Source: Flavobacterium sp. N502540 (GTDB taxonomy: Bacteria > Bacteroidota > Bacteroidia > Flavobacteriales > Flavobacteriaceae). From it: a stretch of DNA of 64,000 nucleotides. The position numbers were made by a program, and so were the translations under genes. The stretch spans positions 2,294,001 through 2,358,000 of the forward strand of contig NZ_CP110012.1 of the NCBI RefSeq assembly GCF_025947365.1, read 5' to 3'. The notes beneath the pieces were generated by a model, which was not told where the DNA came from, made no database searches, and was given only the letters and a program-made list of their open reading frames with translations. The stretch's first letter is position 1; each line of letters begins with the position of its first letter. Below are positions 1 through 64,000 of this stretch, one piece after another.

Positions 1-744
1 TGGGAGTCTTGCATTTACACCCCGGAAGCCGAAAGAGATTTTTTGAAAAACTTTCTGGGGCCTACTTTAGAAAAAGAAGGATTGGGATCTAAAAAGATCA
101 TTATTTGGGACCACAACCGCGGAGAGATGCTAGAGAAAAGAGCTAATTTAGTTTTTTCTGATCCTGAAGTTTCCAAATACGCCTGGGGAATTGGATTCCA
201 CTGGTACGAAACCTGGAACGGAGGCAGTCCGAAATTTGAATCCGTGGGGAAAGTACATGAAGCTTTTCCGAACAAAAATCTGCTTTTTACCGAAGGCTGT
301 ATTGAAAAATTTGACGCTTCGAAATTCCAGTTTTGGGGTAATGCCGAACGATACGGAATCAATATGATCCATGATTTTAACAACGGAACGGTAGGTTGGA
401 CAGACTGGAACATTTTGCTGGATCAAAACGGAGGCCCCAATTATGTTGGTAATTTTTGTTTTGCCCCAATTCATGCCGATACCACAAAAGATGAATTGAT
501 CTACACACCGATGTACTATTATATTGGACATTTTTCAAAATTCATCCAACCGGGAGCGAAAAGAATTAGAAATGTAATAAGCGACAAAAGTGTATTAAGC
601 ACTTCTTTTCTAAATACAAACGGAAAAATTGCCACCGTTGTAATGAATCAGTCAGACAAAGAAGTGGTGTACGAAATAGCAATCAATTCGGTGAAAAAAA
701 CGCTTACTATACCGGCTCATGCCATACAAACGTTAGTGTACTAG
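1..744 (+). CDS. GH30-family glucosylceramidase-like glycosidase, C-terminal fragment
   Basis: The reading frame is open from the first base, so the gene starts upstream of the window; only about 247 C-terminal residues are present. The fragment resembles the second half of a GH30 (glucosylceramidase-type) TIM barrel: GIGFHWYETWNGG in the middle and LLFTEGC at about residue 95-101, whose Glu (codon 98 of the fragment) would be the catalytic nucleophile. A beta-sandwich follows and ends in a short beta-rich tail (residues about 190-247). In Bacteroidetes such enzymes usually cleave beta-1,6- or beta-1,3-glucan. It lies 35 bp upstream of a GH3 gene on the same strand, consistent with one polysaccharide-utilisation operon. 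Substrate is inferred from the neighbours. No sorting domain is seen at the C-terminus. Confidence 0.85.
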   Translation, partial: WESCIYTPEAERDFLKNFLGPTLEKEGLGSKKIIIWDHNRGEMLEKRANLVFSDPEVSKYAWGIGFHWYETWNGGSPKFESVGKVHEAFPNKNLLFTEGCIEKFDASKFQFWGNAERYGINMIHDFNNGTVGWTDWNILLDQNGGPNYVGNFCFAPIHADTTKDELIYTPMYYYIGHFSKFIQPGAKRIRNVISDKSVLSTSFLNTNGKIATVVMNQSDKEVVYEIAINSVKKTLTIPAHAIQTLVY

Positions 745-779
745 CCTCTTTTAGCAGCATATTAATTTAAAGAAATACA

Positions 780-3044
780 ATGAAAAACACGAAGTTTATA
801 GTAGTTGCTCTATTTTTTTGTGGAGCAGTATGGAGTCAGGAAGCCAGGAAAACGAGAGCAGATATAGATGCCAAGGTTTCAGAGTTGTTATCAAAGATGA
901 CATTGGAAGAAAAAGTAGGGCAAATGACGCAGATAACAGTTACTGTTTTTGAAGATGCTCAAAAACCGGGTTATTTTGATGCCGCCAAACTAAAAAAAGG
1001 CATTCAGGAGTACCATATCGGTTCTATTCTGAATGTGCCTAATCCGGGAGCACCAACGCTTCAGAGATGGCAGGAGACCATGGCTGCCATTACTAATGAA
1101 GCCAACAAATCGAGACTTAAAATTCCGGTATTGTATGGTATAGATGCCATACACGGAGCGAGTTATACCGCCGGAGCCACCTTATTTCCACAACAAATTG
1201 GTCTGGCAGCAACGTTTAATACAGAGCTGGTAAAACGCGGGGCTGAAATTTCGGCTTACGAAACCAGAGCCTCCTCCATTCCATGGGTATTCTCTCCAGA
1301 TTTGGATTTTCCGAGAAACCCGGCCTGGTCCAGAATGTGGGAATCTTTTGGAGAAGATGCCTATCTGTCTTCCAAAATGGCGGTCGCTTTGGTAGATGGT
1401 TTTGAAGGAAACAATGTAGGATCAAAATATAGCGTAGCCTCCTGTATGAAACATTATATTGGTTATGGCAGCACCACAACCGGAAAAGACAGAACACCAA
1501 GTATTATTCCCGAGCGCATTCTAAGACAATATGATTTAACCATATATCAGGCTGCCATAAAAGCCGGAGCAAAAAGCGTAATGGTAAGTTCCGGAGAAAT
1601 CAACGGAACTCCGGTGCATTCGAGCAAACATCTGATTACGGACATTCTTAAAAAAGAATTAGGTTTTGAAGGAGTGGTAGTAACCGATTGGAAAGATATC
1701 ATTTACCTGAACACCAGACATAAAATTGCAGCAACCAAAAGAGATGCGGTTCGTATCGCAGTTATGGCCGGAATAGACATGAGCATGGTACCCGAAGAAT
1801 TTACTTTTTACACAGACCTTGTAGACTTAGTTCAAAAAGGAGAAGTGCCAATGTCCCGTATTGATGATGCAGTAACCAGAATTCTAAGAATGAAATTCGA
1901 GTTAAACCTGTTCCAGAATACGGTTGCAAATCTAAAGGATTATCCAAAATTTGGTTCAGCCGAACACATTCAGGAAGCTTATAAAACGGCTGCGGAATCC
2001 ATTACATTGTTAAAAAATAACGATGCAGTTTTACCTTTAAACAAAGAGGAAAAAATCCTGGTAACCGGAGCAACGGCAAACAGCATGAAAAACCTGAACG
2101 GAGGCTGGTCGTACACCTGGCAGGGTGAAAATGCAGATACTTACGCTGCTGACAAATTAACCATTCTGGAAGCTTTTCAGGCTAAATTAGGAAAAGAGAA
2201 TGTGCTCTATACCGCCGGCGCAGATATTGAAAAAGAAGATGATGCCGAAATTCAAAAAGCGGTTGAACTGGCTCAAAAGGCATCGAAAATTGTATTGTGT
2301 CTTGGAGAGAAAAACTACACCGAAACTCCGGGAGATATCAGTAATCTTTATATGAGTAAATCTCAGGTAAAATTAGCCCTCGCCTTAGCCAAAGTAAACA
2401 AACCAATTATTCTGATTTTAAACGAAGGAAGACCAAGACTGATTAGTGATTTTGAAGATAAAATGAGTGCCGTTGTACAATGTTATTTACCAGGAAATGA
2501 AGGAGGAAGAGCATTGGTTGATATACTGTACGGAGAGGTAAATCCAAGTGGGAGATTGCCTTACAACTATCCGAGATACCCTAATTCATTAGAAAAATAC
2601 AACAGAAAACATACAGAGAGTTTAGCAGACGAAGAACAAAATAATGATGCTAAATACGAGAAAAGCTATTCCCCTCAGTTTGAATTTGGAACAGGATTAT
2701 CCTATACCACCTTTACTTATTCGAATTTAAAAATCGACAAAGCAGAAATTACGAATACCGATGAAATAAAGGTGACCGTTGAGGTTACCAATTCCGGGAA
2801 AAGAGCCGGAAAAGAATCGGTTTTATTGTACCTGTCAGATAATTATGCTTCTATAACTCCTGAAGTAAAAGCGCTAAAAAGATTCGAAAAGATTAGTTTA
2901 GAGCCTAACGAAACCAAAACGGTGAAATTTACTTTAAACCAAAAAGATTTGCAATTCGTAAACGAAGATCTGAAATGGATTTCCGAAAAAGGAACTTTTA
3001 CGATTCAGATCGCAAATCTTAAAAAGGACTTTTTATTACAGTAA
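780..3044 (+). CDS. Secreted GH3 beta-glucosidase
   Basis: A 754-residue protein with an N-terminal signal peptide (about residues 1-19, ending WSQ). It has the full GH3 layout: an N-terminal barrel with the KHYIGYG and GVVVTDW motifs, a following alpha/beta sandwich, and a C-terminal fibronectin-III-like domain from about residue 650. The nucleophile is predicted to be Asp303 in VVTDW. GH3 enzymes release terminal glucose from beta-linked oligosaccharides; the periplasm is the likely location. It follows the GH30 fragment by 35 bp and precedes a GH5 gene, so it would finish oligosaccharides made by its neighbours. A second GH3 (6011-8236) is a diverged paralogue. The exact linkage specificity cannot be read from the sequence. 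Confidence 0.92.
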   Translation: MKNTKFIVVALFFCGAVWSQEARKTRADIDAKVSELLSKMTLEEKVGQMTQITVTVFEDAQKPGYFDAAKLKKGIQEYHIGSILNVPNPGAPTLQRWQETMAAITNEANKSRLKIPVLYGIDAIHGASYTAGATLFPQQIGLAATFNTELVKRGAEISAYETRASSIPWVFSPDLDFPRNPAWSRMWESFGEDAYLSSKMAVALVDGFEGNNVGSKYSVASCMKHYIGYGSTTTGKDRTPSIIPERILRQYDLTIYQAAIKAGAKSVMVSSGEINGTPVHSSKHLITDILKKELGFEGVVVTDWKDIIYLNTRHKIAATKRDAVRIAVMAGIDMSMVPEEFTFYTDLVDLVQKGEVPMSRIDDAVTRILRMKFELNLFQNTVANLKDYPKFGSAEHIQEAYKTAAESITLLKNNDAVLPLNKEEKILVTGATANSMKNLNGGWSYTWQGENADTYAADKLTILEAFQAKLGKENVLYTAGADIEKEDDAEIQKAVELAQKASKIVLCLGEKNYTETPGDISNLYMSKSQVKLALALAKVNKPIILILNEGRPRLISDFEDKMSAVVQCYLPGNEGGRALVDILYGEVNPSGRLPYNYPRYPNSLEKYNRKHTESLADEEQNNDAKYEKSYSPQFEFGTGLSYTTFTYSNLKIDKAEITNTDEIKVTVEVTNSGKRAGKESVLLYLSDNYASITPEVKALKRFEKISLEPNETKTVKFTLNQKDLQFVNEDLKWISEKGTFTIQIANLKKDFLLQ

Positions 3045-3126
3045 ATAAACCAAACATCGTTATTTCCGAAAAGATATTTGGTGTTTGAATGTCAAAAGAA
3101 AATTAGCTATTTCATATTATAAAGAC

Positions 3127-4860
3127 ATGAAAAAAATAATTATTACCCTACCGTTACTACTTTCCTTTGCCGCTTTCGCTCAGGATTTTTTACATAGAGA
3201 CGGACAAAAAATTGTAGACGGAACCGGAAAGAATATCATTTTAAGAGGTCTCGGAACAGGAGGCTGGATGGTTCAGGAAGGCTATATGTTACAGACACAA
3301 CCTTTTGCAAGTCCACAGTATGTTATCAGGCAGAAGATTCAGGATGTTATTGGAGAAGAAGCAACCAAAGAATTTTACGCTGCCTACAAAGCAAACGGAA
3401 TCACCAAAAGAGATGTAGATTCATTAGCCGCCTGGGGATTCAATTCGATCCGCCTGCCAATGCATTACAATTTATACACACCACCAATCGAAGCCGAAAA
3501 AAAGGATGAAATCTCCTGGATTGAAGAAGGCTTTACCATGACCGATAATTTGCTGAAATGGTGCGCCGAAAATAAAATGTATCTTATTTTAGACTTACAT
3601 GCCGCTCCCGGAGGCCAGGGAAACGATGCTGCAATTTCAGATTATGATACCACAAAACCCTCCTTGTGGGAGAGCGAAGCCAATCAGAAAAAAATGATTG
3701 CCTTATGGAAAAAACTGGCTTCACGTTACAGAGATAGTCCGTGGATAGGGGCCTATGACATTATCAACGAACCCAATTGGAATTTTACCGGAACCAATAA
3801 AAATGGCTGTGATGAAAACTCAAACGGTCCTTTAAGAGATCTGATGGTTCGGGTTACAAAAGCCATTCGGGAAGTCGATACCAATCATTTAATTTTTATT
3901 GAAGGAAACTGCTGGGGAAACAATTACAACGGAATTTTTCCTTTATGGGATGAAAATATGGCATTGAGTTTTCACAAATACTGGAACTACAATACCACAG
4001 CCTCCATTCAGAAAATGCTGGACTACAGAACACAATACAATGTGCCGATCTGGTTGGGTGAAAGCGGGGAAAATTCGAACGTATGGTTCAAAGAGACATT
4101 GACATTGGTCGAAAACAACAATATAGGCTGGGCATTCTGGCCCATGAAAAAAATCGAGAATATTGCGGGAGTGACCTCCGTTACAAAGATTCCCGAATAT
4201 GATGTTTTATTAAAGTACTGGAAAGACGGCGGCGAGAAACCAAAGCCTGATTTTGCCAAAAAAACTTTAATGAAAATCGCCGACAATTACAAAATGGAAA
4301 ATGTAACCGTAAAACCGGACGTGATCGATGCCATGTTCAGACAAGTGCAGACCAACGATACCAAACCTTATAAACGACATTTGATTCCCGGAAAAATTGC
4401 AGCAGCACAGTATGATTTAGGAACAAATGAAAAGGCTTATTCAGACAAAGATTTTATAAACTACAGAGTCGAAACCGGAAAATTTGACGAATGGAACAAA
4501 GGAAATACGATGCGAAATGATGGCGTTGATATTTTACCGTGTAAAGATGCCGGATCAAACGGATTTCAGGTTTCATTTATTGAGGATGGAGAATGGTTGC
4601 AGTTTACAGCTGAAGTAAAAAAGCAAAATACATATAAAGTAGCGATTCGATATTCGGCTGAAAATTCAGAAGGGAAAATACACCTCGAAGCAGAAAATGG
4701 AAAAAGATCCCAAATCGTTACATTACCTGCAACAGGAGGAAATGATAAGTGGAAAACGGTTGTGTTGTCCGGAGTGGTGTTAAATGCCGGAACGCAAAAA
4801 ATTAAAGTTGTTTTCGAAAAAGGAGGTTTCAACCTGAATTACTTAGATTTTTCAGAATAG
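3127..4860 (+). CDS. Secreted GH5-family glucanase with C-terminal CBM6-like domain
   Basis: A 577-residue exported glycosidase. I start it at ATG 3127, where a clear signal peptide begins (MKK, hydrophobic core, AFAQ); an upstream TTG at 3085 would put a polar extension before the signal peptide and is unlikely. The catalytic barrel (about 20-380) carries the GH5 clan-A acid/base Glu215 in INEPNW and nucleophile Glu312 in WLGESGE. After a linker, about residues 440-577 look like a CBM6-type beta-sandwich (GEWLQFTAEV, then W-K-T-V-V-L and a final F-N-L-N-Y-L-D-F). GH5 exo-1,3-glucanase-like enzymes fit the beta-glucan theme, but mannan or other glucans cannot be excluded. It is 82 bp downstream of a GH3 gene and no terminator is evident between them. 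Confidence 0.88.
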   Translation: MKKIIITLPLLLSFAAFAQDFLHRDGQKIVDGTGKNIILRGLGTGGWMVQEGYMLQTQPFASPQYVIRQKIQDVIGEEATKEFYAAYKANGITKRDVDSLAAWGFNSIRLPMHYNLYTPPIEAEKKDEISWIEEGFTMTDNLLKWCAENKMYLILDLHAAPGGQGNDAAISDYDTTKPSLWESEANQKKMIALWKKLASRYRDSPWIGAYDIINEPNWNFTGTNKNGCDENSNGPLRDLMVRVTKAIREVDTNHLIFIEGNCWGNNYNGIFPLWDENMALSFHKYWNYNTTASIQKMLDYRTQYNVPIWLGESGENSNVWFKETLTLVENNNIGWAFWPMKKIENIAGVTSVTKIPEYDVLLKYWKDGGEKPKPDFAKKTLMKIADNYKMENVTVKPDVIDAMFRQVQTNDTKPYKRHLIPGKIAAAQYDLGTNEKAYSDKDFINYRVETGKFDEWNKGNTMRNDGVDILPCKDAGSNGFQVSFIEDGEWLQFTAEVKKQNTYKVAIRYSAENSEGKIHLEAENGKRSQIVTLPATGGNDKWKTVVLSGVVLNAGTQKIKVVFEKGGFNLNYLDFSE

Positions 4861-5168
4861 AAAAAATAAAGGCAGAACGAGGTATTTATAAGAGAATAGG
4901 TATTTAAATGAAGTGAAACGTCTTTTTTATGCGTGCAGCACCTATGTGTTTAGATAACCGCCACAGATTAAAAGGATTTAAAAAAAATCTGCATAATCTG
5001 CGAGATCTGCGAGAAAAAATAGATGTGTGAAATGTGAAATGTGAAATGTGCCTGAAAACTTTCTATGTGTTTAAATAAATCCAACGGGTTAAATTAACAT
5101 TATTTTGAAGCTTATATTTTTCTTTAGGGCTAATGAAATGGTAGCTTTACGAATTCAATTTTTTTACT
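4861..5168 (+). other. Intergenic gap with repeat debris
   Basis: A 308-bp gap with no plausible gene. Positions 4931-4951 contain GCAGCACCTATGTGTTTAG, the reverse complement of words in the 276-bp tandem repeat at 8274-9207. Positions 4966-5010 contain CAGATTAAAAGGATTTAA followed by AATCTGC words, a degenerate relative of the inverted repeats at 49094 and 49646. Three exact GTGAAAT heptamers run 5027-5047. The last part (5100-5168) should hold the promoter and ribosome site of the next gene, but no clear TAnnTTTG box was found. Confidence 0.6.
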
Positions 5169-6008
5169 ATGAAAAAGACAAATACAATTGTTCTCGTAAT
5201 GTTTCTGATTTTTGTCAGTACTCCATTTTATGCTCAGAGTGTAAAAATGATGACGTATAATATTCGTTTAGATGTTGCTTCTGACGGAGAAAATGCCTGG
5301 CCAAACCGGAAAGACTTTTTTAATTCTCAAATCAGATTTTACAGTCCGGATATTCTTGGAATTCAGGAGGCATTGCCTAATCAGGTGGCTGAGATTGCTT
5401 CGGCCTTACCGGAGTACCATAAATTTGGAATAGGCAGAGAAGAAAAAGGAACCGGAGAAGCCTGTACGATTTACTATAAAAAAGACCGTTTTCAGGTAGA
5501 ACATACAAACACATTTTGGCTGTCTGAAACACCGGAAAAAGTATCAAGGGGCTGGGATGCTGCCTGTAACAGAGTTTGTACTTACGGATTGTTTAAAGAT
5601 TTAAAAACAAAAAAAAGGATTTGGGTTTTTAACCTTCACCTGGATCATGTTGGAGAGGTAGCCCGCGTAAAAGGAGTCGAGTTAGTTCTCTCAAAAATAA
5701 AGGAAATAAACACTAAAAATTATCCCGTGTTTTTAATGGGAGACTTTAATTCAGTACCGGACACGAAACAAATTGTCGAGATCAAAAAGGTGATGGACGA
5801 TACCAGGGATGTTTCGATAGAAAAACCTTTTGGTCCTTCAGGAACCTTTAATGAATTCAAACACAATGAACCTGTGAATTTGTTACTGGATTATATTTTT
5901 GTATCAAAAAATAGCGGATTAAAAATTCAAAAACATGCAGTCTTAAGTGATTCAAAAGATTTAAAATATCCATCCGATCATTTGCCTGTTTTGATCCAAA
6001 TAAATTAA
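5169..6008 (+). CDS. Secreted endonuclease/exonuclease/phosphatase-fold hydrolase
   Basis: A 279-residue protein with a signal peptide ending FYAQ at about residue 23 and a single EEP (DNase I-like) domain. Visible active-site motifs are MTYNIR (about 28-33), GIQEAL with the metal-binding Glu, LHLDHVG, the MGDFNSVPD motif and the C-terminal SDHLPV catalytic His motif. The fold is used for phosphodiester or phosphomonoester cleavage of nucleic acids, phospholipids or inositol phosphates; the substrate is unknown. It sits 2 bp before the second GH3 gene, so the pair are probably cotranscribed. Such EEP genes are common next to glucanase genes in Bacteroidetes loci, but their role there is not established. 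Confidence 0.85.
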   Translation: MKKTNTIVLVMFLIFVSTPFYAQSVKMMTYNIRLDVASDGENAWPNRKDFFNSQIRFYSPDILGIQEALPNQVAEIASALPEYHKFGIGREEKGTGEACTIYYKKDRFQVEHTNTFWLSETPEKVSRGWDAACNRVCTYGLFKDLKTKKRIWVFNLHLDHVGEVARVKGVELVLSKIKEINTKNYPVFLMGDFNSVPDTKQIVEIKKVMDDTRDVSIEKPFGPSGTFNEFKHNEPVNLLLDYIFVSKNSGLKIQKHAVLSDSKDLKYPSDHLPVLIQIN

Positions 6009-6010
6009 TT

Positions 6011-8236
6011 ATGAAAAAAATAACCACATTTACCCTGTTGATGGTATCGCTTTTTGCGACCGCTCAGCAAGAAACAATAGATCAAAAAGTAAATGCTCTG
6101 TTGAAAAAAATGACTCTTGAGGAAAAAATCGGTCAGCTAAATCAGTATACGGGCGACAATGCAGCAACGGGACCTATTACCATAAATGCCAACAAACAAG
6201 CCGAAATAAAGGCAGGATTAATAGGTTCGATGTTAAACGTAACCGGAACAAAATACACCCGACAATATCAGGAACTGGCCATGCAGTCCCGTTTGAAAAT
6301 CCCCCTGTTATTTGGTCAGGATGTCATCCATGGCTACAAAACGACTTTTCCAATTCCGTTAGCCGAAGCAGCGAGCTGGGACTTAGCAGCTATTGAATTG
6401 GCAGCAAGAGTTGCAGCTACAGAGGCTTCAGCAAGTGGGATTCACTGGACATTTGCTCCAATGGTCGACATAGGCCGTGATCCGCGTTGGGGGAGAGTGA
6501 TGGAAGGAGCAGGAGAAGATACCTGGCTGGGTTCTAAAATTGCCTATGCCAGAGTTAAAGGTTTTCAGGGAAATAAACTCGGAGATCTGAACTCGGTTAT
6601 GGCCTGTGTAAAACATTTTGCCGCTTATGGTGCAGCTGTGGGCGGGAGAGATTACAACTCCGTAGACATGAGTGAACGCATGCTTTTAGAAACCTATCTG
6701 CCTCCTTTTAAAGCAGCTCTTGATGCCGGTGCAGCCACTTTTATGAATTCCTTTAATGACTTAAACGGAATTCCGGCTACCGCAAATGTGCATTTGCAGC
6801 GTGATATCTTAAAAGGAAAATGGAACTTTCAGGGATTCGTAGTTTCAGACTGGGGATCGATTGGGGAAATGGTAGCACACGGATATTCTAAAGATTTAAA
6901 AGCTGCAGCACTTGCCGCGATTACAGCGGGAAGTGATATGGATATGGAAAGTAATGCCTACCGATATCATTTGGCAGAATTAGTGAAAGAAGGCAAAGTA
7001 CCGGTTGATTTGATTGATGATGCCGTGAAACGTATTTTACGCAAGAAATATGAATTGGGTTTATTTGATGATCCTTACCGATATTCAGATCAAAAAAGAG
7101 CTGATAAAGCTTTAAACAATCCGGAAAACAGAATGGCAGCTCTTGAAGTAGCTAAGAAAAGTATCGTTTTATTAAAGAACGACAACGAAACATTACCACT
7201 GTCTAAAAACCTGAAAACAATTGCATTCATTGGCCCAATGGTGAAAGAGTACAAAGAAAATATGGGGTTTTGGTCTGTAGAATTACCCGAGGTTGATTAC
7301 AATAAATGGATCGTCTCACAATGGGATGGTTTGCAGAACAAAGTGGGTAAAAACACAAAACTGCTTTATGCCAAAGGCTGTGAAGTAGACGGAGATCACA
7401 AAGACGGTTTTGCAGAAGCAGTGGCAACGGCCCAACAGGCAGATGTGGTGATTTTGAGTATTGGTGAAAGACGTGACATGAGCGGTGAAGCAAAAAGCCG
7501 AAGCGATCTTCATTTGCCTGGTGTTCAGGAAGATTTGGTAAAAGCGATTCAGGCAACAGGAAAACCGGTAATAGTTCTGGTAAATGCAGGAAGGCCTCTT
7601 ATATTTAACTGGACGGCAGATCATGTTCCGGCAATTGTTTACACCTGGTGGTTGGGAACTGAAGCAGGTAATGCTATCGCCGATGTTTTATTTGGAGATT
7701 ACAATCCATCGGGGAAATTGCCCATGACTTTCCCAAGAGAAGTGGGGCAGATCCCAATTTATTACAATCATTTCAGTACAGGAAGACCTGCTAAAGATGA
7801 AGATGCCAAAAACTATGTTTCGGCCTACATTGATCTGAAAAACTCCCCTAAATTTCCTTTTGGATATGGATTGAGTTATACAAAATTCAATTATTCCGAT
7901 TTGAAATTGTCAGCAGTAAAAATGAAAAGCAACGAAACTATTAAAGTTTCTTTTCAATTATCAAATGTTGGAAAAGTAGCAGGAGAAGAAGTGGTTCAAT
8001 TGTATTTAAAAGACAAATTCGGATCGGTGGTAAGACCCGTTTTAGAATTGAGAGATTTTCAAAAAGTAAAACTAAATGCAGGAGAATCTAAAACAATTGA
8101 GTTTACTATTGACAAAGAGAAACTTTCTTTCTACAATAATAAATTAGAATGGACAGCAGAACCGGGAGACTTCGAAGTCATGATCGGAGCTTCATCAGCT
8201 GACCTCAAATTAAAAGCGAATTTTGAATTGCTTTAA
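6011..8236 (+). CDS. bglX: Periplasmic GH3 beta-glucosidase, BglX type
   Basis: A 741-residue GH3 enzyme, the length and layout of BglX. The signal peptide ends ATAQ at about residue 19. The barrel carries FGQDVIHGYKTTFPIPL, KHFAAYGA and GFVVSDWGS; the predicted nucleophile is Asp280 in VVSDW. A second sandwich domain carries the GEAKSRSDL and GLPGVQ-like loops, and the C-terminal FnIII-like domain covers about 640-741. It cleaves terminal beta-linked glucose. The start is 2 bp after the EEP stop. It differs from the GH3 at 780-3044 throughout, so it is not a recent duplicate. It ends the glycosidase run; the region after it is repeats only. Confidence 0.93.
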   Translation: MKKITTFTLLMVSLFATAQQETIDQKVNALLKKMTLEEKIGQLNQYTGDNAATGPITINANKQAEIKAGLIGSMLNVTGTKYTRQYQELAMQSRLKIPLLFGQDVIHGYKTTFPIPLAEAASWDLAAIELAARVAATEASASGIHWTFAPMVDIGRDPRWGRVMEGAGEDTWLGSKIAYARVKGFQGNKLGDLNSVMACVKHFAAYGAAVGGRDYNSVDMSERMLLETYLPPFKAALDAGAATFMNSFNDLNGIPATANVHLQRDILKGKWNFQGFVVSDWGSIGEMVAHGYSKDLKAAALAAITAGSDMDMESNAYRYHLAELVKEGKVPVDLIDDAVKRILRKKYELGLFDDPYRYSDQKRADKALNNPENRMAALEVAKKSIVLLKNDNETLPLSKNLKTIAFIGPMVKEYKENMGFWSVELPEVDYNKWIVSQWDGLQNKVGKNTKLLYAKGCEVDGDHKDGFAEAVATAQQADVVILSIGERRDMSGEAKSRSDLHLPGVQEDLVKAIQATGKPVIVLVNAGRPLIFNWTADHVPAIVYTWWLGTEAGNAIADVLFGDYNPSGKLPMTFPREVGQIPIYYNHFSTGRPAKDEDAKNYVSAYIDLKNSPKFPFGYGLSYTKFNYSDLKLSAVKMKSNETIKVSFQLSNVGKVAGEEVVQLYLKDKFGSVVRPVLELRDFQKVKLNAGESKTIEFTIDKEKLSFYNNKLEWTAEPGDFEVMIGASSADLKLKANFELL

Positions 8237-8273
8237 CTTTTTTAACCAAACAGAAATATAGATTACTGTTATA

Positions 8274-9207
8274 AAAAATAACACGAATTGCACGAATTGT
8301 CACTAATTTGTTTGTGGAATTAATTTCACAAACAAAGTTAAACGATTAAAATTTGTGCAAATTCGTGTAATTTGTGTTTAGATAAAGGCTATAATTCCTT
8401 CTTTTTTTGTGTTATTTATTTTACCACATAGATACATAGGTGCTGCATCCTCTTTTGGCAATAGAAATCTATGTTTCTATATGTTTAAAATTTTGAGCGT
8501 TCCAATTATCAAAACATAGATTACAGCTTACCGTGTCGACATAAGTATAAAAAATAACACGAATTGCACGAATTGTCACTAATTTGTTGGTGTAATTAAT
8601 TTCACAAACAAAGTTAAGGGATTAAAATTTGTGCAAATTCGTGTAATTTGTGTTTAGATAAAGGCTATAATTCCTTCTTTTTTTGTGTCATTTATTTTAC
8701 CACATAGATACATAGGTGCTGCATCCTCTTTTGGCAATAGAAATCTATGTTTCTATATGTTTAAAATTTTGAGCGTTCCAATCATCAAAACATAGATTAC
8801 AGCGTACCGTGTCGACATAAGTATAAAAAGTAACACGAATTGCACGAATTGTCACTAATTTGTTGGTGTAATTAATTTCACAAACAAAGTTAAGGGATTA
8901 AAATTTGTGCAAATTCGTGTAATTTGTGTTTAGATAAAGGCTATAATTCCTTCTTTTTTTTTGTCATTTATTTTACCACATAGATACATAGGTGCTGCAT
9001 CCTCTTTTGGCAATAGAAATCTATGTTTCTATATGTTTAAAATTTTGAGCGTTCCAATCATCAAAACATAGATTACAGCGTACCGTGTCGACACAAGTAT
9101 AAAAAGTAACACGAATTGCACAAATTGTCACTAATTTGTTGGTGTAATTAATTTCACAAACAAAGTTAAGGGATTAAAATTTGTGCAAATTCGTGTAATT
9201 TGTGTTG
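8274..9207. repeat. Tandem 276-bp repeat, three full copies plus a partial fourth
   Basis: The word ACACGAATTGCAC(A/G)AATT recurs at 8281, 8557, 8833 and 9109, giving an exact 276-bp period. Copies 2 and 3 are nearly identical; copy 1 has a few differences and copy 4 stops after about 100 bp. Each unit has two inverted-repeat parts: ACACGAATTGCACGAATT against AAATTTGTGCAAATTCGTGT, and ACATAGATACATAGGTGC against ATCTATGTTTCTATATGT. No reading frame longer than a few dozen codons crosses it. It fills the whole space between bglX and the convergent gene at 9244. Confidence 0.95.
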
Positions 9208-9243
9208 AGACAGTAGGCTACAATTAACCTCCTTTTAGGATGA

Positions 9244-11265
9244 TTATTTTACTAATTTTTTGAAATTGAATTTCAGCTTGTTCAATAAACCATCTTCTAT
9301 AATGTCGACTCCAATTCCAAAATTACTGTCGGCGACCTCGTTATGGGCTTCTCTGAAATCTTCAAAATCCTCTTCAGGAATTTCTAAGTTAATCAGCGGT
9401 TTATAGTCGATGTAAATAGTTCCTCCGTTTTTGTTGATCTTTTTACGGCTCACATAATCAAAGTAGGCATTGTTGATCGTACTTTCCTGTATCGTAAACT
9501 TTTCGCTAACGTCAATTTTTTGATCCGTTACAAGAGTGATTTCATATCGCTCATTGTCAAAATTGTGCCAGAAAGAGATGTCTTTATGCATAAAATCCCT
9601 TGCTCTGTTTTTCACAATATTGGAGTCAAAATACATCAGGAAACGATTGTTTTTCCCGTCTGAAAAATACGGGTTTTCAATAGTAGTCTGATATTCAATT
9701 TTAAATTCATTCAGCTTTTTATCATCACTGACAATTTCGATTGCGGCATCTTTAAAAATCTTTCGAAGATCAGTTCCGTTTCTGTCATTCGTATAATTTA
9801 AGGTATAAAAAAAGAAATTGTTCCAGCTGTCAATGATCTCTCTTTTGTTGGTGTTTTTGAAATACCTGCGCATGCTGTTGGCGCGATTTCCTTTGTATAC
9901 TGTCGTTAGTTTCAGTTTACCAACATTGTTCTCCGCAACAAGCTCTGATTTTTCATCAAGCGCATAATAAGGGAAACGATAAGGAGGTTTATGTTGTAAT
10001 TCCAAATTAGGCTTCACTTCCAGATAGTGCAGGAAGAAAATAAAACCACGATTTTCAATCAGTCCAAATTCATCACGCAATGTGGCATCAACGAAGTAGC
10101 TTTCACCCTTGTAATTGATCTTTACAATTACGTGATTAAAAGTCAGTAACGACGGTAAGTAATGCTTGATATAAAAATCAGTACCGAAATTGACCAGAAT
10201 AATCGAAGAGTCAATACCAATATAATCTAAAATAACTTTTAGTAAAACCGATTTAGCCTTGCAGTCGCCTTGTTTGTTAGTAAACGTTACAGCAGGCTCC
10301 TGCGGCTTGTGGCCGTTCATTTCATCGGCATTGTAAATATAATTGATATGGTTTTGAACATATTCTATCGCAAATTGCAACTGATCGTCTTTAGAACCTA
10401 TTTTGTCCAGTTTTTCAACCAGTTCCGGAGCAAATTCTGCCAGAGAAGATTTTTCGAAAATAGTCTCATAAATAGGAGAGATGTAATTGGACAATTCTTT
10501 CCAGTCGGCGGTCGTGGCAAAATCTATAAACGAAGAAACCTCACGGTTTGAATCTACAAAATTGATGTAATTCTCTTCTTCTCGTACATATTTTTCCCCC
10601 TTTTGCAAATAAGCGGTCTGTGGTTCCAGCACATTTCCGTCTTCATCTCTAAAGAACGATTTTTTGTAAGCAACTGCCTTTTCGCGATCGTTTATAAAAG
10701 TGAATTTGTACTTTCCGTATGCCCAGTAACTGTCAGGACCTACCCAGACATATCTGGCGAATTCTTTGCGTAGAAAATCACGCTCGGTAAAAATTTTAAT
10801 TCTGGAATCTTCCATAATCAAAATATCATACAAACGAAGATCCTTTATCGTAATATTAATCTTTTTGTTACTGCTCAAAATACCACCACCGCTTTGATTT
10901 TCGCTGTCCAGTATTTTAACTTTAGTATCGGGAATTTTGTCTACTAAAACACCATCTCTTAAAACACTGATTCGGTGTATCACATAAGTTTCACTTTCTT
11001 CCAATACAACATCCACAGCAGAAGCTTTCTCCAAATTGGCAGGCTCATTTAAGGTATAGGCCACACAGGCATATTCGCTGTTTTCGTTATCATTGGTATA
11101 ATAAATCTTATCTAAAAAATAACAATAGTCACGTCCCTCGTCTGCTTGTTTTTGAGAGAATTCAGATTCTTTGATATAATCTATAAGCTGGTTGTCATTA
11201 AGGTCACTTGCCCACGGTTCAGGCTTTTGAATTTTGTAAATTTCTAACTGTATATCTTGTTCCAT
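9244..11265 (-). CDS. DUF3857 / transglutaminase-like protein
   Basis: A 673-residue protein with no signal peptide or membrane segment visible. The N-terminal third resembles DUF3857 (beta-rich, with motifs such as VIHRISVLRDG). The middle holds a transglutaminase-like core with the predicted catalytic triad: Cys335 in KQGDCKAKS, His in FNHVIVKINY and Asp in YFVDATLRD. The remaining part is a beta-rich DUF2135-like tail. Function is unknown; the fold supports cysteine-protease or amide-transfer chemistry, and many members are non-enzymatic. It is convergent with bglX across the tandem repeat, and a 555-bp gap lies beyond its start, so it is probably monocistronic. Confidence 0.82.
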   Translation of the reverse strand: MEQDIQLEIYKIQKPEPWASDLNDNQLIDYIKESEFSQKQADEGRDYCYFLDKIYYTNDNENSEYACVAYTLNEPANLEKASAVDVVLEESETYVIHRISVLRDGVLVDKIPDTKVKILDSENQSGGGILSSNKKINITIKDLRLYDILIMEDSRIKIFTERDFLRKEFARYVWVGPDSYWAYGKYKFTFINDREKAVAYKKSFFRDEDGNVLEPQTAYLQKGEKYVREEENYINFVDSNREVSSFIDFATTADWKELSNYISPIYETIFEKSSLAEFAPELVEKLDKIGSKDDQLQFAIEYVQNHINYIYNADEMNGHKPQEPAVTFTNKQGDCKAKSVLLKVILDYIGIDSSIILVNFGTDFYIKHYLPSLLTFNHVIVKINYKGESYFVDATLRDEFGLIENRGFIFFLHYLEVKPNLELQHKPPYRFPYYALDEKSELVAENNVGKLKLTTVYKGNRANSMRRYFKNTNKREIIDSWNNFFFYTLNYTNDRNGTDLRKIFKDAAIEIVSDDKKLNEFKIEYQTTIENPYFSDGKNNRFLMYFDSNIVKNRARDFMHKDISFWHNFDNERYEITLVTDQKIDVSEKFTIQESTINNAYFDYVSRKKINKNGGTIYIDYKPLINLEIPEEDFEDFREAHNEVADSNFGIGVDIIEDGLLNKLKFNFKKLVK

Positions 11266-11820
11266 AATAAGGCTTTTAATTGAAGTAGGTAAAATCTTCG
11301 GTTTATAACAAAAATATAGCTTTTTGTCTATATCTAAAAAGACCGAATGTATTATTAGGATAAGTTCAGTTTTCTTACAATAAATAAATTTATTATTTGA
11401 TTTTGAAGAAATTTCACCTTAAATAATTTAAAAAAGGTCTGAAAGAATTTAGGAAATTATAGGAAACACTACTTTTTTTTAGTGATGTTTTCTTGTTTAG
11501 TACCCGCAAGATGATTTCCGTACTTTTTAAAAATACCGGTAATTACTTGTACTTGTCCACTTATTACCTCTTTTATGTACATGTTACTTTTAATATTGAG
11601 AGTGTTTTTGTTTGTAAGATATTTGCTTAAAAAAAAGTAAGAATAAAAAAACTGCAAAAAAACATTATTTTTTTGAAAGAAAATTCACTTACAAGTAGTT
11701 TAGGTGCTATACTGTCAAATAACAAAGGAAGAATGATTTCTGAAGTTCCTTATAAGCAGTAATTGATAAACCTTGACATATAAAATTTAATAAGATAACT
11801 CAAAAAAAAATTAACAGACT
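11266..11820. other. AT-rich intergenic gap with divergent upstream regions
   Basis: A 555-bp gap between a minus-strand and a plus-strand gene, so promoters of both should be here. I see no clear TTG-N17..23-TAnnTTTG pair. A frame of 62 codons on the minus strand (11469-11657) has lysine/asparagine-rich composition and no family resemblance, and I do not call it. The sequence is strongly AT-biased with runs of A and T near 11640-11690 and 11800-11815. No riboswitch or terminator was recognised. Confidence 0.5.
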
Positions 11821-14800
11821 ATGATTATTTTTAGTTTTAATCGGTCTCTTACAAGACTACTTTCGTTTTTCGAAAAAAACAGGATTTTTTTTGCCTGGAT
11901 ATGGATTTTAATTGGATGTTCCTTCTCTGGAATAGCACAGAAACCGGGTGGTGTAGGTACCGGACTTAAGTTGTGGCTAGATACCAGCAACGGGGTTACG
12001 GCATCGGGAAATAATTTAACAGCCTGGTCAGACAGAGCAGGGGTTAATACCTTTACGGTAAGCGCCACACGGCCAACAGTAAACAATAATGCCATTAATT
12101 TTAATCCCACTGTTGCATTTAATAACACGACAGCTAATACATCATATCCTGCCACACAGAATTTGATCGGTAATACCAGTATTACAGCCAAAGATGGGTA
12201 CGCGGTTTTTAAAATAGATACCAATAATGGAGGTACCGTTATAGGCGGCACTTTACCCGGAGCTAATTACGGAACTGCCTTTTTTGGACAGGAATTTTCT
12301 TATATGAAAGTGGGAAATGGGGCTAGTTATTCTTCTTTTCCAATGTCAGACTATGCCAATTATCATCTGTATAATATGGATGTGAGCGGAAGTCCTGTTA
12401 CAGGTACATTTGATGGTGCCAACCAAGCGGTATCAATAAAAGGAACCTCCTTTTCCGGTTATTCCTTTATACCTGCTGTTGGTACTACCAATAATAAAAA
12501 TAATAGTGATGGTTGGTACCATCTGCGAGGACAAATAGCCGAAGTTATTTTGTATGATCAAACAACAGCCTCACGAAGAATAAATATAGAATCTTATCTG
12601 TCCTTAAAGTATGGTATTCATAAAGCCGGTAATTATGTTGACAGTAATAATAATATACTCTGGAATGCCACGACTAACGCAGCTTATCATAATGATGTAT
12701 TCGGAATCGGAATGGACAATTTATCCGGATTAAACCAGCCTAAATCCAATAGTATGAATACGGGTAGCGGTGATGGTACCGGGCAAAGTGCAAAAGGGAA
12801 TATTGTAATTAGTAATCCTTCTTCATTAGCCAACAACGGATTTTTAATAATCGGGCATGATACCGGAGCACTCACAGAACTAACGGAGACATTTGGCACC
12901 AATAACAGTAGTGCTAGAAGAAGAATACAAAGAACCTGGAAAGTTCAAAGCACAGGCAATCCCGGAACCGTAACCTTAAGTTATGATATAACCGGTTTAA
13001 CGTATTCCGCAAAGAGCAGCAGTGATTATGTGCTTTTGGTTGACCCGACAGGTGCCGGCAGTTTCACCGGAACAGGAATCGTGAGCTATTCCCCAACACT
13101 CACGGGTAATATACTTTCTTTTGCTAATGTTGATTTACCAACGGGTGCTGTATTTACTTTTCAAACCTTGCTAGCCCCTACTGTTCAGGCAACAAACGTA
13201 ACTTTTACGAATACAAAAGCGACAACAACTACGGTTGGATGGACAAATGGTAACGGTTCTTCAAGAGCTGTATTTATGTTTGCCGGATCAAGCGGAAGCC
13301 CGGTTCCTGTTAACGGAACAACCTATACGGCAAATACTGTTTTCGGTACAGGAACCCAGATTGGTACCGGTGGTTGGTATTGTATTTATAACGGTACGGG
13401 TTCAACAGTAGATGTAACGGGGTTAGCTCCGCAGGCCACTTATCAGGTTATGGTTCTTGAGTACAACGATAACGGTTCATCTGGTAACCAGTTATATTTA
13501 TCTACCACGGCTACAGGTAATCCCGCCGGGGTAACCACTCCCTATGCACAGAAACCGGGTGGTGTAGGTACCGGACTTAAGTTGTGGCTGGATACCAGCA
13601 ACGGGGTTACGGCATCGGGAAATAATTTAACAGCCTGGTCAGACAGAGCAGGGGTTAACACCTTTACGGTAAGCGCCACACAGCCAACGGTAAACAATAA
13701 TGCTATTAATTTTCATCCTACTGTTGGATTTAATAACAACGATGGCATGGGAGTATACCCTGCGACACAGAATTTGATTGGTAATACTGCTATTACAGCC
13801 AGAGACGGATACGGGGTTTTTAAAATGGGGACTGGTACCATTATAGGCAGTGCATTATCCGGGACAAGTTATGGAGGAGCTTTTTTCGGAGCAGAAAGCC
13901 CTCGCATATATGTATCACGTGGGGTTGGAAGTACTCATTCAGGTTTTCTAATGGCAACAGATAGCAATTATCATATGTACAATATGGATATTAGCGGGAG
14001 CACTGTTACAGGTAAATTTGACGGTACTGGCCAAACAGTGACAACAGTAGGAACAACCTTCCAAAGTTATACTTTTACTCCTACTGTGGGTACTACCAAT
14101 AATAAGAATGGTAATGCGCCCCTAAATGGTTGGGATCATTTGAAGGGAGAAATAGCCGAAGTTATTTTGTATGATCAAACAACAGCCTCACAAAGAATAA
14201 ATATAGAATCTTATCTGTCCTTAAAGTATGGTATTCATAAAGCCGGTAATTATGTTGACAGTAATAATAATATACTCTGGAATGCCACGACTAACGCAGC
14301 TTATCATAATGATGTATTCGGAATCGGAATGGACAATTTATCCGGATTAAACCAGCCTAAATCCAATAGTATGAATACGGGTAGCGGTGATGGTACCGGG
14401 CAAAGTGCAAAAGGGAATATTGTAATTAGTAATCCTTCTTCATTAGCCAACAACGGATTTTTAATAATCGGGCATGATACCGGAGCACTCACAGAACTAA
14501 CGGAGACATTTGGCACCAATAACAGTAGTGCTAGAAGAAGAATACAAAGAACCTGGAAAGTTCAAAGCACAGGCAATCCCGGAACCGTAACCTTAAGTTA
14601 TGATATAACCGGTTTAACGTATTCCGCAAAGAGCAGCAGTGATTATGTGCTTTTGGTTGACCCGACAGGTGCCGGCAGTTTCACCGGAACAGGAATCGTG
14701 AGCTATTCCCCAACACTCACGGGTAATATACTTTCTTTTGCTAATGTTGATTTACCAACGGGTGCTGTATTTACTTTTCAAACCTTGATAGCCCCTACTG

Positions 14801-17800
14801 TTCAGGCAACAAAGGTAACTTTTACGAATACAAAAGCGACAACAACTACGGTTGGATGGACAAATGGTAACGGTTCTTCAAGAGCTGTATTTATGTTTGC
14901 CGGATCAAGCGGAAGCCCGGTTCCTGTTAACGGAACAACCTATACGGCAAATACTGTTTTCGGTACAGGAACCCAGATTGGTACCGGTGGTTGGTATTGT
15001 ATTTATAACGGTACGGGTTCAACAGTAGATGTAACGGGATTAAATCCAAAGACAACTTATCAGGTTATGGTTCTTGAGTACAACGGTTCATCGGATAACC
15101 AGTTATATTTATCTACGACCGATACAGGTAATCCTGCCGGGGTAACCACTCTAAATAATGTAGCAACGCTAACCAATTTAAGTATCAATAAGGGTACATT
15201 GTCTCCGGATTTTGCAAGCGGTACTATAAGTTACAATGCCAAGGTAGATTATGCAACTAAAAGTATAACCTTAACGCCTACCGTCACGGACAGTAATGCC
15301 ACGGTAAAAATAAATGGAGTAACGGTAACAAGCGGGAGTGCTTCGGGGGCAATAGATTTGAAAGTTGGTTCGAATGATATTACAACAGTGGTAACGGCTG
15401 AGGATGGTACTACAACGAAAACTTATACAACCACAATAGACAGGACGGCACAATCGACAATTTCAACGTCTGGTACATTAGCCGCGTTGACTACGACTTA
15501 TGGTACCCCATCAGCCTCAACAACGTTTAGTGTTTCCGGGACCAATATGCTCGAAGGGATTTTAATTACGTCACCCTCAGGATTTGAAGTCAGCAGTGAT
15601 GGTACTACCTTTACGAATTCAATTACAGTTGGTGCGGCCGGAACTATCACATCAAAATCGGTTTATATAAGGTTAAAAGGAACGATTTCGATAGGAAATT
15701 ATTCCGGAGATATTGTTTTAACCAGTAACACTGCCGAAAACGTCAATGTGGCTACGGCTTCCAGTACGGTCAATAAAGCAGCCTTAACCATCACGGCAGT
15801 AGATAAAAGCAAAACTTACGGATCAGCAAATCCGACATTAACGGCTAGTTATAGTGGTTTTGTAAACGGAGACAGCGAAAGCATTTTAACCACTGCACCA
15901 AACATCAGCACGACAGCTCAGACAGGAAGTGCGGTTGGAAGCTATGATATAACAGCCGATGGAGCAGCTGCATCCAATTATTCAATCAGTTACACTAAGG
16001 GTAGTCTGACGGTCAATAAAGCAGTCTTAACGATCACGGCAGTAGATAAAAGCAAAACTTGCGGATCGGCGAATCCTGTATTAACGGCTGCTTACAGCGG
16101 TTTTGTAAACGGAGAAGACCAAAGCAGTTTAACTACTGCGCCGAACCTTACTACCACAGCCGTAACAGAAAGTCCTGTTGGAACATACACTATAACAGCC
16201 GGTGGAGCAGTTGCATCCAATTATACCATTAGTTATGCTGATGGAACCCTTACTATAATCGGGACAATTAAATCTACCGATGATTTAGGAGCTCCTGTAA
16301 ATGGTTATGAAGGAGGTATTGTTGTAAATGTTTTAGACAATGATTTGCTGAATTGTGCAGCGGCAGCAGCAGGTAAAGTGAAAATTGCTTTGGCAAGTAC
16401 ATTACCGTCAGGAATAAATTTTGACACTGCTACGGGTAAAGTAAGTGTAAATCCGCATACGCCATCAGGAACCTATACATTTGATTATACGATTTGTGAT
16501 CTTTTGAACATTTTAAATTGTAGTACATCTACAGTTACAATAGAGGTTGAAGCTTCGAAAATAGAAACTTCAACTCAAACGCCACCCTTTACTATTGTGG
16601 CTACAGGAGGTACTACGCCTTCAGTAGTATCAGATGTTAAAATAAACGGTCAGCCGGTAGTGATCGGGACAAAGCCGGGAGAAGTAACCCTTACAGGTAC
16701 AAAAGTGCCACCAGGGTTTACGCTAAACCCTGACGGAACGGTTACAGTTCCGCCAAACACACCGGGAGGAAGTTATAAGGTAGAGTATCAGATATGTGAA
16801 GTGAGCAACCCTACAAATTGTAGTACATCTACAGTTACAATAGAGGTTGAAGCTTCGAAAATAGAAACTTCAACTCAAACGCCACCCTTTACTATTGGGG
16901 CTACAGGAGGTACTACGCCTTCAGTAGTATCAGATGTTAAAATAAACGGTCAGCCGGTAGTGATCGGGACAAAGCCGGGAGAAGTAACCCTTACAGGTAC
17001 AAAAGTGCCACCAGGGTTTACGCTAAACCCTGACGGAACGGTTACAGTTCCGCCAAACACACCGGGAGGAAGTTATAAGGTAGAGTATCAGATATGTGAA
17101 GTGAGCAACCCTACAAATTGTAGTACATCTACAGTTACAATAGAGGTTGAAGCTTCGAAAATAGAAAGTCCAACTCAAACGCCACCCTTTACTATTGGGG
17201 CTACAGGAGGTACTACGCCTTCAGCAGTATCAGATGTTAAAATAAACGGTCAGCCGGTAGTGATCGGGACAAAGCCGGGAGAAGTAACCCTTACAGGTAC
17301 AAAAGTGCCACCAGGGTTTACGCTAAACCCTGACGGAACGGTTACAGTTCCGCCAAACACACCGGGAGGAAGTTATAAGGTAGAGTATCAGATATGTGAA
17401 GTGAGCAACCCTACAAATTGTAGTACATCTACAGTTACAATAGAGGTTGAAGCTTCGAAAATAGAAAGTCCAACTCAAACGCCATTCTTTAGTATTGGGG
17501 CTACAGGAGGTACTACGCCTTCAGTAGTATCAGATGTTAAAATAAACGGTAAGCCAGTAGTGATTGGGACAAAGCCGGGAGAAGTAATCCTTACAGGTAC
17601 AAAAGTCCCATCAGGATTTACGCTAAACCCGGACGGTACGGTTACCGTTCCTCCGAATACACCAGGAGGAAGTTATACGGTAGAATATCAGGTATGCGAA
17701 GTGACCAACCCTACAAACTGTAGTACAGGTACAGTTAAAATAGAAGTTGAAGAACCGACAAAAGACTGTGTGATTAAGGTATTCAATGCCTTTTCTCCAA

Positions 17801-18042
17801 ATGGAGATTCCCAGAATGATCGTTTCTATATCCAGGGTCTGGAATGTTATCCGGATAATAAGGTAGAAATCTACAATCGCTGGGGCAGGTTGATATTTGA
17901 ATGTGAGCACTACAATAATGAAGATCGTGTCTTTAAAGGAGGAAATGGTGAATTGACAGGAACCTATTATTATGTCTTAAAATACAGTGATAACAAGTCT
18001 CAAACTCATGAAAAAGCTAGCTACCTGTATATCAGTAAATAA
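11821..18042 (+). CDS. Giant repetitive surface protein with type B T9SS sorting domain
   Basis: A 2073-residue modular secreted protein. An N-terminal hydrophobic segment (about 20-38, ending GIAQ) is the export signal. Two near-identical modules of about 537 residues follow (40-576 and 577-1110), each with a LamG/concanavalin-like part, a DUF8202-like part (GIHKAGNYVDSNNNI) and an Fn3-like part. Then come a cadherin-like beta-sandwich (about 1115-1210), a beta-sandwich, two MBG-type domains (ITAVDKSKT; about 1321-1480), an Ig-like unit and four 100-residue Ig-like repeats (1581-1980). The last 93 residues are the gliding-motility-associated C-terminal domain (FSPNGDSQNDRF, YNRWGRLIFE, GTYYYVLKY). 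Type IX secretion would place it on the surface through the adjacent SprF-like protein. A role as an adhesin is inferred. The ATG at 11821 has no obvious ribosome site. Confidence 0.88.
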   Translation: MIIFSFNRSLTRLLSFFEKNRIFFAWIWILIGCSFSGIAQKPGGVGTGLKLWLDTSNGVTASGNNLTAWSDRAGVNTFTVSATRPTVNNNAINFNPTVAFNNTTANTSYPATQNLIGNTSITAKDGYAVFKIDTNNGGTVIGGTLPGANYGTAFFGQEFSYMKVGNGASYSSFPMSDYANYHLYNMDVSGSPVTGTFDGANQAVSIKGTSFSGYSFIPAVGTTNNKNNSDGWYHLRGQIAEVILYDQTTASRRINIESYLSLKYGIHKAGNYVDSNNNILWNATTNAAYHNDVFGIGMDNLSGLNQPKSNSMNTGSGDGTGQSAKGNIVISNPSSLANNGFLIIGHDTGALTELTETFGTNNSSARRRIQRTWKVQSTGNPGTVTLSYDITGLTYSAKSSSDYVLLVDPTGAGSFTGTGIVSYSPTLTGNILSFANVDLPTGAVFTFQTLLAPTVQATNVTFTNTKATTTTVGWTNGNGSSRAVFMFAGSSGSPVPVNGTTYTANTVFGTGTQIGTGGWYCIYNGTGSTVDVTGLAPQATYQVMVLEYNDNGSSGNQLYLSTTATGNPAGVTTPYAQKPGGVGTGLKLWLDTSNGVTASGNNLTAWSDRAGVNTFTVSATQPTVNNNAINFHPTVGFNNNDGMGVYPATQNLIGNTAITARDGYGVFKMGTGTIIGSALSGTSYGGAFFGAESPRIYVSRGVGSTHSGFLMATDSNYHMYNMDISGSTVTGKFDGTGQTVTTVGTTFQSYTFTPTVGTTNNKNGNAPLNGWDHLKGEIAEVILYDQTTASQRINIESYLSLKYGIHKAGNYVDSNNNILWNATTNAAYHNDVFGIGMDNLSGLNQPKSNSMNTGSGDGTGQSAKGNIVISNPSSLANNGFLIIGHDTGALTELTETFGTNNSSARRRIQRTWKVQSTGNPGTVTLSYDITGLTYSAKSSSDYVLLVDPTGAGSFTGTGIVSYSPTLTGNILSFANVDLPTGAVFTFQTLIAPTVQATKVTFTNTKATTTTVGWTNGNGSSRAVFMFAGSSGSPVPVNGTTYTANTVFGTGTQIGTGGWYCIYNGTGSTVDVTGLNPKTTYQVMVLEYNGSSDNQLYLSTTDTGNPAGVTTLNNVATLTNLSINKGTLSPDFASGTISYNAKVDYATKSITLTPTVTDSNATVKINGVTVTSGSASGAIDLKVGSNDITTVVTAEDGTTTKTYTTTIDRTAQSTISTSGTLAALTTTYGTPSASTTFSVSGTNMLEGILITSPSGFEVSSDGTTFTNSITVGAAGTITSKSVYIRLKGTISIGNYSGDIVLTSNTAENVNVATASSTVNKAALTITAVDKSKTYGSANPTLTASYSGFVNGDSESILTTAPNISTTAQTGSAVGSYDITADGAAASNYSISYTKGSLTVNKAVLTITAVDKSKTCGSANPVLTAAYSGFVNGEDQSSLTTAPNLTTTAVTESPVGTYTITAGGAVASNYTISYADGTLTIIGTIKSTDDLGAPVNGYEGGIVVNVLDNDLLNCAAAAAGKVKIALASTLPSGINFDTATGKVSVNPHTPSGTYTFDYTICDLLNILNCSTSTVTIEVEASKIETSTQTPPFTIVATGGTTPSVVSDVKINGQPVVIGTKPGEVTLTGTKVPPGFTLNPDGTVTVPPNTPGGSYKVEYQICEVSNPTNCSTSTVTIEVEASKIETSTQTPPFTIGATGGTTPSVVSDVKINGQPVVIGTKPGEVTLTGTKVPPGFTLNPDGTVTVPPNTPGGSYKVEYQICEVSNPTNCSTSTVTIEVEASKIESPTQTPPFTIGATGGTTPSAVSDVKINGQPVVIGTKPGEVTLTGTKVPPGFTLNPDGTVTVPPNTPGGSYKVEYQICEVSNPTNCSTSTVTIEVEASKIESPTQTPFFSIGATGGTTPSVVSDVKINGKPVVIGTKPGEVILTGTKVPSGFTLNPDGTVTVPPNTPGGSYTVEYQVCEVTNPTNCSTGTVKIEVEEPTKDCVIKVFNAFSPNGDSQNDRFYIQGLECYPDNKVEIYNRWGRLIFECEHYNNEDRVFKGGNGELTGTYYYVLKYSDNKSQTHEKASYLYISK
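11938..15160 (+). repeat. Two long direct repeats inside the surface-protein gene
   Basis: The module beginning CAGAAACCGGGTGGTGTAGG at 11938 recurs at 13549. The first about 600 bp of each module has diverged and has different length (offset 1611 bp at the start, 1617 bp later). From about 12544 onward the copy at 14161 is almost base-for-base identical for roughly 880 bp, with only a few substitutions. Sharp zones of near identity next to diverged zones suggest a recent duplication or gene conversion between the copies. Confidence 0.92.
16561..17760 (+). repeat. Four tandem 300-bp (100-codon) repeats
   Basis: ATAGAAA(C/G)TYCAACTCAAACG occurs at 16561, 16861, 17161 and 17461, exactly 300 bp apart, so each unit encodes 100 residues of one Ig-like domain. 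Unit 1 and unit 2 differ at one base (GTGG versus GGGG near 16597/16897). Unit 3 has a few changes, and unit 4, next to the sorting domain, has diverged most. The array is in frame and would expand or contract without breaking the gene. Confidence 0.95.
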
Positions 18043-18055
18043 TAATCAAACAAAA

Positions 18056-18088
18056 AAAGGCTCAGTCAACAAAAACTGAGCCTTTCTT
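18056..18088 (+). terminator. Intrinsic terminator or attenuator between surface protein and SprF-like gene
   Basis: AAAGGCTCAGT (18056-18066) and ACTGAGCCTTT (18075-18085) form a perfect 11-bp stem with an 8-base loop, followed by a short T-rich stretch. It lies 14 bp after the stop of the giant gene and just before the next start, so it may reduce rather than abolish read-through. Confidence 0.75.
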
Positions 18089-18100
18089 AAAAGAAAGGAT

Positions 18101-19012
18101 ATGAGAAAATTATTTTTATTTTTTATAATTTATTCCACAATTGGATTTGCACAGCAAGATTCACAGTTTACACAATATATGTACAATACTCTTATTATAA
18201 ACCCTGCTTACGCAGGCTCAAAAGGGACAATGAGTATCTTCGGCTTGTACCGTACCCAATGGGTTGGACTCGAAGGAGCTCCAAAAACAGGTAGTTTTTC
18301 TTTGCATACGCCGCTGAACGATAGTAAGTTGGGAATAGGGGGGTCGTTGGTAAACGATAAAATAGGGCCAACAGATGAGAGTATATTATCTGTCGATTTA
18401 TCTTACACAATACCCACATCGGCCTCCTTTAATCTTTCTTTTGGGATTAGGGGAACAGGCAATTTGTTCAGTTTGGACCAGAATAAACTAAGTCCTGAAC
18501 TACAGGGAGATCTACAGTTTCAAAATTTAAAAAGTGTGTTTACGCCCAATATGGGAGTCGGGTTATATTGGTATTCCGATAAGGCTTACATTGGTTTGTC
18601 GATCCCTAATTTTATCGAAAATAATCGATACAACGATAATAATATATCCATTTTCAAGAATAAAATATGTTACTATTTGATAGGCGGTTACGTATTTGAT
18701 TTGTCTCCTTCAATTAAATTCAAACCTGCAGTACTTACCAAAATGAGCACAGGATCCTCCTTGCAGATAGACCTTTCGGCAAACTTCATGTACAACGAGA
18801 AATTTGTATTTGGAGCTGGTTATCGATCAAATGCTGCAGTAAGTGCTCTGGCTGGGTTTCAGATTACAGAAGGTCTATTCTTAGGATATGCATACGATTT
18901 TGACACCACTGCATTGCGGAATTACAATTCAGGTTCACATGAGATATTCCTGCGATTCGAATTGTTCAATAATAGTAATAATAAGGGATTAATGTCACCC
19001 AGATTCTTCTAA
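18101..19012 (+). CDS. PorP/SprF-family type IX secretion outer-membrane protein
   Basis: A 303-residue outer-membrane protein with a signal peptide ending GFAQ. The family signature follows directly: QFTQYMYNTLIINPAYAG, then RTQWVGLEGAPKT (residues about 20-60). The rest is alternating beta-strand sequence consistent with a barrel, ending FLRFELF. SprF/PorP paralogues pair one-to-one with large type-B-sorted proteins and are needed for their surface export or anchoring; F. johnsoniae SprF serves SprB. Here it follows the 2073-residue protein by 58 bp on the same strand, the usual arrangement, so that protein is its probable client. Only the short hairpin at 18056-18088 separates them. Confidence 0.92.
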   Translation: MRKLFLFFIIYSTIGFAQQDSQFTQYMYNTLIINPAYAGSKGTMSIFGLYRTQWVGLEGAPKTGSFSLHTPLNDSKLGIGGSLVNDKIGPTDESILSVDLSYTIPTSASFNLSFGIRGTGNLFSLDQNKLSPELQGDLQFQNLKSVFTPNMGVGLYWYSDKAYIGLSIPNFIENNRYNDNNISIFKNKICYYLIGGYVFDLSPSIKFKPAVLTKMSTGSSLQIDLSANFMYNEKFVFGAGYRSNAAVSALAGFQITEGLFLGYAYDFDTTALRNYNSGSHEIFLRFELFNNSNNKGLMSPRFF

Positions 19013-19026
19013 ATTAATAAAGATAG

Positions 19027-19056
19027 AAACCAGATGGCGAAGGCCCTCTGGTTTTT
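19027..19056 (+). terminator. Intrinsic terminator after the SprF-like gene
   Basis: AAACCAGA (19027-19034) pairs with TCTGGTTT (19047-19054), followed by further T residues. It lies 15 bp after the stop codon. Confidence 0.7.
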
Positions 19057-19116
19057 ATAACAAAATAGAACAATAATGTAAGCTGTGATTTTTTTGGAGC
19101 AATGTCTGACTAAGAA

Positions 19117-19374
19117 TTATTTTAAAACAGTGTTGATAAAATCCATTACACCAATTCCTTTGTAAGAAGCATATAACGCCTTGTCATAAGCTTCGCTTTT
19201 TGCTTTTTTATCTTTGGATTCCGTTTCAACAATCATTTCGTTGAAGATTCTTTCCTGCTCTTCACTATATTTTAAAGAAGCTTCAAGAAGATAAGTCTTA
19301 GAAACAAATCCGAACGAAGTCCAGATTTTATTTCTGATTTTTTTGTTTATGCCTTTTAACGGATTGGTAATCAT
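19117..19374 (-). CDS. Small conserved-looking protein of unknown function
   Basis: An 85-residue charged, helix-rich protein with no signal peptide. The ATG at 19374 is preceded by GGAGAT a few bases upstream, a better ribosome site than most genes here have, which supports translation. Features are a basic N-terminus (KGINKKIRNKIW), a central acidic/basic helical stretch (EEQERIFNEM, ESKDKKAKSEAYDKA) and a hydrophobic C-terminus (GIGVMDFINTVL). I do not recognise a family. It is convergent with the SprF-like gene and appears monocistronic. Confidence 0.6.
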   Translation of the reverse strand: MITNPLKGINKKIRNKIWTSFGFVSKTYLLEASLKYSEEQERIFNEMIVETESKDKKAKSEAYDKALYASYKGIGVMDFINTVLK

Positions 19375-19679
19375 ATCTCCGGCATTAAATTTCTACATTC
19401 ATGTTGGATTAAAAATTGTAAATAGTATACTGATTTACAGTGTGTTTTTGTTGTAAAAACCACAAATCGTTTTTTGAATGTGTTATTATGACGCAATGTA
19501 ATTGTTTTTTTAATTCGATTTTCATTTTAAGTAAAAATTGTGATAGTTATACCGGGAGTTTTTCTGGAAGAATTCTTATTGAAACAGAAGCTCATTTTTG
19601 TAAAAATGTTCCTGATTTATAAAAATGCATTAAATTGCAGGTATATTAAAGGACAGCATGCTGATTTAAGAAACGTTAA
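19375..19679. other. Intergenic gap, divergent upstream region
   Basis: A 305-bp gap separating two divergently read genes. It is AT-rich and contains a 60-codon plus-strand frame (19440-19622) with cysteine- and phenylalanine-rich composition and no family resemblance, which I reject. No clear promoter box, operator palindrome or RNA element was found; promoters for both flanking genes must lie here. Confidence 0.5.
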
Positions 19680-20435
19680 ATGCCAAAAAAGATAATAGAA
19701 AATAGCGAAAACTACCAGCCCGGACTTTCAATTGACTGTGTCATTTTTGGATTTCATGACAATCAGCTAAAAGTTTTACTCATTAAAACTCCATTTGATG
19801 AAAAATGGTCTTTACCCGGAGGATTTATACCCATTGAGGAAGATATTGACACTGCAGCCGTAACCGTTTTAAAGGAACGTACCGGAATGCAGGGTATTTT
19901 TTTAAGACAGTTTGCCACTTTTGGCCGCGTCAAACGAAACGATCTGGATTTTGGGAATGCCGTACTGGATCACTATAATATTTCCAGAGAAGATGGAAAA
20001 TGGTTCACTCAGCGTTTTATAACCATTGGATATTATGCCTTAATTGATTTTTTAAAAGCAGTTCCGCAAAAAGAAAACAGTCAGGAAATTATAGAATGGA
20101 TCGATCACAAAGAAGTTCCCGAGCTTATCCTGGATCATAGAGAAATTCTGGATAGAGCCCTGAATACTCTTAGGATCGAGTTGAATTTAATGCCGGTGGG
20201 TTACAATTTGTTGCCCGAAAAATTTACAATTCCACAGCTGCAAAAGCTGTATGAAACGATTTTGGACCGAAAATTAGACAGACGAAACTTTCTGCGTAAA
20301 ATCACCAATATCGGAATTCTGAACAAACTGGACGAAAAGAAAAACAATGTGGCACACAAAGCCCCAAACTTATATACTTTTGATACTGATAAATACAAAG
20401 AGGTCCTAAAAAACGGACTGAATCAGGGATGGTGA
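19680..20435 (+). CDS. NrtR/AraR-like regulator with degenerate Nudix domain
   Basis: A 251-residue protein: an N-terminal Nudix fold (about 15-150) and a C-terminal winged helix (about 165-245, FTIPQLQKLYETILDRKLDRRNFLRKI). The Nudix box region reads SLPGGFIPIEEDIDTAA then VLKERTGM: the Gly-Gly and first Glu remain, but the usual Arg-Glu-x-x-Glu-Glu core has become TVLKE. The catalytic metal site therefore looks lost, as in NrtR-type transcription factors, where the Nudix domain binds a ligand such as ADP-ribose or, in Bacteroides AraR, arabinose. It is probably a sugar- or NAD-related regulator; the target is unknown. The following genes concern DNA modification or repair, and no sugar genes are adjacent. 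Confidence 0.82.
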   Translation: MPKKIIENSENYQPGLSIDCVIFGFHDNQLKVLLIKTPFDEKWSLPGGFIPIEEDIDTAAVTVLKERTGMQGIFLRQFATFGRVKRNDLDFGNAVLDHYNISREDGKWFTQRFITIGYYALIDFLKAVPQKENSQEIIEWIDHKEVPELILDHREILDRALNTLRIELNLMPVGYNLLPEKFTIPQLQKLYETILDRKLDRRNFLRKITNIGILNKLDEKKNNVAHKAPNLYTFDTDKYKEVLKNGLNQGW

Positions 20436-20478
20436 AAAACAGGTTTTAAAAAGTAAGATCTTAAAAGACGAGGTAAAT

Positions 20479-20799
20479 ATGATTGCAATAGAAACATTTA
20501 GAACCCTTGCGTTGTCATTTCCGGACGCCACAGAAGAACCTCATTTTGCGGAAACTTCTTTCCGTATTAACAAAAAAATATTCGCCACTTTTGATGAAAA
20601 GAACAATACAGCCGTTTTAAAATTGAACGAAATCGATCAGTCCGTTTTTTGCGCTTCAAGTGAATTGATTTTTTATCCGGTTCCCAATAAGTGGGGCAAA
20701 CAGGGCTGGACGGTTGTGGAGCTTTCAAAAGTAAGACCAGAAATGTTTGAAGATGCTTTGATTCTTTCTTATCAAAATGTAGCCTTTAAAAAAAAGTGA
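20479..20799 (+). CDS. MmcQ/YjbR family protein
   Basis: A 106-residue single-domain protein of the YjbR-like (CyaY-like fold) family. Motifs are LSFPDATEEPHF near the N-terminus, KKIFATF, then KWGKQGWTVVELSKV and a C-terminal helix (EMFEDALILSYQNVA). The family is often annotated as DNA-binding but its biochemical role is unproven. The ATG is preceded by GAGGT at a good distance. It lies 43 bp downstream of the Nudix-type regulator on the same strand and may be cotranscribed. Its 3' end abuts a heptamer array and the convergent alkB gene. Confidence 0.85.
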   Translation: MIAIETFRTLALSFPDATEEPHFAETSFRINKKIFATFDEKNNTAVLKLNEIDQSVFCASSELIFYPVPNKWGKQGWTVVELSKVRPEMFEDALILSYQNVAFKKK

Positions 20800-20802
20800 A
20801 AA

Positions 20803-20886
20803 GTAAGAAGTAAGAAGTAAGAAGTAAGAAGTAAGAAGTAAGAAGTAAGAAGTAAGAAGTAAGAAGTAAGAAGTAAGAAGTAAGAA
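20803..20886. repeat. Heptanucleotide tandem array, 12 perfect copies of GTAAGAA
   Basis: Twelve uninterrupted 7-bp units run from 20803 to 20886, beginning 4 bp after the YjbR gene and ending 8 bp before the convergent alkB stop. The perfect copies imply recent slippage or expansion. The array fills the whole intergenic space and would be transcribed from both sides. Confidence 0.97.
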
Positions 20887-20893
20887 TGTGCTG

Positions 20894-21502
20894 TTAAGTT
20901 ACGATAGTTCTGAACGTCAGATTTACTCTGGGTTTTGAAGTCGTTTTTGTGGGAGGTAAACGATGCAGCCAATTCGTTTGGGTAGCATCTTTCATAACCA
21001 GTAAACTTCCGTGTTCTAAAATTAAAGAAACAGTTTCTTTGGTTTCCTTGTGTTTGAAGGCAAATTTTCGTTCAGCGCCAAAGCTAACGGAGGCAATGGC
21101 ACCGTTCTTTTTTAAATCTTTTTCTGCATCACTGTGCCAGGCCATTCCTTCCTCACCGGAATGATATAAATTGAGCAAACAGGAATTAAATGTCTCTCCC
21201 GTTTTTTCTTCTATCACCGCTTTTAGTTCCAGTAATTCCGGAGTCCACGCAAGCGCTTTTTTGGTTGTATTGGAATACGTATATTCAAAACCTGAATCGC
21301 CATACCACGCCACTTTTCGTTTGGTTAAAATCAATTTACCAAAGATAACAGCTTCATCATTTTTCCATTCAATGGTATTTAAAAGAACCTCCAGATAATG
21401 ATTGGAGTCTTCCCTCGAAAACAACTTTCCGTAATAATTAACCGTTCCGTCTTTAGGAAGCAGATTCGTTGTTTCGTCTGTATGCGGATTAAATAAGTCC
21501 AT
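20894..21502 (-). CDS. alkB: AlkB-family 2-oxoglutarate-dependent DNA/RNA dealkylase
   Basis: A 202-residue AlkB-type dioxygenase that oxidatively removes alkyl groups from N1-methyladenine and N3-methylcytosine. The iron ligands are visible: His123 and Asp125 in AWHSD, and His180 in NWLHRLPP. The 2-oxoglutarate/base-recognition signature follows (PRVNLTFR, Arg192 and Arg198). The N-terminal nucleotide-recognition lid contains PRK-like KRKVAWYGD. Length is normal. It overlaps the upstream Ada zinc-domain gene (21489-21734) by 14 bp, so the two are translationally coupled. Together with the oxygenase and methyltransferase upstream on the same strand it forms an alkylation-damage response cluster. 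Confidence 0.93.
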   Translation of the reverse strand: MDLFNPHTDETTNLLPKDGTVNYYGKLFSREDSNHYLEVLLNTIEWKNDEAVIFGKLILTKRKVAWYGDSGFEYTYSNTTKKALAWTPELLELKAVIEEKTGETFNSCLLNLYHSGEEGMAWHSDAEKDLKKNGAIASVSFGAERKFAFKHKETKETVSLILEHGSLLVMKDATQTNWLHRLPPTKTTSKPRVNLTFRTIVT

Positions 21503-21734
21503 TTTTCCAGTTTTGATATTCAGTTTTCATGCAATGTCCGCAAGGCCGAAAATTGTTTTCTTTGGCTTCGTTCCCGGTTGAAAAGAAAACCCTGTTTTCG
21601 CGTTTCATTCTTTTCCCGGATTTGCATTTTAGCGTTCCGTAGATTTTTAGTTTTCGGTTTCCACCAAAGCAAATTTCTTCATTTTTAATTTTACTTCGTA
21701 AATCCGAATCGGAAATTTTTGAGTGTAGAAGCAT
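21489..21734 (-). CDS. Stand-alone Ada-type zinc-binding domain protein
   Basis: An 81-residue protein consisting only of a domain resembling the N-terminal metal-binding, methylphosphotriester-repair domain of Ada. Cys22 (EEICFGG), Cys37 (TLKCKSG), Cys65 and Cys68 (FRPCGHC) form the putative zinc site; KRMKRENRVFF and the EA-x-N-FRPC ending match the family. In classical Ada one of these cysteines accepts a methyl group from the DNA backbone and switches the protein into an activator. Here no AraC domain is attached. The 3' end overlaps alkB by 14 bp. Whether it repairs DNA, senses damage or only binds DNA is not decided by the sequence. Confidence 0.8.
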   Translation of the reverse strand: MLLHSKISDSDLRSKIKNEEICFGGNRKLKIYGTLKCKSGKRMKRENRVFFSTGNEAKENNFRPCGHCMKTEYQNWKNGLI

Positions 21735-22049
21735 TTTTTTTAAGTTAAAAAGGTTCAGAGAGGCAAAGGTTCAAAGTTTTTTTGCCTCTGAATCTTTGCC
21801 TTCTTAATTTAAAATATTGAGTTGTTTTTTTGAAAGCTTAGAGATTCAAAGTTATTTAGATTCAAGGACTTTGAGCCTCTGTACCTTTGGAACTTTGAAC
21901 CTTAGAATCTTAGCACTTTAGAACCTCAAGATAAATGACTTTGTGTTTTTTTGTAAATCTGAATCTGGAATTGTAACGCATTGATTGTTAAGATATCAGT
22001 TTTTAAGTTGCAAAGGCTTAGAACCTTAGTACCTCAGTACCTTAGAACC
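21735..22049. repeat. Low-complexity repeat gap (CTTAGAACC / GGTTCAAAG words)
   Basis: A 315-bp gap composed largely of recurring short words: AGGTTCAAAG, CCTCTGAATCTTTG, GAACTTTGAACCTTAGAATC, CTTAGCACTTTAGAACCTC and CCTTAGTACCTCAGTACC. Units have a period near 8 bp. Arms of both orientations are present, so the transcript could fold into long imperfect hairpins. The same vocabulary occurs in codons 6-20 of the TonB receptor at 38494. No gene is supported. The upstream region of the ada/alkB pair must also lie here, but I see no promoter box. Confidence 0.8.
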
Positions 22050-22763
22050 TCAAGATAATGCATCATGAAAAATAATCCCCAAGGTGTGCCGTTCGCCCGA
22101 ATGTATTTCGCTTACACCATGTTTCATATTGACCCGATAATATCCTTTTGTACCTTTTACGGGTCTGAAATTGGTGGTAAAAACTAAAACGTCTCCTTTT
22201 TTAGGTTTCAGCACAATAGCTTTGGATTGCGCCCGAGGTGTTTGCTGTGTCAGTACAAATTCTCCACCTGTAAAATCTTCATCGGGTTCGTTCAGGAAGA
22301 GAACGATTTGAATTGGAAAATAAACATCTCCATACAAATCCTGATGCAGTGTATTGAAACCGCTTTTACCATATTTTAAAATCAGAACAGTTGCTTTTAA
22401 TTGATGATTGGCATGGCATTGTTCCAGTAATTCCTGATGCGTATCCGGAAAAACGGTCTGAATATTAAGTGCTTTCATCCAGGCGTTTGCGATAGGAGCG
22501 AGTTTAGGATAAATAGAAGTACGAATGTTCTGAATCAGATCGGGTAAGGGATAAGCGAAGTATTTGTATTCCCCTAAACCAAAGCGGTAGCGTTCCATGA
22601 CCACCGTTTTTCGGTATAATTCAGGCGTTGAATAATCGGCTTTTAGAGCTTCACATTGTTGGTTGTCTAACAGATTTGGAATAACGGCAAATCCGTTTTC
22701 GTGCATAGATTCGGTGATGCTGTCCCAATGAAGGGAAGCAATTTTTGATTGTATATTTTGCAT
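22050..22763 (-). CDS. 2OG-Fe(II) oxygenase linked to alkylation repair
   Basis: A 237-residue double-stranded beta-helix oxygenase of the prolyl-hydroxylase-like type, not AlkB. The metal-binding triad is His140 and Asp142 (LHQDLYG) and His215 (MKHGVSEIHSGERH), with Arg225 as the probable 2-oxoglutarate ligand. The N-terminal helix region contains ENGFAVIPNLL. Substrate is unknown. Members of this group are repeatedly found next to ada-like genes, and here the gene sits between the alkB/Ada-zinc pair and the AraC-methyltransferase, all on the minus strand. A role in nucleic-acid dealkylation or in modifying a repair protein is therefore inferred from context only. Confidence 0.82.
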   Translation of the reverse strand: MQNIQSKIASLHWDSITESMHENGFAVIPNLLDNQQCEALKADYSTPELYRKTVVMERYRFGLGEYKYFAYPLPDLIQNIRTSIYPKLAPIANAWMKALNIQTVFPDTHQELLEQCHANHQLKATVLILKYGKSGFNTLHQDLYGDVYFPIQIVLFLNEPDEDFTGGEFVLTQQTPRAQSKAIVLKPKKGDVLVFTTNFRPVKGTKGYYRVNMKHGVSEIHSGERHTLGIIFHDALS

Positions 22764-22890
22764 AATGATTTTAAGTTGAGGTTTTTTGCCATGGACCGAG
22801 CGATAGCGAACGGGAGAAGTAATTCACGAATTATAGCAATTCTGCCGGCAAAGATTTAAAAAAAATAATTCGTGAATTTGTGACAGAAAA

Positions 22891-23736
22891 TTATGGATTT
22901 ATCTGTGCGCCTTCCCACCCAATAATGGCCGTTTTACGGGTGTTTCCCCACATGTATCCACCAAAGGTTCCGGTGGATTGAATTACACGGTGACAGGGAA
23001 TTAAAAAAGCTACAGGGTTACTTCCGATCGCGGTACCAACAGCACGGGAAGCATTGGGCTTCTCAATTTGCTGTGCGATTGAACCATAAGTAGAAAGTTG
23101 TCCCATTGGGATTTTTAAAAGAGTTTCCCAAACTTTCAATTGAAAATCGGTACCTTTTAAATGCAGTTTAATTTCGGCTAATTTGCTCCAGTCATTTTGA
23201 AAAATAAACAGTGCATTTTGTTGTATTAAGTCCAGTTTTCGGCAAAATGTGGCGTTAGGGAATTTATGTTTTAAGTCTTCAAAGCCCTTTTCTTCGTTTT
23301 CGGCAAAAGCCATAAAACAAACTCCTTTAGGTGTTGAAGCCACAATGATATTTCCAAACGGACTTTCGGCAAAACTGAAGTTAATTTCTAAGTTCTTTCC
23401 CCCATTTTTATACTCGGCAGGCGTCATTCCTTCGATGTTTACAAACAAGTCATGCAAACGGCTGGTTCCCGAAAGACCGGTATCAAAAGCGGCATCAAAT
23501 AAAGTAGCCTGACGGTCTTCCTGAAGTATTTTCTTGGCGTGTTCGACGCTAATATATTGTAAAAACTTCTTCGGACTTGTGCCTGCCCATTCGGTAAACA
23601 AACGCTGAAAGTGAAAAGGACTTAAATGCACTTTTTCGGCAACTTCATCAAGATTGGGCTGCGCTTTAAAATTGGCTTTGATATAATCAATCGCTTCAGC
23701 AATTCGATTATAATTAATGTTTTCCTGTGTGTTCAT
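22891..23736 (-). CDS. AraC-type regulator fused to O6-methylguanine-DNA methyltransferase (Ada without zinc domain)
   Basis: A 281-residue two-domain protein. Residues about 8-110 are an AraC helix-turn-helix domain (LDEVAEKVHLSPFHFQRLF, then a second helix pair ending GMTPAEYK). Residues about 118-281 are the suicide methyltransferase domain with the acceptor Cys248 in the IPCHRVI motif and the STYGSIAQQI and RAVGTAIGSNP helices. It removes methyl from O6-methylguanine and probably regulates the neighbouring repair genes. Compared with E. coli Ada, the N-terminal zinc/phosphotriester domain is missing; a free-standing copy of that domain is encoded 1.2 kb downstream on the same strand. It is the first gene of the cluster, with 127 bp to the next. 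Confidence 0.9.
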   Translation of the reverse strand: MNTQENINYNRIAEAIDYIKANFKAQPNLDEVAEKVHLSPFHFQRLFTEWAGTSPKKFLQYISVEHAKKILQEDRQATLFDAAFDTGLSGTSRLHDLFVNIEGMTPAEYKNGGKNLEINFSFAESPFGNIIVASTPKGVCFMAFAENEEKGFEDLKHKFPNATFCRKLDLIQQNALFIFQNDWSKLAEIKLHLKGTDFQLKVWETLLKIPMGQLSTYGSIAQQIEKPNASRAVGTAIGSNPVAFLIPCHRVIQSTGTFGGYMWGNTRKTAIIGWEGAQINP

Positions 23737-23814
23737 CTTCGTTTCATTTTATAAGGCAAATATCGACACGTTTTTGCGGGCATAAAATCCGAAACTTGCG
23801 GAAGTAATAGTTTG

Positions 23815-23890
23815 TTTCAAGTTTCAGGTTTCATGTTCTGCTAAAATTTGAAACCTGAAACTTGAAACCTGAAACCTGAAACCTGAAACA
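23815..23890. repeat. Heptamer array folding into a hairpin (TGAAACC/T units)
   Basis: Six 7-bp units (TGAAACC, TGAAACT, TGAAACC x3, TGAAACA) run 23849-23890. The reverse complement of the first units (TTTCAAGTTTCAGGTTTCA) lies at 23815-23833, so a 19-bp stem with a short loop forms. It is 1 bp from the GNAT stop codon (23892) and may act as its terminator. The same unit family occurs 13 times at 47867-47957. Confidence 0.9.
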
Positions 23891-23891
23891 A

Positions 23892-24359
23892 TTACAGCTG
23901 CAATTCTTTCTCCATTTTGTAATTAATCAACTCAACACCGGACCGAATGTTTATCTGCTCGGCTTTTACAACAAAACCGCTTTTTTCAAAAAAAGGTCTG
24001 GCCGTAATACTGATGTCTGATGTTATGATTTTTGAATGTTGTCTTTTGGCTTCAAGTTCTAATTCGGTTAAAAGCTTATGGGCGATTCCCTGTTTTTGAT
24101 AGTCTTTGTGGATATAAAAGAAATCAATATAATTTCCGTTCTTCAAGGTTCCAAAACCAACCGTTTTAGTTGCTATGATAGCCAGTAAAACAAATTGTGT
24201 TTGAATAACGTCTAACCAACGTTCGGTATTTTGCACACCCGAAATCCAGACTTCAATTTGCTTTGGATCATAATCGTTTTTACAGACCGATTGTATGGTT
24301 TCGGTGTACAATTGCTGCATTTCCGCTAAGTCTGAAATTGTTGCTTTTTTGAAATTCAT
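23892..24359 (-). CDS. GNAT-family N-acetyltransferase
   Basis: A 155-residue GNAT acetyltransferase. The acetyl-CoA binding motif is seen as FYIHKDYQKQGIAHKLLTELE (about 92-112, with the Q-x-x-G-x-A/G pyrophosphate loop), followed by the ITARPFFEKSGF motif typical of the C-terminal part. The N-terminus (KKATISDLAEMQQLY) matches the family start. Substrate is unknown. It is on the same strand as the SMR transporter gene 75 bp upstream. A heptamer hairpin lies directly after its stop. Confidence 0.88.
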   Translation of the reverse strand: MNFKKATISDLAEMQQLYTETIQSVCKNDYDPKQIEVWISGVQNTERWLDVIQTQFVLLAIIATKTVGFGTLKNGNYIDFFYIHKDYQKQGIAHKLLTELELEAKRQHSKIITSDISITARPFFEKSGFVVKAEQINIRSGVELINYKMEKELQL

Positions 24360-24434
24360 TAAATTTCTGATTTATAGTGTAAGGAGTGTTTTTATAATAT
24401 CATTTGATAGTATCAATGATTGATTTAAAATACC

Positions 24435-24767
24435 TTAATGCGTGGTAGTTTTAGAAAAAACATTAATGACAATAACACCTGCCATAATCAATGTTAATCC
24501 AATTATCGCTGGTACATCAGGGATTTGTTTGAAGAAAACAGCGCCAATAATCGTGATCAGTACAATCCCAACTCCCGACCAGATGGCATAAGCAATTCCG
24601 ACCGGAATGGTTCTGATGGCAAAACTTAAAAAATAGAAAGCGGCAAAATACCCCAAAATGGTAATAATACTTGGGATTAGTCGGGTAAATTCTTCAGATT
24701 TTTTTAGGGCCGAAGTAGCAATGATTTCAAAGATTATAGCAATGCCTAAAAAGAAAAAGTTTTTCAT
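24435..24767 (-). CDS. SMR-family multidrug efflux transporter (EmrE/SugE type)
   Basis: A 110-residue membrane protein with four predicted transmembrane helices, the standard SMR size. The essential membrane-embedded acid is Glu in IIFEIIATSALKKS (helix 1, about residue 14). Helix 3 carries GIAYAIWSGVGIVLI and helix 4 IIGLTLIMAGVIVINV. Such homodimeric antiporters export quaternary ammonium compounds, guanidinium or lipids in exchange for protons. Motifs alone do not separate EmrE-like from SugE/Gdx-like activity. The gene is followed by the GNAT gene on the same strand. Confidence 0.92.
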   Translation of the reverse strand: MKNFFFLGIAIIFEIIATSALKKSEEFTRLIPSIITILGYFAAFYFLSFAIRTIPVGIAYAIWSGVGIVLITIIGAVFFKQIPDVPAIIGLTLIMAGVIVINVFSKTTTH

Positions 24768-24808
24768 ATCACGTTTTTTACAAAGATAGTTTTATTAAAA
24801 GAAGAACT

Positions 24809-25888
24809 TTATTTGAGATCGTCTTTTGCGACGGAAACACTAATGAGCTTGTAACCCTTTTCGGTTCGAAGAAATTCAAAATGATCCTGTTTAAAATCGG
24901 CTTTATTTTTTGAATTAATAATAATGTTTTTGACCGGGTACCTCCATTCTTCAGGTTCATTACAGTTATTAAAGTACGCATTATATTCACTCGTTTCAAA
25001 AATAAAAGGATTCAGCCCATCAGACGAAATAAAATAATCCGTTCCGGAAGCTTTAAGTTGCTGAAGTTTTAATTTTAACAGAGCATAATTTTCTTCAATA
25101 AATTTTGTCTTTGATTCGCTTTTCCATCCATTTGGTTCTTTCCAGTAAGTGATTTTATTAAAGGAGATCTTCATTAAATTTTCTTTGGATAAATCAGAAA
25201 GCAAATTGTTTTTTAACCACAATTTAAATTCCTTATCGTAATTAATAAAAGAATAATATTCACCATCAACGCCGGCAAAATTCTCTCTTATTTCTTCTTT
25301 ATTAAGGACTTTTGATTTTTGTAACGAATAAAAGTTAAGATCAGTATTGTCTTTGAAATCCTCAATTAAGATTTTGTTGTTAAGGTCTATCAGGTACCTT
25401 TTTCCACCCGTCCAGAAAAAATGTTCACCGTCCTGCTTTTTTACAGCGTCTTTTAGTGCTGTAATCATTCCGTTTTGAACTTTTGATAAAACATTATAAT
25501 CAGCAGGAATTGCAATTTTGCCTTGACTATTAAACATTCCGGTTTTATCTGTTTTTCGGTCCGTAAATCTGATGTAACCTTCATTTTCACAATCCGGGCC
25601 GTTATCAAAAATATAGAGGCTGTCACGTCCCACTACTTTACCGGATTTGGTCAGATAATAGCTCTTCCAGTTTTTACCAGTTTCTTCGGTTACGGCAATA
25701 ATTTTGTCAAATTTACGGGCAGTAGTGAATCCCATAAACTTTGGTGTTATTTTGATAGTTCCGTTTATGTCTTTAAATCCAATATGTGTGGTGTCTTTAT
25801 CCCAAAATGAAATCCAGAGGTCTTTTTTTTGTGCGAGTATAACACAATTAGTAAAGAAGTACAGGCAAAAAACTAGAAATCGTTTCAT
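24809..25888 (-). CDS. Exported WG-repeat protein
   Basis: A 359-residue exported protein with a signal peptide ending ILAQ (about residue 20). The middle shows WG-repeat-like segments: HIGFKDINGTIKITPKF, KSGKVVGRDSLYIF, DKTGMFNSQGKIAIPADYN and FWTGGKRYLIDLNNK, with the typical G-x-x-N/D-x-x-G-K-I-x-I pattern. WG repeats form beta-propeller-like surfaces and are common in Bacteroidetes envelope proteins; no enzyme function is known. The C-terminal half shows no recognised domain. It is divergent from the gene at 25983, and 95 bp separate the two starts. The SMR gene begins 41 bp downstream. Confidence 0.72.
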   Translation of the reverse strand: MKRFLVFCLYFFTNCVILAQKKDLWISFWDKDTTHIGFKDINGTIKITPKFMGFTTARKFDKIIAVTEETGKNWKSYYLTKSGKVVGRDSLYIFDNGPDCENEGYIRFTDRKTDKTGMFNSQGKIAIPADYNVLSKVQNGMITALKDAVKKQDGEHFFWTGGKRYLIDLNNKILIEDFKDNTDLNFYSLQKSKVLNKEEIRENFAGVDGEYYSFINYDKEFKLWLKNNLLSDLSKENLMKISFNKITYWKEPNGWKSESKTKFIEENYALLKLKLQQLKASGTDYFISSDGLNPFIFETSEYNAYFNNCNEPEEWRYPVKNIIINSKNKADFKQDHFEFLRTEKGYKLISVSVAKDDLK

Positions 25889-25982
25889 AAAGGCAAATTT
25901 CCAGTAAAGATAAGAATAACATTTTCTAAAAATAGACCTTGGATATTTGGGAGGAAAAGCAGTACTTTTCGAGAAAAAATAG

Positions 25983-27827
25983 ATGAATAGAATTGTATTG
26001 ATTTTGATGGGCTTTAGCCTTTCCGTGTTTTCTCAAAAAAAACAACCAAGTAAAGAAGAGAAAGACATGATTTATGAAATGACTTATAACATAAATAAAG
26101 AAATTTTTAAGACTCCTGACTTTCCGTTTAAAAAAGTAAATAGAAAAATGGATGAAATTCAGAAGAAAGCAATTCAATCTGCTGAGGTGATAAATTCTTC
26201 TATAGATACAATTATTTCTCGAGGAGTGTTGAAATTGGAGAAATCTACTTATGGATACGATTTGTTGTTTAATTCCCGTTTTCCTTCCTATTTTAAAGAA
26301 AATGATGAAACTACTATTGTCGATTTTCACCCCGTAACAAGCAAACTGTTTAATTCGAAAAAAGAGTTGATTGAAATTCAGCATGTCGGTGGGACTTCTT
26401 TTGGAATAGAGGTTTTGTACAAATACAAGAACGGAAAAGAGGTTAATTTGAATTTTACGACGTTGCGGAAGCAGGATCAGATCAACAATGCCATAAATTT
26501 TAAAAACAATAATGAACTTTCTGAAATTAAAGGAAGTGTAGTTTACAATATTAAATTCATTACGGATTATTCTCAGGTAAAGCTTTCTCAAAAAAACATA
26601 GGAAGTACGTTTAAGCTGAATAATAAGGAGTACAAGTTAGTAGAGGTTATAAACAATGTGATTTTGATTGAGGCTGTCGATCCGAATAGCGATCAGGAAA
26701 ATAAGATGCGCATGGTGAATTATGATGCGCATGGCAATGTATTGGTTAGCTACAGTGACAAGGAAATGGCAGAATTAAAGAAGAAAAATAAAAAAATCAA
26801 TGATGAAAGAGCTGGTTTTGGTGATATAAGAGGTAATATAAGTAAACGTGTTTTTGAGGTTTTTAAGGCTAATCCTAAAATGAGTTTTGAAGAATTTAAA
26901 AAAATATTTACGATAGAGGATATAATAAATGAAAAAAAGAATTACCTCTTTATTCAGACTATTGCGCCAATAAAAAATGATTTCGTTCTTTATGAGCCTG
27001 TTTATGGTATAGACAGGTCTTTTGAGATGATTCCGAATCTGAAAGAGCCAGAGTCAAAAAAAATGAGGGCAGAAGATTATAATGCTCCACAATTATCTGC
27101 AAATTGGGATGAGAAGCTATTCGGAGATATTAAAGAATACACAGAGAACTTTTACTATGCAACAAAAAAGAACGGCAAGTATGTAAAAGGTAAAATGCAA
27201 AATTATACCACTTATAAAAAGAATGCAAACGGAGAATTTGTAAAAGATGATATGTTCCCTGAAAAATCGGATTATCCGGAGAACAAGTATAATAATTTGA
27301 AGCAAAAGACAGAATCTATAAGTTATGACGATGATGAAAAGGTGAGTGGAAGAACGATTTATAGTTACGGACCCGACAAAAAAATAGTAGAAGAGAAAAA
27401 TTATTTTTCGGATAATGATACTTTAAGAAGTTTGGTGAAATATAAATACGATAAAAATCAAGTTATAAAAACAAACTTTTCTTATGATTATCAGGGAGGA
27501 GAAACTCAAATTACAGAATCTGAAGAAGTATTCGTATATGATGAAAGAGGAAATCTGATAGAAGAACATTCGAAATTTAACAAAGAAGATTCCGGCTATT
27601 TAGATGAATTGGTGGTTTTTAGTAAATACGATGTTAATAATAGAAAAATTGAACAATCAAGTAAAGATTCACAATTGGGCAGGAATGGTAAAATTGAGTT
27701 GGATACAAGATGGCAGTATCTTAAAATAGACAATCAAAAAAACTGGACCGAAATGTTTTTTGAGGGAGGACTAAGTTCAGAAAAACAAGAGGCAAATTTT
27801 GTTGAGAGAATATTTGTCTATGAATAG
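25983..27827 (+). CDS. Exported protein of unknown function with YD-like C-terminal repeats
   Basis: A 614-residue protein with a short signal peptide ending VFSQ (about 18). The following region is helix-rich and lysine-rich, the middle is beta-rich without a recognised family, and the C-terminal third has repeating strands such as RTIYSYGPDKKIVEEKNYF, VKYKYDKNQVIKTNF, VFVYDERGNLIEEHSKF and VFSKYDVNNRKIEQ. These resemble RHS/YD-type strand pairs, as in small YD-containing lipoproteins. No catalytic motif is apparent and no function is assigned. The gene looks more AT-rich than its neighbours by eye (not counted). It ends at a strong palindromic terminator. Confidence 0.7.
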   Translation: MNRIVLILMGFSLSVFSQKKQPSKEEKDMIYEMTYNINKEIFKTPDFPFKKVNRKMDEIQKKAIQSAEVINSSIDTIISRGVLKLEKSTYGYDLLFNSRFPSYFKENDETTIVDFHPVTSKLFNSKKELIEIQHVGGTSFGIEVLYKYKNGKEVNLNFTTLRKQDQINNAINFKNNNELSEIKGSVVYNIKFITDYSQVKLSQKNIGSTFKLNNKEYKLVEVINNVILIEAVDPNSDQENKMRMVNYDAHGNVLVSYSDKEMAELKKKNKKINDERAGFGDIRGNISKRVFEVFKANPKMSFEEFKKIFTIEDIINEKKNYLFIQTIAPIKNDFVLYEPVYGIDRSFEMIPNLKEPESKKMRAEDYNAPQLSANWDEKLFGDIKEYTENFYYATKKNGKYVKGKMQNYTTYKKNANGEFVKDDMFPEKSDYPENKYNNLKQKTESISYDDDEKVSGRTIYSYGPDKKIVEEKNYFSDNDTLRSLVKYKYDKNQVIKTNFSYDYQGGETQITESEEVFVYDERGNLIEEHSKFNKEDSGYLDELVVFSKYDVNNRKIEQSSKDSQLGRNGKIELDTRWQYLKIDNQKNWTEMFFEGGLSSEKQEANFVERIFVYE

Positions 27828-27844
27828 TAAGTAGTGCTAAAAAC

Positions 27845-27879
27845 TATACCCGACAGGTTTTTAAAACCTGTCGGGTATA
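27845..27879. terminator. Bidirectional palindromic terminator (ACCCGACAGG type)
   Basis: A perfect 17-bp inverted repeat (27845-27861 and 27863-27879) around one base, with ACCCGACAGGTTTT as the core arm. It lies between convergent genes ending at 27827 and 27901 and has T runs on either side. A nearly identical palindrome is at 30363-30397. Confidence 0.88.
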
Positions 27880-27900
27880 AAAGATATTTTTTTAATTTTC

Positions 27901-30219
27901 CTATGGATTAAGCGACAATCCGACGCTGAAAAACAGTCTGACTTTGTCGATATTATTGATCCAGGAAGTATCAAAATGAATTGGGCCTAAAATAGACTGA
28001 TAGGAAATGGCTGCTCCTCCGGATAATACAAGGCTGGTTTCGAAATTATGATCCCAATTTCCTTTTGGCTTAAATGCCTGGTCGATGAAATTGCCAAAAC
28101 TGTCAAAACCTACAGAGGCAATATTAACATGAGGGGTCAGATAGATTTTTCCGGTAAGATTTATTTGCGAGGCGAGTTTAAGCCCCATATATTGTGTAAC
28201 ATTGAGTTCGTCTTCATGCAGACCCGGGAATGAAAAGCGATTACTGCCGGAACTTGGGATAATACCACCAAGAAAATATCTTGTTGCATAACCAAAATCG
28301 AAAAACGAAATTTGATTGTTTTTGAGCTGATCCTGAAAAATAAAACAAGCATCAAATCCTACGATTCCTGTGATTTTCTTTTTTAAGGGCAACCTCTTTT
28401 CAAAGCTTAAACCAAATTTCGTATAATTATTTGTTGAGCCGGAAAGATGCAGGACATCTGGGGCGGAAATGGAGGCGTTGACATTGCTAAGGAGTGATCG
28501 CGTTATATTTGATTTTATAATGGTTCCGTTTGTAGCAAAGAAAACTTTATCCATATCATTATAGGAATAATGCATGTTGAATTCGATATTATTAGAGCTG
28601 TAGTTGTTTAGTGAAACTGCGTTCGGATTGTATTCCCGGTCATATTTTGGTTTGAAGTAGGTGTAGTGATAGTTTAAACCAAAACCAAAATAGCTTTTCA
28701 GCGAATTTAAATTTCTGTTTACCTCATTGTTAAATTCAAATGTATTATAAAGGATATTATCTGAGGCTTTGCCATTAAGGTAAATTTCCTGTGTTAGGAA
28801 AGCTCCGTAAAGTTCCGTACCCCACCACCATTCTCTGCGTCCTCCAAAATTTTTCTGAAAATTGATTCTGCCTTTTGGTTGTTCTGCTATATCGGCAGTA
28901 ACCAAAAGTCGGGAAGCATCGGCAAGGACGTTTCTGGCGGTGTAGTTAAAAATAACACCAACACCTCTATAAGTGTCATAATGTACGGAGGTATTTAGCT
29001 GATTTTTGGCACGCTCAAATCCAAATAATGTAATTCCGGATTTGTCGCCGTCTTTGACAAAATGACTATAGGTAATCTCATCAAAAAGATTGGTGCCCAT
29101 AGCCCTGTTTATACCAGCAATTAAATCTTTGGAGGTGTATTTTACATGGGTTTTAAGATTTGCTCTTCCAACTACTAAAGGAAGATTTTCCGGGCTTATT
29201 TTTTTATAAACTATAGTGTCAAGAACAAATTCTTTAGGCATGTAGGGCAATTTGTGAATTCGTTGCGGAAATCCCTTTAATTTTTCCGATAAAGCAATTA
29301 GAGCCGGAAGATTTTGATTTGCGGCTATTTTACCGTCTTTATAGATTTCGTTACTGGCTGCAAAATCAGCTGTTGAGAAACGCAGGTTGGGCATGTGGTC
29401 AACTAATATGGTACACAGATCACGGTTTGCAGGGTTTTTAAGATTACTCGGAAACATACTGGTCTGCATCAATACCGTCATAATATTGTTTAATTTGCCC
29501 ATAGGCTGCATTCCTCCACCTACATCGCTGCCAATAATAATGTCGGCACCCATTTGTTTGGCAACATCAGTAGGGAAATTGTTTAATACACCTCCGTCTA
29601 CTAATAAGGTTTTTTCATAAGGCATTGGTTTGAAAATAGCAGGCAAAGACATACTGGCCCGCATGGCATAAGCTAAATTGCCTTTGCTTAAAATAACTTC
29701 TTTCCCTTCTCCTAAGTCGGTAGCCATAGCTCTAAAGGGGATAGGGAGACTGTCAAAATCTCTGATATTATATACAGGAAAAGTTAATTCAGAAAGAGAT
29801 TCTCTTAGATTTTGATCATTTAAAAGAGAACCAACGCTATTGAGTTTTCCATCTTTAATCCCTATTCCGACCAAGTATCTTTGGAATTCTCTTTTTTCTT
29901 CTGCACTTACAGATTGCAAGGATTGGCCTCCGCCAAGGAGTTTATTCCAATAAATATTTTTAGTGATTTTTTCGATACTATCACCGGAATATCCCATAGC
30001 ATATAGTCCGCCAATAATACTCCCCATACTATTTCCAACAATAAGATCAGGTACAATGTGTAGAGAATCCAGTTTTTGTAACAGCGGAATATGTGCAATT
30101 CCCTTTGCTCCGCCACCACTTAATACTAAAACAACTTTAGGTTTTTTTTCCTGAGAAAAAAGGATGTGCGGAAGACCTAATAAAAACAAGAAGACGAATA
30201 AACAAGATGTTTTTTTCAA
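27901..30219 (-). CDS. Patatin-like phospholipase with outer-membrane beta-barrel domain
   Basis: A 772-residue protein. After a signal peptide (to about residue 22, LFSQ) comes a patatin domain (about 28-330): the oxyanion motif SGGGAKG (34-40), the nucleophile Ser64 in GNSMG and the catalytic Asp208 in LVDGG. A POTRA-like stretch (about 345-410) and a C-terminal 16-strand-type barrel resembling the bacterial surface antigen/Omp85 family follow, ending VGLSLNP. This is the layout of type Vd PlpD-like proteins, in which a lipid acyl hydrolase is fused to its own outer-membrane domain. Substrate and whether the patatin domain is surface-exposed or periplasmic are unknown. It is convergent with the gene at 25983. 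Confidence 0.9.
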   Translation of the reverse strand: MKKTSCLFVFLFLLGLPHILFSQEKKPKVVLVLSGGGAKGIAHIPLLQKLDSLHIVPDLIVGNSMGSIIGGLYAMGYSGDSIEKITKNIYWNKLLGGGQSLQSVSAEEKREFQRYLVGIGIKDGKLNSVGSLLNDQNLRESLSELTFPVYNIRDFDSLPIPFRAMATDLGEGKEVILSKGNLAYAMRASMSLPAIFKPMPYEKTLLVDGGVLNNFPTDVAKQMGADIIIGSDVGGGMQPMGKLNNIMTVLMQTSMFPSNLKNPANRDLCTILVDHMPNLRFSTADFAASNEIYKDGKIAANQNLPALIALSEKLKGFPQRIHKLPYMPKEFVLDTIVYKKISPENLPLVVGRANLKTHVKYTSKDLIAGINRAMGTNLFDEITYSHFVKDGDKSGITLFGFERAKNQLNTSVHYDTYRGVGVIFNYTARNVLADASRLLVTADIAEQPKGRINFQKNFGGRREWWWGTELYGAFLTQEIYLNGKASDNILYNTFEFNNEVNRNLNSLKSYFGFGLNYHYTYFKPKYDREYNPNAVSLNNYSSNNIEFNMHYSYNDMDKVFFATNGTIIKSNITRSLLSNVNASISAPDVLHLSGSTNNYTKFGLSFEKRLPLKKKITGIVGFDACFIFQDQLKNNQISFFDFGYATRYFLGGIIPSSGSNRFSFPGLHEDELNVTQYMGLKLASQINLTGKIYLTPHVNIASVGFDSFGNFIDQAFKPKGNWDHNFETSLVLSGGAAISYQSILGPIHFDTSWINNIDKVRLFFSVGLSLNP

Positions 30220-30362
30220 GAGTGCTTTGTTTTTGTAGTTGAGAAGTAGTGGCTTATTTGAATTCTTAAAATTAAAAAGTTATTCTGAAAAAAACTTTTT
30301 TTGACAGATTTTTTTTTCTTAGAAATAGATCTGTCCTTTATTTATGAAAACCTATTAAAAAC

Positions 30363-30397
30363 AAAACCCGACAGATTTTTAAAATCTGTCGGGTTTT
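30363..30397. terminator. Palindromic terminator (ACCCGACAGA type)
   Basis: A perfect 17-bp inverted repeat (30363-30379 and 30381-30397) around one base, with the arm AAAACCCGACAGATTTT. It lies downstream of ahcY (minus strand, ending 30447) and upstream of the patatin gene. It is the same family as the palindrome at 27845. Confidence 0.85.
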
Positions 30398-30446
30398 AAT
30401 ATGCAATTGAAGAAATCTAAAAATCAGAAATCTGCAATCTAAAATA

Positions 30447-31763
30447 TTAATATCTGTAGTATTCCGGTTTGAATGGACCTTGAACTTCAACACCAATATA
30501 AGCAGCCTGATCTTCGCGAAGAACTTCAAGTTCAACTCCTAATTTAGCTAAGTGTAAAGCAGCTACTTTTTCATCTAAATGTTTTGGTAACATATAAACG
30601 TCATTGTTGTAAGCAGCGCTGTTGTTCCATAATTCGATTTGAGCCAAAGTCTGGTTGGTAAATGAGTTACTCATTACAAAACTTGGGTGACCTGTAGCAC
30701 AACCAAGGTTTACCAAACGACCTTCAGCCAGGATGATGATATCTTTTCCTGCGATAGTATATTTGTCAACTTGTGGTTTGATTTCGATTTTAGAAGCACC
30801 GTGGTTTTTGTTCAACCAAGCCATATCGATTTCGTTATCGAAGTGTCCGATGTTACAAACAACAGTTTTATCTTTCATTTGCTCGAAGTGCTCTCCAAGA
30901 ACGATATCTTTATTTCCTGTAGTAGTAATGATGATGTCAGCATTAGCAATTACAGTGTTTAATTTTTTAACTTCATAACCGTCCATTGCAGCTTGTAAAG
31001 CACAAATTGGGTCAATTTCAGTAACAGTTACAATAGATCCGGCACCTCTGAAAGAAGCAGCAGTTCCTTTTCCAACGTCACCATATCCACAAACTACAAC
31101 TCTTTTTCCAGCCAACATTAAGTCAGTTGCACGACGAACAGCATCCACTGCAGATTCTTTACAACCGTATTTATTGTCAAATTTAGATTTAGTAACAGAG
31201 TCGTTAATGTTAATTGCAGGCATTGGTAAAGTTCCGGCTTTTACTCTTTCGTAAAGTCTGTGAACACCAGTAGTAGTTTCTTCAGATAATCCTTTAATTC
31301 CAGGAACCAATTCAGGGAAACGGTCAATAACCATGTTAGTTAAATCTCCACCATCATCAAGGATCATGTTCAATGGTTTTCTGTCTTCACCAAAGAATAA
31401 AGTTTGCTCAATACACCAGTCAAATGATTGCTCATCAAGACCTTTCCAGGCATAAACCTGAATTCCTGCAGCAGCAATAGCAGCAGCAGCCTGATCCTGA
31501 GTGGAGAAAATGTTACAAGAAGACCAGGTAACTTCAGCACCAAGAGCAATTAAAGTTTCGATCAAAACAGCAGTTTGAATCGTCATGTGTAAACATCCAG
31601 CAATACGAGCACCTTTTAAAGGTTGTTCGTCTTTATATTCAGCACGAAGCGCCATTAAACCTGGCATTTCAGCTTCAGCCAATTCAATTTCTTTTCTTCC
31701 CCAAGCCGCTAGAGAGATGTCTTTTACTTTGAAAGCCACAAAAGGCGTAGTTGTAGTACTCAT
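30447..31763 (-). CDS. ahcY: Adenosylhomocysteinase
   Basis: A 438-residue S-adenosylhomocysteine hydrolase that splits SAH to adenosine and homocysteine using bound NAD. Recognisable motifs are [17 protein letters not shown] and [16 protein letters not shown] near the N-terminus, [10 protein letters not shown], the NAD-binding [17 protein letters not shown] loop, [11 protein letters not shown] and the C-terminal tail ending FKPEYYRY that reaches the partner subunit. Length and ends match the bacterial family. It recycles the product of methyltransferases in the cytoplasm. It is monocistronic: a palindromic terminator follows and a Flavo-1-like element lies upstream. Confidence 0.98.
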
Positions 31764-31794
31764 TTATAGTATATTTGTAATTGTAAAATTTTTG

Positions 31795-31802
31795 CAAATT
31801 TA
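31795..31802 (-). promoter_or_regulatory. Candidate -7 box of ahcY
   Basis: On the minus strand TAAATTTG matches the Bacteroidetes -7 consensus TAnnTTTG and lies about 32 bp upstream of the ahcY start. No good TTG was found 17-23 bp farther upstream. Confidence 0.45.
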
Positions 31803-31918
31803 CGGAATAGGTTTTTAATTTAGACTACTTTCTGTCAGAATTGTGAAATGTTTAATTTCTTAATCTTTAGAATATTAGTTGATTACTGCGGTGGTTATAT
31901 GGAGTGTAGTCGAAATAA

Positions 31919-32003
31919 GAAGCTAATCCTGCTGTACACTATATCTTTTGCAGTCTCGTAAAAAAAACGAGACTGCAAAAGGATGCCGTTCCCATCAGGG
32001 CTA
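31919..32003 (-). ncRNA. Structured RNA element resembling the Flavo-1 motif
   Basis: Read on the minus strand, the element begins TAGCCCTGATGGGAACGG, continues CATCCTTTTGCAG, has a perfect 14-bp hairpin (arms 31946-31959 and 31967-31980) and ends AAAAGATATAGTGTACAGCA then GGATTAGC. This order (AGCCCTGAT, CGGCATCC, variable hairpin, AAAAGATATAG, ACAGCAGGA) matches the Flavo-1 candidate structured RNA of Flavobacteria as I remember it. It lies 156 bp upstream of ahcY on the same strand. Function of the class is unknown. It fills most of the 320-bp gap 31764-32083. Confidence 0.6.
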
Positions 32004-32083
32004 AAAGACGAGACGTTAAATAAGAAATTTCGTTTTCAAATCAGGAAAACAACTCATAACTAAAAACTCATAATTAAAAAAGA

Positions 32084-32734
32084 ATGCCTTTATTTGAAAC
32101 CATACAATTCAACGAAACGACTAAAATCTTAGTTTGGCACATAACAGAATCTTTTGAGGAGTTAGTGAGCAATATAGTTTTAAAAGAGAAAACACAGTTA
32201 AGGTTGAACGGAATGAAATCGCAAATGCATCAGCGTGCCTTTTTGAGCGTTCGCATGCTGATTCAGGAAATGGGTTTTACAGATCAGGATTTGCATTACG
32301 ACGAATTTGGGAAGCCATATTTCAATTGCGAAAATCATATCTCCATCACACATTCATATGATTTTGCAGCTATTATAATTAGTGATAAAACAGTAGGAAT
32401 TGATATGGAGTTGCAACGCGAAAAGATTCTTCGCATCGCCGACAAATTTGTAGAAACCGAAAATACCTATTTGAATACCCAAAACACACCGGACTACATC
32501 AGGGAACTGACGGTAATCTGGGGAGCCAAAGAAGCAATCTTTAAAATCAGAAACGAAAAAGGAATCAGTTTTAAAGATCATATCAGCGTAAATGCGTTTT
32601 CGTTAGATAAAAGCCAAACGAAGGCAAGCCTTGATTTTAATGAACTGGCAGTGGATTTTGAGGTGCATTACAAAGAAATTAAATCGAATACTTCAGGGCA
32701 GAATTTTACCTTGGTTTATGCTTTTGAGAGATAA
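32084..32734 (+). CDS. 4'-phosphopantetheinyl transferase superfamily protein (Sfp type)
   Basis: A 216-residue Sfp/HetI-like enzyme that moves phosphopantetheine from CoA to a serine of a carrier protein. The signature motifs are present: FGKPYF and ISITHSYDFAAIII, VGIDMELQ (Mg-binding Asp and Glu, about 105-111) and VIWGAKEAIFKI (about 145-156) with the conserved Trp, Lys and Glu. The N-terminal pseudo-repeat is short. It is the only such gene in the window, and no polyketide or nonribosomal synthetase is nearby, so it may serve fatty-acid ACP or a remote cluster. It is monocistronic by position. Confidence 0.92.
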   Translation: MPLFETIQFNETTKILVWHITESFEELVSNIVLKEKTQLRLNGMKSQMHQRAFLSVRMLIQEMGFTDQDLHYDEFGKPYFNCENHISITHSYDFAAIIISDKTVGIDMELQREKILRIADKFVETENTYLNTQNTPDYIRELTVIWGAKEAIFKIRNEKGISFKDHISVNAFSLDKSQTKASLDFNELAVDFEVHYKEIKSNTSGQNFTLVYAFER

Positions 32735-32782
32735 AGACTTAATAAAAACTCCAAATTCCAAGGTTTGACTCCAATTTTATCA

Positions 32783-32893
32783 TTTCGACCGCAGGGAGAA
32801 ATCAAACAGGCGAAGCAAATCACACATGGAAGTCCACAAAGCTTGGCGACTTACTTAGCGGAGTTTCTGTTGTGATTTTTTTTTCTCGAAATA
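32783..32893. repeat. Degenerate copy of an inverted-repeat element
   Basis: TTTCGACCGCAGGGAGAAATC (left) and GCGGAGTTTCT then TTTTTCTCGAAAT (right) match the arms and inner words of the perfect element at 46205-46306 with mismatches. It sits between the phosphopantetheinyl transferase gene and the convergent globin gene. Confidence 0.6.
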
Positions 32894-32905
32894 ACAAAAA
32901 GCAAT

Positions 32906-33313
32906 TTATTCAGCACTAGCTTCCGCTATTTTTTTTCGATTTTCAAACATACTCAGAAACAAAAAAGTTCCCATTTTACGCGCGCGTCGTTTTAGCGTCT
33001 CGGCATTTTCACCTTCAAAATGTTCTTCTAAAGTCTGAAACCAATAATTCAGCCAGATTCCAAACTCATTAGAGGTGATTCTTCCTTCAAAACGCGAATC
33101 GACCTCGTTGTGTACGGCAAGCGGATTACCATTGTATTTTCTTACGGCAAATAAGTTAGTTTCCCAAAAATCGGTTAGCTTCTCTAAATGCGCATCCCAA
33201 TCTTTGATCATAGAGTTAAAATAAAAGCCGATTTCTGCATCGGCTCTTATTTTAGCGTAAAACTGATGGACTAAAAATTTGACATCTTCTCGATTCTCTA
33301 TTTGTTTTCTCAT
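32906..33313 (-). CDS. Group III truncated haemoglobin
   Basis: A 135-residue 2-on-2 globin. The sequence fits group III: helix B region LVHQFYAKIR, the GFYFNSM stretch, TDFWETNL for helix E and the proximal His68 in PLAVHNEVD. The conserved C-terminal WFQTLEEHFEG helix is present. Such globins bind O2 or NO, and nitrosative or microaerobic roles are proposed. The ATG at 33313 overlaps the stop of the small membrane protein (33310) as ATGA, so the two form an operon. A Crp/Fnr regulator lies 81 bp beyond the operon start, and a palindrome is at its promoter. Confidence 0.9.
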   Translation of the reverse strand: MRKQIENREDVKFLVHQFYAKIRADAEIGFYFNSMIKDWDAHLEKLTDFWETNLFAVRKYNGNPLAVHNEVDSRFEGRITSNEFGIWLNYWFQTLEEHFEGENAETLKRRARKMGTFLFLSMFENRKKIAEASAE

Positions 33314-33597
33314 AGAATAAAACTATTTAAAAGAATAAAAAACACACTTAAAAGTGCACTTGCAATAATAAAATTAAAAACCGTTTTGTGCTTCATCTGT
33401 GCCAATATAGATGTGTTTGCAAAAACACAAGCCAAAACAATAATGGCAAGTTGGATCATTTGTGGTATTGAGGTTCCGTTAGCCAGAACGTACATGGCCG
33501 CAGCACCACCTAAACAGCTTTGACCAATTACAGCCATTGCAGCTGAACCCATGTAGTTTTTATTGAAATTTTCGAATGTTGTTTGATATAGTGTCAT
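33310..33597 (-). CDS. Small integral membrane protein cotranscribed with a globin
   Basis: A 95-residue protein with three hydrophobic segments: AAMAVIGQSCLGGAAAMYVL, MIQLAIIVLACVFANTSIL and a C-terminal IIASALLSVFFILL. The N-terminal about 14 residues are polar. I know no named function; it looks like a member of the small membrane families found next to truncated haemoglobin genes in Bacteroidetes. The stop overlaps the globin start by 4 bp (ATGA), so translation is coupled. A Cys (residue about 28) lies within helix 1. A part in haem, O2 or NO handling is guesswork from context. Confidence 0.75.
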   Translation of the reverse strand: MTLYQTTFENFNKNYMGSAAMAVIGQSCLGGAAAMYVLANGTSIPQMIQLAIIVLACVFANTSILAQMKHKTVFNFIIASALLSVFFILLNSFIL

Positions 33598-33618
33598 GAT
33601 ATTGAGATTTTTATACTA

Positions 33619-33664
33619 CAAAGGTACAGGCACTATAGGGTTGCGTTTTATGATTTAAATCATA
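33619..33664 (-). promoter_or_regulatory. Globin-operon promoter: -7 box with FNR-like palindrome
   Basis: On the minus strand TACCTTTG (33619-33626) matches the -7 consensus TAnnTTTG. No TTG is found at the -33 position. Instead a perfect 16-bp palindrome, TATGATTTAAATCATA (33649-33664), is centred about 41-44 bp upstream of the predicted start site. The half site TGATTT/AAATCA resembles the FNR-type TTGAT-N4-ATCAA. The Crp/Fnr gene at 33679 starts on the other side of the same gap, so self-linked control is plausible. Confidence 0.5.
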
Positions 33665-33678
33665 TAAACGGAACTATT

Positions 33679-34275
33679 TTATCGGTATACTTTTCTGTTT
33701 ATAATTTTTAAAAGACCTTTTTTCTCCAGAGTTTTTATCGTTCTGATGACCGTTTCAACACGTAAACCCGTTAGGTCTCCAATCTGTTGTCTTGTAAAAT
33801 TGATGAGATATCCATTTGCGTCTTTTTTAAAATTGAAATAGACAATTCCGTGATCGATTAATTTTAAAATACGATGCTCCGGCTCCTGAGTAGACATCTC
33901 TGCCGCCATAACCGATTTGTAATACAGTCGCTGCGCCAGATTTTCGATTATTTTAAGACTGATGTCCGGATTTTCCCCCAGCAGTTTCATGAAACTATTT
34001 CTGTCAAGAAGAAAAATTTCCGAATCTTCAACAGCAATGGCATTTGCCGGATATTTTTGATTTAAAAATAAAGGAGGTTCTCCAAAAGGCTGTTCTTTGT
34101 AAAAAATACCCTGAATAAATTCACGTCCGTCATCGTTATAATTACTCATTTTTACTTCTCCGGAAACAATCTGACAATAGTATGCTGGCAGCTTGTTTTC
34201 TTCAAAAATAATTTCATTTTTGTCGAAAGACTTTTTCAGAGCGCCATATTTTTCCAACAGATCAATTGCAATCAT
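33679..34275 (-). CDS. Crp/Fnr-family transcriptional regulator
   Basis: A 198-residue regulator: a cyclic-nucleotide-binding-type beta-roll (about 20-110, with FGEPPLFLNQKYPANAIAV as the phosphate-binding-loop region), a dimerisation helix (about 115-140) and a C-terminal winged HTH (FTRQQIGDLTGLRVETVIRTIKTLEKKG). The N-terminal part has no cysteine cluster, so it is not an iron-sulphur FNR; a haem- or NO-sensing DNR-like mode is possible. A TATATTTG box lies at 34296-34303 on the minus strand, 21 bp upstream of the start. It is next to the globin operon, whose promoter has an FNR-like palindrome. Confidence 0.9.
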   Translation of the reverse strand: MIAIDLLEKYGALKKSFDKNEIIFEENKLPAYYCQIVSGEVKMSNYNDDGREFIQGIFYKEQPFGEPPLFLNQKYPANAIAVEDSEIFLLDRNSFMKLLGENPDISLKIIENLAQRLYYKSVMAAEMSTQEPEHRILKLIDHGIVYFNFKKDANGYLINFTRQQIGDLTGLRVETVIRTIKTLEKKGLLKIINRKVYR

Positions 34276-34356
34276 AATTTTGTTTAACTATAACACAAAT
34301 ATAATTCATTCAAAATAGTTCTTCTACATCAAAAAACTTTTACTTTTACGCCCATT

Positions 34357-35085
34357 ATGAGACAAAAATTACTCACTATACGGCAAGAAATTTTGGAAGC
34401 TAAAAGGAATGGGCAAAAATTACTGGCTATTCTGTTAGATCCCGATAAGATTGTTTGGGAAAATTTAGATCATTTATTGTTTAAAATAAATCAATCTCCC
34501 GCAACACATATTTTTGTAGGAGGAAGTATTGTACAGGCAACAATTTTAGAAGATTTAATTTCAAAATTAAAACAAGATACAAATTTACCCGTTGTTATAT
34601 TTCCGGGTGACCCTTCTCAGATTTCACCTCAGGCAGACGCAATTTTGTTCTTATCTTTATTATCGGGCCGAAACCCGGATTATTTGATAGAGTATCAGGT
34701 TCAGGCAGCTCCAATTTTAAAAAAGACAAATCTGGAAGTTATTTCGACAGGTTATATTTTGATTGAAAGCGGCAATGAAACAGCTGTAGCACGTGTAAGT
34801 AAAACGAAACCTCTTGACAGGGATAACTTTGATCTGGTGCTGGCAACAGCGCAGGCGGGGGAAATGTTAGGAAACCAATTGATTTATCTGGAGGCGGGGA
34901 GCGGTGCAAAAAAAGCAGTTCCGTTAGAAATGATACAGCTAATTGCTCAAAATGTTGAGATTCCTATAATTGTTGGTGGAGGAATTGTAGATTTGCATGG
35001 AATTCAAAAGGCTTATAATGCCGGTGCTGATTTAGTGGTTATCGGAACCGCTTTTGAAAATGACAGTCATTTTTTTGAATCATAA
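34357..35085 (+). CDS. Geranylgeranylglyceryl/heptaprenylglyceryl phosphate synthase-like protein
   Basis: A 242-residue TIM-barrel prenyltransferase of the GGGPS/PcrB family, which joins a polyprenyl diphosphate to sn-glycerol-1-phosphate. Motifs are LLDPDK near the N-terminus (metal/phosphate site), HIFVGGSIV, VVIFPGDPSQIS, ISTGYILIESG, YLEAGSGA and the phosphate-gripping VGGGIVD and GTAFE loops. Bacteroidetes carry members of the larger GGGPS group; their ether lipid product is not well understood. It precedes pnuC by 33 bp on the same strand and may be the first gene of that operon. Confidence 0.92.
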   Translation: MRQKLLTIRQEILEAKRNGQKLLAILLDPDKIVWENLDHLLFKINQSPATHIFVGGSIVQATILEDLISKLKQDTNLPVVIFPGDPSQISPQADAILFLSLLSGRNPDYLIEYQVQAAPILKKTNLEVISTGYILIESGNETAVARVSKTKPLDRDNFDLVLATAQAGEMLGNQLIYLEAGSGAKKAVPLEMIQLIAQNVEIPIIVGGGIVDLHGIQKAYNAGADLVVIGTAFENDSHFFES

Positions 35086-35118
35086 ATAAAATTCCAATCC
35101 AAATTAACCTACTCCATT

Positions 35119-35742
35119 ATGATTGATTTTTTTCTGGACAGTTATAAAAACACTCCGTTATGGCATATTGCCCTGGAGTTTTTAGTTTTTATCTGTGGGA
35201 TTTTGAGTGTGTGGTTTGCGAAAAAAGAAAATATCTGGGTTTATCCAACCGGTTTGATTGCCACCGTTATATCAGTTTATCTGTTGTATGTTGCAGGTTA
35301 TATCGGAGATATGATTATCAATGGATATTTTTCGATTATGAGTATATATGGGTGGTATGTATGGGCCAAAGGAGGAACGGTTGAGGACAATCTGCCTATA
35401 ACACGAACGAATAGTAATGAAAAAATAATTGGAATACTATTGTTTTTCATAACTGTTTTTGTAGTTTTCGGCATTTATAAATACTTTGATTACGAAATTA
35501 GAAACGACAATTATGTCGATATGATTTCATCTGGAATATTTTTTGCAGGAATGTGGTACATGGCGAAGAAAAAGATTGAGAACTGGACGCTTTGGATCAT
35601 TGGTGATATTATTGTGGTGCCCCTTTATGCCTATCGCGGTTTAGGGATGTTATCACTTCAGTATTTAATTTTTACAATTTTGGCTATTTCAGCTTATTTA
35701 GAATGGAGAAAAATCTTAGACAGCAAAAAACAGCTATCATAA
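35119..35742 (+). CDS. pnuC: PnuC-type nicotinamide riboside transporter
   Basis: A 207-residue membrane protein with about seven transmembrane helices. The family pattern is visible: WFAKKENIWVYPTGLIATVISV, YLLYVAGYIGDM, the N-G-Y-F-S-I-M-S-I-Y-G-W-Y-V-W motif, SGIFFAGMWYMAKKK and WIIGDIIVVPLY. PnuC carries nicotinamide riboside by facilitated diffusion, which a kinase traps as NMN. The downstream gene, overlapping by 40 bp, begins with a NadR-type kinase domain and fits this directly. Confidence 0.93.
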   Translation: MIDFFLDSYKNTPLWHIALEFLVFICGILSVWFAKKENIWVYPTGLIATVISVYLLYVAGYIGDMIINGYFSIMSIYGWYVWAKGGTVEDNLPITRTNSNEKIIGILLFFITVFVVFGIYKYFDYEIRNDNYVDMISSGIFFAGMWYMAKKKIENWTLWIIGDIIVVPLYAYRGLGMLSLQYLIFTILAISAYLEWRKILDSKKQLS

Positions 35743-37817
35743 AAATTGCCTTATTTGGTCCTGAAAGTACAGGAAAAACTACCTTGGCAAAACAACTTGC
35801 AGAATATTATGAAACCGAATGGGTTCCTGAGTTCGCACGCGATTATTTGCAGGAAAAATGGGAAGAGAACCAGCACATTTGTGTAGCCGATGATATGATG
35901 CCTATCGCATTTGGGCAAGTAGCTCTTGAAAATCAAAAGCTGGCTTTGTCCGGAAAGTACCTGTTTTGTGATACCAATTTAATGGTGACAAAGGTTTTCT
36001 CTGAAATGTATTATGGATTTTGTGACCCGCTTTTAAACGAAGCAGCATTAGAGCATGAATACGATTTGTTTTTTCTGACTGATATTGATGTTCCCTGGGA
36101 AAAAGATGATATTAGAGATACTCCTAAAGGTCGTGAAACAGTCTTTTCAGTTTTTAAACAGACTCTTATTGATACTAAAAAACCTTTTATTACCCTTTCC
36201 GGAGATAAAGAAAGTCGTTTGACTAAAGCAATAGCGATCATAGAGCAATTAGCTGACGCAAAACAGCATGGTATCTCATCTGAAGATTTTGTTCAGATAT
36301 ACGAACATGGAATTTCTTTTGAGAAGATTTTACAACAGCTGCAAATTTTTAAAAACGGAATATCAAAATCTAATTTAGTTGGTCCGGCTACAATTTCAAA
36401 TGGTATATTAAGTTTGTCAGAAGTAGAATTTGAAGAGAAAGCGGCCTTTTTTGATCTTCAAAAATCAGAAGTCAAATTGAAAAAGTTTGTTCCGGCTTCG
36501 GGTGCAGCCAGCAGAATGTTTAAATTTTTAAGCGCTTTTCTGAACGATTTTGACATGCAGAAAGAAACTATCAATGCTTATATCAACCGTAAAAATGACA
36601 AAGAGCTATCTATTTTTATAGTGGCTATGGAGAAATTTGCGTTTTTTAAAGAAGTTGATAAAAAGTTAAAAGAAATCTATCCGGATTTTGAAAGGCTTGA
36701 CCGTGATCATAAAAATTATTATTTTATAAAAACATTGTTGTCTGTCGATCACTTTGATTTTGCAAATAAGCCAAAGGCAGTTTTACCTTTTCACCAATAC
36801 AAAAGACATATTGCAAATCCAATTGAAGAACATTTGAACGAATGTGTTCACTATGCTTCTTCGAATCAGATTTCGAATTTGCATTTTACCGTTTCAGAAG
36901 CCCATCAGAATTTGTTTGAACATGAAGTTGAGGTTCTTAAAGAAAAAGTTGAAGTGGATTCAGAGGTTAAAATAAATATCTCTTATTCCTATCAAAGTAA
37001 AAGTACCGATTCGATTTGTGTAGATGCTAAAAATAGTCCAATTCGGGATAAGAATAATAAATTAGTTTTTAGACCCGGCGGGCATGGTGCGTTAATTGAG
37101 AATTTAAATGAACTCGATGCGGATGTTATTTTTGTCAAAAATATTGACAATGTAATTCAAAATCATATGGATCAGATTGCATTGTATAAAAAAGCATTAG
37201 CAGGGATTTTGATTAAAATACAGCAACAAGTTTTTGGCTATTTAAATGCCATTGAAAAAGAAGAGATACGAGAGGAAGATCTTGAAGAAATCGTTGTCTT
37301 TTTATCAAAAAAGCTTAATGTTGAGTTGAATAGTGACTATAGTAAGTTTACTTTCGAAAATAAAATCAGTAAGATAAAGAGCTTATTAAACAGGCCAATT
37401 CGTGTTTGCGGAATGGTGAAAAATGAAGGAGAACCCGGAGGTGGCCCATTCTGGGTAATGAGTCCAAAAGGATCAGTTTCATTGCAGATTGTAGAGGCTT
37501 CGCAAATCGATCTGACAAATAAAAGACAACAGGAAATCTTGGCTTCAGCAACTCATTTTAATCCTGTGGATTTAGTTTGCGGAATCAAAAATTATAAAAA
37601 TGAAAAGTTTGATTTATTACAATTTGTAGATCAAAAAACGGGTTTTATCGTCGAGAAAAGTGTGGATGGCAAACTAGTAAAGAGTTACGAGCTTCCGGGA
37701 CTCTGGAACGGGGCAATGGCCAATTGGCTTACTATTTTTGTGGCAGTACCATTAATCACCTTTAATCCGGTGAAAACAGTAAACGATTTATTAAAAGCTG
37801 CACATCAGCCACAATAA
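35703..37817 (+). CDS. NadR-like P-loop kinase fused to DUF4301
   Basis: A 704-residue protein in one frame. Residues about 13-185 form a P-loop kinase domain (GPESTGKT, residues 19-26; EFARDYL; CDTNLMVTKVF) like the nicotinamide riboside kinase half of NadR. From about 189 to 704 it is a DUF4301 domain, with VPASGAASRMFKFL, then FRPGGHGALIENLNELDADVIFVKNIDNV. The last motif has the PGGHGA-NL-D look of GT-A-fold nucleotidyltransferases (UDP-sugar pyrophosphorylase-like), so nucleotide transfer is a reasonable guess. It overlaps pnuC by 40 bp, which argues for trapping of imported nicotinamide riboside. I expected separate kinase and DUF4301 genes; here they are joined without a stop. Confidence 0.85.
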   Translation: MEKNLRQQKTAIIKIALFGPESTGKTTLAKQLAEYYETEWVPEFARDYLQEKWEENQHICVADDMMPIAFGQVALENQKLALSGKYLFCDTNLMVTKVFSEMYYGFCDPLLNEAALEHEYDLFFLTDIDVPWEKDDIRDTPKGRETVFSVFKQTLIDTKKPFITLSGDKESRLTKAIAIIEQLADAKQHGISSEDFVQIYEHGISFEKILQQLQIFKNGISKSNLVGPATISNGILSLSEVEFEEKAAFFDLQKSEVKLKKFVPASGAASRMFKFLSAFLNDFDMQKETINAYINRKNDKELSIFIVAMEKFAFFKEVDKKLKEIYPDFERLDRDHKNYYFIKTLLSVDHFDFANKPKAVLPFHQYKRHIANPIEEHLNECVHYASSNQISNLHFTVSEAHQNLFEHEVEVLKEKVEVDSEVKINISYSYQSKSTDSICVDAKNSPIRDKNNKLVFRPGGHGALIENLNELDADVIFVKNIDNVIQNHMDQIALYKKALAGILIKIQQQVFGYLNAIEKEEIREEDLEEIVVFLSKKLNVELNSDYSKFTFENKISKIKSLLNRPIRVCGMVKNEGEPGGGPFWVMSPKGSVSLQIVEASQIDLTNKRQQEILASATHFNPVDLVCGIKNYKNEKFDLLQFVDQKTGFIVEKSVDGKLVKSYELPGLWNGAMANWLTIFVAVPLITFNPVKTVNDLLKAAHQPQ

Positions 37818-38221
37818 TGGATATCGAAAAAATCATATCAGAGTTAAGTTTTAAAGCCGTACGAAGCAGTGGTGCGGGCGGACAAAACGTAAACAAAGTG
37901 TCATCAAAAGTGGTGTTGACTTTTGATTTGAATGTATCTCAGGCACTGTCTGAAGAAGAAAAACTGCTTTTACAAAAGAATATAGCAACCCGTTTAACCA
38001 CAGAAAATATATTGATTTTAAATTGTGATGAAGACAGAAGTCAGCTTAAAAACAAAGATATTGTTATAAAACGTTTTTTAGAGGTAATTAAAAAAGGGCT
38101 GTATGTTCCTAAAGTTCGTAAAGCCACTAAAGTTCCTAAATCGGTAATTAAAAAGCGTATTAAGGATAAAAAGAACGTTTCGGAAATAAAACAATCCAGA
38201 AAGAAACCTAATTTAGATTAA
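37817..38221 (+). CDS. arfB: Alternative ribosome-rescue factor ArfB (YaeJ-type peptidyl-tRNA hydrolase)
   Basis: A 134-residue class-I release-factor-like protein. The catalytic GGQ motif is at residues 21-23 (SSGAGGQNVNKVSSKV), and the C-terminal tail is strongly basic (KKRIKDKKNVSEIKQSRKK), as needed to enter the empty mRNA channel of stalled ribosomes. It hydrolyses peptidyl-tRNA on non-stop complexes. Its ATG overlaps the stop of the kinase-DUF4301 gene by one base (TAATG), so it is in the same operon. Length is typical. Confidence 0.93.
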   Translation: MDIEKIISELSFKAVRSSGAGGQNVNKVSSKVVLTFDLNVSQALSEEEKLLLQKNIATRLTTENILILNCDEDRSQLKNKDIVIKRFLEVIKKGLYVPKVRKATKVPKSVIKKRIKDKKNVSEIKQSRKKPNLD

Positions 38222-38286
38222 ATACCAACTCTTTAAATTCCAATTATAGCCTTTAGATTTCGTTGTCAAAAATTGGAATTTGGAAT

Positions 38287-38317
38287 TTGAAAATTGGATT
38301 TTTTAACATTACATTTG
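38287..38317 (+). promoter_or_regulatory. Bacteroidetes-type promoter of the thiamine TonB-receptor unit
   Basis: TTG at 38287-38289, a 20-bp spacer and TACATTTG at 38310-38317 match the -33/-7 consensus TTG-N17..23-TAnnTTTG. It lies just upstream of the TPP riboswitch. Confidence 0.6.
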
Positions 38318-38325
38318 CACTGTCT

Positions 38326-38402
38326 CAAAGGGGTGCTCTAAATAACGAGCTGAGATCATACCCAAAGAACCTGAGCGAGTAATGTCGCTAAGGGAAAGAC
38401 GA
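38326..38402 (+). ncRNA. TPP riboswitch (THI element)
   Basis: The canonical THI words appear in order: GGGGTGC near the 5' end, GCTGAGATCATACCC, GAACCTGA, GCGAGTAATGTCGC and a closing AGGGA. This is the thiamine-pyrophosphate aptamer. It lies 92 bp before the TonB-receptor gene (38494), so thiamine availability should repress that gene. A second TPP element controls the thiamine-synthesis operon (54644-54728). Confidence 0.93.
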
Positions 38403-38493
38403 CAATTTTAGCGAATACACTATACTTTGTCGTGAAACATTTATTAATTTAACAAAAAGAATAATTCCCCCTTTTACTCGTAATTATTTACGG

Positions 38494-40683
38494 ATGAAAA
38501 CTATTTTTAAAGGTGCTGAGGTGCTAAGTTACAAAGGTTCTAAGATTCAAAAGTCGACCAGAACCAAATCTATTTTCTTATTTCTTTTTTCTATTTTCTT
38601 TTCTCAATTTTCTTTCGCGCAAGACCAGGATTCTACGAAAGTTAATAAACTGGATGATGTTTTAGTTTCAGCAGTTCGTGTTACTGCTAAAACTCCGGTA
38701 AGTTTCAGTAATCTTGATAAAAAGGATATTAAATTTAGAAATCTGGGACAGGATATTCCAATTTTAATGAATTATCTGCCATCGGTGGTGACTACTTCTG
38801 ATGCAGGAGGAGGAATAGGCTACACCGGGATCAGAGTGCGTGGTAGTGATGCTACAAGAGTAAACGTAACGATTAACGGAATTCCTTATAATGATGCTGA
38901 AAGTCAGGGAACTTTTTGGGTAAATATGCCTGATTTTGCTTCTTCTGTTGAGAGTTTACAATTGCAAAGAGGTGTTGGAACATCTACTAATGGTTCCTCT
39001 GCTTTTGGAGCCAGTTTGAATATGCTGACGGATAATTATGCTACGAAAGCGACCGGAGAAATTTCAAGCTCTTACGGAAGTTTCAATTCAAATAAAAATA
39101 CTGTAAAATTCAGTACAGGTTTACTGAACGATCATTTTGAGCTGGCAGGGCGTTTGTCTACCATTAAATCAGATGGATATGTAGATCGTGCAAGTTCTGA
39201 TTTAAAATCGTATTTTCTTCAGGGGACTTATATTGGTAAAACAACTTTAATTAAGGCGCTGGTTTTTGGTGGGACCGAAAGAACATACCAGTCCTGGAAC
39301 GGAATTGATGCTGAAAAGCTAAATTCAGACCGTACTTATAATTCAGCAGGAAAATATAAAGATGAAGCAGGAAATGTTCATTTTTACGATAATGAAACCG
39401 ATAATTACAAACAAAACCATTATCAATTGCATTGGAGTGAATCCATTTCTGATAAATGGAGCAGCAATTTAGCGCTTCATTATACTAAAGGGCAAGGATA
39501 CTATGAAAACTTCAAATATAATGAGCCAGTTAAAGGTTATGGGCCAATTCAGCCTACTAAAATGGTAGAAAATGACCTTGGAGAATTAGTTCCGGGAACT
39601 GATTTAATTCGTCAGAAATGGTTAGACAATGATTTTTACGGCACAACTTTTTCGGTAAAATACAAAGAAGAGAAATTAGACATAATCGTAGGTGGTGGCT
39701 GGAATAAATATGAGGGAGCTCATTTTGGTAAAGTAATCTGGGCCAGAAATTCTTCTCAGGCGCTGCCGGGAGATCATTACTATGATGATTTTTCAACCAA
39801 AACAGATGGAAATATCTTTGCAAAAGCCAATTATCAGTTAACAGAAAAACTTAGTTTTTATGGTGATTTGCAATACAGAAATGTAACGTACAAGGCCAAC
39901 GGAAAAGACACTGGATTAGTAGACGATAACTTCAATTTCTTTAATCCGAAAGCAGGTTTAAATTACGCAATCAATTCAAACAACACCCTTTATTTTTCAT
40001 ATGCAAGAGCCAATCGTGAGCCTAACAGAACCGATTATGAAGGGGGAAATGTAAAACCTGAAAAACTAAATGATTTTGAATTGGGCTGGAGATTCAATTC
40101 AGATAAATTTCAGTTGAATTCGAATGTCTATTATATGGCTTACAAAGATCAGTTAATTTTAACCGGAAGACTGGATGATGTTGGAGCTCCAATTCGTGCT
40201 AACACAGAGAAAAGCTACCGTTTAGGTTTAGAAGTTGATGCCACAATACAACTTTCTGAAAAGTTTATTCTGAGACCAAACTTTACTTTAAGTAGTAATA
40301 AGAATATTGATTTGGCCGTTGAAGGCGAGCATTACGGAACAACCAATATCGCTTATTCACCGTCAGTTATTGCCGGAAATATTATCGTATACAGTCCGAT
40401 TCAAAGTTTACACATTTCGTTATTGCAAAAATTCGTAGGCGAACAATACATGAACAATATTGAATTGCCCGCAGCAAAATTAGCGGACTATTTCGTAAAT
40501 GATTTGAATGTGTCTTACGAAATCAAACCAAAATCAGTTTTCAAGTCGATCTTAATTACTGGTCTGGTGAACAATTTTCTGGATAAAAAATATGTTTCAA
40601 ACGGAGCAATGTGGGATGTTTATCCTTACTACTATCCTCAGGCAGGAATTAATTTCTTAGCCGGATTGACATTGAAATTCTAA
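38494..40683 (+). CDS. TonB-dependent outer-membrane receptor, probably for thiamine
   Basis: A 729-residue TonB-dependent receptor. The plug domain (about 50-175) includes LDDVLVSAVRV (TonB-box region), IRVRGSDATRVNVTINGIPYN and VQRG-like LQLQRGVGTSTNGSSAF; the rest is a 22-strand-type barrel ending INFLAGLTLKF. Control by the upstream TPP riboswitch implies uptake of thiamine or a precursor. The first 27 residues are odd: codons 6-20 (GAEVLSYKGSKIQK) are written in the vocabulary of the intergenic repeat at 21735-22049, so the signal-peptide n-region seems to contain an inserted repeat. Signal-peptide cleavage would be after FAQ (about residue 43). No other in-frame ATG could serve as start. 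Confidence 0.92.
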   Translation: MKTIFKGAEVLSYKGSKIQKSTRTKSIFLFLFSIFFSQFSFAQDQDSTKVNKLDDVLVSAVRVTAKTPVSFSNLDKKDIKFRNLGQDIPILMNYLPSVVTTSDAGGGIGYTGIRVRGSDATRVNVTINGIPYNDAESQGTFWVNMPDFASSVESLQLQRGVGTSTNGSSAFGASLNMLTDNYATKATGEISSSYGSFNSNKNTVKFSTGLLNDHFELAGRLSTIKSDGYVDRASSDLKSYFLQGTYIGKTTLIKALVFGGTERTYQSWNGIDAEKLNSDRTYNSAGKYKDEAGNVHFYDNETDNYKQNHYQLHWSESISDKWSSNLALHYTKGQGYYENFKYNEPVKGYGPIQPTKMVENDLGELVPGTDLIRQKWLDNDFYGTTFSVKYKEEKLDIIVGGGWNKYEGAHFGKVIWARNSSQALPGDHYYDDFSTKTDGNIFAKANYQLTEKLSFYGDLQYRNVTYKANGKDTGLVDDNFNFFNPKAGLNYAINSNNTLYFSYARANREPNRTDYEGGNVKPEKLNDFELGWRFNSDKFQLNSNVYYMAYKDQLILTGRLDDVGAPIRANTEKSYRLGLEVDATIQLSEKFILRPNFTLSSNKNIDLAVEGEHYGTTNIAYSPSVIAGNIIVYSPIQSLHISLLQKFVGEQYMNNIELPAAKLADYFVNDLNVSYEIKPKSVFKSILITGLVNNFLDKKYVSNGAMWDVYPYYYPQAGINFLAGLTLKF

Positions 40684-40710
40684 AAAAGTAAGAAGTCAAA
40701 CGTAAAATTT

Positions 40711-40746
40711 AAAAAGCCTGAAAAGTTATTTTTTCAGGCTTTTTTT
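40711..40746. terminator. Bidirectional intrinsic terminator
   Basis: AAAAAGCCTGAAAA (40711-40724) pairs with TTTTCAGGCTTTTT (40731-40744) followed by more T. It separates the convergent TonB-receptor (ends 40683) and lipoprotein (ends 40751) genes. Confidence 0.85.
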
Positions 40747-40750
40747 ATTT

Positions 40751-41164
40751 TTAATTGTAGACGTGAATGATCGTTCCGGTAAATTCTACGCGATATTGTT
40801 TTAAGGGATAATCTTTACCTCCCAATCCGGTAAATAAACTATAGGCTGTTTTGTCGCAGGAACAAACCGCATTTATACCTTCAATTGTCATGGCGGTGCA
40901 GGAAGTTACGGGCTGATTTGGACAGGCGGCATCAAATGCATTATAACCACTTCCGGTATTAAAAATGATAATCCCTTTTGCTCCGTAATTTGGAACAATC
41001 ACGCCATTACTTACAAATTTAAGATTGGAATAAGCAGGCAGATTGGTATCAATAGACAGGTTAACTGCATAACTAGGAATGTAAGGGTTTTTGTCGCGTC
41101 TACTATTTTCACTGCAAGAGAAAAGCACAGAGACAAAGACAATTAAGTACCAGAATTTTTTCAT
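40751..41164 (-). CDS. Lipoprotein with degenerate Rieske-like domain
   Basis: A 137-residue lipoprotein: signal peptide with a lipobox ending LFSC at about residue 17. The remaining part follows the Rieske [2Fe-2S] template: YNAFDAACPN, a beta-rich segment, VCSCDKTAYSLFTG and a final YPLKQYRVEFTGTIIHVY. In a working Rieske site the two ligand motifs are C-x-H and C-x-x-H. Here the His positions are replaced (CPN and CSCD), while the cysteines persist, so a normal cluster is unlikely. It may bind zinc, form disulphides or be a structural relict. Function is unknown. It is divergent from greA. Confidence 0.72.
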   Translation of the reverse strand: MKKFWYLIVFVSVLFSCSENSRRDKNPYIPSYAVNLSIDTNLPAYSNLKFVSNGVIVPNYGAKGIIIFNTGSGYNAFDAACPNQPVTSCTAMTIEGINAVCSCDKTAYSLFTGLGGKDYPLKQYRVEFTGTIIHVYN

Positions 41165-41256
41165 TATTTTAATAAGAATTAGTGAAACAAAAATAAATTA
41201 TTTACATTTGGATTCTATATGATTAACATATAATTATGTACTATTAAAAATAATAG

Positions 41257-41297
41257 TATATTTGTAATTAAGAAATCCCGTCCCGATGGGATTTTTT
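41257..41297 (+). promoter_or_regulatory. greA promoter box followed by leader hairpin
   Basis: TATATTTG at 41257-41264 fits the -7 consensus; no clear TTG lies upstream. Immediately downstream AAATCCC (41273-41279) pairs with GGGATTT (41288-41294) before a T run, so the transcript would begin with, or soon meet, a terminator-shaped hairpin 24 bp before the greA start. Another possible -7 box is TACATTTG at 41203-41210. Confidence 0.5.
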
Positions 41298-41320
41298 GTA
41301 TTTATATAAACGACGAAGTT

Positions 41321-41797
41321 ATGAGTAAAGTATCTTATTATACAGCAGAAGGATTAAAAAAATTAAAAGATGAGTTGGAGCATTTAAAAAGTGTAATGCG
41401 TCCAAAGGCATCTCAAGATATAGCAGAAGCAAGAGATAAAGGAGATTTGTCTGAAAATGCGGAGTATGATGCAGCAAAAGAAGCACAAGGTTTATTAGAA
41501 ATGAGAATTGCTAAACTGGAAGAAGTGTATTCTAATGCAAGATTAATTGACGAATCACAACTGGATGTTTCGAAAGCACTGGTTCTTTCTAATGTTAAAA
41601 TTAAGAATCAAAGCAATGGAATGGAAATGAAATATACGCTTGTTGCTGAAAGTGAAGCAGATTTAAAAACAGGAAAAATCTCTGTAACGTCTCCTATTGG
41701 AAAAGGGTTACTGGGAAAATCTGTCGGAGAAGTAGCTGAAATTACAGTTCCAAACGGAGTTTTGAAATTTGAAATTCTTGAAATTACCAGAGACTAA
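41321..41797 (+). CDS. greA: Transcription elongation factor GreA
   Basis: A 158-residue GreA with the standard layout: an N-terminal coiled-coil (about 1-75) whose tip carries the acidic residues in ARDKGDLSENAEYDAAKEAQ, and a C-terminal globular domain (about 80-158; ISVTSPIGKGLLGKSVGEVAEITVP). It stimulates transcript cleavage in backtracked RNA polymerase. Length and ends match the family exactly. A hairpin lies between the promoter box and the start. The HIT gene follows 65 bp downstream on the same strand. Confidence 0.97.
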   Translation: MSKVSYYTAEGLKKLKDELEHLKSVMRPKASQDIAEARDKGDLSENAEYDAAKEAQGLLEMRIAKLEEVYSNARLIDESQLDVSKALVLSNVKIKNQSNGMEMKYTLVAESEADLKTGKISVTSPIGKGLLGKSVGEVAEITVPNGVLKFEILEITRD

Positions 41798-41862
41798 TTT
41801 TTTACGTTTAACTGTTTAATCGTAAAATCGATTAGACAATTCATCCAATAAACAAAGAAACA

Positions 41863-42252
41863 ATGCCATCAATATTTACCAAAATAGTAAACGGAGAAAT
41901 TCCTGCTTATAAAATTGCTGAGGATGATAATTATCTGGCTTTTTTAGATGTAAACCCAAATGCAAAAGGACATACACTTTGTATTCCGAAACAAGAAATC
42001 GACAAGATTTTTGATATGGAAGAGGAGTTGTATTTAGGATTAATGAAGTTTTCTAAGAAAATTGCAGCAGCACTCGAAAAAACGGTTCCTTGCAAAAGAG
42101 TTGGAGTGGCAGTTGTTGGTCTTGAAGTGCCTCACGCACACGTGCACTTGATTCCGTTAAACGAAATGGATGAAATGCGTTTTCAAAATAAAGTTTCACT
42201 TTCTAAAGAAGAATTTGAGGTTTTGGCCAAAGATATTCAGGCTAATTTATAA
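41863..42252 (+). CDS. HIT-family (histidine triad) hydrolase
   Basis: A 129-residue HIT protein with the triad HAHVHLIPL (about 88-96) and the N-terminal SIFTKIVNGEIPAYKIAEDD start. HIT hydrolases act on nucleoside phosphoramidates and related adenylates. It is the standard length for the HinT-like branch. It lies downstream of greA and ends before a strong terminator at 42279. Confidence 0.95.
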   Translation: MPSIFTKIVNGEIPAYKIAEDDNYLAFLDVNPNAKGHTLCIPKQEIDKIFDMEEELYLGLMKFSKKIAAALEKTVPCKRVGVAVVGLEVPHAHVHLIPLNEMDEMRFQNKVSLSKEEFEVLAKDIQANL

Positions 42253-42278
42253 ATAAAAAATATTAAGTTTTAAGTAAG

Positions 42279-42308
42279 AAATCACAATTTTAATTGTGAT
42301 TTTTTTTT
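42279..42308 (+). terminator. Intrinsic terminator after the HIT gene
   Basis: AAATCACAATT (42279-42289) and AATTGTGATTT (42292-42302) make an 11-bp stem followed by eight T. Confidence 0.85.
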
Positions 42309-42325
42309 AAGCAAAAATTTTAATC

Positions 42326-43477
42326 ATGAAAAGATATATAGTTTTAGTGGTCATACTTTATTCGATCATAGCTAAAGGACAAGTTAAAAATAATTATGAA
42401 GTTGTAGATAAGCAAATTTCTAAAATTGAAGCTAGTTCAACTAAATCGACCAAGGATATTGCAAATTATATAAAAGATAATTTTAAAACAGATGATGATA
42501 AAATAAGAGCGGTTTATTATTGGACAGCTTCTACTATTAGCTATGATGTTGAAAATATGTTTGCAGTAAATTTTAACGAAAGCAAAGAAGATAAAATAAA
42601 TAAAACACTTATAAGTAAAAAAGGAGTTTGTGTTAATTATGCTGAGGTTTTTAATGATATTGCAAATAAAGTAGGGATTGAATCTGTAGTTGTAGAAGGA
42701 TATACGAAGCAAAATGGTTTTACAGACTATATATCTCATGCTTGGTGTGGAGCAAAAATAGAAGGGAAATGGTACGCTTTTGATCCAACCTGGGGATCGG
42801 GATTTATTGTGAAAGGTAAATTCGTTAAGAAAATAAATAATTATTATTTTAAAACTGATCCATCAAAAATCATTACATCACATATGCCCTTTGATTATCT
42901 GTGGCAGTTTTTGGATTACCCAATAACAAATGAGGCGTTTTATAAAGGTAATTTTGCAGTAAATAAATCGAAAGTAAAAATTGATTATGTAAGAGAAATT
43001 GAAAAATATAATTCTTTATCCGAGATTGAAAAACTAATAAGTTCGGCAGATCGAATGGAGAAAAATGGAGTTAAAAATGCAATGATTTTTGATAGATTGG
43101 CTTATAAAAGGAGTGAAGTTGAAGTTTTGAAAGTGAATAGAATTGTAAGTCTCTTTAATGAAGGGGTTAGCGAATTAAATACATTTATTATTTTTAGAAA
43201 TAATCAATTTAAACCAAAAGTTTCGGATGATGAAATAAGGAAAATGATTACTTCGCCTAAGGATAAACTTGTAAAAAGTAAGGAATTGATTGATAGTATA
43301 GGTGTCATTTCTAAAAATAATCAAGCCAATGTAACCTCTTTGTTAAATGGAATAAATCAGACTCTTACCCAATCTGAAGAGCATTTTTTGTTTGTTGAGA
43401 AGTATTTGAGCAAATCAAAGTTGGCTAGAAAAACAATGTTCACAAAAGTAAGCTGGTTTGGTGTTCCTATAAATTAG
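42326..43477 (+). CDS. Exported transglutaminase-like protein
   Basis: A 383-residue exported protein with a signal peptide ending AKGQ (about 19). A transglutaminase-like core spans about 40-190, with the Cys in KKGVCVNYAEVF, the His in ISHAWCGAK and the Asp in YAFDPTWGSG. The remaining about 190 residues are helical, lysine-rich and unassigned. Such domains act as cysteine proteases or cross-linking enzymes in other bacteria; the role here is unknown. It appears more AT-rich than flanking genes by eye. Its 3' end overlaps that of the convergent kinase gene by 4 bp. Confidence 0.85.
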   Translation: MKRYIVLVVILYSIIAKGQVKNNYEVVDKQISKIEASSTKSTKDIANYIKDNFKTDDDKIRAVYYWTASTISYDVENMFAVNFNESKEDKINKTLISKKGVCVNYAEVFNDIANKVGIESVVVEGYTKQNGFTDYISHAWCGAKIEGKWYAFDPTWGSGFIVKGKFVKKINNYYFKTDPSKIITSHMPFDYLWQFLDYPITNEAFYKGNFAVNKSKVKIDYVREIEKYNSLSEIEKLISSADRMEKNGVKNAMIFDRLAYKRSEVEVLKVNRIVSLFNEGVSELNTFIIFRNNQFKPKVSDDEIRKMITSPKDKLVKSKELIDSIGVISKNNQANVTSLLNGINQTLTQSEEHFLFVEKYLSKSKLARKTMFTKVSWFGVPIN

Positions 43478-44622
43478 ACTTTTTTATTTAGTAAAATCTG
43501 AAATGTAGTTCCTTTTCCAATTTCAGACTGTAGAACTTTTATCTTTCCGTTATGATATTCTTCAACGATCCTTTTGGTTAAGGAAAGTCCAAGTCCCCAG
43601 CCGCGTTTTTTGGTCGTAAAACCGGGTTCGAAAATAGTTTTAAACTGCTTTTTAGAAATTCCCGTTCCGGAGTCTTTTACATTAATTTTTACATGATGAG
43701 TATCTTCTTCAATTTGAAGATCCAGCATTCCTTTTCCTTTCATCGCATCAATAGCATTTTTAACTAAATTTTCAATAGTCCAGCTGTGCAGTGTTGGATT
43801 TATCATTGCCTGTATACTTTGTTGAGGTGCTTGATAAGAGAAAGTAACCTGCTTCGAAAAACGGGATTGTAAATAATGGTAAGTATTCAAAGTTTCGGTA
43901 ACAATATCTCTCTCCTCTAAAACAGGAACCGACCCAATTTTAGAAAAACGGTCTGTGATCGTCTGTAAACGTTCAATATCTTTTTCAATTTCAAAAGTTA
44001 TAGACGAATCGATTTCTTCTGTCTTTAAAATCTCTACCCAGCCAATTAAAGAGGATAAAGGTGTTCCGATTTGATGCGCCGTTTCTTTTGCCATTCCTGC
44101 CCAGAGTTTATTTTGGGTAGCCATTTTGGTACTTCTGTAAAAATTATAAATCAAAGCTCCAAACAAAAAGATAATCAGCAATAAGGCGATGGGATAATAT
44201 TTCAGTTTATTAATCAATGCCGAATTCCCATAATACAATTCCTGATGTTTTCCGGGCGCATATTCAATAACGATAGGCTCATTCTCATTTTTCAGATTTT
44301 TGAGATAAGATAAGGTGCTTTTTTCATTTTGCAGGACTTCTTCCGGAACATTCACAGAACTAATCACCTTATCATACATGGTAAGCATAACGGGAACCGA
44401 GGTATTATTGTTGATGATTTCAAGCGGTAAATCTAAATCTGTATTTTCATCTGCATTGACCAGTGTCTTTTGTGCATTGGCCCAAAGATTCATCTTTAAG
44501 CGTTCTTCGTTTTTAAAGATTTGGAAAAAAGTATAAGTGTTCCAGAGAATCAGGGAAATGATTAAAAAGGAAATGGTAATAATGATCCAACGGGTTGTAT
44601 TTCTTCTCTCGGAAAAAGACAT
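43474..44622 (-). CDS. Membrane-bound sensor histidine kinase
   Basis: A 382-residue kinase. I start at ATG 44622 (MSFSERRN), which places the first transmembrane helix at about residues 12-34; the longer frame from 44661 adds a hydrophobic leader without a better start. An extracytoplasmic segment (about 35-150) precedes a second helix (about 152-172). Then come the phospho-acceptor H-box (ETAHQIGTPLSSLIGW), an N-box (ENLVKNAIDAM), DSGTGI, FEPGFTTKKRGWGLGLSL and the final G-box. No response regulator is adjacent, so the partner is elsewhere. The ligand is unknown. No HAMP domain is evident. Confidence 0.9.
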   Translation of the reverse strand: MSFSERRNTTRWIIITISFLIISLILWNTYTFFQIFKNEERLKMNLWANAQKTLVNADENTDLDLPLEIINNNTSVPVMLTMYDKVISSVNVPEEVLQNEKSTLSYLKNLKNENEPIVIEYAPGKHQELYYGNSALINKLKYYPIALLLIIFLFGALIYNFYRSTKMATQNKLWAGMAKETAHQIGTPLSSLIGWVEILKTEEIDSSITFEIEKDIERLQTITDRFSKIGSVPVLEERDIVTETLNTYHYLQSRFSKQVTFSYQAPQQSIQAMINPTLHSWTIENLVKNAIDAMKGKGMLDLQIEEDTHHVKINVKDSGTGISKKQFKTIFEPGFTTKKRGWGLGLSLTKRIVEEYHNGKIKVLQSEIGKGTTFQILLNKKV

Positions 44623-44719
44623 AAATATTTTTTTGTGGTATAAATATAACGAAATATACACATTTAATATTTTGTGTAACGATAAAGATTTTTTTGTTTT
44701 AAAGTCTGAAACTATTTCT

Positions 44720-44746
44720 TTGGATTAAACGATTTTTCTATTTTTG
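44720..44746 (+). promoter_or_regulatory. Candidate promoter of the flavin-reductase gene
   Basis: TTG at 44720-44722, a 16-bp spacer and TATTTTTG at 44739-44746. The spacer is one base shorter than the usual 17-23. It is 37 bp upstream of the start at 44783. Confidence 0.4.
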
Positions 44747-44782
44747 TAGCTACGGAAATGAGATTCCTTTAAAAAGAAAAAT

Positions 44783-45658
44783 ATGATTAGTATTGATCCA
44801 AAAGAAATACCAACGGCCAAATTGCAAGGCTATTTACAAAGTGCTGTGGGGCCTAGGCCAATTGCATTTGCAAGTACAATTAGTGCTAAGGGAATACCCA
44901 ATTTGTCACCTTTTAGTTTCTTTAATGTGTTCAGTGCCAATCCGCCAATTTTGGTTTTTTCACCAGCACGACGCGTACGCGACAATACAATAAAACATAC
45001 TTTAATTAACGCTGAGGAAACCCGCGAAGTAGTTATAAATGTTGTGAATTATGATTTGGTGCAACAGACATCATTAGCCAGTACCGAATATGGTGATGGC
45101 GTAAATGAATTTATAAAAGCCGGATTGACACAAGTCCCGTCCGATTTTGTAAAGCCTTATCGTGTAAAAGAGTCTCCGGTACAGTTTGAATGTAAAGTCA
45201 CTCAGATTATTCCGTTGGGAGATCAGGGAGGTGCAGGAAATCTGATTCTTTGTGAAGTGGTTAAGCTTCATATCAGCGAAGCTGTTTTAGATGAAAACGG
45301 AGCCATTGATCAGTATAAAATAGATCTGGTTTCAAGATTGGGCAGTAATTGGTATTCCCGATCGAATCAGGGGCTTTTTGAAGTGCCTAAACCCTTGACT
45401 ACTCTTGGGGTAGGAGTAGATGTAATTCCTGATTTTATTAAAGAAAGCCCTGTTTTTGATGGGAATGATCTTGGAAAATTAGGGAACATTGAAGCCTTGC
45501 CTACCACAGAAGAAGTTAGTATATTTGTGAAAGAAAATTTTTCGGTAAAAGGAGTTTTAAGCTCTGACGATCTCGAAAAAGTACATTTGGAAGCCAAAAA
45601 ATATCTCAATAAAGATGATATTTCATCGGCCTGGAAAGTACTTTTAGCAAAGCAATAA
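44783..45658 (+). CDS. Flavin-reductase-domain protein
   Basis: A 291-residue protein with a split-barrel flavin reductase-like FMN-binding domain in about the first 200 residues: YLQSAVGPRPIAFASTISAKG, NLSPFSFFNVFSANPPILVFSPARR, REVVINVVNYDL and FECKVTQIIPLG. The rest (about 205-291) is a helical extension that includes SGLF-like and EAKKYLNKDD segments. The domain oxidises or reduces free flavin or acts in two-component monooxygenases; substrate is not known. It is followed by the DUF3127 gene 31 bp downstream on the same strand. Confidence 0.88.
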   Translation: MISIDPKEIPTAKLQGYLQSAVGPRPIAFASTISAKGIPNLSPFSFFNVFSANPPILVFSPARRVRDNTIKHTLINAEETREVVINVVNYDLVQQTSLASTEYGDGVNEFIKAGLTQVPSDFVKPYRVKESPVQFECKVTQIIPLGDQGGAGNLILCEVVKLHISEAVLDENGAIDQYKIDLVSRLGSNWYSRSNQGLFEVPKPLTTLGVGVDVIPDFIKESPVFDGNDLGKLGNIEALPTTEEVSIFVKENFSVKGVLSSDDLEKVHLEAKKYLNKDDISSAWKVLLAKQ

Positions 45659-45689
45659 GAATAGAAACAATAATTAATATAGAAAGAAG

Positions 45690-46061
45690 ATGGAAGTTAC
45701 AGGTAAAGTAAAAGTGGTGAACCCAGAGCAACAAGTTAGTGCTGCATTCAAAAAAAGAGAGTTGGTTGTTACCACAGATGAGCAATATCCACAGCATATT
45801 TTGATCGAATTTACACAAGATAAATGCGATTTATTAAGTAGCTACAAACAAGGTGAGGCAGTAAAAGTTTCTATCAATTTAAGAGGAAGAGAATGGGTTA
45901 ATCCACAAGGAGAAACCAGATATTTCAATAGTATTCAAGGTTGGAGAATCGAAAGACTGGCACCAGAAGGTCCTGGACAAACGCCTCCAATGCCGGCTGC
46001 AGAAGCTTTTGCACCTGCAACTAATTTAAACGAAGACGAACCGGACGATTTACCGTTCTAA
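45690..46061 (+). CDS. DUF3127 protein with SSB-like acidic tail
   Basis: A 123-residue protein of the DUF3127 type: an OB-fold-like beta-rich core (about 1-85, KVKVVNPEQQVSAAFKKREL, QHILIEF, VNLRGREW-like strands), a Pro/Ala-rich linker and an acidic C-terminus ending EDEPDDLPF. That ending matches the protein-interaction tail of bacterial single-stranded DNA-binding proteins (DDDIPF), suggesting binding to single-stranded DNA and recruitment of partners. This is an inference; the true ssb gene is not in the window. It lies downstream of the flavin-reductase gene, probably cotranscribed. Confidence 0.82.
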   Translation: MEVTGKVKVVNPEQQVSAAFKKRELVVTTDEQYPQHILIEFTQDKCDLLSSYKQGEAVKVSINLRGREWVNPQGETRYFNSIQGWRIERLAPEGPGQTPPMPAAEAFAPATNLNEDEPDDLPF

Positions 46062-46204
46062 GAAAGTTTAAACTTCAAAAAATAAATTCCAAATTCCAAT
46101 TCATAAAATGTGTAATTGGGATTTGGAATTTGTTTTTAGCCTCGGTTTTTGTCAAAGTTCAAGGCTGTAATAAACTTTAATATTACACAAAATGATCCTA
46201 ATAA

Positions 46205-46306
46205 TTGTCATTTCGACGAAGGAGAAATCCTCGCGAGTAGCTCGACAAAGATTGGGTTTTCGTTGCGGAGTTTCTTACGGAGATTTCTCCTTCGTCGAAA
46301 TGACAA
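46205..46306. repeat. Perfect inverted-repeat element, 25-bp arms around 52 bp
   Basis: Arms at 46205-46229 and 46282-46306 are exact reverse complements (TTGTCATTTCGACGAAGGAG, then AAATC). The 52-bp interior contains CTCGCGAGTAGCTCGAC and TTGCGGAGTTTCTTACGG. It occupies most of the 356-bp gap 46062-46417 between the DUF3127 gene and aat. Flanking words (TTGGAATTTGG at about 46080-46130 and 46370-46410) are of the heptamer type. A degraded relative is at 32783-32893. A 73-codon frame across it is rejected. Confidence 0.9.
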
Positions 46307-46417
46307 CATTGCGGGAATTTGGAATTTAAGTCTTAGTGATAGCGGAGAGGCGAAGCCATTTCAGTATTGAAATTTCCCAATGGGAATTTGGAATTTAAAA
46401 ATTTTGGAATTTAAAAA

Positions 46418-47056
46418 ATGTATTACGTATTTAACGATTTGTTTTTTCCACCCGTTTCAGAAGCCGATGAAGAAGGAATTCTTGCCATTGGCGGAGACTT
46501 AGATCCGGAAAGACTGAAATTAGCTTATCAAAGCGGGATTTTCCCGTGGTTTAATGAAGGAGAGCCTATTCTTTGGTGGTCACCGGACCCCAGAATGGTT
46601 TTGTTTTTGGAGGAATTGATTGTGTCAAAAAGCATGCGTAATGTTCTGAATAGAAAACAATTCACGGTTACTTTTAATGAAAGTTTTAGAGAGGTGATTT
46701 CGAATTGTCAAAAAATAAAACGTGAAGGACAAGACGGAACTTGGATTTCAAACGAAATGATTGATGCCTATTGTAAACTTAACGAGCAGGGAATTGCAAA
46801 ATCTGTCGAGGTTTGGCAGGATGACGTTCTCGTTGGAGGTTTGTATGGGATCGATTTGGGTCATGTTTTCTGTGGAGAAAGTATGTTTTCGAAAGTATCG
46901 AATGCATCAAAAGTAGCTTTCATAGCTTTGGTAAATTATTTAAAAGAAGGAAATTACAAACTTTTGGATTGTCAGGTTTACAATTCCCATTTAGAAAGTT
47001 TAGGCTGTCGTGAGATTGATCGCGAGGAGTTTATAGCTATCTTAAAAAAGGAATGA
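46418..47056 (+). CDS. aat: Leucyl/phenylalanyl-tRNA-protein transferase
   Basis: A 212-residue Aat that adds Leu or Phe from its tRNA to N-terminal Lys/Arg, marking proteins for ClpS/ClpAP degradation. Motifs are GILAIGGDLDPERLKLAYQ and GIFPWFNEGEPILWWSPDPR near the N-terminus, then GGLYGIDLGHVFCGESMFS and the final LLDCQVYNSHLESLG. Length is normal. It is followed by the convergent thiF gene (47108) after 51 bp, and no terminator is obvious. Confidence 0.97.
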   Translation: MYYVFNDLFFPPVSEADEEGILAIGGDLDPERLKLAYQSGIFPWFNEGEPILWWSPDPRMVLFLEELIVSKSMRNVLNRKQFTVTFNESFREVISNCQKIKREGQDGTWISNEMIDAYCKLNEQGIAKSVEVWQDDVLVGGLYGIDLGHVFCGESMFSKVSNASKVAFIALVNYLKEGNYKLLDCQVYNSHLESLGCREIDREEFIAILKKE

Positions 47057-47107
47057 AAGAATCTACTTCAACTTATGTAAAGGATTTTATGAGGACGAGA
47101 GGGTTGG

Positions 47108-47818
47108 TTAGAAATTAAGTTTGGTAAAATTCCAGTTTATCGTATTAAAAAGTACCAGTTCATTGTTTAAAGTTGGTAATTCTAAAATTATTTTGAGCGT
47201 TTCATGCGCCATCATCGTGCCAATAATTCCGGGTAATGTTCCTAAAACACCATTGAGATTGCAATTCGGAACATCCTTCGGATCCGGCATCTCGGGAAAT
47301 AAATCACGTAAATTTTTACTGCCCTTATGGTTAAAAACGGCAATTTGCCCTTCAAACTTTAAGATACTACCGTAGACCAAAGTTTTTTGCAGCGCCACAC
47401 AGGTATCATTTACCAAATAACGTGTTGTGAAATTATCCGAACCATCGACTACAATATCGTATTGTTCAATAACCTGTCGGGCATTTTCCGGAGTTAATTT
47501 TTCGACTATGGCTTCGACTTTTATTAATGGATTGAGTTCCGAAACCTCTTCTTTTGCAACAACAGCTTTAAGTTGACCAAGTTCTTTTTCGGTATATAAA
47601 ATTTGTCGGTGAAGATTATGGATTTCGATAGTGTCAAAGTCCATAATACCAATAAAACCAACTCCCGCTGTGGCGATATACTGTAAAATGGGACACCCTA
47701 AACCGCCGGCACCAATTACTAAAACTCTGGCCTTTTTGAGTTTCTCCTGACCTTCGTCACCAATTTCGGGAAGAATGGTTTGCCTGTTATAACGTAGAAA
47801 TTCCTGTATAATACTCAT
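47108..47818 (-). CDS. thiF: ThiF/MoeB/HesA-family adenylyltransferase
   Basis: A 236-residue E1-like enzyme that adenylates the C-terminal glycine of ThiS. The dinucleotide/ATP-binding GAGGLG is at residues 36-41, with DFDTIEIHNLHRQILY and DGSDNFTTRYLVND following, and the PNCNLNGVLGTLPGIIGTM segment containing the conserved Cys. The C-terminal CxxC zinc pairs of many MoeB/ThiF proteins are not evident, so it is a shortened version. It is the last gene of the thi operon, 140 bp after thiH across a heptamer array. A ThiF role is favoured over MoeB by context. Confidence 0.88.
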   Translation of the reverse strand: MSIIQEFLRYNRQTILPEIGDEGQEKLKKARVLVIGAGGLGCPILQYIATAGVGFIGIMDFDTIEIHNLHRQILYTEKELGQLKAVVAKEEVSELNPLIKVEAIVEKLTPENARQVIEQYDIVVDGSDNFTTRYLVNDTCVALQKTLVYGSILKFEGQIAVFNHKGSKNLRDLFPEMPDPKDVPNCNLNGVLGTLPGIIGTMMAHETLKIILELPTLNNELVLFNTINWNFTKLNF

Positions 47819-47823
47819 TTATT

Positions 47824-47957
47824 GTGAAATGTGATTTGTGATTTGTAAAATGTGGTTTGTAAAACCTGAAACTTGAAACCTGAAACCTGAAACCTGAAAC
47901 CTGAAACTTGAAACTTGAAACTTGAAACTTGAAACTTGAAACTTGAAACTTGAAACT
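47824..47957. repeat. Heptamer array between thiH and thiF
   Basis: Thirteen units of TGAAACT or TGAAACC run exactly 47867-47957 and end one base before the thiH stop codon (47958-47960). To the left, six degenerate heptamers (GTGAAAT, GTGATTT, GTGATTT, GTAAAAT, GTGGTTT, GTAAAAC) fill 47824-47865. The whole thiH-thiF gap is therefore about 19 units of 7 bp. Confidence 0.96.
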
Positions 47958-49079
47958 TTAAATTTGTAGACTAAAACTTTTGTCCCAGTCTTTCCAGACG
48001 GGTTCGTAGCCTGAATTTGTTATAATTTGCGCAATTTCTTTGGCAGAACGTTCGTCGCTGATTTCGAATTGCTCCAGAGATTGCGGATCAACAACATAAC
48101 CACCGGGATTGGTTTTCGAGCCTGCACTCATACTGGTCACACCGATAGGGATAATATTGTTTCTGAATTTCTCATTTTCACGTGTCGAGATTGAGATTTC
48201 CAAATCCTCATTCCACAAACGATAGGCGCAAATGAGCTGTGTCAAATCCTTATCGTCCATAATAAAATTAGGTTCAATAATGCCTTCTGCCGGGCGGAGT
48301 CTTGGAAAGGAAACCGAATATTTAGTCTGCCAGTATTTTTTTTGAAGATAATCCAGGTGTAACGCATTAAAAAAGCTGTCGGTTCGCCAGTCTTCCAGCC
48401 CCAGTAAAACCCCCAATCCCATCTTATGAATTCCAGCTGTACCAATACGATCGGGAGTTTCGAGTCTATAATCAAAATTTGATTTTTTGCCTTTCGTATG
48501 GTATTTTTTATATACTTCCTGATGGTAGGTCTCCTGATATACCAAAACCGAATAAACACCAGCCTGATGCAAACGTTCATAATCTTCGGTTGAAAGTGGC
48601 TGGACTTCCACAGAAATAATGGAGAATTCTTTTCGTATTAAGGCAATTGCATTTAGGAAGTAATTAATGTTTACGGTATAATTCGCCTCACCAGTCACCA
48701 ATAAAACATGGTCAAAACCAATCTCTTTTAAAGCTTCTACTTCAATTTTTATCTCAGCATCAGAGAGGGTTTTTCGTTTGATTTTATTGTCTAAACTAAA
48801 TCCGCAATACGTGCAGATGTTTTGGCATTCGTTGCTGAGATATAAAGGAGCATACATTTGTATGGTTTTGCCAAACCGTTTTTTGGTAATTTCATGGCAT
48901 TTTTGAGCCATCTGCTCCAGATAGTTTTGTGCGGCAGGAGAAATCAGAGCTAAAAAATCATCGAGATTTCGTTTGGTTTTAAACAAAGAGTGTTCTACAT
49001 CTTTTGATGTGGTTTGATATATTTTAGATTGAATAGTATTCCAATCATAATTCTCAAAAACCGATTTGAATGTTTTCAT
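47958..49079 (-). CDS. thiH: 2-iminoacetate synthase ThiH
   Basis: A 373-residue radical-SAM enzyme that cleaves tyrosine to dehydroglycine (2-iminoacetate) for thiazole formation. The cluster-binding Cys85, Cys89 and Cys92 are in NECQNICTYCGFSL, and the GEANYTVNINYF and VEVQPLSTEDYERL segments match ThiH. The C-terminal GSKTNPGGYV is typical of this group. It complements ThiG and ThiS encoded upstream. Its start (49079) is 14 bp after the left arm of the cassette at 49094; no good ribosome site lies between, so the insertion may affect its expression. Confidence 0.96.
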   Translation of the reverse strand: MKTFKSVFENYDWNTIQSKIYQTTSKDVEHSLFKTKRNLDDFLALISPAAQNYLEQMAQKCHEITKKRFGKTIQMYAPLYLSNECQNICTYCGFSLDNKIKRKTLSDAEIKIEVEALKEIGFDHVLLVTGEANYTVNINYFLNAIALIRKEFSIISVEVQPLSTEDYERLHQAGVYSVLVYQETYHQEVYKKYHTKGKKSNFDYRLETPDRIGTAGIHKMGLGVLLGLEDWRTDSFFNALHLDYLQKKYWQTKYSVSFPRLRPAEGIIEPNFIMDDKDLTQLICAYRLWNEDLEISISTRENEKFRNNIIPIGVTSMSAGSKTNPGGYVVDPQSLEQFEISDERSAKEIAQIITNSGYEPVWKDWDKSFSLQI

Positions 49080-49093
49080 TGGATTGTGTTTTG

Positions 49094-49688
49094 TTTCACG
49101 CAGATTTTAGGAGATTTAAGCAGATAAAAAATGATTTATGTTTTGTTATTTTTATCTACAGACGTTTCTTTATATTTTATTCGCAATTCTTTTGATATCA
49201 TTAAGAATGTTTAAAGTATTGAAATTTACTAGTAATCCTAGTTTCTTATTTGTTAGCCTTAGATAAGTATTAAGTTGTTTATGGTGTATTGGAGCTAAAT
49301 CTTCAACTGATTTCAGCTCAATTATTACTTTGTCTTCTACTAATAAATCGATTCTAAAAGCTGGATCTAATATCATTTCATCATATGTGATTTTTATTTC
49401 AATTTGTTTCTGGACTTTCAAGTCTAATTTTTCTAATTCGTAAAATAAAGCACTTTCATAAACAGATTCAAACAATCCAGGACCCAACTTATTATATACT
49501 TTAAAAATTGCTCCTCTTATTAAGTATGAGATTTCATTTTCATTCATTATTCTATTAATTTAAAAACGATTCAAAAATAAAGAATTTTCTCTCTTTTTTA
49601 TGTTTGTTTTTCAAATCAATTTAAGACAGTGACGAACAAAAAAATAATCATTTTTTATCTGCTTAAATCTCCTAAAATCTGCGTGAAA
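49094..49688. mobile_element. IR-bounded GxxExxY cassette inserted between thiG and thiH
   Basis: The segment is 595 bp. Perfect 43-bp inverted repeats close it: 49094-49136 begins TTTCACGCAGATTTTAGG and 49646-49688 is its exact reverse complement. Between them is one gene, 49170-49547. Elsewhere the thi genes overlap or are 21 bp apart, yet here thiG and thiH are 614 bp apart. There is no transposase and no clear target duplication (left flank TGTGTTTTG, right flank TATTTTTAT). In the operon mRNA the arms would form a 43-bp duplex around the gene. A mobile or RNA-processed origin is inferred. Confidence 0.7.
49170..49547 (-). CDS. GxxExxY-family PD-(D/E)XK-like protein
   Basis: A 125-residue protein with the family signature GLFESVY (Gly24, Glu27, Tyr30). 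A probable PD-(D/E)XK nuclease core follows: Asp67 in FRIDLLVED and Glu77/Lys79 in VIIELKSVE, then Gln91 in HHKQLNTYL. The family is of unknown function and is classed with the PD-(D/E)XK superfamily, so a nuclease role is suggested, not proven. It has the same orientation as the thi genes and looks more AT-rich than they do by eye (not counted). It is enclosed by perfect 43-bp inverted repeats, which makes it the only cargo of an apparent cassette. Confidence 0.85.
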   Translation of the reverse strand: MNENEISYLIRGAIFKVYNKLGPGLFESVYESALFYELEKLDLKVQKQIEIKITYDEMILDPAFRIDLLVEDKVIIELKSVEDLAPIHHKQLNTYLRLTNKKLGLLVNFNTLNILNDIKRIANKI

Positions 49689-49693
49689 TATTT

Positions 49694-50470
49694 TTATTCA
49701 TATAAAAAAGAGGTCAAAGGACTTGAAGCCATGGCATAATTTTGTTGAGGAGCAATTTTAGCTTCAAAGGCTTTTCGGCCTGCAATGACAGCCTCTTTAA
49801 AGGCTTCGGCCATTAATGTCGGATTTCCTGCAACCGCAATTGCCGTATTAACCAAAACTGCATCTGCTCCCATTTCCATGGCTTTTGCAGCATCAGACGG
49901 AGCCCCAATTCCGGCATCGACGATTACGGGAACATTACTTTGTTCGATAATAATCTCCAAAAAATCAATCGTTTTTAGACCCTTGTTACTTCCAATTGGG
50001 GAGCCTAAGGGCATAACAGCGGTGGTTCCGGCACTCTCAAGATGTTTGCATAAAACGGGATCGGCATGGATGTATGGCAGGATAAAAAAACCAAGTTTAG
50101 CGAGTTCCTCTGTCGCTTTTAAAGTTTCTATCGGATCGGGCATAAGATATTTCGGATCAGGATGAATTTCAAGTTTCAGCCAATTCGTTTCTAATGCTTC
50201 TCTCGCTAATTGTGCAGCGAAAACAGCCTCTTTGGCGTTTCGTGCTCCCGATGTATTGGGTAATAAATGAATGTTTGGATGATTTAAGTGCGTTAGAATA
50301 GCATCAGTTTCGGTTTCGAGATCGATACGTTTCAGTGCTACAGTGACCAACTCACTTTCTGATGCCAAAATAGCATTCTCCATTTCCAGATTCGAACCAA
50401 ATTTTCCTGTTCCTAAAAATAGACGGGAGGTTAAGGTTTTGTCTCCGATGTTAAACAATGACGTTTGCAT
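49694..50470 (-). CDS. thiG: Thiazole synthase ThiG
   Basis: A 258-residue TIM-barrel enzyme that assembles the thiazole phosphate from deoxyxylulose phosphate, dehydroglycine and ThiS thiocarboxylate. Motifs are [10 protein letters not shown] near the N-terminus, [44 protein letters not shown] and the [29 protein letters not shown] phosphate site. The Schiff-base Lys is in the WLKLEIHPD strand. Its start overlaps thiE by 20 bp. The cassette arm at 49646-49688 begins 5 bp after its stop. Confidence 0.97.
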
Positions 50471-51089
50471 ATAACTTTTCGTTTAATTGTTGAATGAGTT
50501 TTTCTTTTTGATTACTTTCTGTAAGCATTCCGGAGATCGCAATTCCATGAATCCCGGTTTCCATTAAGGGAGCGACATCGTTCAGAGTGATTCCCCCAAT
50601 GGCATAAACAGGAATCTCCAGTTTATTGCGTTTTAACTCTTGAATAATTTTAAAATAACCCGACAATCCCAGAATTGGACTTAGTTTTTCTTTGGTTGCT
50701 GTAAAGCGAAAGGGGCCCAAACCAATATAATCGCAGCCATTTTTGATATGATTTTCAATGTCTTCATAAGTGTTGGCTGTTGCCCCTATGATTTTGGTAT
50801 TTCCGAGTATTGCCCTTGCTTCGTCAATTTTCATATCCGATAGTCCGAGATGAACTCCGTCTGCAGCGATTTGCTGAGCGAGATATAGGTTGTCGTTCAC
50901 AATAAAATTAGCGAGATACTCTTCACATAAAAATTTTACAGCTTCCGCCAGAGTAAAAGTGTCTTTTTCAGTTTGATTTTTAAAACGGAGCTGCACCCAA
51001 TCGCATCCGGCATCTAAAGCCTGATGGATATTATACAGCTGTTCTTCTATTGTTTTTCCCTGCGAGATATATTGTAATTTATGATACAT
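50451..51089 (-). CDS. thiE: Thiamine-phosphate synthase ThiE
   Basis: A 212-residue TIM-barrel enzyme coupling HMP-PP and thiazole phosphate to thiamine phosphate. Family motifs are [64 protein letters not shown] and [14 protein letters not shown]. Length is normal. It overlaps thiG by 20 bp and thiD by 11 bp, so translation is tightly coupled. Its paralogue at 51801-52391 lacks several of these motifs and is likely TenI. Confidence 0.95.
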
Positions 51090-51834
51090 AATGATGTCCG
51101 ATTAAGGTTGGGGTGGAATTCAGGTATTTTTCTATGTAGTTTTTCGCATTCCTGCAAGCTTCTTCCAAAGATTGATTCCGTGCAAGATTTGCAGCTATTG
51201 CAGCCGATAATACACAGCCTGAGCCATGTTTTGCGAAGCATTTTTTATCAGAAGGCAGAAGATCGATGATTTCGTCTTTCAGGAACAAACGATCAGTTCC
51301 GGTTGCCGAAGAATTGTGCCCGCCTTTTAATAGAATGTTTGTTGGAAATTTATTCTGAAACTCAAGTTGATTGATAATAAACCCCGGAAACAATATTTCA
51401 ATTTCGTTGTAATTAGGAGTAATTAAATCAATTTTTGACAACGTTTGATTTAATTCTAAACGATCTTTAATGCTCATAAATTCAAATTGTGTTGACGATT
51501 TTAAAACCGGATCCCAGACGATTAAAGTGCTTGGGGATATTCGTTTTATAGCCGAAAGAATGTGGTTCAGATAATTTAAAGAAGGAACAATTCCAATTTT
51601 GACGGTACTGATTTTATAACGCTCAAAAAAGGTTTCAATTGACGAAATCACAAAACTCAAATCAGTCCATTGAATTTCAATAAATCGATCTTCCGTTTGA
51701 AGGGTATTAGCGGTTAAAATGCCAAATCCAGTGACCTGATGCTGTTCAAATGTTTTGACATCTGCCAAAACACCGGCACCGCCCGAAGGATCAAAACCTG
51801 CTATTGAAAGTGCGATTGGACGATTTGCTGACAT
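51079..51834 (-). CDS. thiD: Hydroxymethylpyrimidine/phosphomethylpyrimidine kinase ThiD
   Basis: A 251-residue ribokinase-fold kinase that converts HMP to HMP-PP. The N-terminus IALSIAGFDPSGGAGVLADVK and later VWDPVLKSS, LITPNYNEIEILFPG and the catalytic GSGCVLSAAIAANLA match ThiD. It overlaps thiE by 11 bp and the TenI gene by 34 bp, the longest overlap in the operon. The protein is slightly shorter than E. coli ThiD. Confidence 0.94.
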   Translation of the reverse strand: MSANRPIALSIAGFDPSGGAGVLADVKTFEQHQVTGFGILTANTLQTEDRFIEIQWTDLSFVISSIETFFERYKISTVKIGIVPSLNYLNHILSAIKRISPSTLIVWDPVLKSSTQFEFMSIKDRLELNQTLSKIDLITPNYNEIEILFPGFIINQLEFQNKFPTNILLKGGHNSSATGTDRLFLKDEIIDLLPSDKKCFAKHGSGCVLSAAIAANLARNQSLEEACRNAKNYIEKYLNSTPTLIGHHYVS

Positions 51835-52391
51835 AATTTGAATTGTTTTATAGGGTTTTCATTTTTCCAGATTGCTCCCAGAAGAGCCATGCCGTCAAAA
51901 CCATTTTCTAGTGTTTTTTTGATGTTTTTAGCATCAATTCCTCCTAAAGCGATAACTTTAGTGATGTGATTTGTTCTTGAGTTTAAAGCTTCAAAAAGAT
52001 TCGTCTCCGGATGATAGTTCTCTTTGGAAATGCTTTTGTAAACCGGACTTAAAAAAGCATAGTCAAACTCTGGCGGTAAGGAATTAAAATCTTCTATTGA
52101 ATGGGTTGCTGTCGAAAATGATTTTCCTTCTGAAGAAATTAAAGTGTTATTTTTTCTTTCTTTTTCCGAAAAATGAATTCTGTTAATTCCAAAGTCTTCC
52201 GCCAAAACGTGATGACTGTGTAAGACTAAATGGCTTCGATATTCAGGTTTTATCTGCTGAATGAATCGAGCCATTTCAATTTCAGAAAAATCAGGCTTCC
52301 GAATATGAAGTAAAGCCAATCCTTCTTCAAATAGAGAATGAACGATATTTGTTTCATTTTTAATTGGGGAAGGATTGGTAATTACGATCAT
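51801..52391 (-). CDS. TenI-like thiazole tautomerase / ThiE paralogue
   Basis: A 196-residue TIM-barrel protein of the ThiE/TenI superfamily. It keeps the barrel pattern (LALLHIRKPDF, LVLHSHHVLAEDFGINRIHFSE, YAFLSPVYKSISKENYHP and the VIALGGIDAKNI phosphate loop) but lacks the ThiE pyrimidine-site residues, for example the VND-x-x motif, so TenI thiazole tautomerase is more likely than a second thiamine-phosphate synthase. It overlaps thiD by 34 bp and lies 21 bp after thiC. Confidence 0.8.
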   Translation of the reverse strand: MIVITNPSPIKNETNIVHSLFEEGLALLHIRKPDFSEIEMARFIQQIKPEYRSHLVLHSHHVLAEDFGINRIHFSEKERKNNTLISSEGKSFSTATHSIEDFNSLPPEFDYAFLSPVYKSISKENYHPETNLFEALNSRTNHITKVIALGGIDAKNIKKTLENGFDGMALLGAIWKNENPIKQFKLCQQIVQSHFQ

Positions 52392-52412
52392 ATATTTTCT
52401 TCACTAACTATA

Positions 52413-54317
<1,905 letters not shown>

Positions 54318-54365
54318 CTACTTCTTGCTTGACAATTGGAATTTGGAATTTAAAAAATTGGAATT

Positions 54366-54572
54366 TTATCCTCCCTGAGTAGCAGAAATAATTAGAATTT
54401 CGTCAGTTTCGGATACAAGTTGTTGGTTCCAGTTGGATTTTGGAACAACAGTATTGTTGATAGCAACGGCAATTCCGTTTTGTTTGTTGGGAATTTCGAG
54501 ATCGAGCAATGACTGAATGCTTAACGATTCAGCATCGAATTTTTTGATTTGTTGGTTGATTTTTAGTTCCAT
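54366..54572 (-). CDS. thiS: Sulphur-carrier protein ThiS
   Basis: A 68-residue beta-grasp protein ending ATQGG; the terminal Gly-Gly is the thiocarboxylated tail that delivers sulphur to ThiG. The AVAINNTVVPKSNW and DEILIISATQGG strands match ThiS. It is the first gene of the operon, 72 bp after the TPP aptamer, and small for its family position but complete. AAAGGA precedes the ATG at a good distance. Confidence 0.93.
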   Translation of the reverse strand: MELKINQQIKKFDAESLSIQSLLDLEIPNKQNGIAVAINNTVVPKSNWNQQLVSETDEILIISATQGG

Positions 54573-54643
54573 TCCTTTAAGTTTAGTATGTAGTTATACT
54601 TTAGGAATGGCTACAATCGCACATAGAAATGCGCGCAGAAGTC

Positions 54644-54728
54644 ATCTTACTTTTCCCTACGCTAGTGTGAACTAGATCAGGTTCAGAGGGTAAAATCTCA
54701 GCCTGCAAAATTGCAGACACCCCTAAAG
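54644..54728 (-). ncRNA. TPP riboswitch of the thiamine-synthesis operon
   Basis: On the minus strand the order is GGGGTGTC, a short hairpin, GGCTGAGATTTTACCC, GAACCTGATCTAGTTCACAC and GCGTAGGGAAAAG, the complete THI-element layout. It lies 72 bp upstream of thiS. TPP should repress the thiS-thiC-tenI-thiD-thiE-thiG-thiH-thiF operon. Confidence 0.95.
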
Positions 54729-54735
54729 TGTGAAG

Positions 54736-54743
54736 CAAATGTA
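54736..54743 (-). promoter_or_regulatory. Candidate -7 box of the thi operon
   Basis: On the minus strand TACATTTG matches TAnnTTTG and lies 8 bp upstream of the riboswitch. It is the same eight bases as the box before the other TPP riboswitch (38310-38317). No TTG was seen at -33. Confidence 0.55.
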
Positions 54744-54830
54744 ATAAAATTTTATTGGAGAGCTGAAAAAAGTTTCAGGTTTCAAGTTTCAGGTTTTTGG
54801 AAAACTGAAAACTGAGACTGAAAACTGCGA

Positions 54831-55400
54831 CTATTTCTTTCTCGTCCAGCAGTCCTCAACATGATCATTGACCATACCGGTAGCCTGCATATGAGCATAA
54901 ATCACGGTTGATCCGACAAACTTGAAGCCTCTTTTTTTTAAATCTTTACTAATTTCGTCCGAAATTGGAGTAGTAGCAGGGACATCTTTTAATGTTTTTG
55001 GATTGTTGTCGATCGGTTTTCCGTTGACAAATTTCCAAATATAGTCAGAGAAAGTGCCAAATTCTTCCTGTACTTTCAGGAATGCCTGTGCATTTGAAAC
55101 GGTAGCACGAATTTTAAGTTTGTTGCGAACAATTCCCGTATCCTGTAGTAAGGACTCTATTTTTTCTTCGGGATATTGGGCGATTTTTTTATAATCGAAA
55201 TGATCAAAAGCGGCTCTGAAATTCTCTCTTTTATTCAGAATGGTAATCCAGCTTAAACCTGCCTGAAAAGTTTCCAGAATTAAAAATTCGAATATCGACG
55301 GGTCATCATAAATGGCAACACCCCATTCTTCGTCGTGGTATTTTTTATATAAATCGCTGGAAGAACACCAGCCGCAGCGTACTAGATTTTTATTCTCCAT
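54831..55400 (-). CDS. tag: DNA-3-methyladenine glycosylase I
   Basis: A 189-residue Tag glycosylase, which removes 3-methyladenine from DNA. Motifs are RCGWCSSSDLYKKYHDEEWG near the N-terminus (zinc Cys and base-pocket residues), FEFLILETFQAGLSWITIL, TGIVRNKLKIRATVSNAQ and the C-terminal GFKFVGSTVIYAHMQATGMVNDH with the His ligands. Its start overlaps the queuosine-transporter gene by 11 bp. It is far from the alkylation-repair cluster at 20.9-23.7 kb. A heptamer-type repeat (AAAACTG; TTTCAGG) lies just downstream. Confidence 0.96.
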   Translation of the reverse strand: MENKNLVRCGWCSSSDLYKKYHDEEWGVAIYDDPSIFEFLILETFQAGLSWITILNKRENFRAAFDHFDYKKIAQYPEEKIESLLQDTGIVRNKLKIRATVSNAQAFLKVQEEFGTFSDYIWKFVNGKPIDNNPKTLKDVPATTPISDEISKDLKKRGFKFVGSTVIYAHMQATGMVNDHVEDCWTRKK

Positions 55401-56076
55401 TGTTTAGGTGTTTGGATTTTTCGTGAGCAGGATCTTTGTCTAAGTATTTTTTAATCAAATGATGACCTCCATAAATAGCCGGTGTTAGTAAAACAGCTAC
55501 GGATAATTTGAAAATGTAACCTGTTAATCCTGATGAAATAAAAGTATCGAAATCAATTTTTCCGGGTAACCAAAAGGCAATTCCAAGTACAATAAAAGAA
55601 TCAAACAATTGTGAGATTACAGTTGATCCTGTTGTTCTGAGCCATATTTTTCGCTCTCCGGTACGTCTTTTGAAAAACCAGAAGATCCAGACATCAATCA
55701 ACTGAGAAGCCATAAAGGCAATTAAACTACCCACGATGATCCACATACTTTGTCCAAAAACCGCCTTAAATTGTTCGTCATTAACAGGACTAATTCCTTT
55801 GGCCGCGGGTATCACGATAGCCATAAATAAGATCAGAAAAGCATAAGCAATTAGACAGGCTGTTATAAAGGACAGTTTTTTGACTCCTTTCTCGCCAAAA
55901 TATTCATTGATTAAATCGGTTGTTAGAAAGACAATCGGCCAGGGTAAAATACCAATGCTCATGACAAATGGGCCAATCTGAATTAATTTTCCTCCAATAA
56001 GCTCGGCTACAACAGCATTGGTTATAAAGATGCCAGCCAGAATTACAAAAACAATTTCTCTACGGGTTTTAAACAT
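55390..56076 (-). CDS. Queuosine-precursor transporter (YhhQ family)
   Basis: A 228-residue membrane protein with six or seven predicted helices. Typical segments are NAVVAELIGGKLIQIG, ILPWPIVFLTTDLINEYFGEKGVKK and SLIAFMASQLIDVWIFWF, followed by TTGSTVISQLFDSFIVLGIAFWLPG. The family takes up preQ0/preQ1 precursors of queuosine tRNA. Gene order queuosine transporter-tag with an 11-bp overlap means both are likely cotranscribed. The start is ATG 56076. Confidence 0.9.
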   Translation of the reverse strand: MFKTRREIVFVILAGIFITNAVVAELIGGKLIQIGPFVMSIGILPWPIVFLTTDLINEYFGEKGVKKLSFITACLIAYAFLILFMAIVIPAAKGISPVNDEQFKAVFGQSMWIIVGSLIAFMASQLIDVWIFWFFKRRTGERKIWLRTTGSTVISQLFDSFIVLGIAFWLPGKIDFDTFISSGLTGYIFKLSVAVLLTPAIYGGHHLIKKYLDKDPAHEKSKHLNNGE

Positions 56077-56204
56077 GTGGTTCGGTTAATGATGTTTCAA
56101 ATTTAAACTATTTCTCTATAACTTTTTAGCGGAATATTTAAATTAAAGGGTAGTTTTTAGAGGATTCCAAAGTTAAAATTTTCAAATGAATACTGATTTT
56201 TAGT

Positions 56205-56212
56205 TACATTTG
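56205..56212 (+). promoter_or_regulatory. Candidate -7 box of the M3 peptidase gene
   Basis: TACATTTG fits TAnnTTTG and is 34 bp upstream of the start at 56247. No TTG is found 17-23 bp farther up. Confidence 0.45.
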
Positions 56213-56246
56213 GAACAATAACCTATTTTAAAACAAATCAACGATA

Positions 56247-58358
56247 ATGAAAAAATTAATGACAATTTTTCTCATGGGAACAACCTTATTTGCGGCTAAC
56301 GCACAGACCATTCCGGATAATCCGCTGGTTCAAAAATGGACAGGTCCCTATGGTGGTGTCCCTGCTTTTAATGAGTACAAGGTTTCGCAGTTTAAACCTG
56401 CATTTCAGTTTGCAATTCAGGAAAAACTAAGCGAAATTGATGCTATTACGAACAATCCTAAAGCACCAACTTTTGAAAATACGATCGCAGCTTTAGAGCG
56501 TTCAGGTAAAACAATTGCCAGAATTTATAGTGTTTATGGAATTTATGGCTCTACTTTGAGTACATCTGACTTCGACGAAGTTGAAACAGAAATGTCTCCG
56601 AAATTATCTGAGTTTGCAGATAAAATCGTTCAGAACAAAAAGCTATTCGCCAGAATTGAAGCTTTGTATAATTCTAAAGAAAGCAAAAAACTGACTAGTG
56701 AGCAACAACGTTTAATTTGGCTGTATTACACAGATTTTGTTCGTGAAGGAGCTAAATTGAATGAAGGCGATAAAGAAAAAGTAGCAAAAATCAACCAGGA
56801 ACTGGCGAGTCTTTTTACTAAATTCAGTCAGAATCTATTGGCAGAAGAGCACAATCAATATGTAGCTTTAAAAACGGAAAGTGATTTTGACGGTTTGCCT
56901 ACAGAAGTAAAAAATGCTGCTATTGCTGAGGCAAAAAGCAGAAAGTTAGATGTATTGGGATGTGTTGCAAATACACGCTCGTCTATTGAACCGTTTTTGA
57001 CTTTCTCAACCCGCAGAGATTTAAGAGAAAAGGCATTTAATATTTTTGTAAAACGTGGCGATAATGGCAATGCAAACGATAACAATTCGACTTTAGTTGC
57101 TATTTTACAATTGCGTACCAAGAAAGCCAACTTGTTAGGTTTTCCAACTTTTGCCGATTGGAGTTTGTCTAATAAAATGGCAAAAGATCCTAAGAAAACT
57201 TTAGCTTTAATGGAATCTGTATGGAAACCTGCAGTAGATAAAGTACATCAGGATGTTGCCGAAATGCAGAAAATTGTTGATGCAGAAGGTGGGAAATTTA
57301 AAATACAGCCTTGGGATTACCGTTATTATGCTGAAAAAGTCAGAAAAGCGAAATACGATTTAGATCAAAATGAGGTGAAGCCTTATCTACAATTAGAAAA
57401 CTTACGTGAAGGAATGTTCTGGGTTGCCGGAGAATTATTCAATTTAAGTTTCAAACAAATTACAAATGTTCCGGTATATCACCCTGATGTACGTGTTTGG
57501 GAGGTGAGTAATAAAGTTACGGGTAAAGTAGTTGGGTTATGGTATTTTGATCCGTATGCACGTGCAGGAAAACGCTCAGGAGCATGGATGAATGCATATC
57601 GTGATCAACAGCGAATGGACGGTGAAGTTTTGACCATCGTGTCTAATAACTGTAACTTCATTAAAGGAGCTGAAAATGAGCCAATTTTAATTTCCTGGGA
57701 AGATGCGACGACTTTGTTTCATGAATTTGGACACGCTCTTCACGGATTGTGTTCTAATGTGACTTATCCAACTTTGTCAGGTACAAATGTAGCCAGAGAT
57801 TATGTTGAGTTCCCATCCCAATTGTTAGAGCACTGGTTAGCTACACCTGAAGTATTGAATAAGTTTGCTTTGAATTACAAAACCAATCAGCCATTGCCTC
57901 AAACGTTAGTAGACAGAATCGAAAAAGCGGCTAATTTCAATGAAGGTTTTTCAACTGTAGAAACGATTTCAAGTTCTTTAATAGATATGAAACTTCACTT
58001 GGCAACAAAAACTATTGATCCTCATAAATTTGAGAAAGAGACTTTAGATGCGCTTCACATGCCGTCAGAAATTGTAATGCGTCATAGAATTCCACAATTC
58101 GGACACATTTTCTCAGGGGATGGATATTCGGCAGGATATTACAGTTATTTGTGGGCTGATGTGATTAATGCAGATGCTTATGAAGCTTTTACAGAAGGAA
58201 AAGGACCTTATGATAAAGTAGTAGCAAAACGTCTTTATGAGACTATTTTCAGTGTTGGAAATACAATAGATCAGGAGAAAGCGTATGAAAACTTTAGAGG
58301 AAGAGCTCCGAAATCAGATGCTTTAATGAGAGCCAGAAATTTTCCGATCAAGAAGTAA
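56247..58358 (+). CDS. Periplasmic M3-family zinc metallopeptidase (Dcp-like)
   Basis: A 703-residue peptidase with a signal peptide ending ANAQ (about residue 20). The zinc motif is LFHEFGHALH (His492, Glu493), and the third ligand Glu is in the following EFPSQLLEHW segment. FSTVETISSSLIDMKLHL and SGDGYSAGYYSYLWADV also match the dipeptidyl carboxypeptidase/oligopeptidase family. It would trim C-terminal dipeptides from periplasmic peptides. It is monocistronic, divergent from the queuosine-transporter gene, and terminates at a hairpin shared with tsf. Confidence 0.95.
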   Translation: MKKLMTIFLMGTTLFAANAQTIPDNPLVQKWTGPYGGVPAFNEYKVSQFKPAFQFAIQEKLSEIDAITNNPKAPTFENTIAALERSGKTIARIYSVYGIYGSTLSTSDFDEVETEMSPKLSEFADKIVQNKKLFARIEALYNSKESKKLTSEQQRLIWLYYTDFVREGAKLNEGDKEKVAKINQELASLFTKFSQNLLAEEHNQYVALKTESDFDGLPTEVKNAAIAEAKSRKLDVLGCVANTRSSIEPFLTFSTRRDLREKAFNIFVKRGDNGNANDNNSTLVAILQLRTKKANLLGFPTFADWSLSNKMAKDPKKTLALMESVWKPAVDKVHQDVAEMQKIVDAEGGKFKIQPWDYRYYAEKVRKAKYDLDQNEVKPYLQLENLREGMFWVAGELFNLSFKQITNVPVYHPDVRVWEVSNKVTGKVVGLWYFDPYARAGKRSGAWMNAYRDQQRMDGEVLTIVSNNCNFIKGAENEPILISWEDATTLFHEFGHALHGLCSNVTYPTLSGTNVARDYVEFPSQLLEHWLATPEVLNKFALNYKTNQPLPQTLVDRIEKAANFNEGFSTVETISSSLIDMKLHLATKTIDPHKFEKETLDALHMPSEIVMRHRIPQFGHIFSGDGYSAGYYSYLWADVINADAYEAFTEGKGPYDKVVAKRLYETIFSVGNTIDQEKAYENFRGRAPKSDALMRARNFPIKK

Positions 58359-58368
58359 ATAGTTAGAA

Positions 58369-58520
58369 GTGAAATGTGAGATGTAAAATGTGAGATGGAA
58401 TTAGAGGAAAACTTGAGATTTACGAAATAATCGAGTTGCTCTGAAGATGAAATAGATTCAAGGCACTATTCTTAAAAGTTACGATTCTAACTTTTTCACA
58501 TTTTACATCTCACATTTCAC
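58369..58520. repeat. Inverted heptamer pair, 24-bp arms
   Basis: 58369-58392 (GTGAAATGTGAGATGTAAAA, then TGTG) is the perfect reverse complement of 58497-58520. The arms are three and a half heptamer units (GTGAAAT, GTGAGAT, GTAAAAT). They enclose 104 bp without a gene. Confidence 0.88.
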
Positions 58521-58538
58521 AAATAAACATTCCGCATA

Positions 58539-58573
58539 AAAAAAGCCCGAATAAATTAATATTCGGGCTTTTT
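58539..58573. terminator. Bidirectional intrinsic terminator
   Basis: AAAAAAGCCCGAAT (58539-58552) pairs with ATTCGGGCTTTTT (58561-58573). It lies between the M3 peptidase (ends 58358) and tsf (ends 58592), serving both strands. Confidence 0.88.
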
Positions 58574-58591
58574 AAATATTGAAATAATATA

Positions 58592-59554
58592 TTAACCTAA
58601 AGTAACTCTTTTGAAACCTGTGATCTCAACGTTGAATCCTTTAACGTAATCACCAACTTTTTTACTGTCATCTTTGATGAAGTTTTGATCTAGTAATGCT
58701 TTTTCTTGATCTAAAGTAGTGTTGTCAGAAATGAAACGTTGAATTTTTCCAGGAATAATTTTATCCCAAATTTGTTCTGGTTTACCTTCAGCTTTTAATT
58801 CAGCTTTAGCATCTTCTTCCGCCTGTTTGATAACTTCTTCAGTTAATTGAGAGAAAGAGATGTATTTAGGAACATTTTTTAAAGTTTTTCCTAAACGTTT
58901 TGCTTCTTCATTATCTTTTTCGATTACAGCAATACGAGCAGCAAGTTCAGATTCAACGAAAGCAGGATCAAAATCTTTGTAAGATAATGTGTCAGCTCCC
59001 ATAGAAGCAACTTGCATAGATACGTCTTTTGTTAAAGTCTCAGCGTTAGCGATTGGAGCAGAAATAGCTGTTAAAGCAGCAATTTTGTTAACGTGAACAT
59101 AAGATCCAACGAAAGCACCTTCTAAAATTTCAAAACCACCGATTTCGATTTTCTCACCGATAACACCAGTTTGCTCAATTAATTTTTCAGCAACAGTAAT
59201 TCCATTGAAATCTGAAGCTAAAAATTCTTCTTTAGAAGAGAAGTTGATCGCTTTTTCAACTAAATCTTTAGCTAAAGTTACGAAAGCTTCATTTTTACCT
59301 ACGAAGTCAGTTTCACAGTTTAAAGTGATGATAGCTCCTTTAGTGTTGTCTGCATTGATAAAAGAAACAGCAGCTCCTTCAGAAGACTCACGGTCAGAAC
59401 GGTTAGCAGCAACTTTTTGTCCTTTTTCTCTAAGGATTTGTATAGCTTTATCGAAATCTCCTTCAGCTTCAACTAAAGCTTTTTTACAGTCCATCATTCC
59501 GGCACCTGTAGATTGTCTTAATTTATTTACGTCTGCAGCAGTAATTGTTGCCAT
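58592..59554 (-). CDS. tsf: Translation elongation factor Ts
   Basis: A 320-residue EF-Ts. The start MATITAADVNKLRQSTGAGMMDCKK-type region, KALVEAEGDFDKAIQILREKG and the TDFVGKNEAFVTLA core of the N-terminal domain are typical. The protein is longer than E. coli EF-Ts (283) because of the C-terminal domain extension seen in Bacteroidetes. It exchanges GDP for GTP on EF-Tu. It lies downstream of rpsB, 138 bp apart, the conserved rpsB-tsf pair, with TTTGGAA-type repeats in the gap. Confidence 0.97.
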   Translation of the reverse strand: MATITAADVNKLRQSTGAGMMDCKKALVEAEGDFDKAIQILREKGQKVAANRSDRESSEGAAVSFINADNTKGAIITLNCETDFVGKNEAFVTLAKDLVEKAINFSSKEEFLASDFNGITVAEKLIEQTGVIGEKIEIGGFEILEGAFVGSYVHVNKIAALTAISAPIANAETLTKDVSMQVASMGADTLSYKDFDPAFVESELAARIAVIEKDNEEAKRLGKTLKNVPKYISFSQLTEEVIKQAEEDAKAELKAEGKPEQIWDKIIPGKIQRFISDNTTLDQEKALLDQNFIKDDSKKVGDYVKGFNVEITGFKRVTLG

Positions 59555-59692
59555 AATATTTTGAATTTTAATGTTAAAAGTAAAAATTCCATCTTCTAAA
59601 TCCCAAACTCCAATTTTATTAAATTATCAACATAACGTTTTTAATTTTGTATTTGGAATTTGGAATTTAAAATTTGGAATTTAAAATTTGAT

Positions 59693-60460
59693 TTATTCTT
59701 CAGTTGCAGGAGCAGCCTCAGCCTCAGCAGCAGGAGCAGCTTCTTCAGCTACTTCAACTTCTTTTTCAGAACCTCTGTCAGAAAGACCTTCGATTACTGC
59801 AGTAGTCACTAAAGATAAAATTTTGTCAATTGATTTAGAAGCATCATCATTTGCTGGAATTACGTAATCAACCTCTCTTGGGTCAGAATTCGTATCAACC
59901 ATTGCGAAAACTGGAATGTTTAATTTTTGTGCTTCTTTTATTGCGATATGTTCAGCTTTGATATCTACTACGAACAATGCTGCAGGTAGTCTAGACATAT
60001 CAGCGATTGAACCTAAGTTTTTCTCTAATTTAGCACGTAAACGATCAACTTGCAAACGCTCTTTTTTAGATAACGTCATGAAAGTACCATCTTTCTTCAT
60101 TTTATCGATAGAAGACATTTTTTTAACTGCCTTTCTGATAGTTACGAAGTTAGTTAGCATTCCACCTGGCCATCTTTCAGTGATGTAAGGCATGTTTGCA
60201 GCTTTTGCTTTATCAGCAACGATGTCTTTTGCTTGTTTTTTGGTAGCTACGAATAAGATTTTTCTACCTGATGCAGCGATTTTTTTCAAAGCTTCGTTAG
60301 CTTCTTCAATTTTAGCTGCAGTTTTATATAGATTGATAATGTGAATACCATTACGCTCCATATAAATGTAAGGAGCCATGTTTGGATCCCATTTTCTAGT
60401 CATGTGTCCGAAGTGAACACCTGCTTCTAGTAATTCTTTTACTTCTATTTTGTTTGCCAT
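59693..60460 (-). CDS. rpsB: 30S ribosomal protein S2
   Basis: A 255-residue S2 with GVHFGHMTRKWDPNMAPYIY near the N-terminus, FVATKKQAKDIVADKA, ERWPGGMLTNFVTIRK and the AIKEAQKLNIPVFAMVDTNS-type strand that closes the Rossmann-like fold. The C-terminus (VEVAEEAAPAAEAEAAP) is acidic and alanine-rich, as in relatives. It is needed for bS1 docking and 30S assembly. It is followed by tsf and preceded by a 241-bp leader after rpsI. Confidence 0.98.
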   Translation of the reverse strand: MANKIEVKELLEAGVHFGHMTRKWDPNMAPYIYMERNGIHIINLYKTAAKIEEANEALKKIAASGRKILFVATKKQAKDIVADKAKAANMPYITERWPGGMLTNFVTIRKAVKKMSSIDKMKKDGTFMTLSKKERLQVDRLRAKLEKNLGSIADMSRLPAALFVVDIKAEHIAIKEAQKLNIPVFAMVDTNSDPREVDYVIPANDDASKSIDKILSLVTTAVIEGLSDRGSEKEVEVAEEAAPAAEAEAAPATEE

Positions 60461-60701
60461 TTTTGTACTAGTTTACGTTCTGTTGATTAGCAATGTGTCT
60501 TTTTGGATTTTAGATTTTAGATTTTAGATTTTTAGATTTTTCAATCTTTTAATCTTTTTAATCTTTCAATCTTTATAATCGCTTAACCCATTTAGATGCT
60601 AAACTATTTCCTACCTCGATAGGAGAGCAACAACAACTGTGTTTTTTAATTTCAATAAATAATTGATAGTGTCCTGCACCAAATGTACAAGACAGGTAAT
60701 A
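60461..60701 (-). promoter_or_regulatory. rpsB leader with candidate promoter box and GATTTTA repeats
   Basis: Minus-strand TACATTTG at 60680-60687 fits the -7 consensus, so rpsB-tsf may have its own promoter and a leader of about 210 nt. The leader contains a small TCCTA/TAGGA hairpin near 60610-60630 and, on the plus strand, GATTTTA heptamers at about 60506-60535. No recognised S2 autoregulatory motif was found. There is no TTG at -33. Confidence 0.45.
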
Positions 60702-61088
60702 TTAACGTTTAGAGAATTGGAATCTCTTACGAGCTTTCTTCTGACCGAATTTCTTACGTTCAACCATTCTTGGATCTCTTGTTAATAAACCTTCTGGTTT
60801 CAAGATAGCTCTGTTTTCGATGTTCACTTCACACATTACACGTGCTAATGCCATTCTTACAGCTTCTGCCTGACCAGTTGAACCACCTCCGTAAACGTTT
60901 ACTTTTACATCAAAGTTACTAGCATTTTCTGTCATAGATAATGGTTGTAAAACTTTGTATTGTAAAGTTGCAGTTGGAAAGTAAGTTGCGAATTCTTTTT
61001 TGTTTACAGTGATTTTTCCTGTTCCTTCAGAAACATATACACGTGCAACAGCGGTTTTTCTTCTACCGATTTTGTGAATAACTCCCAT
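60702..61088 (-). CDS. rpsI: 30S ribosomal protein S9
   Basis: A 128-residue S9 with IGRRKTAVARVYVSEGTGKITVNKK-type N-terminus, GGGSTGQAEAVRMALARV and the basic tail ending KKARKRFQFSKR that reaches the P-site tRNA. The start overlaps the rplM stop by one base (TAATG), the universal rplM-rpsI coupling. Confidence 0.99.
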   Translation of the reverse strand: MGVIHKIGRRKTAVARVYVSEGTGKITVNKKEFATYFPTATLQYKVLQPLSMTENASNFDVKVNVYGGGSTGQAEAVRMALARVMCEVNIENRAILKPEGLLTRDPRMVERKKFGQKKARKRFQFSKR

Positions 61089-61543
61089 TACTTAAGATCG
61101 TTTAGGTTAACAGTTCTAGGTTTTTGAGCTCCGTGAGTATGCTCAGCACCTACAACAACATTTAGATTTCTAAAAAGTTCAGCTCCTAATTTGTTTTTAG
61201 GTAACATTCCTTTTACAGCTTTTTCTACTAATAATGCAGGATTCTTAGATTGCAATACTTTAGCAGTTAAAGTTCTTTGTCCTCCTGGGTAACCTGTATG
61301 ACGCATGTAAATTTTGTCATTCATTTTTGTACCTGTAAGGTTAATTTTTTCTGAGTTGATAACAATTACGTTATCTCCACAGTCAACGTGCGGTGTGTAA
61401 CTTGGTTTGTACTTACCTCTTAAGATCATTGCAACCTTTGAAGCAAGACGTCCTAAGTTATGACCTTCAGCGTCAACAACAATCCACTCTTTAGTTACAG
61501 TGGCTTTGTTAGCTGAAACCGTTTTGTAGCTTAATGCGTCCAT
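61088..61543 (-). CDS. rplM: 50S ribosomal protein L13
   Basis: A 151-residue L13 with WIVVDAEGHNLGRLASKVAM, KYKPSYTPHVDCGDNVIVIN, YMRHTGYPGGQRTLT and VKGMLPKNKLGAELF. It is the first gene of the rplM-rpsI unit. The promoter (61587-61616) fits the consensus, and a hairpin sits at the start of its transcript. Confidence 0.99.
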   Translation of the reverse strand: MDALSYKTVSANKATVTKEWIVVDAEGHNLGRLASKVAMILRGKYKPSYTPHVDCGDNVIVINSEKINLTGTKMNDKIYMRHTGYPGGQRTLTAKVLQSKNPALLVEKAVKGMLPKNKLGAELFRNLNVVVGAEHTHGAQKPRTVNLNDLK

Positions 61544-61566
61544 AATATTATTTTAATTAAACATTC

Positions 61567-61616
61567 CATCCCCAATAAAGGGGATGCAAAAGTACAATTA
61601 ATTATTTTAAAACCAA
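61567..61616 (-). promoter_or_regulatory. rplM promoter and 5' hairpin
   Basis: On the minus strand TTG (61614-61616), a 19-bp spacer and TACTTTTG (61587-61594) match TTG-N17..23-TAnnTTTG. Directly downstream CATCCCC (61580-61586 on the minus strand) pairs with GGGGATG (61567-61573), so the transcript begins with a strong 7-bp hairpin. Confidence 0.65.
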
Positions 61617-61681
61617 ATACCTGAAAAGAATATTTTATCTGCTGAAAATCAGGACATCAGTTTTCGATTTTAAACTATAAA

Positions 61682-61716
61682 AAAAAACCACCTTCACAAG
61701 TAGTGTAAAGATGGTT
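61682..61716 (-). terminator. Intrinsic terminator of the ferritin-like operon
   Basis: On the minus strand AACCATCTT pairs with AAGGTGGTT (one G-U pair), followed by a run of seven T. It lies 22 bp after the stop of the gene ending at 61738. Confidence 0.7.
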
Positions 61717-61737
61717 CAATATTTAGAATTGTTTGGA

Positions 61738-62550
61738 CTAAACAATAAATAGATTTGCAATATCAACGACCTGTTGTGTCGTAAGTGGCTCATCATAAGC
61801 TTCTGATCCTGCAGAAGCTCCAAAGGCAGCTGCGGTGTTGAATCCTGCCTGTATGGTAACGCCTTCGCCGTCATAGACCGCTTGTGTTGCGGCAGGCATT
61901 CCTGCACCTCTCTCACTGTTAGAAATCCATCCTTTCAATCCTCTTAAACGTCGTACTTCAGAGGCATGACGGGCTTCTACTGAGTGAATTTGTAATGCGG
62001 CAGTCAATAAATCAGGTGTAGTGATTAAATTTGCTGCCTGACCTTTGTAGGCTCTAACACCTGTATCTTCAAAGGCTTGTGCCAGTGCCAAAAAGGTTGG
62101 ATAGTCATGAAACGGGTCAAAAGCTCCTCCAACGGTAAAGTCAAAAGTAGGTTTAGCGACAAAGTTTGCACTTGCTGGTCCGCCCAGTCCCGCAATCAAA
62201 AACTTAACGTGATCGGACTCGTGTGCTGCTATTTGTTCAAAAACTTTTCGATCTCTTCCTCCATTTTCTGATGCCGGAATTACACCGGAATCTAACGCCA
62301 TGGCATAAAATTCGTTTTCCAGATATTCTAAAGTTAAGGCAAATTGTAGCGCTCCAATCGGAGTTGCAGGTGTTGCGGTAATGTCTTTTGCCAATGCTTT
62401 ATTGGCCATTGCAGATAATCCGAAAGGGATTGATGCATAGGCTAATGTTTTTCCAATACTTCCAAACTGATTAAAACTGTCTCTTCTTGAACCAGTGCTT
62501 CTCATCAAGCTATCATCAGTAAACGTTTCTATAAATTTTAAAATATTCAT
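61738..62550 (-). CDS. Ferritin-like domain protein, exported pair member
   Basis: A 270-residue protein with a ferritin_2-type helical domain: LQFALTLEYLENEFYAMAL and AHESDHVKFL with the metal-binding Glu/His pattern, then AFEDTGVRAYKGQA and IHSVEARHASEVRRL. A hydrophobic segment (SIPFGLSAMANKALA, about 38-52) may be an export signal. Function in iron or stress handling is inferred from the fold only. It is 26 bp downstream of a related ferritin-like gene (62577) on the same strand, so they form a two-gene operon with a terminator at 61682. Confidence 0.85.
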   Translation of the reverse strand: MNILKFIETFTDDSLMRSTGSRRDSFNQFGSIGKTLAYASIPFGLSAMANKALAKDITATPATPIGALQFALTLEYLENEFYAMALDSGVIPASENGGRDRKVFEQIAAHESDHVKFLIAGLGGPASANFVAKPTFDFTVGGAFDPFHDYPTFLALAQAFEDTGVRAYKGQAANLITTPDLLTAALQIHSVEARHASEVRRLRGLKGWISNSERGAGMPAATQAVYDGEGVTIQAGFNTAAAFGASAGSEAYDEPLTTQQVVDIANLFIV

Positions 62551-62576
62551 AATTTCTATGTTTTAGCTTGTTAAGA

Positions 62577-63323
62577 TTAAGGTAAATATTTGGCTGTGAA
62601 TTTTGTGGTAATGAAGCCTCCCGCAATTGGTAGAATTTTTGAAGGGTCCTGAGCAACATCCAAACCGGTGCTTACATTTACAATATCATCGCCGGCAAAA
62701 TCCTTAGAGTTAGGATTGATCAAGCTTCTGATAGCTGAGGCGTGTCTGGCTTCTACCGAAACAATTTTTCCGGCTAAAAGTAAATAATCAGCACTTTTAA
62801 TTAGTTTTCCTGCTCCGTTATAAGCAGCAACTCCGGTATCTTCAAGAGCTTTTGCTGTAGCAAGAACCTCAGTACGGCTGTTGAAATTTAAAGAGCCATA
62901 ATTAAAAGCCAAGGAGGGAAGCAGTTGTGAACTTGGGTCAGGAAGTGCTCCGGTTAAAGCGGCCTTAAAAAAATCCCTGTGAATTACTTCGTGATGATAC
63001 AAATCTGTTAATACCTGACGTTCGATAGGATTAAAAGTGACATTAAAGCTTGTTGAGTTTACCACTTTAGTATAAAAATCGGCTTCCAGCTGTTCCAGAG
63101 CATACGCGTAGGTCAGTACTCCAAAATCACCGGACCCTAAATCAAAAACTCCATTTCTGATTCCGGGCAGCGTAGTGTCCTCCATATCATCGTCATTGTC
63201 ATTATCGCTGCACCCAGCCATAAGAAGGCCTGCACCAACTAATGTAAGGCCGCTGAGCTTAAGAAAGCTCCTTCTGTTGTTCAATGAAGGGTCAACTTCA
63301 TGAATTTTAACTTCGTTTTTCAT
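62577..63323 (-). CDS. Ferritin-like lipoprotein with Tat-type signal
   Basis: A 248-residue protein. I start at ATG 63323 (the TTG at 63329 adds two residues only). The N-terminus carries a twin-arginine-type motif NRRSFLKLSG (about 15-24), a hydrophobic core and a lipobox LLMAGC, followed by an acidic DNDNDDDME stretch. The mature part is a ferritin_2-like four-helix domain: YALEQLEADFYTKVV, HHEVIHRDFFKAAL, ALEDTGVAAYNGAG and VSVEARHASAIRSL. Tat export would fit a cofactor-loaded protein, anchored as a lipoprotein. It is paralogous to the following gene. The two probably work together, but the partner and reaction are unknown. Confidence 0.85.
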   Translation of the reverse strand: MKNEVKIHEVDPSLNNRRSFLKLSGLTLVGAGLLMAGCSDNDNDDDMEDTTLPGIRNGVFDLGSGDFGVLTYAYALEQLEADFYTKVVNSTSFNVTFNPIERQVLTDLYHHEVIHRDFFKAALTGALPDPSSQLLPSLAFNYGSLNFNSRTEVLATAKALEDTGVAAYNGAGKLIKSADYLLLAGKIVSVEARHASAIRSLINPNSKDFAGDDIVNVSTGLDVAQDPSKILPIAGGFITTKFTAKYLP

Positions 63324-63448
63324 AATCAAGGATTTTAAAAGGTTAAAAGCATGTATTCAGGTATTAACGAAATTTTAAGGCTTGCGGTTTTGAAAAAGAA
63401 GTTAATTTTAAAAAACACTCTGAAATTTTAAATGGGATAACGTGTTTT

Positions 63449-63480
63449 TTGTTTTATTTTAGGTAATTCTACTATATTTG
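63449..63480 (+). promoter_or_regulatory. Promoter of the LacI-type regulator gene
   Basis: TTG at 63449-63451, a 21-bp spacer and TATATTTG at 63473-63480 match the Bacteroidetes consensus. It is 27 bp upstream of the start at 63508. Confidence 0.65.
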
Positions 63481-63507
63481 TATTAATTACATAAAATTTA
63501 TTTTTAA

Positions 63508-64000
63508 ATGAAAGCTAAAGCAACTCTAAAGCAAATTGCGAAGGAACTGGGTGTTTCTGTATCGACTGTTTCTAAGGCGTTAAATGATAGCCCGGAGATC
63601 AGTGAGCAAACAAAGGTGAAGATTAAGGAGTATGCCAAACTCAAAAACTATAAACCGAATGTTATTGGTTTGAATTTAAAGAATCGTAAAACCAAAACAA
63701 TAGGTGTAATTATACCTAATATACTTAACTCCTTTTTTGCAAAGGTTTTTAGTGGTATCGAAAAAGTAGCCGATAAAAAAGGATATAATGTAATTACTTG
63801 TATTTCGAACGAATCTCTGGAAAAAGAAGTTCATACGCTTGAAATGTTAAGCAACGGAACGATTGACGGATTTATATTGTCAGTATCTGAAGAAGCACAA
63901 AAATTGGAAGATTATGGTCACTTTTCGGCGATCATTGCTGATGGAACACCTATTGTGATGTTTGACAGAATAGCCGATGGAGTAGAATGTGACAAAGTAA
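63508..64000 (+). CDS. LacI-family transcriptional regulator, N-terminal part
   Basis: The frame is open to the window edge; 164 residues are visible. The LacI helix-turn-helix spans about 5-30 (TLKQIAKELGVSVSTVSKALND), followed by the hinge (YKPNVIGLNLKNRKT) and the periplasmic-binding-protein-like core (TIGVIIPNILNSFFAKVFSGIE, then LSNGTIDGFILSVSEEA and DGTPIVMFDR). It likely senses a sugar; the target may lie downstream of the window. The start ATG 63508 follows a good consensus promoter. Confidence 0.93.
   Translation, partial: MKAKATLKQIAKELGVSVSTVSKALNDSPEISEQTKVKIKEYAKLKNYKPNVIGLNLKNRKTKTIGVIIPNILNSFFAKVFSGIEKVADKKGYNVITCISNESLEKEVHTLEMLSNGTIDGFILSVSEEAQKLEDYGHFSAIIADGTPIVMFDRIADGVECDKV

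Follow-up and report, generated by a model that had tools for sequence, protein, structure and literature searches.

Between thiG and thiH, the thiamine operon of Flavobacterium sp. N502540 carries a small cassette in which the gene of a putative Cas4-like nuclease is enclosed by long inverted arms. Our best explanation, which we regard as evenly balanced between right and wrong, is that this cassette is a gene-bearing member of an intergenic repeat family and that the nuclease acts on hairpins made of its own short words. The data suggest that repeats and nuclease form an inherited system that evolves slowly, and not an element that jumps freely. The window (the whole stretch of DNA analyzed, 64,000 nucleotides) contains the following features of the locus:

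47958..49079, minus strand: thiH (Radical_SAM and BATS), downstream neighbor of the cassette
49094..49147, plus strand: arm adjoining thiH; outer 43 of 54 nt perfect; spaced AGATT-type units
49170..49547, minus strand: GxxExxY gene; 125-aa protein with a Cas4/RecB-type PD-(D/E)XK fold
49635..49688, minus strand: arm adjoining thiG, reverse complement of the thiH-side arm
49694..50470, minus strand: thiG, upstream neighbor of the cassette
54637..54734, minus strand: TPP riboswitch (RF00059, 71.8 bits), upstream of the first thi gene

The arms are 54 nt long with 94% complementarity, and the perfect 43-bp inverted repeats described in an earlier note on this DNA are indeed exact at 49094-49136 and 49646-49688. 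That note's account of the surroundings also holds. The arms lie 14 bases from the thiH start (49079) and 5 bases from the thiG stop (49694), the gene at 49170-49547(-) is the only one between them, and thiG and thiH are separated by 614 bp, whereas the other pairs from thiC to thiG (names as given in that note) overlap or are 21 bp apart. Each arm is composed of TTTCACGCAGATTT followed by more AGATT units spaced approximately 9 to 10 nt apart. In a de novo inverted-repeat scan of 1,264,000 bases of the own genome (the window and 60 segments of 20 kb each; score of at least 15; low-complexity arms excluded), these arms were the top hit with a score of 45. The runner-up scored 31, and the thi arms are therefore not a product of chance. 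Given the riboswitch upstream of the first thi gene, the GxxExxY gene may be thiamine controlled as well, provided that the operon transcript reads through into the cassette.

The enclosed gene matches the profiles TIGR04256 (GxxExxY; 142.8 bits, curated cutoff of 35) and PF13366 (PDDEXK_3; 143.4 bits, curated cutoff of 22), which confirms both the GxxExxY identity and the likeness to PD-(D/E)XK nucleases proposed earlier. The RecB/Cas4-type PD-(D/E)XK motif layout consists of a catalytic E, a D, ExK, and QxxxY. The GxxExxY protein has these residues: across 41 GxxExxY sequences, E27, D67, E77, K79, and Q91 are invariant, and Y95 is present in at least 90%. Its best fold match is 4ic1 (SSO0001), which we take to be a Cas4. 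Judged on fold and conserved residues, the product is thus a putative Cas4-like PD-(D/E)XK nuclease. The gene is under purifying selection, with a median dN/dS of 0.077 over 176 usable pairs, in which dS is near saturation (median, 0.96). GxxExxY genes are present in 121 of 150 sampled genomes of the genus, and the own genome holds four more, at most 47% identical to the thi cassette gene. An anti-phage system was considered and rejected, as PADLOC returned weak matches only (best, PDC-S02, E of 0.0008; Cas4, 0.0067). A GxxExxY gene is known from an algal virus, to go by the account in PMC12085832. A literature search outside subscription journals and preprints returned no paper on the function of GxxExxY, on GxxExxY cassettes, or on word arrays around S23 genes outside rRNA.

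Comparison of related thi loci indicates how the cassette came to be there. The earlier note had proposed a search of relatives for thiG-thiH without the insert. Among the best 30 thiG loci (own locus included), 15 lack the gene and 15 have it (one broken); the slot at gene-less loci contains other repeats or a diverged spacer. By eye, 11 of these 15 slots hold a CGCAAAG-unit hairpin in a gap of 92 to 157 bp, and the other four hold a different palindrome (one slot), no hairpin (one slot), or mixed remnants (two slots). At one thi locus, L058, the cassette and a CGCAAAG hairpin occur together. Pooled over searches, 52 sequence-distinct thi cassettes were collected, all at one site and with the gene in operon direction. 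The gene is exactly 375 nt long in 42 of them, and a few are shortened or broken. The arms have decayed further, pairing at a score of at least 20 in only 31 of the 52; this retention of the gene at the same place without good arms weakens the simple cassette idea. The thi cassette goes back to a single old insertion that has been retained by descent, and it is not a jumping element. The freely moving unit envisaged earlier is thus disfavored by a single inherited insertion in one orientation at 52 loci and by the low identity (47% or less) of the other own GxxExxY genes. Arm-mediated inversion was likewise discarded, with no reversed copy at any of the 52 loci. In one thi lineage (L054, L058, L063, and L070), inspection by eye showed a third inverted copy immediately ahead of the gene with which the thiG-side arm also pairs, giving two competing foldings.

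Flanking repeats are not confined to the thi site. From 192 GxxExxY ORFs, 168 loci were retained after removal of duplicates, short flanks, and N, of which 165 encode at least 90 aa. These 165 loci collapse to 34 sites, and gene movement is not seen because nearly all GxxExxY genes are inherited in place. Since most loci recur at shared sites across species, the comparison by site is the fair one, and site counts are given as means over the loci of each site. Inverted arms with a score of at least 20 flank 83 of 168 GxxExxY loci, compared to 6.4% of cross-paired flanks, and by site approximately 10 of 34, compared to 2 of 204 ordinary small ORFs. At a score of at least 16, the counts are approximately 15.5 of 34 GxxExxY sites and 9.8 of 15 sites of S23/IVP genes versus 8 of 204 ordinary small ORFs. 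Those eight include three S23/IVP genes and two Y1 (IS200-like) transposase genes. The inverted-arm layout is therefore enriched for element-type genes, and the 204-ORF control, which includes true element genes, is conservative.

The inverted layout is not the only one. In direct orientation, the same flanks reach a score of 20 at 20.2% of 168 GxxExxY loci and 10.3% of 39 S23 loci, and direct repeats with a score of at least 20 occur at approximately 13.2 of 34 GxxExxY sites. These high matches reflect word elements, complete or partial, that flank the gene on either side and are rare at ordinary small ORFs (3 of 204); "arms" is therefore too narrow a term. Repeats in either orientation flank approximately 19.5 of 34 GxxExxY sites (25 of 34 when a single locus is enough to score a site) versus 5 of 204 controls; at the other 9 of 34, two of them in the own genome, no locus has repeats scoring at least 20 in either orientation. 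Whole word hairpins, such as TCTCGCAGAT...ATCAGCGAGA, are contained in the direct repeats of L224 and L231, where the gene is thus bracketed by complete hairpin elements. By extension, the inverted arms of the thi cassette may be the outer halves of two word hairpins. Direct repeats of approximately 90 to 190 bp, partly whole word hairpins, surround GxxExxY genes at L224, L231, L218, L237, L210, and L221, all from other Bacteroidota. Three further loci carry other genes between repeats: a type II dehydroquinase, an ordinary gene, between inverted TTTACATTTTACAT arrays (L259:7991-8520), and two small ORFs lacking a Pfam match that are possible cargo genes (L289:13772-14110, inverted 19.5 and direct 34; L300:15214-15666, inverted 17.5).

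The arms are often built as periodic arrays of short words, with lags mostly of 8 and 9 to 10. Periodicity was found in 25 of 30 S23 arms and 43 of 122 GxxExxY arms, compared to 3 of 207 and 5 of 180 control pieces; for GxxExxY it is weaker by site (9 of 24) than by locus. The word type moreover follows the gene. With arms assigned to two coarse classes, AGATT or CAAAG words, by our own word patterns (107 loci with a score of at least 17, minus seven "other"), the 100 typed loci require two changes on the GxxExxY gene tree, whereas shuffles need at least 24 (500 shuffles). With one locus per site, two changes suffice over 17 sites and shuffles need at least three (1,000 shuffles), in a small test whose AGATT class also includes the CCACAGATTAAAAGGATT arms of another site. 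This tracking of gene lineage, along with the inverted arms at approximately 10 of 34 sites versus 2 of 204, upholds the part of the cassette idea in which the arms belong with the gene. In addition, the two arms of one thi cassette have lineage-specific letters in common. Across the 52 thi cassettes, own pairs score 27.4 versus 21.05 (standard deviation of 0.68) for re-dealt pairs, a value not reached in any of 10,000 permutations. Something keeps the two arms of a cassette alike.

The arm word also occurs away from the cassette. CACGCAGATTT has 26 copies in the own genome versus 2 for its reversed control, and 24 of the 26 lie away from the gene, a second result that weakens the simple cassette idea. 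A gene-distant arm word and decayed arms are thus consistent with a dispersed repeat family, one member of which carries the gene. An inverted partner word lies within approximately 115 nt of 14 of the 26 copies, which amounts to fewer elements once three double counts are discounted (11 by eye). Three of these have exact CACGCAGATTT at both ends, 88 to 91 bp apart (G000:C1:188996-189085, 2006945-2007032, and 3160042-3160132). Most gene-less hairpins are imperfect, as only 2 of the 26 copies score at least 16 in strict alignment. Approximately ten copies are without a partner, and some of these apparently lie inside genes. At G052:C68:96422-97122 and G132:C162:114-663, CACGCAGATTT copies are spaced approximately 230 bp apart, as if in a tandem unit, and those at the latter locus are near a GxxExxY gene. 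The window itself has six gene-less intergenic inverted repeats (8276-8373, 23814-23868, 27845-27879, 30363-30397, 46205-46306, and 59584-59682), with several different words or palindromes (CACGAATT, GTTTCAAG, CCCGACAGG, TGTCATTTCGACGAAGGAG, and TTTGGAATTT).

The number of copies per genome is linked to the gene. The median is 46 copies of CACGCAGATTT in the 20 genomes with a thi-type gene and 1 in the 130 without it, a difference confounded with phylogeny and genome size. Among genomes of at least 4.6 Mb, those with the thi-type gene have 53 copies (two cassette copies subtracted, n = 17) and those without it 25 (n = 14; P = 0.035, phylogeny uncorrected). Counted as lacking the thi-type gene were G013, G106, and G070 (59 to 63% identity) and G004 (broken gene). 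As many as 69, 53, and 45 copies occur in individual genomes without the thi-type gene, which may have lost it. A second word, AACCGCAAGGTTCGC, shows a weak association with the gene (8 of 26 versus 16 of 124 genomes; P = 0.037, phylogeny uncorrected, copies at the cassette of this word subtracted by hand). In the sampled DNA of the own genome, words from its own GxxExxY cassettes have 2.75 copies per word versus 1.01 when reversed (4/4 cassettes), and foreign GxxExxY words have 2.57 versus 1.20 (105/124). Being about equally frequent, the words are not private to one genome, which fits words common to related species rather than genome-specific ones.

A parallel arrangement is found at S23/IVP genes, for which the own genome has 12 PF05635 matches. 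Inverted arms with a score of at least 20 flank 14 of 39 S23/IVP loci (4.5% of cross-paired flanks) and 4 of 15 sites (2 of 204 ordinary small ORFs). Codirectional neighbors on both sides were seen for the S23 gene at 38 of 39 loci and at least 14 of 15 sites, compared to 105 of 194 ordinary small genes; for GxxExxY genes, the count is 22 of 34 sites, with no clear difference from the control. Words of the own S23 cassettes reach 4.64 copies per word in the own sampled DNA versus 1.88 when reversed (8/10 cassettes), and foreign S23 cassette words reach 1.97 versus 1.50 (13/22). The S23/IVP arms are inverted short-word arrays, mostly of period 8 (e.g., GCTAAGATTCTGA, TTAGACTTC, and GTTTCAAG; own L012-L021, others L122-L150). 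At one S23 site (L012, L147, and L149), the words differ between species, and both arms have apparently changed together. A bolder and rather unlikely generalization is that two unrelated small gene families, the GxxExxY nucleases and the Avd-like S23/IVP four-helix bundles, each own short words (approximately 9 to 10 and 8 nt, respectively), which they would write, homogenize, and spread as inverted or tandem hairpin arrays. Arms and dispersed copies would then change together, and a much wider class of hairpin elements would include the intervening sequences (IVSs) of 23S rRNA genes as one particular landing site.

These observations have to be weighed against other readings of the cassette. 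The arms could be passive neighbors, that is, generic repeats spread by other enzymes (e.g., Y1/RAYT transposases), and the nuclease, with another job, would merely lie between two of them. In its favor, inverted repeats that lack a gene are common and involve many words, most copies of the arm word are distant from the gene, and the gene outlasts good arms; the genome also has five Y1_Tnp matches, one of which (L341) lies inside an inverted repeat containing GCGCAGATTTGTAATCTGTGC. Nevertheless, we judge this reading doubtful, since flanking repeats are in excess at GxxExxY and S23 sites over ordinary genes, arm type tracks gene lineage over 17 sites, and the arms are concerted. Moreover, four of the five Y1 genes show no CGCAGATT array, either as the flanking inverted repeat or as the best hairpin per 400-nt flank, and RAYT was set aside as the mobilizer of CAGATT repeats for want of any sign at these four loci. 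The fifth, L341 (G000:C1:3701454), is a weak Y1_Tnp gene and may be an exception; its GCGCAGATTTGTAATCTGTGC resembles the CAGATT word family. If the cassette were an ordinary, active minimal transposon whose transposase is the nuclease, its terminal inverted repeats and its lone nuclease gene would be accounted for, yet this is very improbable: there is one site and one orientation in 52 loci, and this type is single copy in the genome. Carriage by phages or plasmids was rejected as well, with no tblastn match at an E value of 1e-5 in 50,697 phage records and matches in 8 of 72,556 plasmid records, all below 60% identity.

The cassette could also be an IVS-like RNA insert, as the earlier note proposed, in which RNase III excises the cassette once its arms have paired in the operon transcript, as in 23S rRNA IVSs. 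The sense RNA does fold with a long stem (-143.4 kcal/mol; z of -6.28 over 20 shuffles), and S23/IVP genes, the ORF of some 23S IVSs, show a similar arm layout between codirectional genes (38 of 39 loci). According to the account of the Coxiella IVS in PMC4990558, that insert is cut by RNase III and has tandem heptamers before its S23 ORF. Selection on an RNA stem predicts more G.U than A.C mismatches in the sense strand. In 83 GxxExxY cassettes, the two are about equal in sense orientation (107 versus 118), and there is no excess of G.U at a looser (123 versus 153) or a stricter (77 versus 73) threshold or in 14 S23 cassettes (16 versus 19), indicating, in a test run without a positive control, that the pairing is not kept by selection on RNA. 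As a selective cause, RNA processing is thus not supported. The arm word is, besides, a DNA repeat distant from the gene, and the protein has a DNA-nuclease fold. This reading is accordingly quite improbable, although the long stem can form and RNase III may cut it without being what maintains it. DNA-level copying or recognition fits the kept arms better than RNA pairing.

In the repeat-and-nuclease explanation, the family would have inverted arrays of a short word as its ends, with gene-less copies, many of them imperfect hairpins, dispersed in the genome. In members that bear a gene, a Cas4-like nuclease gene would lie between two elements, inverted here or direct elsewhere. The nuclease would recognize the array of its own words once this has folded into a DNA hairpin or cruciform, bind it, and cut, and subsequent repair would copy the element or convert one arm to the other. 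Such copying or conversion could slowly spread gene-less copies and keep both arms alike, while the gene is kept by descent within the thi operon and would be expressed from its transcript by read-through. The direct repeats broaden the layout but do not shift the chances that the nuclease acts on word hairpins, which remain about level.

The cassette resembles several known systems in part. Cas4 of CRISPR-Cas carries four Fe-S cysteines. The GxxExxY protein has no cysteine in its 125 residues and thus no Fe-S cluster of the Cas4 kind, and its gene sits among thi genes. Unlike a classical insertion sequence with several copies or variable sites, this type has one copy and one site in 52 loci. 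The BrickBuilt MITE of Porphyromonas gingivalis, as characterized in PMC4596501, is similarly an intergenic element of Bacteroidota that combines tandem units with inverted ends; it differs in having a 23-nt tandem unit, small inverted ends, and, as a MITE, no gene. The cassette has in common with the 23S rRNA IVS of Coxiella, in the description given by PMC4990558, a small ORF in an inverted-repeat loop and short words beside the stem. It differs in residing between thiG and thiH in an mRNA operon rather than in 23S rRNA, in encoding GxxExxY rather than S23, and in showing no sign of RNA-pairing selection.

RAYT genes, too, are inherited by descent. REPIN-RAYT systems, REP doublets with a Y1 tyrosine transposase as outlined by Bertels and Rainey (2011, PMC3116915), are like the cassette family in their extragenic inverted hairpin doublets, gene-less copies, and tie to a specific gene lineage. 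Dispersed gene-less inverted doublets with the same ends are present here as three exact CACGCAGATTT pairs and others with variant partners, their stems imperfect. The cassette is not a REPIN-RAYT member, because its sole enclosed gene encodes a Cas4/RecB-type PD-(D/E)XK nuclease (PDDEXK_3) rather than a Y1 transposase; in addition, its ends consist of a short word repeated in arrays instead of a single short palindrome. Nuclease lineages tied to their own hairpin words offer a concrete candidate substrate for GxxExxY. If the explanation is true, some of the short-word hairpins found between Flavobacterium genes would be explained, an origin for 23S intervening sequences could be supplied, and the REPIN-RAYT principle would extend to a second enzyme class.
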